A stretch of DNA of 34,681 nt, taken from NCBI GenBank assembly GCA_017940185.1, contig JAGAZE010000030.1, positions 1 through 34,681 on the forward strand. Reading direction: 5' to 3'. The position numbers and the translations under genes were made by a program. A model generated the notes under the pieces. The model was not told the DNA's origin and ran no database searches. It saw only the letters and a list, made by a program, of their open reading frames with translations. This DNA comes from Bacteroidaceae bacterium (lineage in GTDB: Bacteria; Bacteroidota; Bacteroidia; Bacteroidales; Bacteroidaceae). Positions 1 through 34,681 of this stretch are shown here, one piece after another; position 1 is the first letter of the stretch, and the number at the start of each line of letters is the position of its first letter.

Positions 1-173
1 ATACCGGCGTTGGGGTTCAGGTTGCTGAGCCAGCGGTTGCCCGTGGTCTTGGTCATAACGCCACCCTGGATGCCAATCCACCAGTTGTCGGTGAACTTGC
101 TGCCAGATACGGTCTGTGCGCTAGCGCTCAGAGTCATGGCAGCTGCAGCGAAAAATAAAACTAACTTTTTCAT
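1..173 (-). CDS. OmpA-family outer membrane protein, N-terminal part only
   Basis: Only the first 57 codons lie in the window; the gene leaves on the left edge. The start ATG is at 173. The N-terminus MKKLVLFFAAAAMTLSASAQ is a clear Sec signal peptide with a likely cut after A19. The mature protein begins TVSGSKFTDNWWIGIQGGV, which resembles the first beta strand of the major OmpA-like porins of Prevotella and Bacteroides (eight-stranded barrel plus a peptidoglycan-binding OmpA domain). Neither the barrel nor the OmpA domain can be seen here, so the family call rests on this short stretch. It has its own promoter (228-259) and is transcribed divergently from cobU. Confidence 0.6.
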   Translation of the reverse strand, partial: MKKLVLFFAAAAMTLSASAQTVSGSKFTDNWWIGIQGGVMTKTTGNRWLSNLNPNAG

Positions 174-227
174 GATACTAAATGATTTAAATTATAATGA
201 GTTTAGTAATTCTACTCTTTCAATTTG

Positions 228-259
228 CAAAGTAAAGGAATAGATTGTTACCCACCAAA
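228..259 (-). promoter_or_regulatory. Bacteroidetes-type promoter of the ompA-like gene
   Basis: Reading the minus strand, TTTG (256-259) is followed after 20 bases by TTACTTTG (228-235). This matches the Bacteroidetes primary sigma pattern TTTG-N19-21-TAnnTTTG except at one position of the -7 box. The leader to the ATG is about 50 bases and AT-rich, as is usual for highly expressed outer membrane proteins in this phylum. Confidence 0.6.
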
Positions 260-452
260 CTTTTTTAGCAAAATTTATAGAAACGACACATTTTTCTACA
301 CTTTTTGCACACATATGACAGGGAGTGTGCAACAATTTTGCCCCTTTGCGCTTACACAGACCATATTAGCAGACACACCATATATAATATAGGCAACGCT
401 AGAAGGTGCACTTTCTTCGTTTGCTTTTGCAGCGTGAGCCATTCATTCTTTG

Positions 453-460
453 TACATTTG
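453..460 (+). promoter_or_regulatory. -7 box of the cob operon promoter
   Basis: TACATTTG is a perfect TAnnTTTG box, 29 bases before the cobU ATG at 490. The best -33 candidate is TTTG at 426-429, with a 23-base spacer, slightly longer than usual. The box lies inside the longer reading frame that opens at 406, which argues that cobU starts at 490. No cobalamin riboswitch or B12-box-like sequence was recognised between 244 and 490. Confidence 0.55.
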
Positions 461-489
461 CAGACGGCAAACATTTCTCTACCTTCATC

Positions 490-1011
490 ATGCACAGCAT
501 CATTCTCATCACTGGTGGTCAGCGCTCAGGCAAGAGCGCGTATGCCGAACGCCTGGCACTGCAATTGTCGGAAAAACCGCTCTACCTCGCCACGGCGCAT
601 GTGAGCGACGACGAGATGGCCACCCGCGTAGCACGCCACCGCCAACGGCGCGGACCACAATGGAGCACCATTGAAGAGGAGCACCACCTCAGCCGGCACG
701 ACATGACAGGGCGCGTGGTATTGGTAGACTGCCTCACCACATGGATAGCCAACCGGATGCTGGCTGCTGAAGAGCACGACATGGGCGATGATGCCCTGCT
801 GCAACAGCTGCTCGACGAACTCGACCAGCTAATGCGGCAGCAGAGCACATTCATCTTCGTCACCAACGAGGTGGGCATGGGCGGTATCAGTGCCAATGCC
901 ATGCAACGACGCTTTGCCGACCTGCAAGGATGGGTCAACCAGCATGTGGCACAACGTGCCGACAAGGTGGTGCTCATGGTGAGCGGACTGCCTGTAAAGG
1001 TTAAAGGGTAA
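490..1011 (+). CDS. cobU: bifunctional adenosylcobinamide kinase / adenosylcobinamide-phosphate guanylyltransferase
   Basis: CobU phosphorylates adenosylcobinamide and then transfers GMP to give adenosylcobinamide-GDP, the first step of nucleotide-loop assembly. The 173-residue protein has the normal family length. It opens with a P-loop, GGQRSGKS (residues 9-16). It has the RHRQRR segment with the likely guanylylated His50, the Walker-B-like VLVDCLTTWIANRM, and the conserved VTNEVGMGG. The start at 490 is preferred over an in-frame ATG at 406 because the promoter box sits between them and the P-loop is then at the usual distance from the N-terminus. The extreme C-terminus (LPVKVKG) is encoded by a purine-rich, slightly repetitive stretch (ggttaaagggtaaagaggtg) that runs into the 26-base gap before cobT. 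It is the first gene of cobU-cobT-cobS-cobC. Confidence 0.93.
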   Translation: MHSIILITGGQRSGKSAYAERLALQLSEKPLYLATAHVSDDEMATRVARHRQRRGPQWSTIEEEHHLSRHDMTGRVVLVDCLTTWIANRMLAAEEHDMGDDALLQQLLDELDQLMRQQSTFIFVTNEVGMGGISANAMQRRFADLQGWVNQHVAQRADKVVLMVSGLPVKVKG

Positions 1012-1037
1012 AGAGGTGAAAGGTTAATGTTAGAGTT

Positions 1038-2093
1038 ATGCGTAGTTTCAACATACCGACCTTAGACGAGACGTTTCGTCCGACGGTTGTCGACAAGATC
1101 GACAACCTGAACAAGCCGCGTCGTTCTCTGGGCTATCTGGAGACGCTTGCCGAGCAGGCGTGCATGGTGCAGCACACACTCACGCCACGCCTCTCTCATC
1201 CCTGCCACCTGCTCTTCGGTGCCGACCATGGCATAGAGCGCGAAGGGGTGAGTGTGAGTCCGCGTGAGGTGACTTGGCAACAGATGATCAACTTCACGAA
1301 GGGCGGTGGCGGTGTCAATATGCTTTGCCGCCAACACGGCTTTCATCTGCGCCTCATCGATGTGGGGGTGGACTACGACCTCAGCGCCCACCCGCGCATA
1401 CTGCAACGCAAGCTGCGACGCGGCACCGACAACTTCCGCTATGGTCCTGCCATGAGCGAGGAGGAGTTCGACCGCGCTATCGATATCGGTGCCGAGATGG
1501 CCGACTACTGCCACCGCGAGGACTGCACCGTGCTGAGCATCGGCGAGATGGGCATCGGCAACACCTCGCCATCAAGCATATGGATGCACCTGCTGGGCGA
1601 CGTACCGCTCGGGGAATGCATCGGTGCAGGGGCAGGCCTCAACGCCGAAGGAATGAAGCATAAGTACGCGGTGCTGAGCGAAGCCGTCGACCGCTACAAG
1701 CAAACAGAAAAACTACGTCAGACGTCGTCTCCGCACTCTCCCTTATCCTATTTCGGTGGCTTTGAGATGGCTGCCGCCATCGGTGCCATGTTGCGCGGTG
1801 CCGAACACGGCATGCTGGTGTTGGTAGACGGCTTCATCATGTCGGCATGTATGCTGGCAGCCATCCGCATCAACCCTGCTGTAAGACAATATGCCGTCTT
1901 TGCTCACTGTGGCGACGAGAGCGGGCACAGGCACATGTTGCAACTCATGCACGCCGTGCCCCTGCTGCAACTTGGTCTGCGCCTCGGCGAAGGCACAGGC
2001 GCTCTGGCAGCCTATCCGCTGCTGGACTCTGCGGTGAGAATGGTGAACGAGATGAATAACTTCGACAACGCGCACATCACGAAATACTTCTAA
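1038..2093 (+). CDS. cobT: nicotinate-nucleotide--dimethylbenzimidazole phosphoribosyltransferase
   Basis: CobT activates the lower-ligand base: it moves phosphoribose from nicotinate mononucleotide to dimethylbenzimidazole or a related base, giving alpha-ribazole 5'-phosphate. The 351-residue protein shows the family landmarks in order: GADHGIEREGVS (about residues 61-72), the KGGGGVN substrate loop, GEMGIGNT, GAGAGL, and near the C-terminus LGEGTGA with Glu318, which corresponds to the catalytic Glu317 of the Salmonella enzyme. A short extra segment (LRQTSSPHSPLSY) precedes the conserved GGFEMAAAIGAM region. It sits 26 bases after cobU and is presumably co-transcribed. Confidence 0.94.
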   Translation: MRSFNIPTLDETFRPTVVDKIDNLNKPRRSLGYLETLAEQACMVQHTLTPRLSHPCHLLFGADHGIEREGVSVSPREVTWQQMINFTKGGGGVNMLCRQHGFHLRLIDVGVDYDLSAHPRILQRKLRRGTDNFRYGPAMSEEEFDRAIDIGAEMADYCHREDCTVLSIGEMGIGNTSPSSIWMHLLGDVPLGECIGAGAGLNAEGMKHKYAVLSEAVDRYKQTEKLRQTSSPHSPLSYFGGFEMAAAIGAMLRGAEHGMLVLVDGFIMSACMLAAIRINPAVRQYAVFAHCGDESGHRHMLQLMHAVPLLQLGLRLGEGTGALAAYPLLDSAVRMVNEMNNFDNAHITKYF

Positions 2094-2191
2094 GGCATTA
2101 TGGAGTATATGAAGTGATGTGCCGGGTATCCGATTCCACATGCTACCGCCGGCTCCGGCCAATTCTCAATTATCAACTATCATTTTCTAAT

Positions 2192-2965
2192 ATGAACACA
2201 TCCCATTGGTGGCAGAATGCCTGGGCTGCCCTCATCTTCTTCACACGTCTTCCTTTCTGGCGTGTATATCAGCCACCAGGCAGCAGCTATCGCGCCGTGG
2301 TGGAATGGTGGCCGCTCACGGGTTGGCTCACAGGTGGTGCCACCGCTGCCGCGCTCTATGGTGCCGCACAGCTGTGGTCGTTGCCCGTGGCGGTGGTTCT
2401 CGCTCTGGTGGTGCGCGTGATGCTCACCGGTGCGCTGCACGAAGACGGACTGGCCGACTTCTTCGACGGTTTCGGCGGAGGCGGCAACGATCGCACCCGC
2501 ATCCTCGCCATCATGAAAGACTCCCGCATCGGCACCTATGGTGTTCTCAGCCTGTTGGCCTATCACGCGCTGCTGTTTGTGGCCTTGGCAAGCATGCCGC
2601 TCACCTTGGGGGTGTGGACCCTGGCAGCGGCGGCACCCTTTGCCCGCATGGTGGCAGGCCAGCTGGTGCAGATGCTACCCTATGCGCGCACGGCACATGA
2701 GGCCAAGGCACTTGTGGTATACCGCAAGCCGCCCTTTGCTGCCACACTGATGCTCGCAGTGCAGGGGCTGCTTCCACTCGTCCCCCTACTCTACTTCTGC
2801 GGCAGGCAGCTGCATTGGGAGTATCTGGTGTTTGCGCCCTGCCTGGCCATGTATATCCTCTACCGCCTCATCGCCGCACGGCTGCAAGGATACACGGGCG
2901 ACTGTTGCGGTGCCGTATGCCTGCTCGTCGAGCTCACCTTTGTGATTACCGCAGCAGCGGGCTGA
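2192..2965 (+). CDS. cobS: adenosylcobinamide-GDP ribazoletransferase (cobalamin synthase)
   Basis: CobS is the inner-membrane enzyme that joins adenosylcobinamide-GDP to alpha-ribazole (or its phosphate), closing the nucleotide loop. The start at 2192 (MNTSHWWQNAWAALIFFTRLPF) gives 257 residues, the usual size; the frame is open further upstream but that extension has no family character. Visible motifs are HEDGLADFFDGFGGG (residues 83-97) with its acidic metal-binding residues, KDSRIGTYG (109-117), and GYTGDCCGA near the C-terminus. Several hydrophobic segments fit the polytopic family. The 98-base gap after cobT holds no clear promoter. Confidence 0.93.
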   Translation: MNTSHWWQNAWAALIFFTRLPFWRVYQPPGSSYRAVVEWWPLTGWLTGGATAAALYGAAQLWSLPVAVVLALVVRVMLTGALHEDGLADFFDGFGGGGNDRTRILAIMKDSRIGTYGVLSLLAYHALLFVALASMPLTLGVWTLAAAAPFARMVAGQLVQMLPYARTAHEAKALVVYRKPPFAATLMLAVQGLLPLVPLLYFCGRQLHWEYLVFAPCLAMYILYRLIAARLQGYTGDCCGAVCLLVELTFVITAAAG

Positions 2966-3023
2966 CCTACGCCCCCCTCTTCTTAACTTCCACTGTCACC
3001 TTACCGACTGTACGTTATCTATC

Positions 3024-3557
3024 ATGCTTTTCACCTTTGTCCGTCACACACGTGTCGGTGTGCCACGCGGCACCTGCTACGGCTGGAGCGATGTGCCCTT
3101 GGCCTCCACCTTTGAGCAAGAGGCCGCCCGCGTGCGTAGCGTCCTCGCCACGAAAGGCATACACCCCGATGCGGTGTTCACCTCGCCGCTGAGTCGTTGC
3201 GTGCGGCTGGCCACGGCATGCGGCTTCGACGATGCCCGGCGCGACGACAGACTGAAGGAGATGAACATGGGCCAGTGGGAGATGCAACGCTACGACGACA
3301 TAGGAGACCCGCACCTGCAAGCATGGTATGCCGACTACCTGCACGAGTGTGCCACAGGCGGCGAGTCGTTTCAGGATTTGCGGCGGCGCGTGACAGCCTT
3401 TCTCGATGAGGTGCGCACGGCTTCTCATCGGCGTGTGCTGATCTTCGCCCATGCCGGTGTGATTGTGGCGGCCGGCATCTATGCAGGGCTCTACGAGGAA
3501 AGCGAGGCCTTCGCTCACCAACCCGATTACGGCGGCATGCTCGACATTTGGCTATGA
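3024..3557 (+). CDS. cobC: alpha-ribazole phosphatase, histidine phosphatase family
   Basis: CobC removes the phosphate from alpha-ribazole 5'-phosphate or from cobalamin 5'-phosphate. The 177-residue protein is a phosphoglycerate-mutase-like phosphatase: Arg7-His8 in FVRHT is the phosphate-accepting centre, SPLSRC carries Arg58, EMNMGQWE carries the likely acid Glu79, and IFAHAG carries His143. The GTCYGWSDVPLASTF segment is typical of CobC members rather than of glycolytic mutases. Position as the last gene of cobUTSC supports the specific role. No cobD/cbiB or corrin-ring genes are in the window, so the cluster alone fits salvage of cobinamide or the end of a pathway encoded elsewhere. Confidence 0.88.
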   Translation: MLFTFVRHTRVGVPRGTCYGWSDVPLASTFEQEAARVRSVLATKGIHPDAVFTSPLSRCVRLATACGFDDARRDDRLKEMNMGQWEMQRYDDIGDPHLQAWYADYLHECATGGESFQDLRRRVTAFLDEVRTASHRRVLIFAHAGVIVAAGIYAGLYEESEAFAHQPDYGGMLDIWL

Positions 3558-3576
3558 CGGCGTGAGTGTCAGCACA

Positions 3577-3610
3577 CATAACGGGCGACAAGGAATTGTC
3601 GCCCGTTATG
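3577..3610. terminator. hairpin between convergent cobC and prolyl oligopeptidase genes
   Basis: Perfect 14-base arms, cataacgggcgaca and tgtcgcccgttatg, flank a 6-base loop (aggaat). It lies 20 bases after cobC and 24 bases after the minus-strand gene ending at 3634, so it can serve both. No strong T-run follows on either side. Confidence 0.65.
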
Positions 3611-3633
3611 CTGTTTGCGGTACATGCCGAGTC

Positions 3634-5742
3634 TCAGAACTTCACCCGCATTCCCAGATTGTGCATGATGAAGGCATAGATGTCGGCCTGCTCTTCAAGC
3701 ACTTTGCTCAGCGGCTTGCCTCCTCCGTGTCCGGCTTTGGTGTCGATACGTATCAGCACGGGGCGGTTGCCCTTGTGGCAGTGTTGCAGCGTGGCGGCAA
3801 ACTTAAACGAGTGGGCGGGCACCACGCGGTCGTCATGGTCGGCCGTGGTGACAAGCGTGGCAGGATACTCCACGCCCTCTTTCAGATTATGCAGCGGCGA
3901 GTAGCCCTTCAGGTAGTCGAACATCTCTTTCGAGTCGGCGCTCGTGCCATAGTCGGGTGCCCAGTTCCAGCCGATGGTAAACTTATGATAGCGCAGCATG
4001 TCCATCACACCCACCTGTGGTATGGCCACGCGGAAGAGATCGGGGCGCTGCGTCATACAGGCACCTACAAGCAGTCCGCCATTGCTGCCGCCCACGATGG
4101 CTATCTTCTCTTTGTTGGTATACTTCTCGGCGATGAGGTATTCGGCAGCAGCGATGAAGTCGTCGAACACATTCTGCTTCTGCATCTTCGTCCCTGCGCG
4201 ATGCCATTCCTCGCCATACTCGTTGCCGCCGCGCAAATTGACCACGGCATAAATGCCTCCTTGCTCCAGGAACGGCAGGCGCGAGGTGGAGAAGCCCGGA
4301 TACATGCCGATGTTGAAGCCGCCGTAGCCGTATAGGTAGACGGGATTGTTGCCGTTGAGTTTCAGCCCTTTCCTATAGGTGACAAACATGGGCACGCGTG
4401 TGCCGTCTTTGCTGGTGAAGAACAGCTGCCGTGTCTCAAAGCCGTTGGCGTTGAAGTTCACCTTCGGTGCGCGGTAGAGTGTGCTCTTGTCGGTTGCAGG
4501 GTCATAGCGGTAGATGGTGGCCGGCACTGTGAACGACGAGAACGTGTAGAACACCTCCTGCTGCTCCTTGTCGCCGCTGAATCCCGCCGAGCCCACCGAG
4601 GGGAAGCGTATCTCCCGTTGCCGTTGTCCGTCGCGACTGTAGAGATAGGCATGGCTCGACGCATCCACGCTGTATTGCAGTATCCACTGCCAGTTGTACA
4701 TGCCTGCGCCTTGCAGCAGGTGGTCGGTTTCGGCCACAAACTCTTGCCATTGTTGCCTGCCGGGGCGGTCTATGGTGGTGCGCATGATGCGGTTGCGCGG
4801 CGCCCCGTCGTTGGTGAAGAGGTAGATGGTGTCACCCAGTGTCTCTGCCACGCCGTTGTCGTAGTCCATGTTGAGTGTCATCTGTATGAACTGGCTATTG
4901 GCTTTGCGCAGGTCGCGCACGTAGAGGTTGTTGCCGTTGCCCTCGCCGCTCTCGTAGAGAAACATCATCGTCTCCTCTTTGTTCACTCCCACGCTGTAGA
5001 AGCGTTTGGGGTGGGCGGGATTCTGATAGAACAGCACATCCTCGCTCTGCGGCGTGCCTATACGGTGATAGTATATCTTATGTGTCTCGTTGATGTGAGA
5101 GTATTCCTTGCCTGCCTCGGGGCGGTCGTAGGTGGAATAGTAGAAGCCGTCTTTATACCATGCGGCACCCGAAAACTTCGTCCACTCCACATGATCGTCG
5201 AGCAGTTGCCCTGTGCGTGCATCCATCACGTAGAACTCCGTCCAGTCCGACCCGCTGCGCGACACGCTGTAGGCCATATACTTTCCATCGTTGGAGAAGT
5301 AGATGCCCTTGAGTGCCACGGTGCCGTCGGTCGACAGCTTGTTGGGGTCGAGCATCACGCGCGGCGTGCCGCCCAGCTCGTCGGTCACGTAGAGCACGCT
5401 CTGATTTTGCAGGCCGTCGTTTTTGTAGAAATACCACCGGCCATGGCGCTTGAACGGCGCGCCCACCTTCTCGTAGTTGGCCACCTCCTTGAGTCGTTTC
5501 AGCAAGGGTGCTCGCTGTTTCAGCGTCTGCATGTATTGGTCGGTGACGGCGTTCTCAGCCTCCACCCATGCCGCCGTGCGTGCACTGCGGTCGTCTTCCA
5601 GCCAGCGGTAGGGGTCGCTCACGGCAGTGCCGAAGTAGGTGTCGACCACCGACTCACGCTCGGCAGGGGGATACTCAATGGTCTGCGCATCAGCCGCAAG
5701 GGCGGAAAGCAGAAAGAGCGATAAGCAAAGGATTTTTCTCAT
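3634..5742 (-). CDS. secreted prolyl oligopeptidase (peptidase family S9A)
   Basis: A serine peptidase that cuts short peptides after proline, probably in the periplasm. The start at 5742 gives 702 residues and a clean signal peptide, MRKILCLSLFLLSALAADA|Q; the frame is open 33 codons further up but crosses the promoter. The order is signal, short N-terminal helical part (YPPAERESVVDTYFG, DPYRWLED), a seven-bladed propeller through the middle, and a C-terminal alpha/beta hydrolase domain. The triad is visible: Ser553 in GGSNGG, Asp about 638 in ADHDDRVVP, and His672 in KAGHGGG. Length and spacing match porcine-type prolyl oligopeptidase. It is a single gene with its own promoter and a shared terminator with cobC. 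Confidence 0.93.
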   Translation of the reverse strand: MRKILCLSLFLLSALAADAQTIEYPPAERESVVDTYFGTAVSDPYRWLEDDRSARTAAWVEAENAVTDQYMQTLKQRAPLLKRLKEVANYEKVGAPFKRHGRWYFYKNDGLQNQSVLYVTDELGGTPRVMLDPNKLSTDGTVALKGIYFSNDGKYMAYSVSRSGSDWTEFYVMDARTGQLLDDHVEWTKFSGAAWYKDGFYYSTYDRPEAGKEYSHINETHKIYYHRIGTPQSEDVLFYQNPAHPKRFYSVGVNKEETMMFLYESGEGNGNNLYVRDLRKANSQFIQMTLNMDYDNGVAETLGDTIYLFTNDGAPRNRIMRTTIDRPGRQQWQEFVAETDHLLQGAGMYNWQWILQYSVDASSHAYLYSRDGQRQREIRFPSVGSAGFSGDKEQQEVFYTFSSFTVPATIYRYDPATDKSTLYRAPKVNFNANGFETRQLFFTSKDGTRVPMFVTYRKGLKLNGNNPVYLYGYGGFNIGMYPGFSTSRLPFLEQGGIYAVVNLRGGNEYGEEWHRAGTKMQKQNVFDDFIAAAEYLIAEKYTNKEKIAIVGGSNGGLLVGACMTQRPDLFRVAIPQVGVMDMLRYHKFTIGWNWAPDYGTSADSKEMFDYLKGYSPLHNLKEGVEYPATLVTTADHDDRVVPAHSFKFAATLQHCHKGNRPVLIRIDTKAGHGGGKPLSKVLEEQADIYAFIMHNLGMRVKF

Positions 5743-5775
5743 AATGGTAAGCTTTTCAAGATGATTTTGCGACCA

Positions 5776-5806
5776 CAAAGGTAACAAAATGCGCCGCAGA
5801 TACAAA
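5776..5806 (-). promoter_or_regulatory. promoter of the prolyl oligopeptidase gene
   Basis: On the minus strand TTTG (5803-5806), 19 bases, then TACCTTTG (5776-5783): an exact match to the Bacteroidetes consensus. The ATG is about 34 bases downstream of the -7 box. Confidence 0.75.
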
Positions 5807-5821
5807 ATCATTGTCCATGGA

Positions 5822-5853
5822 TTTGTGACATCACACACCATTTATTATATTTG
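5822..5853 (+). promoter_or_regulatory. promoter of the PagL-like outer membrane protein gene
   Basis: TTTG (5822-5825), 20 bases, then TATATTTG (5846-5853): an exact consensus match on the plus strand. It lies back to back with the minus-strand promoter at 5776-5806, only 15 bases apart. If translation starts at 5988 the leader is roughly 125 bases long. Confidence 0.75.
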
Positions 5854-5987
5854 CACAGGGGTATTCAAGCGTATTGATTTTCGCTGTCATGAGCTTGTAT
5901 CCCTTCATTGCCAACCCTTACGCTGTCGGAGGCGTGTGCTTTCCCAGTAGCGGAATCTCGCCTGCGCGCTCTCGCACCACTCTCTAC

Positions 5988-7241
5988 ATGCCACACTGCC
6001 TCACACTGCTTTTCCTTGTCCTCACGGTCTTTCTGCCGTCGGGTGCTGCGCGTGCCGATGACAGCATCGGCGTAGCCAGCCGCAGCCAATGGTCGGTGGG
6101 TGCGTCAGCCACTGTGGGACACCTGCTGCACGCTGGACCTTTCAATAAGGAGATACTCCATTCGTTTGGCGTGGGACACTACGATGTGAGCCTGCAATGG
6201 CAGGCCTCGCCTGCCACCACCAACCCCTACGACCGCGCTTGGCGCCACCCCACCCTGAAAGCCGGAATGGCGTGCACCGACTTCAGCCACGTAGACGTAT
6301 ATCGCCCTACCACACCCTACCGCTCGAAGATAGGGCAGCTGTGGACCCTCTATGGCGGCGTACAGTATGAGGTGCTTCGCTCGTCGCGCTTCAGCATGCG
6401 GACTGACCTGGCCAATGGCATAGGCTACTGCGCAAACCCCTACGACCCCAACCGCAATGCCGACAACGAGGTGATAGGCTCCACACTCTCCATATACGTC
6501 AGTCTGGGCCTGCAGGCACAGTACCGCTTCTCACGCCGTTGGCGGGCAACACTCGGCATCTACTTCAAGCACTACAGCAATGCCACACTCGACCGCCCCA
6601 ACCTCGGTGCCAACGTCATTGGACCCACACTCGGATTAGTATACGACATCACCCCTGCGACGACCGACAAACACCACACACCCCCACAGCAAGAAGATGC
6701 CGCCCACCCCTGCGGGCCTGAGCTGCGAGAGAACAAGGACATGAAGCTGTTCTACATCGACTTCAATGCCGCACTCGGACTGAAAGCGCTCAACGAACGC
6801 TTCAACCTCTTCCGACAGAAGCACAACCCCATCTATGGCTTTGCCAACACCAGCCTCGCCACCATGTACCGATACCACATCGGCCATGCATCGGGCGTGG
6901 CAGTCGACTATGCCTATGCCGACTATGTGTACCGCATACGCCACTACGACCGGCTCAGCGAGCAGCTGCAACGCAAGTACTCGCCCAACATCTGGGGCGT
7001 CAGCCTACGCCACGAGATGTTCTACAAGAGCTTCTCCGTCAATGTGGGACTGGGATTCTACCTGTACAACCACACGGGACATGTGGCAAAGACCAACGAA
7101 GGAAATATCTACCAAAACGTGGCCCTGCGCTACAACCTGCCATTCTGGCAACAACGCCTCTACATAGGCTACAACATCAAGGCACACCAGTTTCAGAAGG
7201 TGAACAGCTTACACCTCCAACTGGGCCTGCGCATCTACTGA
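5988..7241 (+). CDS. PagL-like (lipid A deacylase / acyloxyacyl hydrolase family) outer membrane protein with a second barrel-like half
   Basis: Starting at 5988 gives 417 residues with a signal peptide (MPHCLTLLFLVLTVFLPSGAARA|DDS). In-frame ATGs at 5874 and 5889, closer to the promoter, would add a 33-38 residue tail before the signal peptide, so I prefer 5988, with some doubt. The first half (about 30-222) alternates in the manner of a beta barrel and carries HYSNAT...RPNLGAN (His195, Ser197, Asn198, Pro204-Asn205), which resembles the active-site stretch of PagL-type lipid A 3-O-deacylases. A proline/histidine-rich linker (about 222-250) follows. The second half (about 253-417) again looks like a barrel and has no HxSN. 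Enzymatic activity is inferred, not shown; a structural role is possible. Confidence 0.7.
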   Translation: MPHCLTLLFLVLTVFLPSGAARADDSIGVASRSQWSVGASATVGHLLHAGPFNKEILHSFGVGHYDVSLQWQASPATTNPYDRAWRHPTLKAGMACTDFSHVDVYRPTTPYRSKIGQLWTLYGGVQYEVLRSSRFSMRTDLANGIGYCANPYDPNRNADNEVIGSTLSIYVSLGLQAQYRFSRRWRATLGIYFKHYSNATLDRPNLGANVIGPTLGLVYDITPATTDKHHTPPQQEDAAHPCGPELRENKDMKLFYIDFNAALGLKALNERFNLFRQKHNPIYGFANTSLATMYRYHIGHASGVAVDYAYADYVYRIRHYDRLSEQLQRKYSPNIWGVSLRHEMFYKSFSVNVGLGFYLYNHTGHVAKTNEGNIYQNVALRYNLPFWQQRLYIGYNIKAHQFQKVNSLHLQLGLRIY

Positions 7242-7311
7242 GGGCATTGTGCGGCAGCCCGCCCGCCACATCGCCATGCTCACATGCCCACATAGGGTGA
7301 TGGCGCAAAAG

Positions 7312-7352
7312 AAAAAGGGAGCGCTCTTGTGACAGAGCTACTCCCTTTTATT
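7312..7352. terminator. bidirectional intrinsic terminator
   Basis: AAAGGGAG and CTCCCTTT arms, with an inner GCTCT/AGAGC pair, form a hairpin between the plus-strand gene ending at 7241 and the minus-strand small gene ending at 7390. T-rich tracts follow the stem on both strands. Confidence 0.7.
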
Positions 7353-7389
7353 TATGCGCTGCCATAGGCGGCAGGGCAACCATTGTTGA

Positions 7390-7554
7390 CTATTCCAGCT
7401 CATCGGCACTGACAGATGTGGTGCCGAAGAGGTAGCCCTCGCCAGAGTTTTGCAGCAGGCCGTCGCCCTGCATCAGGTGGCCGATGGAGAACAGGAGCAC
7501 GTAGGGCTTCTTATATGCTTTCTTCTTCATGGTATTGATGTTTTTCATATTCAT
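7390..7554 (-). CDS. small protein coupled to the upstream LRR gene; family unknown
   Basis: A 54-residue frame begins at ATG 7554, which overlaps the TGA of the LRR gene (stop 7551-7553) as ATGA, a classic layout for translational coupling. In-frame ATGs at 7548 and 7530 are alternatives. From the last one the protein reads MKKKAYKKPYVLLFSIGHLM, then QGDGLLQNSGEGYLFGTTSV and an acidic end (SADELE). The layout of a lysine-rich start, Y-x-K-P, a short hydrophobic patch, LL-x-x-SG and an acidic tail resembles small uncharacterised Bacteroidales proteins that I recall near surface genes; I cannot name a family. It has no signal peptide of normal form. The bidirectional terminator at 7312-7352 lies just downstream, so it would close the LRR operon. 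Confidence 0.55.
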   Translation of the reverse strand: MNMKNINTMKKKAYKKPYVLLFSIGHLMQGDGLLQNSGEGYLFGTTSVSADELE

Positions 7555-10040
7555 TTCACGATTATTTTCTTGCCGTTGTAGATGTAGATGCCCGTTGTGG
7601 TGGGTTGCTTGTCGAGCTTCACGCCTTGCAGGGTGTACCAGCAGGCGTTCTCGCTCTTATTGGCATTGCCGTTGGCATTGATGGTGGTGATGCCTGTGGG
7701 TGTGTCGTTGTCTTCGAGCGCGATGGCCAGCTTGCCATTGCTTGCCAGGTTGAAGATGTGTGGCATGTGTGCGCGGCTGATGGAGAAGTAGGCGCGGTTG
7801 GGCTGCATCCAGTAGGTATGGTTGCCGTCGAAGGAAGGCTGTGAGTTGGTCTGCACGAAGTAGCCCTTCGACACGCCGAAGTTGATGTAGTGTATGTCGT
7901 TGTCGAGCGCATCGTTGCCCTCCTCCACATCGACGAGGTTGACGAAGGTGCCGTAGCTGGTGGGGATGGCGTTGCCGTTCACCACTACGCCCTTGCCCAT
8001 GCGACCGTAGCGTTGGTAGTCGAAGTTGAGCGGGTTGTTTTCGCCCCCCTCCAGCGTACCGTTGAAGCGCTCGCTGATGTCGGCATGCACCACGTCGTGG
8101 ATAGCATCCTGGAAGGGATAGGGGCTCTCCGCCCAGTAGGGGAAGAGCGGATAGCGTTCGGGCGTGCCGATAATCACGTTGTGGTCGTTCTCCCTGTCGT
8201 GGTTGGCGCGGAAGTGCTCGGCTATCTTCTCACGGTCTTGATACATCTGGTCGGCATCGGGCCAATAACACTGGTAGTCCACATCGCTGTAAGTACCTGA
8301 ATAGTAGTGTGCCAGATCTTCGCGTGTGAGTTCTTCCACAGTATAGTCATACTGCTCTGGGTGGCTTATGGCTTCTCGGATTTTGTCTACGCGCACGCCT
8401 GAGGGAAAGTTATAATACTTATACTTCACGGGATTGGTCTGCACGGGGTTTCTTAGGTCGGCCCAGTCATACACTATCCACTCATCGTTGTTGGCGAGCG
8501 ACGATTTGTCGGCCCGTTCCCATGTGCGGTTGGTGAGCATATCGTCGAAAGCCTCTGCGTTCATATTGAGCTGATACTTGGCTATGACCGCTCCTCCTTC
8601 GGGGAAGTACATGGCAGGCGGCACCAGATAGGTGGCGGGGCGTGCAAAGTCGATGATCACGCCCGTGTTGGCGGGTACGATACCGTCGGCTACGGCTCGG
8701 CGTCCTATCTGCGGCACGTCGTCGGTACCGGCATTGGCGTGGTAGGTATGCACGGTGTAGGGCATGATCGACTGCGGATAGCCCGAGGCACTGCTACCGC
8801 TGAAGCTGTAGTCGGTGAAGAAGCCGTCGAACTGCTCTATGTTGATATCGTCACCGCGTGTACCCATAAAGGCACGTATGGCTGTGGGGTTGCTCGACAG
8901 CAGCAGCGGAGTGACGGTATGCGTTGCCTCATCGAAGATGTCTATCGTGTTGCTGTACATGTAGGAGGGGGTACTCGAATCGGTATAGGTGAGGGGCAGG
9001 CTTTTCCGCGGTGACGTAGCGGGGGCGGGGCTGCCGCTGAAGGCAGGGCGGGGAATCAGTTCCGATGGGTCTTCTCCTTCAATAGACGTTGACTGGCTCC
9101 ACTCTTCTATTATCATATCAGGACGAAGACACAAGTAATCGTTCTTCCACGAAGTGGTGGCGATGAGGCGCTGATAGGGGGTGATGTTGTAGAGATTGTA
9201 GTCGATGGCGGCTGGTGTGTTGCCGTTGTGCGTGCCCAGTTTCATCTTCACGCGATACATGTGATACGGGTAGGTGCCCATCACGCTATGCTCCAGATAG
9301 CGGGAGATGCTGCCACTGGGCACGATGATGCGCAGACAGCCGAGATACCAGTCTTCATTCTCGTCCTTATAAGGCCCTACCTGCCCGAACAGCGGACTAC
9401 TTCCGCTGTAATCATCGACAAAGAGAGGAGGTGTGGGGTGGTTGCTGAAGTCTACCGTCACCTCACACTGCTGACCGGAGAAGGCACCCTCGCCGACACT
9501 CTCCCACTGTCCTACCTTGATGTACGACATGTTGCATTCTTCGAAAGCCCGTTCTCCAATGGTCCTAATCCCTTCAGGAAATCCGTCGAGCGACGTAAGT
9601 GCTGTTTGGGAAAAGGCCAGTTCGTGGATAAACGTCACGCTGTTGGGCAGCAACACGGTGTGCAACTTGCTGCATCCTGCAAAGGCTTCGTATGCTATCT
9701 CATCTAACGCGGTAGCGGAGAGGTCGGCACGCTCAAGATTGGTGCAACCATAAAAGGCATCGGATTGCATTTCGATGATTGAGAAGGGGAGGGTCACCGA
9801 GGTCATGTCATCGCAATCTTCAAAACCTTGAGAGCTCACAGCGGTGACATTATATGTGGTGTTGTCGTACGTCACCTGTGCGGGTACGACTACATCGCCG
9901 CTCACATTGAAGGCTGCAACCGATACGTTGTTTGTGTTGTTGATGACACTATACTTGAATGTGCCATCGTTCCAAGACTGAGCGTGCAGCACCGACAACG
10001 ACAGCACACTCATCATAAGCATGAGTAAACGTCTTTTCAT
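7551..10040 (-). CDS. BspA-like leucine-rich repeat surface protein
   Basis: The 829-residue protein begins with a signal peptide (MKRRLLMLMMSVLSLSVLHA|Q). Residues about 70-200 hold LRR_5/BspA-type repeats: successive blocks of the form SVTLPFSIIEMQSDAFYGC, EIAYEAFAGCSKL and TIGERAFEECNM. A long non-repeat region follows. The last 35 residues (WYTLQGVKLDKQP, then TGIYIYNGKKIIVK) have the form of the C-terminal strands seen in many Prevotella secreted proteins and resemble T9SS sorting domains. BspA relatives bind host proteins or other bacteria, but the ligand here cannot be read. It has its own promoter and is followed by a coupled small gene. Confidence 0.85.
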   Translation of the reverse strand: MKRRLLMLMMSVLSLSVLHAQSWNDGTFKYSVINNTNNVSVAAFNVSGDVVVPAQVTYDNTTYNVTAVSSQGFEDCDDMTSVTLPFSIIEMQSDAFYGCTNLERADLSATALDEIAYEAFAGCSKLHTVLLPNSVTFIHELAFSQTALTSLDGFPEGIRTIGERAFEECNMSYIKVGQWESVGEGAFSGQQCEVTVDFSNHPTPPLFVDDYSGSSPLFGQVGPYKDENEDWYLGCLRIIVPSGSISRYLEHSVMGTYPYHMYRVKMKLGTHNGNTPAAIDYNLYNITPYQRLIATTSWKNDYLCLRPDMIIEEWSQSTSIEGEDPSELIPRPAFSGSPAPATSPRKSLPLTYTDSSTPSYMYSNTIDIFDEATHTVTPLLLSSNPTAIRAFMGTRGDDINIEQFDGFFTDYSFSGSSASGYPQSIMPYTVHTYHANAGTDDVPQIGRRAVADGIVPANTGVIIDFARPATYLVPPAMYFPEGGAVIAKYQLNMNAEAFDDMLTNRTWERADKSSLANNDEWIVYDWADLRNPVQTNPVKYKYYNFPSGVRVDKIREAISHPEQYDYTVEELTREDLAHYYSGTYSDVDYQCYWPDADQMYQDREKIAEHFRANHDRENDHNVIIGTPERYPLFPYWAESPYPFQDAIHDVVHADISERFNGTLEGGENNPLNFDYQRYGRMGKGVVVNGNAIPTSYGTFVNLVDVEEGNDALDNDIHYINFGVSKGYFVQTNSQPSFDGNHTYWMQPNRAYFSISRAHMPHIFNLASNGKLAIALEDNDTPTGITTINANGNANKSENACWYTLQGVKLDKQPTTTGIYIYNGKKIIVK

Positions 10041-10110
10041 TGCAAAGTTGTTTTTGTATAAGTAAGTATTATTAGTAGTCTACAAAACTATCGCTTTTCA
10101 AAAGGTGCGG

Positions 10111-10139
10111 CAAAGGTACGAAAAAAATTGGCGACCAAA
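10111..10139 (-). promoter_or_regulatory. promoter of the BspA-like gene
   Basis: On the minus strand TACCTTTG (10111-10118) is a perfect -7 box. The nearest upstream TTTG (10136-10139) is 17 bases away, shorter than the usual 19-21. The leader to ATG 10040 is about 65 bases. Confidence 0.6.
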
Positions 10140-10221
10140 ATAATATACACCTTTTTTCAGCCCACGCACGATACCAGGCGGACATTATCCGCTCGACGAC
10201 GGAGTTGCACCGAATTATTCC

Positions 10222-10229
10222 TACCTTTG
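10222..10229 (+). promoter_or_regulatory. -7 box of the bcp promoter
   Basis: TACCTTTG is a perfect -7 box 32 bases before the ATG at 10262. No TTTG stands at the expected distance upstream, so the -33 element is weak or absent. Confidence 0.5.
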
Positions 10230-10261
10230 CCCGACATCAGACACACATAAACAGACAACTT

Positions 10262-10720
10262 ATGAACATTGGAGACAAAGCGCCCGAACTGCTGGGCACC
10301 GACGAACAGGGACGCGAAATACGTCTGAGCGACTACCGAGGCCGCAAACTCATACTCTACTTCTATCCTAAAGACAACACTGCCGGCTGCACAGCGGAAG
10401 CATGCAGCCTGCGCGACCACTATGCCGACCTGCAAGCAGCAGGCTACGAGGTGGTGGGCGTGAGCAAAGACTCGGCCGACTCACACGGAAAGTTCAAAGC
10501 CAAGCATGCACTGCCCTTCCCGCTTATAGCCGATGTCGACACACAACTGCTGCAAGCCATGGGAGCATGGGGAGAAAAAAACATGTACGGGCGCAAGGTG
10601 ATGGGCACCGTGCGCACCACATTCATCATCAACGAAGAGGGCGTGATAGAAAACATCTTCAGCGGCCGGGAGATAAAGACCAAGGAGCACGCCAAGCAGA
10701 TACTCGCCACCACAGAATAA
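10262..10720 (+). CDS. bcp: thioredoxin-dependent thiol peroxidase (peroxiredoxin BCP/PrxQ)
   Basis: A cytoplasmic peroxiredoxin that reduces hydrogen and alkyl peroxides using thioredoxin. It has 152 residues, the usual size. The fold-defining stretch LILYFYPKDNTAGCTAEACS carries the peroxidatic Cys43 and, five residues on, Cys48, the pattern of the BCP/PrxQ subfamily whose resolving cysteine lies in the same helix. It is followed by GVSKDS and FPLIAD, also conserved. The frame is open upstream but the ATG at 10262, just after the promoter box, begins the conserved MNIGDKAPEL. It is followed 116 bases later by the MGMT-type gene. Confidence 0.93.
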   Translation: MNIGDKAPELLGTDEQGREIRLSDYRGRKLILYFYPKDNTAGCTAEACSLRDHYADLQAAGYEVVGVSKDSADSHGKFKAKHALPFPLIADVDTQLLQAMGAWGEKNMYGRKVMGTVRTTFIINEEGVIENIFSGREIKTKEHAKQILATTE

Positions 10721-10836
10721 CACCACACCATGCCACACACCGACCGACAGCTCCGCATCGCAGCGATGGAGGAGCACCTTGACTGCACCCTTTTACTCCA
10801 TCACACCTTAGCCCCTTGCCCGACTACCGCTCACAC

Positions 10837-11181
10837 ATGACGCCTGCTGAGGCGCTCGCCTTTCGTCAACAGGTGCTGGCCATCGTTGCACAGATTCCCC
10901 GTGGACACGTCTGCACCTACGGCCTCATTGCCGCATGGGCAGGGTGGCCCGACCATGCACGCCACGTGGGAGGCATCATGCGCCACGCACCCGAGGCATT
11001 GCAACTGCCTTGCCACCGCGTGGTGAACCATGCCGGACGCACGGCGCCCGGATGGCTGCAACAGCGCATACTGCTGCAGCACGAAGGCATCACCTTCCGA
11101 GACAACGGCAACGTCGACATGCGACGACACCTGTGGCAACCACTGACCGACCCACCCGAGGCAGCACCTCAGAGCGTCTGA
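10837..11181 (+). CDS. short MGMT-family protein (O6-methylguanine methyltransferase DNA-binding domain) with active-site cysteine
   Basis: A 114-residue protein corresponding to only the DNA-binding/methyl-acceptor domain of O6-alkylguanine-DNA alkyltransferases. It keeps PCHRVV with Cys59, the methyl-acceptor position, so it differs from the alkyltransferase-like (ATL/YbaZ) proteins that have Trp there. IPRGHVCTYGLIA and HARHVGGIMRHAP carry the helix-turn-helix and the base-flipping arginine (Arg42). The N-terminal Ada/Ogt domain is missing, and so is most of the region normally found after the active site. It may repair alkylated bases or only flag them; the sequence cannot decide. The start is ATG 10837; an upstream TTG at 10816 is less likely. 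Confidence 0.8.
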   Translation: MTPAEALAFRQQVLAIVAQIPRGHVCTYGLIAAWAGWPDHARHVGGIMRHAPEALQLPCHRVVNHAGRTAPGWLQQRILLQHEGITFRDNGNVDMRRHLWQPLTDPPEAAPQSV

Positions 11182-11196
11182 GCACACACAATCTCA

Positions 11197-11530
11197 TTTT
11201 TGCCTGCACGCTTACACCAAACGCCATAAGCCACTGACTACCAGCGGCTCATAGAGTGCAAGCGAGTTTTTTTGCCTGCACTCGCTTACACCACGCTTAC
11301 ACAAGTATACTCTCTCGGCGAATGATGACTAAGGACGCTGACGCCTATCAGTATAATCCGCTACTGCAGACGGGGATGTCTGCGCTCCCATGAACCGCGT
11401 AAAACTGTCAGAAAAGTGCAGACAGGTGCAGACAGGTGCAGGCGAGTGCAGGCAAAAAAAATCGCCTGCACTCACAAACATACTAACTACCAAGCATTTA
11501 CGGCGATCAGTGCAAGCGTGCAGGCAAATT
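11197..11530. repeat. nested inverted-repeat element
   Basis: Two pairs of perfect inverted repeats are nested. The outer pair is tttgcctgcacgctt (11199-11213) and its exact complement (11514-11528), 15 bases. The inner pair is tttttttgcctgcactcgc (11267-11285) and its exact complement (11442-11460), 19 bases. All four share the core TTTGCCTGCAC. Inside lies a small stem, GCAGAC-ggggat-GTCTGC (11366-11383), and two gtgcagacag direct copies just before 11440. Additional short hairpins form around each inner arm. No ORF of note fits inside, so a MITE-like element or a structured transcript are both possible. Confidence 0.65.
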
Positions 11531-11558
11531 TGAAAACTCTTCTTCTAAAGCCAAAACG

Positions 11559-11678
11559 CAACTATTGCCCAATCACCTTCCAATCAGGCTCCAATCACAC
11601 GCCAACTATTGCCCAATCACCTTCCAATCAGGCTCCAATCACACTCCAACTATTCCCCAATCACCATGCAATCAGGCA
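11559..11678. repeat. 44-bp tandem repeat, 2.7 copies
   Basis: Units begin at 11559, 11603 and 11647, each with CAACTATTGCCCAATCACCT or a close variant. The first two differ at a single base; the third is degenerate and stops after about 32 bases. Within the unit CCAATCA recurs roughly every 10-11 bases. No matching coding frame. Confidence 0.85.
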
Positions 11679-11692
11679 ACACTCACAACTGG

Positions 11693-11732
11693 TCAACTTG
11701 TCAACTCATCAACTTGTCTACTCGTCAACTTC
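11693..11732. repeat. 8-bp tandem repeat, 5 copies
   Basis: Five consecutive 8-mers, tcaacttg / tcaactca / tcaacttg / tctactcg / tcaacttc. Noncoding, just after the 44-bp repeat. Confidence 0.75.
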
Positions 11733-11820
11733 TAAAAGCTCACACTAATGGGTACGGACAGACACGGATAAATGTCTCGCTGAAGACACGGAACGATAAC
11801 GTTAACGAGAACATATATCA

Positions 11821-11856
11821 AAAAAACAATCGGGCAGATGATGTGCTGCCCGATTG
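11821..11856 (-). terminator. intrinsic terminator of the LRR operon
   Basis: On the minus strand an 11-base perfect stem (caatcgggcag / ctgcccgattg, 8-base loop) is followed directly by a T-run (A-run at 11820-11826 on the plus strand). It lies about 40 bases after the LRR stop codon. Confidence 0.85.
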
Positions 11857-11894
11857 GATGGTGGATGGGATGTCGTCGTGTGTGGTGCGGGGTG

Positions 11895-14855
11895 TTATGG
11901 GTTGACGATGACTTTCTTGCCGTTGCGCAGGTAGACACCTGGCTGTGTGGGTACTGCCGGCAGGCGGCGGCCGTCGAGGGTGTGCCAAGTGTGGGCATCA
12001 TCGTTGTCATTGCTGTCGAGGGTGGTGATGGCGGTGATGATGTCGTCGAGGGTGAAGCCCTTGAGCTGATCTGCCATAGCAGCGGGCACTTTCAGGTAGG
12101 CTGCATGGGCAGGATTGGTGATGGTGGTACCCTCTGCCGTCTGTTGCCAGAAGCCTACGCCGGCATCAGTCTGGCCGGCGGGCGGCGTGGTGAGCTGGAA
12201 GTAGACGTAGTCGGTCTGGCTGTCGGTGTAGAGTGTGTCGGAGCCGCAGAGCATCGATGCTTCATCGCGTGTGCCGGGTGTGAGGGCGATGGGGAAGGTG
12301 TAGGTGTCATCGGTGGTGGAGGCTACTACGACGCCTTGCCCTGCCGGGATGACATCGCCGGCGCGGTAGGTGTGGCTGACGGTGAGCTGTCCGTCGGCTA
12401 CCTTATAGGTGTAAGCTTCGACCCCTTCGGGAACGGTGAGTGCCAGGTCGGAATAGTAGAGGGTGGAATAGTACTTCGTATCCTTAGCCTGTGGCAGGCT
12501 GCTGACGTGCAGGCTGACAGGGTCGGCATTGAGGGATTCTACGCGTGTGGCGATGCTCACGCCCATCATGACGCTGTCGGTGCCCACGCCGGTCTTATAA
12601 TAGTATTTCACAGTGCCGTCGCGCCAGTCGGCTTCGTTAAATCGCGTTGCATCGACGATGAGCAGGCGCTTGCCATTGGCTGTGGCGATGGCGGGTGTCT
12701 GTCCGGCAGCGAGTGTGGAGAGGCTGTCGATGCTTTCCGCCTTCATCGCCGCAGGCACTTCCATGGCTGCCATGCCGCCGTAGTAGCGCACGGTGAGTGT
12801 ATCGGTCTGCGGCAGGTAGGTAGCCTCGTAGAAGTTGCCCGGGTGGTAGTTGGTAGCTTCGAGCTTCTTGAGATTGGTGAAGTCGGCGTAGAGCAAGTGG
12901 TTGCCGTAGATATTGAGTGTGGCAACGGAGTCGTTGTGGGAGAGGTCGAGTTGCCTTATCTGTGCATTATGACAGGTCAGCGACTTGAGCAGTGTCTGTC
13001 GCGAGAGGTCGAGTTGTGAGATACGTGTCTGCCGCACATTGAGCGTCTCAATGAGGGGGTTGTTGGAGAGGTCGATGGATGCGATGTCATTGATGCCGCA
13101 GTTGAGTGTCTTCAGGCCTGGCAATTGGCTTACATCGATACTGCTGATGCCGGTGTTGAATGCCTGCAGATTCCACAGTGTAGCCGTGGCAGGCAGCTGT
13201 ACGTCGCCCAGTGAGGGGTTGTCGCGATAGGTAGCGTACTCTAGCTTGGTGTTGTGTGAGAGGTCGAGACCGTTTTGCAGGTTGTTGACATATAGGCGCA
13301 GCGAGCAGAGCTCGGTGTTGTTGGTGAGGTCGATGCTTTTGAGTGCGTTGTTGTTGGCATAGAGAACCTTCAGTGCCGGCAGTCGTGTCACATCGATGGT
13401 GGCCAGCGAGTCGTTGTTGATGACGATGGCTTCTTGCAGTGCTGTGCATGCGTTGAGGTCGGCAGATGTGAAGTTGCCATGCTGCATGGTGATGCTTTGC
13501 AGGTGGCTGTTGGCAGGCTGGCATACCGAGGTGTTCCACAGGCTGTAGTTGGAGGTGAAGCTCTTCAGCGTGGGCAGTGTGGCGAGTGTGGTGGAGAGTC
13601 CGTCGTTGTCCCACCGTGCATAGTTCATGGTGAGGCTGATGTCGGGGTTGCCTGACGAGATGAAGGTGAGCGGCTTCACGCGTGTGATGCTGTTGCCGTT
13701 GATGGTGATGGTGGACAGTTTGGACAGTCCGCTGATATTTACCTCGCTGAGCGAGCCGTTGATGCTGAGATCGAGTGTGGTGAGGTTGGGACATTTGGTG
13801 AGGTCGGCCTTGGTGAGGTTGCAGCTATACAGCGACACGCGTTGCAGACTGTCGCTCTTCGGCTGGGGTGTGCCGGCAAATGTTGAATATTGTGTGGAGA
13901 GATACTGTATGGTGGGCAGGTTGGTGAACAGGTTTTGCAGGGTGGTAGCATTCCATACCACCCAGTGTGCATACATGGATATGGGCTGGTTGTCGGTGTT
14001 TCCCTTGAAATATATGGGTACTCTTCTCGTAGTGGTAAATCCTTGTGTGATAGAGTTGAGCTTTTTCCACTTGCTGACATCGATGGTCTTGCCTGCCAGC
14101 TTCACGCATCGGTTGAGGTTGAGTGACTGTATGGCGCAGTTTTCCATGTGACTGAAGTCGATTTCCTCGAGTTCGGTGGCATAGGCGAGGTTGAGGTGTG
14201 TGCCCGAGTAGTATTTGGGCATTACGATGCGCTTGAGTGCCGACATGCCAGTGGCCGATGTGGGTATCTCCACCTGAGTGATGCTCGTACTGCTGATGGT
14301 TCCTCCCGTGATGAGTCGCACGCCTAAGGTACAGTTCACCTTTGAGAAGTCGAGCTCCTTCAGTTTCGGACAAGATGAGGTATATAATACGAAATGCTTC
14401 GCGTGGTTTACCTCGGGCAGTATAAGGTCGGTAAGCTCTTGGCTTCCTACGAGGCAGAGCGCCCACAGTTTCGTATTTTTCGACAGGTCGAGCGTACGTA
14501 TGCGGTTGCATCGCAAGTTGAGCACTTGCAGGTTGGGGAAATATTCGATACCTGTGAGGTCGGTGATGCGGTTGTTGTCGGTACCGTAGCTGGTATAGGC
14601 CATGGGTGCTACGTTGTCGCCGAGATTCAACGTAGGTGAGTCTCCGGTGAGGAGAAACTGTCCCAACGAAGTGATGGAGTTCATTATGTTGATGTCGACC
14701 TGATCGATGTTCCCGTCTTTGTTGTAGTCGGCAAACTGTTGTACGAAAGCTCTGAAGAGGGGATCGGGGAATGCTTCTTCAAAGGTTTTCGTCTGGGCTG
14801 CCATTGGCTGTACCATCAGCAGTCCTGCGATGAAGGATAGAATAGAGCGTTTCAT
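11895..14855 (-). CDS. internalin-like leucine-rich repeat surface protein with an EF-hand-like loop
   Basis: The 986-residue protein starts with a signal peptide (MKRSILSFIAGLLMVQPMAA|Q). At residues 43-54, DYNKDGNIDQVD is a 12-residue calcium-loop pattern like those of EF-hands and dockerins. A long run of LRRs follows to about residue 690, with classic units such as LQVLNLRCNRIRTLDLSKNT, LKTLNCGINDIASIDLSNNP and LKSLTCHNAQIRQLDLSHND. The rest is a beta-rich part ending WHTLDGRRLPAVPTQPGVYL-RNGKKVIVNP, a T9SS-sorting-like C-terminus similar to that of the LRR protein at 7551-10040. It begins only 23 bases after the glgB stop and has no promoter of its own that I can see, so it is probably the last gene of the MORN-glgB-LRR operon. 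Confidence 0.85.
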   Translation of the reverse strand: MKRSILSFIAGLLMVQPMAAQTKTFEEAFPDPLFRAFVQQFADYNKDGNIDQVDINIMNSITSLGQFLLTGDSPTLNLGDNVAPMAYTSYGTDNNRITDLTGIEYFPNLQVLNLRCNRIRTLDLSKNTKLWALCLVGSQELTDLILPEVNHAKHFVLYTSSCPKLKELDFSKVNCTLGVRLITGGTISSTSITQVEIPTSATGMSALKRIVMPKYYSGTHLNLAYATELEEIDFSHMENCAIQSLNLNRCVKLAGKTIDVSKWKKLNSITQGFTTTRRVPIYFKGNTDNQPISMYAHWVVWNATTLQNLFTNLPTIQYLSTQYSTFAGTPQPKSDSLQRVSLYSCNLTKADLTKCPNLTTLDLSINGSLSEVNISGLSKLSTITINGNSITRVKPLTFISSGNPDISLTMNYARWDNDGLSTTLATLPTLKSFTSNYSLWNTSVCQPANSHLQSITMQHGNFTSADLNACTALQEAIVINNDSLATIDVTRLPALKVLYANNNALKSIDLTNNTELCSLRLYVNNLQNGLDLSHNTKLEYATYRDNPSLGDVQLPATATLWNLQAFNTGISSIDVSQLPGLKTLNCGINDIASIDLSNNPLIETLNVRQTRISQLDLSRQTLLKSLTCHNAQIRQLDLSHNDSVATLNIYGNHLLYADFTNLKKLEATNYHPGNFYEATYLPQTDTLTVRYYGGMAAMEVPAAMKAESIDSLSTLAAGQTPAIATANGKRLLIVDATRFNEADWRDGTVKYYYKTGVGTDSVMMGVSIATRVESLNADPVSLHVSSLPQAKDTKYYSTLYYSDLALTVPEGVEAYTYKVADGQLTVSHTYRAGDVIPAGQGVVVASTTDDTYTFPIALTPGTRDEASMLCGSDTLYTDSQTDYVYFQLTTPPAGQTDAGVGFWQQTAEGTTITNPAHAAYLKVPAAMADQLKGFTLDDIITAITTLDSNDNDDAHTWHTLDGRRLPAVPTQPGVYLRNGKKVIVNP

Positions 14856-14878
14856 AGTTTTGAGTTTAAAATTGGTTG

Positions 14879-17077
14879 TTAATCGTTGTTATCTCTGTAT
14901 AGTACAAGCGCTGTTCGTGCCGGGAGGTAGAGGCGGAGGAGAGGCTGCTGCTGTGGAACGGCTGCAGGCGGAAGCTGGCCGACAGGCTGGGGATGAATGA
15001 CTGGTGTCGGCATTGGCAATGAAGCGGGGATTTCCTCTCTCGCGTGCGCTTCTCCGTCAATCTTAAAGGAGGATGCGGGGACGGGTATAGTGGTGTGTGT
15101 GAGTGTGTCGTCGTTGCGTCCTTGCCCGCCATAGTCGGCGTGGTCGGTGTCGAGGATGATGCGGTAGGTGCCTGACGGTACGTAGAGACCGTAGTCGGTG
15201 TAGGACTGTTGGGGGTGAAAGTTGAACACGAAGAGGTAGTCTCCGCGCATGAAGGCCAGCACGTGGTCGTCGTCATGGTCGCAGACGAGCTGTGGCACTG
15301 AGGAGAAGGGGGAGGGGGCGTTGCTGTGACACGGCAACATACGGGACGAGCCGCGATTGGAACGGGACGCTGGCTGACAGGATTGGTCTGTCGGCTCTTG
15401 ACGTGAGACGAGGTGGATCATGTCGCGGTCGAATCGGAGCAGGAAATGATAGCAGAGGTTGTCGTCGTCGGCCAGGTGCCACTGCCGGCGGGCGAAGTGG
15501 TGACTCCAGTTGTTGCCTTCGCGGGGGAAGTCAATCCATTCGGGATGTCCGAACTCATTGCCCATGAAGTTGAGGTAACCTCCATTGAGTGTGGTGAACG
15601 TGGCGAGACGTATCATCTTATGCAATGCCAGTGCTCGGTCTACTGCGATGGTGCGATTGTCGCGGCTGAAGTGCCAATAAAGGTCGGCATCGGCCAGACG
15701 GTGTATGAGTGTCTTGTCGCCAACGAGGGCCTGGTCGTGGCTCTCCACGTAGCTGATGGTGTGCTCTTCGGGCCGGTGGTTGGTGAGTTGGCGATAGATG
15801 TCGGCCATGTGCCACTGCTCGTCGGGCATCTCTTTCACCTGACGTATCCAGAAGTCGGGTATGTTCATGGCCATGCGGTAATTGAATCCTGCTCCTCCCT
15901 CGTCGACGGGGCTGGTGAGCATGGGCATGCCGCTTACCTCCTCGGCGATGGTGATGAACGAGTGTTGCAACTCGTGAAGGAGCTGGTTGGCCAGGGCCAG
16001 GTAGTTCCACGCATCGAGGTCGCTGTTGGCAGAGAAATAGTCGTCGTAGGAGGTGAAATCTTCTCCCAGTCCGTGGGACAGGTAGAGCATGGATGTGACG
16101 CCGTCGAAGCGGAATCCGTCGAAGCGAAACTCCTCAGCCCAGTATTTGCAGTTGCTGAGCAGGAAGTGGAGCACGGAGGGCTTGCCGTAGTCGTAGCACA
16201 GGCTGTCCCATGCGGGATGCTGTCCGCGCGGCGGCGCGTGGAAGTATTGTGTAGTGTCGCCAGCCAGCAGCCCAAGCCCTTCGTCGGTGTTCTTCACTGC
16301 GTGGGAGTGTACGATGTCCATCACAACGCGCAGCCCCATACCATGTGCGGTATCGATGAGTGCCTTAAGCTCTTCGGGTGTGCCGAAGCGGCTTGACGGC
16401 GCGAAGAGCGAACTGACGTGGTAGCCGAAGGAGCCGTAGTAGGGATGCTCCTGGATGGCCATGAGCTGCAATGTGTTGTATCCTGCCTGCACGATGCGTG
16501 GCAACACCACGTCGCGAAACTCATTGTAGGTTCCTATGCGTTCTTCTTCCTGCGCCATGCCTATATGGGCTTCGTAGATGAGCAGCGGCTCGTGGGTCGG
16601 CTGTGGCGTCGGGTGTTGCCAAATGTATGGCTCGGTGTTGTCCCACACCTGCGCTGAGAACTGCAGCGTGCCGGCATCCTGCACCACACGCCGGCACCAG
16701 GCGGGTATGCGCAGTCCCTCACCGCCACGCCACCGCACGAGCATCTTGTAGTGCTGTCCGTGGGTGAGTGCTTCGTTTGGGAGGGTGAGTTGCCATACGC
16801 CGTTGTCGTCGATGCGGGTGGCGCGGTATTTGTCGAGGGGTTGCCATTGGTTGAAGTCGCCCACGAGGAAGAGCTCGGTGGCATTGGGTGCCCACTCGCG
16901 GAAGGTCCACCCCTCCGCCGTGTGTTGCAAGCCGAAGTAGCGGTGACCATTGGCAAAATCTGACAGCGACATGGTGTCGGCGGCAGTCAGTCGGCGGCGA
17001 CAGTGCTCCACGCTGTCGTAGCGCTGCTGCAGATATGAGCGATAAGGCTCCAGCCAAGGGTCGGGGAGGGTAAGCAT
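14879..17077 (-). CDS. glgB: 1,4-alpha-glucan branching enzyme (GH13), with two unusual insertions
   Basis: Branching enzyme cuts an alpha-1,4 chain and rejoins it as an alpha-1,6 branch in glycogen. The 732-residue protein has an N-terminal CBM48-like domain (TFREWAPNATELFLVGDFNQ, about 58-77), then the GH13 barrel with nucleophile Asp325 in GFRFDGVTSM, acid Glu379 in AEEVSGMP, and Asp448 in ESHDQALVGDK, then the C-terminal beta domain. It resembles the eukaryote-like GlgB type of Bacteroidetes. Two stretches look foreign to the family: residues about 558-597 (SRQEPTDQSCQPASRSNRGS...) and about 672-713 (proline/glutamine-rich, AAVPQQQPLL). Without them the conserved text reads through, and both are encoded by related repeat DNA (15311-15395, 14938-15011). 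They lie in or beside the C-terminal domain and leave the catalytic residues intact. No other glycogen genes are nearby. Confidence 0.9.
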   Translation of the reverse strand: MLTLPDPWLEPYRSYLQQRYDSVEHCRRRLTAADTMSLSDFANGHRYFGLQHTAEGWTFREWAPNATELFLVGDFNQWQPLDKYRATRIDDNGVWQLTLPNEALTHGQHYKMLVRWRGGEGLRIPAWCRRVVQDAGTLQFSAQVWDNTEPYIWQHPTPQPTHEPLLIYEAHIGMAQEEERIGTYNEFRDVVLPRIVQAGYNTLQLMAIQEHPYYGSFGYHVSSLFAPSSRFGTPEELKALIDTAHGMGLRVVMDIVHSHAVKNTDEGLGLLAGDTTQYFHAPPRGQHPAWDSLCYDYGKPSVLHFLLSNCKYWAEEFRFDGFRFDGVTSMLYLSHGLGEDFTSYDDYFSANSDLDAWNYLALANQLLHELQHSFITIAEEVSGMPMLTSPVDEGGAGFNYRMAMNIPDFWIRQVKEMPDEQWHMADIYRQLTNHRPEEHTISYVESHDQALVGDKTLIHRLADADLYWHFSRDNRTIAVDRALALHKMIRLATFTTLNGGYLNFMGNEFGHPEWIDFPREGNNWSHHFARRQWHLADDDNLCYHFLLRFDRDMIHLVSRQEPTDQSCQPASRSNRGSSRMLPCHSNAPSPFSSVPQLVCDHDDDHVLAFMRGDYLFVFNFHPQQSYTDYGLYVPSGTYRIILDTDHADYGGQGRNDDTLTHTTIPVPASSFKIDGEAHAREEIPASLPMPTPVIHPQPVGQLPPAAVPQQQPLLRLYLPARTALVLYRDNND
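14938..15011. repeat. short dispersed repeat, copy C, inside glgB
   Basis: Shares TGCTGTGGAACGGC with the copy at 19158-19195 and GCTGGC(T/C)GACAGG with the copy at 15311-15395. It ends in a gccgaca / tgtcggc inverted pair (14978-14984, 15005-15011). It encodes the AAVPQQQPL part of the second GlgB insertion. Confidence 0.55.
15311..15395. repeat. short dispersed repeat, copy A, inside glgB
   Basis: The 38-base core (15311-15348) matches the intergenic copy B at 19158-19195 at 31 of 38 positions, with shared blocks GTTGCTGTG and ACATACGG. It is followed by a stem, gctgacag - 7 bases - ctgtcggc (15373-15395), resembling the end of copy C. It encodes most of the first GlgB insertion. Confidence 0.6.
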
Positions 17078-17141
17078 TGAGAAGGGGAAAAAGGGGTGGT
17101 AGGGATATAAGTTGGGAGTTGTATTGTCAGGGGGCGAGGGG

Positions 17142-18275
17142 CTATTCTTCTACTCTGCGACCGTTGACGTAGCGTCCGCGGGCTATTATCTGTCCGTTGC
17201 GGTCTTTCTCCACAAACTCGCCGTCGCGTTCGCCGTCGTTGTATGTGCCTTCGAAGCGGCGGCCGTCTTTGTCTACTTCTATGACCTTGCCATGCCGCTC
17301 TCCGTTTACGTATGTGCCGCGAAACTTGGCTCCGTCGTGGTAATGTATGATGACTTCGCCCTCTATGGCTCCGTTTTTGAAGTTGCCGTCGAAGATATCG
17401 CCATTGCGCTTTACGAGCCGTCCTTTGCCATGCTGTTTGTCGGCTTTCCACAGTCCTTCATAGCGGTCGCCGTTGCTCCACACGAAGGTGCCCTGTCCTT
17501 CCATGAGTCCTTCGTGAAACTGTCCGGTATAGCGGTCGCCGTTGAAGTATTTGAATATGCCTACGCCTTCACGCTCTCCCTGTCGGTAGTCGCCCTCGTA
17601 GACGTCGCCGTTCTTAAAGCGGTAGATTCCCTTGCCGTCCTGCTCATCGTTTTTCCAGTCGCCGTGATAGCTTTCGCCGTTGGCATACTTGTATTCGCCT
17701 TTTCCGTGGCATTTGTTTTCTTTCCATTGTCCGGTGTACTCCGTGCCGTCGCCCCAGTTGAAGGTACCTTTTCCGTCTTTCATGTCGTTGCGCCACTGTC
17801 CTACGTAGAAGGCACCGCTGCTGTAAGTGTACTTGCCCTCGCCGGAGCGCTTGTCCTGCTGCCAGTTGCCATCGTAGATGTCGCCGTTGTAGTAGTACAT
17901 CACGCCGTGTCCCTGCTGGTAGTCCTTATACCACAGTCCGTCGTAGCGGTTGTCGTTCTGGAAGTAGAAGATGCCGCGGCCGTGCTGTTTGTTCTGCACC
18001 CAGTCGCCCTCATAGCGTTCGCCGTCGGAGAACGAGTAGACACCGTGTCCCTGGCGCTTGCCCTTCACAAATTCGCCCTCGTAGGTGTCGCCGTTGTCGA
18101 AGGTGACGCGGCCTTTGCCATGGGGTCGGCCAGCCACTATCTCACCCTTGTATTGCCCCATGCGTTCGCCCTCCTTGACGGTGAGCGAACCTATGGTGAC
18201 ACGCTGTGCCAAGGCTGTGAGACTGAGGGTGAAAAGAAGGGCGGATATGAGTAGGATTCTGCGTTGTATCATCAT
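17142..18275 (-). CDS. exported MORN-repeat protein
   Basis: Starting at 18275 (MMIQRRILLISALLFTLSLTALA|Q) gives 377 residues with a signal peptide. From about residue 42 to the end the protein is built from 14 consecutive 23-residue MORN repeats plus a partial last one, for example YEGEFVKGKRQGHGVYSFSD and YEGDWVQNKQHGRGIFYFQN, with the YxGxxxxxxxxGxGxxxxxxG core. The last three units are more divergent and charged. MORN repeats form an extended beta sheet that can bind lipids or proteins; in bacteria the role is usually unknown. It has an exact consensus promoter and leads an apparent operon with glgB (64 bases on) and the LRR gene. A functional link between an exported MORN protein and cytoplasmic GlgB is not obvious. 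Confidence 0.9.
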   Translation of the reverse strand: MMIQRRILLISALLFTLSLTALAQRVTIGSLTVKEGERMGQYKGEIVAGRPHGKGRVTFDNGDTYEGEFVKGKRQGHGVYSFSDGERYEGDWVQNKQHGRGIFYFQNDNRYDGLWYKDYQQGHGVMYYYNGDIYDGNWQQDKRSGEGKYTYSSGAFYVGQWRNDMKDGKGTFNWGDGTEYTGQWKENKCHGKGEYKYANGESYHGDWKNDEQDGKGIYRFKNGDVYEGDYRQGEREGVGIFKYFNGDRYTGQFHEGLMEGQGTFVWSNGDRYEGLWKADKQHGKGRLVKRNGDIFDGNFKNGAIEGEVIIHYHDGAKFRGTYVNGERHGKVIEVDKDGRRFEGTYNDGERDGEFVEKDRNGQIIARGRYVNGRRVEE

Positions 18276-18308
18276 GAGTGATTGTGTTTTGCGGTTTATG
18301 TCAGAGGA

Positions 18309-18339
18309 CAAAGGTAGGTTTTCTTGTGCAGGTGTCAAA
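18309..18339 (-). promoter_or_regulatory. promoter of the MORN-glgB-LRR operon
   Basis: On the minus strand TTTG (18336-18339), 19 bases, TACCTTTG (18309-18316): an exact consensus match, about 34 bases before the ATG. It overlaps no upstream coding region; the nucleotidyltransferase gene stops at 18376. Confidence 0.75.
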
Positions 18340-18375
18340 ATATGAGCCTTGCGTTAAACTTTCTTCACATTTGCC

Positions 18376-19131
18376 CTAGTGTCTGATTGTCTGTCGCCTT
18401 GCTATTTGCCGTTCGGCTTCCTGCAGGCGTTCGGGTGTTCCCACATCGATAAGCGTGTCGGCCGGTGTGTCTACCGCCACATAGGAGTGTTGCCGACAGG
18501 TGTCGATGTAGAAGTCGGTGATGCCGAAGCGCTCGGGCCATGCTTGCAGCAGGGGGTAGACCTTGGGGAAGAGCATATGTATGCCCGAGAAGGCACGTGG
18601 CAGCAGGCCGTCAACAGGGAGTCCTTCCGGTCGCACGGCTCCCGTGGAGGTGTTGGTCCATCCCTGCATGCGCTGATGGCTGTCAAAGAGCAGGTAGCGC
18701 GACGAGGTGCGGTGGCTCACCATGAGTGCTGCCTCGCACGACGTTGCCTCATGCCGGCTGCGGGCTGCCGCTACAAACTGTAGCAGCGAGCTGGTGCTGA
18801 CGATGTCGACGTTGTGGAGCAGCAGCGGCTGTGTGGTATCGATGAGGTCGAGTGCCTTTCTCACCCCCCCCCCAGTGTCGAGCAGCAAGTCGCGCTCATC
18901 GCTGACGAGCAACTCAACCCCTGCACGTTGCCACTGCGACAGATGCCGGCAGAGCATATCGGCGAAGTGGTGCACATTGACTACGATGCGCGTAGCACCG
19001 GCATCGACAAGCTTGTCGAGCACGTGATCGATGAGCGGGCGTCCTGCAAGGGGTACGAGAGCCTTGGGACAATGATTGGTGAGGGGTTGCAGGCGAGTAC
19101 CGAGGCCCGCTGCGAATATCATGGCTTGCAT
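18376..19131 (-). CDS. sugar-1-phosphate nucleotidyltransferase (MurU-like)
   Basis: The protein starts MQAMIFAAGLGTRLQPLTNH at 19131 and has 251 residues; an upstream in-frame ATG at 19194 lies inside a repeat and would add 21 unlikely residues. AAGLGTRL...PKALVPLAGRP is the nucleotide-binding and lysine signature, and LLLDTGGGVRKAL (83-95) and LLLHNVDIVS (about 103-112) are the sugar- and metal-site motifs of NTP_transferase enzymes. Closest in style are MurNAc-1-phosphate uridylyltransferases of the cell-wall recycling route (MurU), but the substrate is not proven and the usual kinase partner is not adjacent. The three GGG codons of TGGGV make a run of ten G (18864-18873). It lies 70 bases after dnaB. 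Confidence 0.8.
   Translation of the reverse strand: MQAMIFAAGLGTRLQPLTNHCPKALVPLAGRPLIDHVLDKLVDAGATRIVVNVHHFADMLCRHLSQWQRAGVELLVSDERDLLLDTGGGVRKALDLIDTTQPLLLHNVDIVSTSSLLQFVAAARSRHEATSCEAALMVSHRTSSRYLLFDSHQRMQGWTNTSTGAVRPEGLPVDGLLPRAFSGIHMLFPKVYPLLQAWPERFGITDFYIDTCRQHSYVAVDTPADTLIDVGTPERLQEAERQIARRQTIRH
18864..18873 (-). repeat. G10 homopolymer tract inside the nucleotidyltransferase gene
   Basis: Ten consecutive C on the plus strand, i.e. GGG GGG GGG G in the coding sense, spelling Gly87-Gly88-Gly89 and the first base of Val90. Gain or loss of one base would frameshift the gene after one third of its length. Confidence 0.9.
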
Positions 19132-19157
19132 GGTGAGTGCGAGGAGGGAGTGTTTGC

Positions 19158-19195
19158 GGAGGGATTGTTGCTGTGGAACGGCCACATACGGCACG
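19158..19195. repeat. short dispersed repeat, copy B, between dnaB and the nucleotidyltransferase gene
   Basis: Core of 38 bases matching copy A in glgB at 31 positions, and matching copy C over TGCTGTGGAACGGC. It starts 7 bases after the dnaB stop codon, and the frame across it is open on the coding strand (PYVAVPQQQSL). Confidence 0.55.
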
Positions 19196-19201
19196 GAGGA
19201 A

Positions 19202-20752
19202 TTAGAAGGGAGTGTCGGGTGGTGGAACGTCGTCAGGGCCGAATTGCGCGTTGATGTCGTCGTCGGCTTCGATGCTGGTGTTTACTTTCGATGCCACTAC
19301 CGCCCCTTGCGGTGGTGTGGGGAAGGAGGGCATGCCGTAGTCGCCAAGGTTGGAGAAGCGTGTGTAGCGCCCTTCGAAACGCAGCCACACGTCGCCCTGT
19401 GCGCCTTTACGGTGCTTGGCGATGATAATTTTGGCCTTACCCACCAGGCTGTTGCCGTTTTGGTCTTTGAATATCTTGTACACTTCGGGGCGATGCACGA
19501 AAATCACCATGTCGGCATCCTGCTCTATGGCACCCGACTCACGGAGGTCGCTGAGTTTCGGTTCCTTGGCTTCGCTGTTCTCGTCGCCCTCGCTGATACG
19601 GTTGTCTACACCACGGTTGAGCTGCGAGAGTGCTATCACCGGGATGTCGAGTTCCTTGGCCAGTCCCTTGAGCTGTCGGCTGATGGTGGCCACCTCTTCC
19701 TGTCGGCTGCCGTAGTTGTTGGTGCGTGCAGTCATGAGCTGCAGATAGTCGATGATGATGAGTTTCACGCCTTTGTCTTGCACCAGACGTCGCGCCTTGG
19801 ACCGCAATTCAAAGATACGCAGCGATGGGGTCTCGTCGATGTATATCGGTGCTGTGCCGAGTGTGTCGCGGTATTTGTCGAGTCGGGCAAACTCCGCTCC
19901 GTCGAGCTGTCCGCTGAGTATCTTTTCACCATCTATGGAGCATACGTTGGAAATGAGTCGGTTGACGAGTTGCACGTTGGTCATCTCGAGTGAGAATACC
20001 GCCACGGGCATCTGATGGTCGACGGCGGCATTCTTTGCCAGTGAGAGCGCAAATGTGGTCTTACCCATGGCAGGACGCCCAGCCACAATCACCAGGTCGC
20101 TCTTCTGCCATCCCGAAGTAAGTTTGTCGAGTTTGGGATAGCCTGTAGGCACTCCCGTCATACCTCCCTCGGTGCCCTTCAGCTCCTGTATGATGTTGAT
20201 GGCCTGGTCGAGCACGGGAGCTATGTGCATGAAGTCTTGCCGTTGGTTTTTCTTCGACAGTTCGAAGAGCGATGTCTCAGTCTCTTGCATCAGGTCGTCG
20301 ACATCGACGCTCTCGTCGAAAGCCTTTGTCTCTACTTGTCCGGCAAAGCTTATGAGCTGCCGCGCCAACCACTTCTGAGTCAGTATGCGTGCGTGGTACT
20401 CTATATGTGCCGACGAGGTGACGTGCGAACTGAGCTCCACAAGGTAGGCATTGCCGCCCACATCGTTGAATGTGGCATCGCGCTTGAGCTGTTCGCCCAC
20501 GGTGGCAATGTCGATGGGGTGCTGTTGCAGGGAGAGGGTTTGTATGGCTTGGTAGATTTTCTGATGTCGTGGTTCGTAGAATGTCTCAGGTGTGAGCATC
20601 TCGCCTACGAGCGTGAAGGCTTCTACATCGATGAGCAGAGCGCCCAGCACATCGCGTTCCACCTCTATGGCCTGCGGGGGCAGATGGCCGTAGGTGTTGT
20701 CGATGGGTTGCTGGGACGATTTGCGTCTGTTGCTATTGTTGTTGGTTGGCAT
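19202..20752 (-). CDS. dnaB: replicative DNA helicase
   Basis: DnaB is the ring helicase that unwinds the chromosome at the fork and recruits primase. The 516-residue protein has a low-complexity start (MPTNNNSNRRKSSQQP), the N-terminal helical domain (about 22-125), a linker, and the RecA-like domain with Walker A GRPAMGKT (225-232) and Walker B LIIIDYLQLM (331-340). DnaB motifs FSLEM, LSQLNRGV and LRESGAIEQDADMV follow. No intein interrupts it. The C-terminal tail is acidic and proline-rich (FGPDDVPPPDTPF). It follows fcl by 43 bases and has no clear promoter of its own, so it may be transcribed from the fcl promoter. Confidence 0.96.
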   Translation of the reverse strand: MPTNNNSNRRKSSQQPIDNTYGHLPPQAIEVERDVLGALLIDVEAFTLVGEMLTPETFYEPRHQKIYQAIQTLSLQQHPIDIATVGEQLKRDATFNDVGGNAYLVELSSHVTSSAHIEYHARILTQKWLARQLISFAGQVETKAFDESVDVDDLMQETETSLFELSKKNQRQDFMHIAPVLDQAINIIQELKGTEGGMTGVPTGYPKLDKLTSGWQKSDLVIVAGRPAMGKTTFALSLAKNAAVDHQMPVAVFSLEMTNVQLVNRLISNVCSIDGEKILSGQLDGAEFARLDKYRDTLGTAPIYIDETPSLRIFELRSKARRLVQDKGVKLIIIDYLQLMTARTNNYGSRQEEVATISRQLKGLAKELDIPVIALSQLNRGVDNRISEGDENSEAKEPKLSDLRESGAIEQDADMVIFVHRPEVYKIFKDQNGNSLVGKAKIIIAKHRKGAQGDVWLRFEGRYTRFSNLGDYGMPSFPTPPQGAVVASKVNTSIEADDDINAQFGPDDVPPPDTPF

Positions 20753-20795
20753 AGGTAAGAGGGAGTTTCTTGGGAAGAGTGTCTAGTATGGAGAT

Positions 20796-21962
20796 TTACA
20801 TATTCTGCACGTACCACTGATAGAGTCGGCTTACGCCTTCGTCAATCTCTACGCTGTGTGTCCATCCCAGGCTGTGGAGCTTGCTCACGTCGATGAGTTT
20901 GCGTGGTGTGCCGTCAGGCTTCGTACTGTCGAAGACGATGTCGCCCTCAAAGCCTACCGCCTTTGCCACGAGCTCCGACAGTTGGCGGATGGTGAGTTCC
21001 TTGCCTGTGCCTACGTTGATGTGGCAGTTGCGTATCTCGCCCAGTGAGGGTATGGCACCGCCGCGCCCTTCGCTGTGATTGCGGTCTACCTGACCGTCTA
21101 CGGCCTGTCCGTAGTGCACGGAGGAATATTTCTCTATACCGATGATGTCGCTGAAGTTGACGTTGAGCAGCACGTGCACACTGGCATCGGCCATATCTTC
21201 GCTCCACAGAAACTCGCGCAGGGGTGTGCCAGTACCCCACAGTTCCACGCGGTTGTCGCTGATGCCGTATTTGCCCAGCACACGCAGTATGTCCTCTTTA
21301 TCTGCCTCACCGCCGATACCTTCCACGGGGCGCAGGGTGAGGTCGCGACGGATGGCGTCCCACTGTCCTTCGTGGATGAGTCGGGCAAGATACACCTTGC
21401 GTATCATGGCAGGCATGACGTGGGAGTTTTCCAGGTGGAAGTTGTCGTTGGGTCCGTATAGGTTGGTGGGCATCACGGCGATGTAGTTGGTGCCGTACTG
21501 CAGGTTGTAGCTCTCGCACATCTTCAAGCCGGCAATCTTTGCTATGGCATATTCCTCGTTGGTGTATTCCAGCGGTGAGGTGAGCAGTGCATCTTCCTTC
21601 ATCGGCTGCGGTGCATTCTTCGGATAGATACATGTAGAGCCGAGGAAGAGCAGCTTCTCCACGCCGTGACGGTAGCTCTCGCCGATGACGTTGCACTGCA
21701 TCAGCATGTTCTGCATGATGAAGTCGGCTCGGTAGAGTGAGTTGGCCATGATGCCTCCCACGAAGGCGGCCGCCAGCACTACGGCTTGCGGGCGTTCCTC
21801 GTCGAAGAAGGCTCTGACAGCCTGCTGATCGGTGAGGTCGAGCTCCTGGTGCGTGCGGCCGACAAGATGGGTGTAGCCGCGTTGGAGCAGGTTGTTCCAG
21901 ATAGCGGAACCCACAAGTCCGCGATGGCCTGCAACATAGATTTTGGTATTCTTATCGAGCAT
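20796..21962 (-). CDS. fcl: GDP-L-fucose synthase
   Basis: Fcl epimerises and reduces GDP-4-keto-6-deoxymannose to GDP-L-fucose. Starting at 21962 (MLDKNTKIYVAGHRGLVGSA) gives 388 residues; the frame is open upstream but crosses the promoter box. GHRGLVG (12-18) binds NADPH; Ser109, Tyr138 and Lys142 (GSTCIYP, YAIAK) are the catalytic set; NLYGPNDNFHLENSHVMP is typical of the family. The protein is about 65 residues longer than the E. coli enzyme, with extra segments around VEGIGGEADKEDILRVLGKY and after IGIEKYSSVHY, a length I associate with Bacteroidales forms. It completes the manC-gmd-fcl route from mannose-1-phosphate to GDP-fucose. Confidence 0.93.
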   Translation of the reverse strand: MLDKNTKIYVAGHRGLVGSAIWNNLLQRGYTHLVGRTHQELDLTDQQAVRAFFDEERPQAVVLAAAFVGGIMANSLYRADFIMQNMLMQCNVIGESYRHGVEKLLFLGSTCIYPKNAPQPMKEDALLTSPLEYTNEEYAIAKIAGLKMCESYNLQYGTNYIAVMPTNLYGPNDNFHLENSHVMPAMIRKVYLARLIHEGQWDAIRRDLTLRPVEGIGGEADKEDILRVLGKYGISDNRVELWGTGTPLREFLWSEDMADASVHVLLNVNFSDIIGIEKYSSVHYGQAVDGQVDRNHSEGRGGAIPSLGEIRNCHINVGTGKELTIRQLSELVAKAVGFEGDIVFDSTKPDGTPRKLIDVSKLHSLGWTHSVEIDEGVSRLYQWYVQNM

Positions 21963-22033
21963 GATATGAGGTGATAATGGTTTGCTGACTGTTGGTCCAC
22001 AGCGTGTCGGGACACACTGGGAGGTATTCCGTG

Positions 22034-22041
22034 CAAAGTTA
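22034..22041 (-). promoter_or_regulatory. -7 box before fcl
   Basis: On the minus strand TAACTTTG, a perfect TAnnTTTG box, 71 bases before the fcl ATG. No well-placed TTTG upstream. Because a terminator (22073-22108) separates fcl from the L,D-transpeptidase gene, a separate fcl promoter makes sense. Confidence 0.45.
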
Positions 22042-22072
22042 TCTCTTTTGGTGGAAATGGCGGGGCGGTGTG

Positions 22073-22108
22073 CAAAAAAAAAGTAGAATGCGCTGACCTG
22101 CATTCTAC
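22073..22108 (-). terminator. terminator of the L,D-transpeptidase-like gene
   Basis: gtagaatgc / gcattctac (9-base perfect stem, 8-base loop) followed on the minus strand by a run of nine T. It lies 20 bases after the stop codon at 22128. Confidence 0.8.
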
Positions 22109-22127
22109 ATTATTCTATTCCCCCACC

Positions 22128-22742
22128 CTATTTTCTTATGACCACTGTCAGCGTGGTGTCAGCAAGGCGCAACAGCTGCACCATGCGTGCTTCGTCGAGG
22201 GCTATGCATCCACCAGTGTAGGGACGCGGGCCTTTCACATGAATGAATATGTGGCTGCCCTTGGGATAGACGCAAGCCTTGTTGTAGTCGGTGATGAGTC
22301 CATAGTTGTACTGCGGCACGAGGTGGTACATGTCTTCCCCCTTGCAGCGGTGGTTCTTGACAGCGGTGTCGATGATTTTGTTGTAGTAGGGTCCCTTCTC
22401 GTCGCAGGCAAAGGTGGTGGATGTCACCCTACGATACCGCAGTGTGGTGCCGGGATTGGGTTTCACTCCGAAGGCTCCGAGTATGTGAAAGGTGCCCAGG
22501 GGTGTCTTCAAGTCGCCCTCGCGCGTCTTGCCGATACCATTTTTACCTATATAGGCACGTGTAGTGAATACCACTTTACCGTCTACGACCAATCGTGCTG
22601 TAGCCTCGCTGCCACGCACGTTATACACTTCCAGCAACCGCTCCTTGGCTGCCGGCAGTCCTTTGCGCGTCTTTGTCTGCGCCAATGCCGTACAACACAA
22701 AAGCGCAACAGCGAAGAGCGCACACAGTTTGTATCGTTTCAT
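22128..22742 (-). CDS. exported L,D-transpeptidase-like (YkuD fold) protein, YafK-like
   Basis: The 204-residue protein starts at 22742 with an export signal (MKRYKLCALFAVALLCCTALA|Q). The YkuD fold is shown by GKTREGDLKTPLGTF (about 71-85), IFIHVKG with His168, and TGGCIAL with Cys179. The classical L,D-transpeptidase motif is SHGC; here the position before the cysteine is glycine (TGGC), as I recall from YafK-type members, one of which in E. coli cleaves the peptidoglycan-lipoprotein bond rather than making crosslinks. So a crosslinking, lipoprotein-attaching or amidase-like role are all open. It lies 42 bases after gmd and ends at its own terminator. Confidence 0.82.
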   Translation of the reverse strand: MKRYKLCALFAVALLCCTALAQTKTRKGLPAAKERLLEVYNVRGSEATARLVVDGKVVFTTRAYIGKNGIGKTREGDLKTPLGTFHILGAFGVKPNPGTTLRYRRVTSTTFACDEKGPYYNKIIDTAVKNHRCKGEDMYHLVPQYNYGLITDYNKACVYPKGSHIFIHVKGPRPYTGGCIALDEARMVQLLRLADTTLTVVIRK

Positions 22743-22784
22743 AGCAGTTAAAATTGTAGTGGGAGCCACTCTGGCCTGTTCTCA

Positions 22785-23870
22785 TCAGTCTTCCATCTGC
22801 TGACGGATGTAGAGCTTCTTCACCTTCTTCATGTCGTGTGCCACCATCAGGCGTACGAGTTCTTCAAACGATGTCTTGCGCGGGTTCCATCCCAGTGTCT
22901 CCTTCGCCTTGGTGGGGTCGCCGAGGAGCTGTTCCACTTCTGCGGGACGGAAGAAGCGCGGGTCTACCTCTACAAGTACGCGCCCTGTGGCTTTGTCGAC
23001 GCCCTTCTCTTCCAGTCCTTCGCCCTGCCATTCGAGGTCGATGCCCACCTCGCGGAAGGCCAGTGTGGCAAACTCGCGCACGGTGTGGTATTCGCCTGTT
23101 GCGATGACGAAGTCGTCGGGCTGCGGCTGCTGCAGGATGAGCCACATGCACTCCACGTAATCGGGTGCATAGCCCCAGTCGCGCAGTGCGCTGAGGTTGC
23201 CGAGGTAGAGCTTATCCTGATGCCCTTGTGCTATGCGTGCGGCAGCGAGGGTTATCTTGCGTGTGACGAAGGTCTCGCCGCGTCGTTCGCTCTCATGATT
23301 GAAGAGGATGCCGTTGGCGCAGAACATGCCGTACGACTCGCGGTAGTTTTTCATTATCCAATAGGCATAGAGCTTTGCCACGGCATAGGGTGAGCGGGGA
23401 TAAAAGGGTGTGGTCTCCTTCTGCGGCACCTCCTGCACGAGTCCGAAGAGCTCAGATGTGCTTGCCTGATAGATGCGGCACTGGTGTTCCAGACCACAGA
23501 TGCGCACTGCTTCGAGCAGGCGCAATGTGCCCACTGCATCGGTATCGGCAGTGTATTCGGGCACATCGAACGACACTTTCACGTGGCTTTGCGCTGCCAG
23601 ATTATAAATCTCGGTGGGTTTCACCTCGCCGATGATGCGGATAAGCGACGACGAGTCGGTCATGTCTGCCCAATGGAGGTCGACGAGGCGCTTCTGTTTC
23701 ATATCGCGCACCCACTCATCAAGGTAGAGATGCTCTATACGACCAGTGTTGAACGAGCTGCTGCGGCGCAACAGTCCATGCACTTCGTAACCTTTTTCTA
23801 TCAGAAACTCTGCCAGATAGGAGCCGTCCTGCCCGGTGATACCGGTAATCAATGCAATTTTGCTTGACAT
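22785..23870 (-). CDS. gmd: GDP-mannose 4,6-dehydratase
   Basis: Gmd converts GDP-mannose to GDP-4-keto-6-deoxymannose, the committed step to GDP-fucose. The 361-residue protein has the NADP motif GITGQDG (10-16), [29 protein letters not shown], and the catalytic Thr138-Ser139-Glu140 with Tyr162 and Lys166 (YAVAK). Conserved [10 protein letters not shown] and [18 protein letters not shown] follow. It lies 31 bases after manC and 42 bases before the L,D-transpeptidase-like gene. Confidence 0.96.
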
Positions 23871-23901
23871 AAAGGGGGATGTATTATTCGATTTTTTCAG
23901 T

Positions 23902-24966
23902 CTATTCTTCAGTATACTGCTTTATCTTCTGCTCTTCGCTCAGTCGGCAGATGAGCAGCGTATTGTCTTTTTCGGCTACGATGTATCCTTCAAGTCCTTG
24001 CACCACCACCTTCTTCTCCTCTGTAGCGTGTATGATGCAATCTTTGGTGTCGAACACGCGGATGTTGGCACCTATGAGGCTGTTGCCTTGCAGGTCGCGC
24101 GGTGTCTGCATCAGCAGCGAGCCCCATGTACCGAGGTCGCTCCATCCGAAGTCGGCAGGACACACATAGATTTCATCGGCTTTCTCCATGATGGCATAGT
24201 CGATGCTGATGTTTTCGCACTCGGGATAGCGCTGGTTGAGCATCTCCTGTTCGCGCTCGGTGCCCATGTAGGGGCGTATGGTGTCGAAGAGGCGTATCAT
24301 GGTGGGCTGATAGATGCGGAAGGCGTTGACGATGGTGCTCACGTTCCAGATGAAGATGCCCGAGTTCCAGAAATAGCTCTGGTCTTGTATGTACTGTTCT
24401 GCCGTCTGCAGGTCGGGTTTCTCGCGGAAGGAGAACACGCGGAATATCTCCTTGTTGCGCACGCTGCTGGCGCTGAGGTCGGCCTGTATGTATCCGTAGC
24501 CTGTCTCGGGGCGCGTGGGCTTCATGCCAAGGGTGAGGATGGCGTCGGTATCGTTGACAAAGTCGAGGCACTGACGGATGACACGCTGAAACTCCGTCAC
24601 ATTCATCACGATGTGGTCGCTGGGTGCCACCACGATGTTGGCGTTCTCGTCCTGCTCCTTGATGCGACAGCTCACATAGGCTATACACGGTGCGGTGTTT
24701 CTGCGGCATGGTTCCTGCAATATGTTGCCGCGCGGCATGTCGGGCAACTGCTCGGCGCAGATGTCGGCGTAGCGTGCGTTGGTCACCACCCACACATTCT
24801 CGGCCGGCACCACGTCCTTAAACCTGTCGTAGGTGAGTTGCAGCAGAGTGCGGCCCACGCCAAGCACGTCGATAAACTGTTTGGGACGCTCTTCGGTGCT
24901 CATCGGCCAGAAACGGCTACCCACGCCGCCTGCCATTATAACAAGATGATTGTGAGACATTTGCAT
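23902..24966 (-). CDS. manC: mannose-1-phosphate guanylyltransferase
   Basis: The enzyme makes GDP-mannose from mannose-1-phosphate and GTP. It opens with [23 protein letters not shown], the GMP signature. The protein has 354 residues from ATG 24966 (or 352 from ATG 24960, MSHNHLV; either is possible) and lacks the C-terminal phosphomannose-isomerase domain of type II enzymes. Other landmarks are [32 protein letters not shown] and [10 protein letters not shown]. It is the first gene of the manC-gmd-ldt run. Phosphomannomutase and phosphomannose isomerase are not in the window. Confidence 0.94.
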
Positions 24967-25001
24967 GACAATAGTCTTATGGTAAATCAATGAATTTCGT
25001 A

Positions 25002-25009
25002 CAAAGTTA
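25002..25009 (-). promoter_or_regulatory. -7 box before manC
   Basis: On the minus strand TAACTTTG, a perfect TAnnTTTG box, about 35 bases before the first manC ATG. No TTTG at the expected upstream distance. Confidence 0.45.
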
Positions 25010-25063
25010 AGGATTATTCTCTACTCCGCAGCGTTTCTTCCATTTTTTCTGTTAGAGTGGAAT

Positions 25064-25099
25064 AAAAAAACCGACGCGGATGGGTCTCAATCCGCGTCG
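25064..25099 (-). terminator. terminator of groES-groEL
   Basis: cgacgcggat / atccgcgtcg (10-base perfect stem, 8-base loop) followed on the minus strand by a T-run (seven A at 25064-25070 on the plus strand). It lies about 30 bases after the groEL stop. Confidence 0.85.
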
Positions 25100-25127
25100 A
25101 TTATTATTTTGGTGACGATAGGTTATC

Positions 25128-26771
<1,644 letters not shown>

Positions 26772-26807
26772 TTATTTCGGTTTGTGGGTTGATTGTCCTG
26801 TTATTAC

Positions 26808-27077
26808 TTACTTCAGTATGGCGAGCACGTCGCTCTGACGCATGATAAGATATTTCTCGCCTTCGAGTTCTATCTCGGTTCCTGCATATTTGCCGTAGAG
26901 AATGTTGTCGCCTGCCTTGAGCACCATCTCTTCGTCTTTGGTGCCATTGCCTGCTGCCACTACTTTTCCGTGGAGGGGTTTCTCTTTTGCGGTGTCGGGA
27001 ATGATGATTCCGCCTACTTTCTCTTCTGCTGCTGCCGGACTTACCAGCACGCGGTCTGCTAATGGTTGGATGTTCAT
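26808..27077 (-). CDS. groES: 10 kDa co-chaperonin GroES
   Basis: GroES caps the GroEL cage. Starting at 27077 ([20 protein letters not shown]) gives 89 residues, the usual size; the longer open frame upstream has no family character. [14 protein letters not shown] contains the mobile loop (GGIII), and the end [15 protein letters not shown] is typical. It is the first gene of groES-groEL, divergent from the porE-like gene. No exact TAnnTTTG box stands in the 261-base gap, so it may use a different promoter type. Confidence 0.97.
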
Positions 27078-27338
27078 TGTGTGTGTATTTTTGTTTGGTT
27101 GATTGTTTTCCACTCTTCATTCAACAAAAAGCGTGCCAAACGCTACACTACTGACCTACAATGTGCATTTTCACGGTATAAGCACAGGCCGTCGACAGGC
27201 TATGCCGACAGGTCGCAAGCAGCCTCTCGGGTGGACGGTATCAACTTCTCACCGCAGCTTGGCAATAATCGGCAACATTTTACGTTACAAGTAAAACGTC
27301 TGCTGTCATCGTCGACAGCTAGTCATCAGCAAATACCC

Positions 27339-29408
27339 ATGAGACACCGACACCATTATATATATATACTCGTGGTTGCCTGTCTGCTGCTCAGCGCATG
27401 CGGGGCAGAACGCAACCTGAAGAAGGGGGAGAAATACCTTACCCTGGGCGAATACTACGATGCTGCCAGCCAGTTCAGGCAAGCCTACAGCAAGACACCT
27501 CCCAAGTTGCGTGCCGAGCGCGGACAAATCGCTGCCAAGATGGCATACTGCTATGAGCGCTACGGTGCCTACCAGAAAGCTATCGGGGCCTACCGCAACG
27601 TGATACGCTATGAACAAGACTCACCTGAGACACATCTGCTGCTCGGACGGCAACTGCTGCGCACAGGGGCATACAAGGAGGCAGAGAAGGAACTGCTCAT
27701 CGCTGCCGACTCGATGAAGGACAACGAACTGCTGCGCCAAAGCCTGCTCACTGCACGCAAGGCGGCACAGTGGAAAGCGGCAGGATCGCGATACACAGTG
27801 AAGAAGATGGACGTGTTCAACTCGCAACGCGCCGACTTCAGTCCGGTGCTCCTCGGCGACCAGCACGAACAACTCTACTTCACCTCTACTCGCAATCAGG
27901 CACAGGGCGACGAGATGTCGGGCATCACTGGTGCCAAGGCGGGCGATATCTTCCTCTCTACCAAGAACGACAAGGGACAATGGTCGCGCCCGGAAGCCAT
28001 AGAGGGGGGACTCAACACAGCCTTCGACGAGGGTGCATGCAGCTTCTCGCCCGACCAGCGCGTGATGTATCTCACGCAGTGCAAGACCGACCCGCAGTAT
28101 CCACGCTATGCGCAGATAGTGACCTCCAACCGTGCCGATGCCGCATGGGGAAAGGTTGCCGACTTCCAAATCACACGCGACACGCTGTCGTCGTTCGCAC
28201 ATCCCGCCGTGAGTCCCGACGGATTGTGGCTCTACTTCGTGAGCGATATGCCCGGCGGACTCGGCGGACTCGACATCTGGAGAGCACAGCTAACGGCCGC
28301 TGGCGTGGGTGTGGTAGAGAATGTGGGAGCACCCGTCAACACACCTGGCGACGAGATGTTTCCCACCTTCCGACCCAACGGCGACCTCTACTTCTCTTCC
28401 GACGGACATGCCGGACTGGGCGGACTCGACATCTTCATTGCCACAGTGGGAAAGAACGGCAGATACCAACTTGAGCATCCCGGCTTTCCACTCAACTCAC
28501 AAGGCGACGACTTTGGCATGACCTTCGAAGGAGTGAAAAATCGAGGCTTCTTCTGCTCCAACCGCAACGACGGACGAGGCTGGGAAAGCATCTACAGCTT
28601 TGAGTACGACGAGATTGTGCAGACAGTGAAGGGATGGGTATATGAGATGGATGGCTACGAACTGCCTGCCGCACAAGTATACATGGTGGGCAACGACGGC
28701 ACCAACCTCAAACTCAGCGTGAAGGGCGACGGCTCATTCGAGCAAGTGGTGAAGCCTGGCACCGAGTACCTCTTCATGGCCACATGCAAGGGATTCCTCA
28801 ACCATAAGGAGTCGCTGCGCGTAGGCATCGTCGACGACTCTGAAGAGCATGTGTTGCAGTTCCCCCTGGCACCCATCAGCGTGCCCGTGATGATAGACAA
28901 CATCTTCTACGACTTCGACAAGGCCACCCTGCGTCCCGAGAGCGAAAAGGCACTCGACGAACTGGTGACCCTACTCAACGAAAATCCCAACGTCACCATA
29001 GAGCTCAGCGCACACTGCGACTACAAAGGTACGCAGGCATACAACAAGAAACTGGCACAGCGGCGCGCCGAGAGTGTGGTGCGCTACCTCATAGCAAAAG
29101 GCATTGCCGCCGACCGACTCACTCCTGTGGGCTATGGCAAGGAGAAACCCAAGACGGTGCGAAAGAAACTCGCAGCACAATACAACTGGCTGAAAGAAGG
29201 CGACGTGCTCACTCAGGAATTCATAGGCAAGCTCGACAAGGAGAAGCAGGAGATATGCAATCAGCTCAACCGACGCACTGAGTTCATCGTGCTGCGCACT
29301 ACCTACGGCATGTTCGACAAGGATGGAAACCTGAAAAATCCGCCCAAACCTAAACCCAAAAAACAAGAGGAAGACGAAGAAGAGATATTCTTCGACATAG
29401 AATTCTGA
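27339..29408 (+). CDS. porE: PorE-like outer membrane lipoprotein: TPR, beta-propeller and OmpA domain
   Basis: Starting at 27339 gives 689 residues with a lipoprotein signal (LLLSAC, Cys21); the open frame further upstream is not convincing. In order: TPR units (about 28-135, GEYYDAASQFRQAYSK, GAYQKAIGAYRNVIRY, GAYKEAEKELLIAA), a PD40/WD40-like propeller (about 150-420) with blades such as SFSPDQRVMYLT, VSPDGLWLYFVSD and FRPNGDLYFSSDG plus GGLGGLDIW repeats, a regulatory-domain-like segment, and a C-terminal OmpA peptidoglycan-binding domain (about 527-620, YDFDKATLRPESEKALDELV, ELSAHCDYKG, RRAESVVRYL). This order is that of PorE of the type IX secretion system in Porphyromonas gingivalis, which tethers the machine to the cell wall. 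The tail is charged. It is followed 13 bases later by the TIM-barrel/methyltransferase gene. Confidence 0.82.
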   Translation: MRHRHHYIYILVVACLLLSACGAERNLKKGEKYLTLGEYYDAASQFRQAYSKTPPKLRAERGQIAAKMAYCYERYGAYQKAIGAYRNVIRYEQDSPETHLLLGRQLLRTGAYKEAEKELLIAADSMKDNELLRQSLLTARKAAQWKAAGSRYTVKKMDVFNSQRADFSPVLLGDQHEQLYFTSTRNQAQGDEMSGITGAKAGDIFLSTKNDKGQWSRPEAIEGGLNTAFDEGACSFSPDQRVMYLTQCKTDPQYPRYAQIVTSNRADAAWGKVADFQITRDTLSSFAHPAVSPDGLWLYFVSDMPGGLGGLDIWRAQLTAAGVGVVENVGAPVNTPGDEMFPTFRPNGDLYFSSDGHAGLGGLDIFIATVGKNGRYQLEHPGFPLNSQGDDFGMTFEGVKNRGFFCSNRNDGRGWESIYSFEYDEIVQTVKGWVYEMDGYELPAAQVYMVGNDGTNLKLSVKGDGSFEQVVKPGTEYLFMATCKGFLNHKESLRVGIVDDSEEHVLQFPLAPISVPVMIDNIFYDFDKATLRPESEKALDELVTLLNENPNVTIELSAHCDYKGTQAYNKKLAQRRAESVVRYLIAKGIAADRLTPVGYGKEKPKTVRKKLAAQYNWLKEGDVLTQEFIGKLDKEKQEICNQLNRRTEFIVLRTTYGMFDKDGNLKNPPKPKPKKQEEDEEEIFFDIEF

Positions 29409-29421
29409 CACGCGATAGCCC

Positions 29422-30756
29422 ATGTCTCCCCACCTCATCGTAATGCTCACACGCGACGACCTCACCGTGGCAAACGCGGCAGAGTTGTTCCAACAGTGCC
29501 AGAAATCTCCAGCACAATACTGGGGATTCAAGGAAAGCCCCTTGCCCCTTGAAGAGATGAAAACCCTCTACAGGCAGATGAAAGCCTGCGGCAAAACCAC
29601 TGTGATGGAGGTGGTGGCATACACCGAAGAGGAAGGACTGGCGGCTGCACAGATGGCGGCAGCATGCCAGTGCGACATCCTTATGGGTACCACTTACGCC
29701 GACAGCATACTGGCGCTATGCCAAGAGCATGGCATCAAGTATATGCCCTTCGTAGGACTGGTGTCGGGCCGACCGTCTGTCCTCGAAGGCGACATACGCG
29801 CCATGGTGGGCGAGGCACAGCAATACATCGACAACGGTGCCTACGGCATCGACCTGCTCGCCTACCGCTACACGGGCAATGTCGGACAGCTGATGCACGC
29901 CATGACAGAAGGCATCAACGCACCCGTGTGCATAGCGGGAAGCATCGACAGCTGTGAGAAGATCGATGCCGTAACCAGCGCAGGCGCATGGGCATTCACC
30001 ATAGGAGGGGCGTTCTTCGACAAAAAGTTTGGCAACACCTTTCCTGAGCAGATTGACAAAGTCTGCGAATATGTGGGAAGGGGAAATCAAGTCGTCGACT
30101 ACTACGACACCATCGCCGATCAATACGACGACAGCCGCTTCGGCAACAGCTACGGTCACTTCATTGACTACGAAGAACGCCGCATACTCGACCGACTCAT
30201 CAACACCGCACCAGGCATGCTAAGGCTGGAGATGGCGTGCGGAACAGGCAGACTCACCAACTATGCCACACATGCCCTCGATGCCAGCAGTGAGATGATG
30301 AAGCATGCCCGCAGACGCCATCCCCACGTCATCTTCCGACAGGCATCCGCCACCGGCACGGGCTTCGACGACAACATGTTCGACACCGTCTATGCCTTCC
30401 ATCTCATGATGCACCTCGACACCAACGTCATCGGCGACATCATCAACGAGGCATGGCGCATACTCAAGCCCGGAGGCAGCCTCATCTTCGACATCCCATC
30501 AAAACGCCGGCGCAACCTGCTACGCAAAAAGCAGTCGTCGTGGCACGGCGCCACAGCGCTGACAGTGAGGGACGTGGAAAACATGACAGCCGGCCGCTTC
30601 ACCATCAGTGCCACATGTGGCATCATGATGCTGCCCGTACACAAACTGCCCACAGTCCTCCGCCATCCCCTGAGGAGCACCGACTATGCCCTGGCCAACA
30701 GTTGCCTGAAGCCATACAGCTCGTATTTAGTACTGAAACTGGTAAAGAAAGACTGA
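29422..30756 (+). CDS. TIM-barrel protein fused to a SAM-dependent methyltransferase
   Basis: The 444-residue protein has two parts. Residues 1 to about 220 look like a small beta/alpha barrel: SPHLIVMLTRDDLTV, WGFKESPL, TTVMEVVAYTEEEG, KYMPFVGLVSGRPSVLEG, YGIDLLAYRYTG, then VCIAGSID and AFTIGGAFFDKKFG, which have the look of a C-terminal phosphate-binding site. I recall stand-alone proteins of this kind but no established function. Residues about 225-444 are a class I methyltransferase: motif I LRLEMACGTGRLT (268-280), ALDASSEMM, FDTVYAFHLMMHL, and RILKPGGSLIFD (346-357). It starts 13 bases after the porE-like gene, so it is probably co-transcribed. Substrates of both parts are unknown. Confidence 0.75.
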   Translation: MSPHLIVMLTRDDLTVANAAELFQQCQKSPAQYWGFKESPLPLEEMKTLYRQMKACGKTTVMEVVAYTEEEGLAAAQMAAACQCDILMGTTYADSILALCQEHGIKYMPFVGLVSGRPSVLEGDIRAMVGEAQQYIDNGAYGIDLLAYRYTGNVGQLMHAMTEGINAPVCIAGSIDSCEKIDAVTSAGAWAFTIGGAFFDKKFGNTFPEQIDKVCEYVGRGNQVVDYYDTIADQYDDSRFGNSYGHFIDYEERRILDRLINTAPGMLRLEMACGTGRLTNYATHALDASSEMMKHARRRHPHVIFRQASATGTGFDDNMFDTVYAFHLMMHLDTNVIGDIINEAWRILKPGGSLIFDIPSKRRRNLLRKKQSSWHGATALTVRDVENMTAGRFTISATCGIMMLPVHKLPTVLRHPLRSTDYALANSCLKPYSSYLVLKLVKKD

Positions 30757-30923
30757 GGAAGAATATCTGGTAATGCGGCGAATAGGCTGAATGAAAATGA
30801 CGACAGAAGCATGACCAAAAACAATGGCAGATAGTGACACGAATGCCACTCGAGTCAGGAATCTCACAAATCGGCTGCAAACCCTAACAGACTAACAACA
30901 GAAATACCGCAAACAACATCTCC

Positions 30924-31418
30924 ATGGAAGTAATACAGAGCTTTACCATCGACCACACACGTCTTCTCCCCGGCATCTACGTGTCGCGACAAGACAACGG
31001 CTTCACCACTTTCGACCTGCGCATCACCAGGCCCAATCACGAGCCTGCCGTTGCACCGGCTGCCATGCACAGCATGGAGCACCTTATGGCTACGTGGTTT
31101 CGCAACTGCGAAGCCAAGGACGATGTCGTCTACGTAGGTCCTATGGGCTGTCTCACGGGCATGTACGTGGTGATGCGAGGCACATATAGCATAGACGACA
31201 TGCGCCGACTCACCATGGAGTGCCTGACGTGGATGCTCCAACAACACGAAGTGCCTGCCACACAACCCGAGACTTGCGGCAACTACCTGTTGCACGACCT
31301 GCCCATGTGCCACTGGGAAGCACGACGATATCTCGACCGACTGACAAATGACTTCCACTGCGAATATCAGACGCTACAGGTCACGCTGGAAGACGGCAAA
31401 ATCTTTGCCGACGCATGA
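30924..31418 (+). CDS. luxS: S-ribosylhomocysteine lyase (AI-2 synthase)
   Basis: LuxS splits S-ribosylhomocysteine into homocysteine and the precursor of autoinducer-2. The 164-residue protein has the zinc ligands His49 and His53 (HSMEH) and Cys118 (TCGNYLLHDL), the catalytic Cys76 in GPMGCLTGMY, and substrate-binding FDLRITRPN. Length is normal. The partner adenosylhomocysteine nucleosidase is not in the window. A perfect palindrome lies 58 bases downstream. I see no consensus promoter in the 167-base gap upstream. Confidence 0.95.
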   Translation: MEVIQSFTIDHTRLLPGIYVSRQDNGFTTFDLRITRPNHEPAVAPAAMHSMEHLMATWFRNCEAKDDVVYVGPMGCLTGMYVVMRGTYSIDDMRRLTMECLTWMLQQHEVPATQPETCGNYLLHDLPMCHWEARRYLDRLTNDFHCEYQTLQVTLEDGKIFADA

Positions 31419-31475
31419 TATAGGAAGTTTCGCTTTACATCGTCAAGCGCTTAATCATCAACAGGATATTTCATG

Positions 31476-31535
31476 TTCCAAATTTCTTATAATATTTTTG
31501 GAGTGTATTCCAAAAATATTATAAGAAATTTGGAA
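31476..31535. repeat. 27-bp perfect palindrome with 6-base loop
   Basis: The arms 31476-31502 and 31509-31535 are exact reverse complements over 27 bases; the loop is gtgtat. The left arm begins ttccaaatttcttataat and the right arm ends ttataagaaatttggaa. Arms are about 80 percent A+T. A pyrimidine stretch (cctttttctg) follows a few bases later on the plus strand, so it could end luxS transcription, but it is longer and more AT-rich than the other terminators here, which have 9-14-base stems. Confidence 0.95.
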
Positions 31536-31603
31536 TCCGCCTTTTTCTGCAATAAGCCGTGCGCACTCCTTAGAAATCAGAGGCGCTACATTCCTTCCAT
31601 ATC

Positions 31604-31637
31604 TTTGTGCTGCTTTCTGCATTTTCCTTTACCTTTG
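31604..31637 (+). promoter_or_regulatory. promoter of the small-gene/msrA run
   Basis: TTTG (31604-31607), 22 bases, TACCTTTG (31630-31637). The -7 box is perfect and the spacer one base over the usual range. The ATG of the 60-residue protein is 32 bases downstream. Confidence 0.65.
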
Positions 31638-31669
31638 CAAATGGTAATAACCCTCACACTATCACACAT

Positions 31670-31852
31670 ATGGCACACGCATGCGAAAACTGTAAGTTCA
31701 GGGCGCACTACGACCGCAAGCCGCAGTCGGCCCTGGGACGCTTCTGGCGCTGGCACATCAACTTCTGCCCGGGATGGAAACGATACTTCAACGCACAGCA
31801 GGAGGCGAAGAAGGAGGAGCTGCGCAAGAAGTACAACTTCAAGAAATACTGA
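31670..31852 (+). CDS. 60-residue basic protein with a Cys2-His-Cys pattern, conserved-looking
   Basis: Starting at 31670, just after a consensus promoter, the protein reads MAHACENCKFRAHYDRKPQS and LGRFWRWHINFCPGWKRYF, then a charged helix ending EELRKKYNFKKY. Cys5-x2-Cys8 and His29-x3-Cys33 could bind a zinc ion. The tryptophan-rich middle (FWRWH, PGWKRY) and lysine-rich end give a strongly basic protein. I recall near-identical small uncharacterised proteins in other Bacteroidales, so I take it as real, but no function is established. It is the first gene of a run with the 52-residue gene and msrA. Confidence 0.75.
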   Translation: MAHACENCKFRAHYDRKPQSALGRFWRWHINFCPGWKRYFNAQQEAKKEELRKKYNFKKY

Positions 31853-31893
31853 GAAATGCTGAGTGGAAACTTAGAATAACGCAACACCTACAC

Positions 31894-32052
31894 ATGGACA
31901 ATCCCATTCGCTTCAGCCAGTCGGACGACTATCGGCGCGAGCAACTCATCAGCGCCATTGAGCACGCACTCGCCAAACTGACGTTAGAAGAGCTGGAGGC
32001 ACTCTACTACGACATGAATACCAAACAATATATCTACCAGTCCGACCTATGA
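31894..32052 (+). CDS. 52-residue acidic protein overlapping msrA; function unknown
   Basis: MDNPIRFSQSDDYRREQLIS is followed by a helical acidic middle (AIEHALAKLTLEELEALYYD) and the end MNTKQYIYQSDL. It looks like two short helices with no signal peptide, membrane segment or metal motif. The frame is open upstream, but ATG 31894 is well placed after the preceding gene (41 bases). Its TGA overlaps the msrA ATG as ATGA (32049-32052), which points to coupled translation and supports that it is expressed. Confidence 0.65.
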   Translation: MDNPIRFSQSDDYRREQLISAIEHALAKLTLEELEALYYDMNTKQYIYQSDL

Positions 32053-32609
32053 AAGAACTCTACCTTGCCGGCGGTTGCTTCTGGGGCACGGAGCACTTCT
32101 TCAGGCAGATAGCTGGCGTGGTGCGCACGGAGGTGGGCTATGCCAACGGCATCGGAGATCATCCCACCTACGAAGAGGTGTGCACAGACACCACACAGTT
32201 TGCCGAGACCGTACACATCGTCTACGACCCCACACGCATAGGGCTGCGCTTCCTGCTGCAGATGTATTTCCAAACCATCGACCCGGTCAGCGTCAACCGA
32301 CAGGGGCACGACACGGGCACACAATACCGCACAGGGATATACTACACTGATGCAGCCGACCGCCCCGTGATAGAAGATATGTATCGGCGCGAACAACGCA
32401 AATACTACCACACCCTGGCAGTGGAACTGCTGCCGCTCACCAATTTTTTCCCTGCCGAGGACTATCATCAGGACTATCTGGTGAACAACCCCGACGGCTA
32501 CTGCCATCTGCCGCTGTCGCTCTTCCGCATGGCACGCGAGGCACGACCGCTCACCGATGAGGAGTGGATGGCAGAAAACGAGCCAAACACCGAAGAGGCT
32601 ACACGCTAA
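32049..32609 (+). CDS. msrA: peptide-methionine (S)-S-oxide reductase
   Basis: MsrA repairs the S form of methionine sulfoxide in proteins, with thioredoxin as reductant. The 186-residue protein has the GGCFWGTEH active site with Cys10, YANG, VHIVYDP, DPVSVNRQGHDTGTQYRTGI and YHQDYL, all family hallmarks. No signal peptide, so it is cytoplasmic, and no MsrB domain is fused. It overlaps the preceding small gene by four bases. Confidence 0.96.
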   Translation: MKELYLAGGCFWGTEHFFRQIAGVVRTEVGYANGIGDHPTYEEVCTDTTQFAETVHIVYDPTRIGLRFLLQMYFQTIDPVSVNRQGHDTGTQYRTGIYYTDAADRPVIEDMYRREQRKYYHTLAVELLPLTNFFPAEDYHQDYLVNNPDGYCHLPLSLFRMAREARPLTDEEWMAENEPNTEEATR

Positions 32610-32648
32610 ACACATCCCATAAATCATTCACCACCATCTTATACCGTC

Positions 32649-33482
32649 ATGGCAAAGCGTAAGCGACTGTTCTGCGAGATAAGCCCGACGACTTACTACA
32701 TTTCGCTGCAAAAGGAAATATGGAAGCGCAAGGTGAAGAATCTCCTAAGCAAGGAGCGCTTTGCCCGTGGTAAGCAAACGGAGTGGCTGCCCGTGGTGGT
32801 GAGCTCCCATTCTGCCAATATGATAAAGCGCGGGCCGGGCATCGACCCTGTGCTGCAGCAGAACAAGGCCGACAATATCCGCCTGGCCTGCCGCCGCATC
32901 GACGGCATCGTCGTCCGCCCGGGTGAGACGTTCTCCTTCTGGCAGCTGGTGGGCAAGACATCAAGGCGCAACGGCTTTGCCGACGGGCGCGTGCTGGTCA
33001 ACGGCCGGCTGGTGGCCGGCGTGGGCGGAGGACTGTGCAACCTCGCCAACACGCTCTGCCTGCTCTTCCTGCATAGTCCGATGACCATCACCGAACTGCA
33101 TCACCACTCCGACGCGCTGGCACCCGACCCCGACGGTATACGCACGCCCTACAGTGCCGGCACATCGGTGAACTGGAACTTCATCGACCTGCGCTTCCGC
33201 AACGACACACGGCAACCAGTGCAGCTACACACGTGGTGCGAAGGCGATGACCTCTGTGCCGAACTGCGCACCACCGAGGAGTTTCCATCCACCTATAAGA
33301 TTACGGAGGAAGACCACCACTTCCACAGAGAGGACAACGGAAAATACTACCGTCTGTCGCGCATTTACCGCGAGACCCTTGACCGCGCCACAGGGAAGCT
33401 CATCAAGCGCGAACTGAACTGGAACAACCGCTCGGAGGTGATGTTCGACTACGACCTGATACCCAAAGAACAGATAAGGTGA
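32649..33482 (+). CDS. VanW-family protein
   Basis: The 277-residue protein starts MAKRKRLFCEISPTTYYISL and has the VanW core: RPGETFSFWQLVGKTSRRNG, GVGGGLCNLANTL with a conserved cysteine, and HHHSDA. VanW is named from an accessory gene of vanB-type glycopeptide resistance clusters but its role is unknown, and most chromosomal relatives like this one are not resistance genes. There are no other van genes here. It has no signal peptide, although the family is often thought to act at the cell wall. It lies 39 bases after msrA and is probably in the same transcript; it converges with the surface-protein gene on the right. Confidence 0.85.
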   Translation: MAKRKRLFCEISPTTYYISLQKEIWKRKVKNLLSKERFARGKQTEWLPVVVSSHSANMIKRGPGIDPVLQQNKADNIRLACRRIDGIVVRPGETFSFWQLVGKTSRRNGFADGRVLVNGRLVAGVGGGLCNLANTLCLLFLHSPMTITELHHHSDALAPDPDGIRTPYSAGTSVNWNFIDLRFRNDTRQPVQLHTWCEGDDLCAELRTTEEFPSTYKITEEDHHFHREDNGKYYRLSRIYRETLDRATGKLIKRELNWNNRSEVMFDYDLIPKEQIR

Positions 33483-33594
33483 CGCCACTTGCCACCTTGC
33501 CAAAATCACACCGCCCCCCTTCTCACGAAGGAGGACGATGCTAAGAAACTAATAAAAAAAACATAAATAGATGTGTCTGCGCTTTTCGGGGCGG

Positions 33595-34681
33595 TTATTG
33601 GAACCACGGAGAGCCGTCGGGGCGGGTGCCGGCCACAAGTACATTATATCGGGGTACTTCCTTATCAACGTATGCTTTACAATAATAACTCTTATAAAAA
33701 CTAAATCCACAAGCAAAATCTCGGTATCTATCACCATCATAATCACTTGGTGCCAAACCAGGCGAAGAAGACCAAAAATGACCGCTGTTCCCAAGATCAT
33801 ATCCCCAAGGCCCATTACCATGATGAGCTCCAAAAGCTGGAAGGAAAAAATAGTCTGACGTGTCTGTTGGTTTACCTACGATTAGAGTTCTGGATGTTAT
33901 ATCAGAAGCTTGTGAACAACTAGAGGGTTCAGCATCAGAAGGTTTACCTGAAATCTTATCCCATTTCTTAATCCAAATTCCATTTCTATACGTTCGACCA
34001 TAAAATGTCCAAGTTGCTGTCTCATCAAAATAAATATCTTCTGTAAGATACCACGTCAAAGCATTATAGCAAGGCATGCTTTTAGCTGAATATGATGCCA
34101 AATAATTGCTTGCAAGACTTTCTTCCGTAGCATTTACCTCATTAGCACAACGCAAGTCATCATAATTAGGGGTAGTCCAAAACTTCTCTTGTCCATAGTT
34201 GATTGACTTTTTTGCATCCCAACAGTAAAATATGAAATCATCACTCCCTGAGAAATCGTCGACTATCGTTTCCGGTTTCGTTACATTCAATGTCTGCCCT
34301 ACGGTGTAGTATCTGTTCTCCAGGAAGTCGCGCGAGGCGATGGTCTTGACGATGTCCTGCTCACTGCCGTAGTATTCCACGGTGTAGGTGATGGTCAGCT
34401 GATGCGTGCCGGGCTGGATGACCATGAAGGCGCCGTTGGTGCCCACGTCCTGCGTGGTGGGGATGGGAAAGTCCTGCACGGCATTGCCCTCACTGTCAAC
34501 TCCGGTCTTCAGCGTGATGGTGTTGCCCGTGGAGGTGCCATTGGTGAGGTGGCCTGTAGTGAAGTCGTAAGTGCCGCAGATGGCGTGGTCGCTCGTCACA
34601 GTCACCTTCTTCAGCTTGGCATTGCCGGCCTTCTCTATATAGGGGTCTTTCGGGGCGAAGATGAGATAAGCCGCGCGGTGA
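33595..34681 (-). CDS. fimbrillin/FISUMP-like surface protein, C-terminal part; mosaic base composition
   Basis: The frame is open to the right edge, so the start is missing (at least 362 residues are present, from AAYLIFAPKDPYIEKAGNAK onward). The first part looks like a Bacteroidales fimbrillin-type beta sandwich (LTITYTVEYYG). The rest, YFFLPAFGAHHGNGPWGYDL, then GHFWSSSPG, ends PRYNVLVAGTRPDGSPWF-Q and resembles the lectin-like FISUMP/formylglycine-type domain that ends many surface proteins of this group. About 33655-34268 is strikingly AT-rich (one 60-base stretch is only 27 percent GC) while the flanks are near 60 percent GC. No signal, lipobox or T9SS tail can be checked. Confidence 0.6.
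   Translation of the reverse strand, partial: HRAAYLIFAPKDPYIEKAGNAKLKKVTVTSDHAICGTYDFTTGHLTNGTSTGNTITLKTGVDSEGNAVQDFPIPTTQDVGTNGAFMVIQPGTHQLTITYTVEYYGSEQDIVKTIASRDFLENRYYTVGQTLNVTKPETIVDDFSGSDDFIFYCWDAKKSINYGQEKFWTTPNYDDLRCANEVNATEESLASNYLASYSAKSMPCYNALTWYLTEDIYFDETATWTFYGRTYRNGIWIKKWDKISGKPSDAEPSSCSQASDITSRTLIVGKPTDTSDYFFLPAFGAHHGNGPWGYDLGNSGHFWSSSPGLAPSDYDGDRYRDFACGFSFYKSYYCKAYVDKEVPRYNVLVAGTRPDGSPWFQ

Follow-up and report, generated by a model that had tools for sequence, protein, structure and literature searches.

What is the short sequence that interrupts glgB, the gene for the glycogen branching enzyme, and that recurs after dnaB in the same window (here the whole stretch of DNA that was analysed, 34 681 nucleotides)? 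The initial annotation proposed a repeat inserted in frame twice within glgB, with a third copy after dnaB. The features to which we refer, all of them on the minus strand, are as follows.

14879-17077, minus strand: glgB, glycogen branching enzyme, 732 residues, host of the insertion (Pfam CBM_48, Alpha-amylase and Alpha-amylase_C; alignment with 29 relatives; solved branching enzymes)
15314-15394, minus strand: in-frame 81 bp insertion, residues 562-588, just before the C-terminal β-domain of GlgB (alignment with relatives; ends uncertain by a few bases)
15320-15338, minus strand: hairpin of repeat copy 1, 8 bp stem and 3 nt loop (47.6 bits with covariance model R1 for 15315-15355; covariation over 141 distinct rows)
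15339-15348, minus strand: foot of copy 1, located 5′ of the hairpin and reading CGTCCCGTAT on the coding strand (seen as the conserved tail of alignment A2)
15376-15392, minus strand: second small hairpin inside the glgB insertion (fold of 15310-15400; no convincing other copy in the genome)
14947-14966, minus strand: possible decayed repeat copy near the 3′ end of glgB, in a variable region (13.9 bits, E = 0.034 in the window)
19167-19185, minus strand: hairpin of repeat copy 2, between dnaB and a nucleotidyltransferase-like gene (47.1 bits with R1 for 19162-19202)
19186-19195, minus strand: foot of copy 2, CGTGCCGTAT on the coding strand (sequence and alignment)
19202-20752, minus strand: dnaB, upstream of copy 2 (ORF list and gene call; named by eye)
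18376-19194, minus strand: sugar nucleotidyltransferase-like ORF, downstream of copy 2 (ORF list and gene call; named by eye)

The glgB insertion and its empty site

The window contains two good copies of the repeat, one in glgB (15320-15348) and one after dnaB (19167-19195), and the identity of 31 of 38 bases that had been claimed between 15311-15348 and 19158-19195 was confirmed. These are the first and third of the three proposed copies, scoring about 47 bits each; the second, also in glgB, is weak, and its core is only a possible decayed copy of the repeat. As had been stated, the copies are read in two frames: the weak glgB copy shares its frame with the open frame that covers the third copy, and the first glgB copy uses the other. 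The true start of the nucleotidyltransferase-like ORF may be the ATG at 19131, which would leave copy 2 in the leader. Taken singly, the window copies have unremarkable folding energies (8 to 71 of 200 shuffles fold equally well, for 39 nt pieces), and an Rfam scan of the window at gathering thresholds gave no match. Two further observations concern the neighbouring genes: about ten consecutive C at 18864-18873, read as G on the coding strand, form by eye a possible slippage site in the GGG motif of the nucleotidyltransferase-like ORF, and a gene for a MORN-like protein (named by eye) contains a series of 69 bp repeats at 17421-18114.

The 27 residues 562-588 of GlgB are absent from all 29 relatives of the genus that were aligned (out of 53 other genomes with a GlgB match), including the sister genome G005, whose GlgB is the nearest (80% identity over residues 1-558). 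The insertion precedes the C-terminal domain (Pfam, residues 599-661), stays unaligned when GlgB is compared with the solved branching enzyme that matches best, and contains copy 1 together with the second small hairpin. In the DNA alignment with G005 the gap falls in several pieces, so that the exact junctions of the insertion are uncertain. The block GCTGGC(T/C)GACAGG, which had been counted as part of the related DNA of the two glgB stretches, does adjoin both glgB copies, but a BLAST search of 15290-15410 against the genome of origin gave no convincing further copy of this part and it is therefore not counted in the dispersed repeat. Both stretches had been said to break the conserved text of the branching enzyme. 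This holds without exception among the aligned relatives for the first; the second (about residues 672-713) is an expansion, which is missing from 27 of the 28 relatives that reach this position, while G005 has an expansion of different sequence at the same place and one relative (L113) ends earlier. No shared copy was found at the loci compared with G005, which cover part of its copies. For the first copy the analysis supports a dispersed palindromic element that is inserted in frame in glgB and has an empty site in the sister genome; for the second it does not establish one.

Hairpin conservation and dispersal of the repeat

On the coding strand the repeat has the consensus [CT]GTnC[CAT]GTAT-GTTGCTGT-nnn-ACAGCAAC, in which a conserved foot lies 5′ of a hairpin with an 8 bp stem and a 3 nt loop. 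The covariance model R1 was trained on 14 copies from the genome of origin, both good window copies among these. The foot shows as a conserved tail in alignment A2, and in 94 asymmetric copies, picked for a good foot and for closeness to the consensus, it reads GTAT in 71, GTCT in 11 and GTTT in 10; the letters CGTC are confined to a part of the feet. There are also dyads, which have a foot on either side. Tandem copies at spacings of 36-39 and 66 bp were seen at four loci (L064, L069, L072 and L081), as were short tandem pieces consisting of a foot and half a stem.

The same 94 copies contain 39 combinations of arms, which are exactly complementary in 72 copies and form Watson–Crick pairs at 723 of 752 positions. 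In alignment A3, comprising the 150 best of 179 matches (141 distinct rows, with dyads able to enter on both strands), 98.6% of the stem cells pair and 122 cells show a compensatory double change, compared with a mean of 17.7 after shuffling and with none of 500 shuffles reaching 122, although A3 was fitted to R1 and thus leans towards structure. The 14 copies of the genome of origin, taken alone, give a modest covariation signal, the score being reached in 13 of 500 shuffles. Overall, the signal that the hairpin is maintained through compensatory change is strong. The 8-3-8 symmetry and the positions in gene gaps would also suit an operator, a two-fold symmetric binding site for a transcription factor; however, the letters of the stem covary in matched pairs across the two arms, copies lie in frame within unrelated enzymes and inside genes of REP-associated tyrosine transposases (RAYTs; see below), and one tandem array carries six copies at 66 bp spacing, all of which make an operator highly improbable.

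The repeat is dispersed both in the genome of origin and among its relatives. At home, the core pattern with up to three mismatches occurs at 15 places and the reversed control at none, and R1 gives 21 matches at E = 0.05, or 17 at E = 0.001 with stricter filters. Within the genus, 32 of 60 genomes (the genome of origin included) have R1 matches at E = 0.05, of which 22 have at least three and ten have one or two, some of these near the chance level; the richest, G067, has 38 matches in 4.1 Mb. The recurrence of the core that the initial annotation supposed is thereby borne out. In a sample of the family, searched at E = 0.001 with stricter filters and few candidates per genome, matches were found in 15 of 201 genomes and six of 30 genera. 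Stems are perfect in five of 16 copies from the genome of origin; the corresponding figures are 69 of 78 for ten sampled genomes that have close RAYTs and 15 of 21 for other genomes, a contrast that is inflated by the fuller sampling of the home copies and by the training of R1 on them.

The repeat in and beside RAYT genes

In relatives, copies of the repeat lie inside a gene family encoding proteins of about 340-355 residues. Five of these element-bearing proteins match NCBIfam REP_Tyr_transpos with E values of 1e-9 to 3e-8 and scores of 34-38 bits, below the curated cut-off of 80. The repeat keeps the reading frame and lies between two motifs of the RAYT, HuH and Tyr, which read DH[LF]H and YLxDNP in the repeat-bearing members inspected. 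The paralogs L140-L142 lack it, and no repeat was found within about 2-3 kb of these three or of L157.

A search with an alignment of the five proteins, which had been chosen for carrying the repeat, located RAYT relatives in 32 of the 60 genomes, 24 with the repeat and eight without. RAYT matches are thus present in 24 of 32 repeat-bearing genomes and in eight of the 28 others (Fisher p = 6e-4); the figures are 19 of 27 and eight of 28 with the five seeds removed (p = 0.003), and p = 0.009 if at least three repeat matches are also required. Eight of the 32 repeat-bearing genomes have no RAYT match. The 12 closest loci (E up to 1e-140, a cut set after inspection of the list) are all in repeat-bearing genomes, and the next, in G046 at 2e-138, has no repeat match. 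R1 matches within the gene at ten of these 12, about 50 bases beside it at one and not at all at L251; the repeat is accordingly in or beside the gene at 11 of 12 loci, or at six of seven when the five search seeds are left out. The other 18 RAYT loci gave three weak R1 matches (E = 0.014-0.031) and 15 none. In a quick tree, from which L250 was left out, ten repeat-bearing RAYTs form a group (SH-aLRT 87) that also takes in G046, a long-branch row with no repeat. The genome of origin (89% complete) has no RAYT match at E = 1e-10, and G005 keeps a RAYT fragment of about 64 residues.

An IS200-type partner was considered and rejected. The genome of origin has no match to the Y1 family, which is present in 34 of the 60 genus genomes, and 30 Y1-family loci gave a single repeat match (E = 0.5). 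The Y1 family also misses the repeat-bearing RAYTs, three of the five having no Pfam match and two having weak Y1 matches. Most of the RAYTs inspected from other subclades (L251-L266) have a perfect hairpin of another kind at this site between the motifs, some with long repeat expansions. The notion that a stem embedded in a RAYT is also the dispersed stem failed for CTGAGGC, which occurs in four of the 60 genomes at one place each (inside the RAYT itself in G007 and G045). It was likewise not borne out for GTTGCGAC, present in 11 of the 60 genomes; there are seven places in G030, and the two genomes with a listed RAYT that has this stem show it at one place each, the RAYT itself.

These two further stem types, not dispersed in their genomes, and the 21 repeat matches in the genome of origin despite its lack of a RAYT match would suit a palindromic element, Rickettsia-like or MITE-like, that has some other mover, with RAYT genes just tolerating insertions in the loop between their motifs. 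Set against this is the presence of the repeat at six of the seven closest RAYT loci outside the five seeds, when even G067 has only its 38 matches in 4.1 Mb, and we consider another mover unlikely. The repeat is most probably a REP-type mobile palindrome, a non-autonomous hairpin of DNA whose 5′ foot is GTAT or a variant of it, and which is, or formerly was, spread by one RAYT clade of the genus. The REPs of RAYTs are the nearest known kind because the same element lies inside and beside RAYT genes in relatives, and we place it as a variant of that class since it works like known REPs yet departs from the GT[AG]G foot.

We infer a mechanism in which the candidate RAYT, with its tyrosine and HuH motifs, would recognise the foot and hairpin on single-stranded DNA, cut there and then pass the copy to another exposed single strand. 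The surviving copies would be those in gene gaps, loops, linkers or signal peptides in which the frame is kept, and the genome of origin would have lost its RAYT, leaving its copies to decay. The non-autonomous derivatives of IS200/IS605 elements share this HuH single-strand logic.

Coding-strand orientation and known systems

Orientation was analysed with gene calls from a codon-usage script trained on the window genes. The 115 asymmetric copies form 99 clusters, of which 11 convergent, six divergent and two edge clusters were set aside and 80, either intragenic or in tandem gaps, were kept. The foot-first strand is the coding strand in 62 of these 80 clusters, compared with 279 of 521 genes located 4-10 kb away (p = 1.6e-5), related sites in different genomes being unmerged in these counts and their independence therefore imperfect. 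Stricter gene filters gave 54 of 67 clusters on the coding strand, and dyad copies, the orientation of which is ambiguous, are co-oriented in 20 of 32 cases. Two other causes were discarded. Against replication-strand bias stand the genes 4-10 kb away, co-oriented in 279 of 521 cases, and the dyad copies. With respect to stop codons, an open frame is found in 307 of 345 cases in the sense direction and in 246 of 345 in the antisense direction, and the strictly called intragenic clusters are sense in 27 of 34, above the expectation from stop codons (p = 0.005).

In tandem gene gaps 30 clusters are sense and 11 antisense, and for 23 of the 30 sense clusters the called start of the next gene is at most 60 nt away or slightly overlapped. 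This would suit a regulatory hairpin in mRNA leaders, sitting between co-directional genes before start codons and affecting translation or stability. Many copies, however, are within reading frames (32 sense and seven antisense asymmetric clusters), and of the two strands of the glgB copy the coding strand gives the poorer fold (-3.6 versus -5.7 kcal/mol as DNA; for copy 2 the fold covers the coding strand). Wobble pairs also lean to the other strand, although not significantly (17 versus eight, p = 0.11). A leader hairpin is accordingly quite improbable, and we retain the REP reading.

Besides GlgB, ThrC, TrpC and one MnmE carry intragenic copies (Pfam), those of TrpC and ThrC appearing as gaps against the best solved relatives. 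At six loci (L181, L196, L215, L237, L180 and L195) copies lie near residues 8-22 of N-termini that by eye resemble lipoprotein or secretion signal peptides, in a cysteine-rich frame. The excess on the coding strand could arise from insertion or from later selection. It is conceivable, and we suggest it only tentatively, that RAYT-mobilised REPs of this genus favour insertion in the orientation that makes the recognised strand the coding (non-template) one; DNA opened by transcription, as well as by replication, would then serve the mover, and proteins would repeatedly gain in-frame insertions from REPs. We found no report of a coding-strand bias of REPs and no description of REPs in Prevotella in the open-licence literature. 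The bias is a clue, open to test, to the way in which REPs reach their targets, the four enzymes are worked examples of short mobile hairpins reshaping proteins in frame, and the repeat adds a REP family with an unusual foot, tied to its likely mover in relatives.

Several described systems invite comparison. PINSR of Prevotella intermedia and its kin, from the genus that the initial annotation named, is likewise a dispersed repeat, with about 180 copies, but is 188 bp long and intergenic, with no terminal inverted repeats reported in the excerpted account, and is set apart here by description (PMC4755523). Among candidate RNAs of the human microbiome, 20 are palindromic and, according to their authors, possibly REPs or another class; some are from Bacteroidetes and, as far as the excerpt describes them, may overlap with the repeat, whereas one palindromic candidate, described without a predicted terminator and compared by its description, measures 109 bp (PMC8040213).

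The palindromic elements of Rickettsia, to which the repeat had initially been likened, are a fair analogy, represented by the repeats of R. conorii, in which CGTC repeats correspond, according to Di Nocera et al. (PMC3733652), to RPE-6 and RPE-4; the nearest kind, however, is the RAYT-linked REP. As portrayed in the excerpt, CGTC-tagged REPs are also dispersed palindromes with stems of 8-9 bp and in-frame intragenic copies, and are mentioned in Bacteroidetes, but they have loops of 4-5 nt, a CGTC tag at one end and no transposase link, in contrast to the 3 nt loop and RAYT link found here (PMC3733652). The group 3 REPs of Stenotrophomonas maltophilia (REPtron Sm) have, as here, a perfect 8 bp stem with a 3 nt loop, and the loop letters, which matter in REPtron Sm, are conserved in the present repeat; these REPs differ, in the excerpted description, by a GTAG foot and by belonging to another RAYT group (PMC8266576).

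The REPs of TnpA_REP subclass 2.4 (RAYT group 4), a subclass abundant in Bacteroidetes, are in the excerpted survey short hairpin repeats with a 5′ foot, known 'double foot' forms and in-frame copies inside the RAYT gene, generally between HuH and Tyr, all of which recur here (PMC6006769). The present family is distinguished by a foot of GTAT, GTTT or GTCT in place of the GT[AG]G of canonical and subclass 2.4 REPs, by the additional upstream box [CT]GTnC, and by a RAYT clade with DH[LF]H and YLxDNP where NH[IFV]H and YIxNNP are tabulated for the subclass in the same excerpt (PMC6006769).
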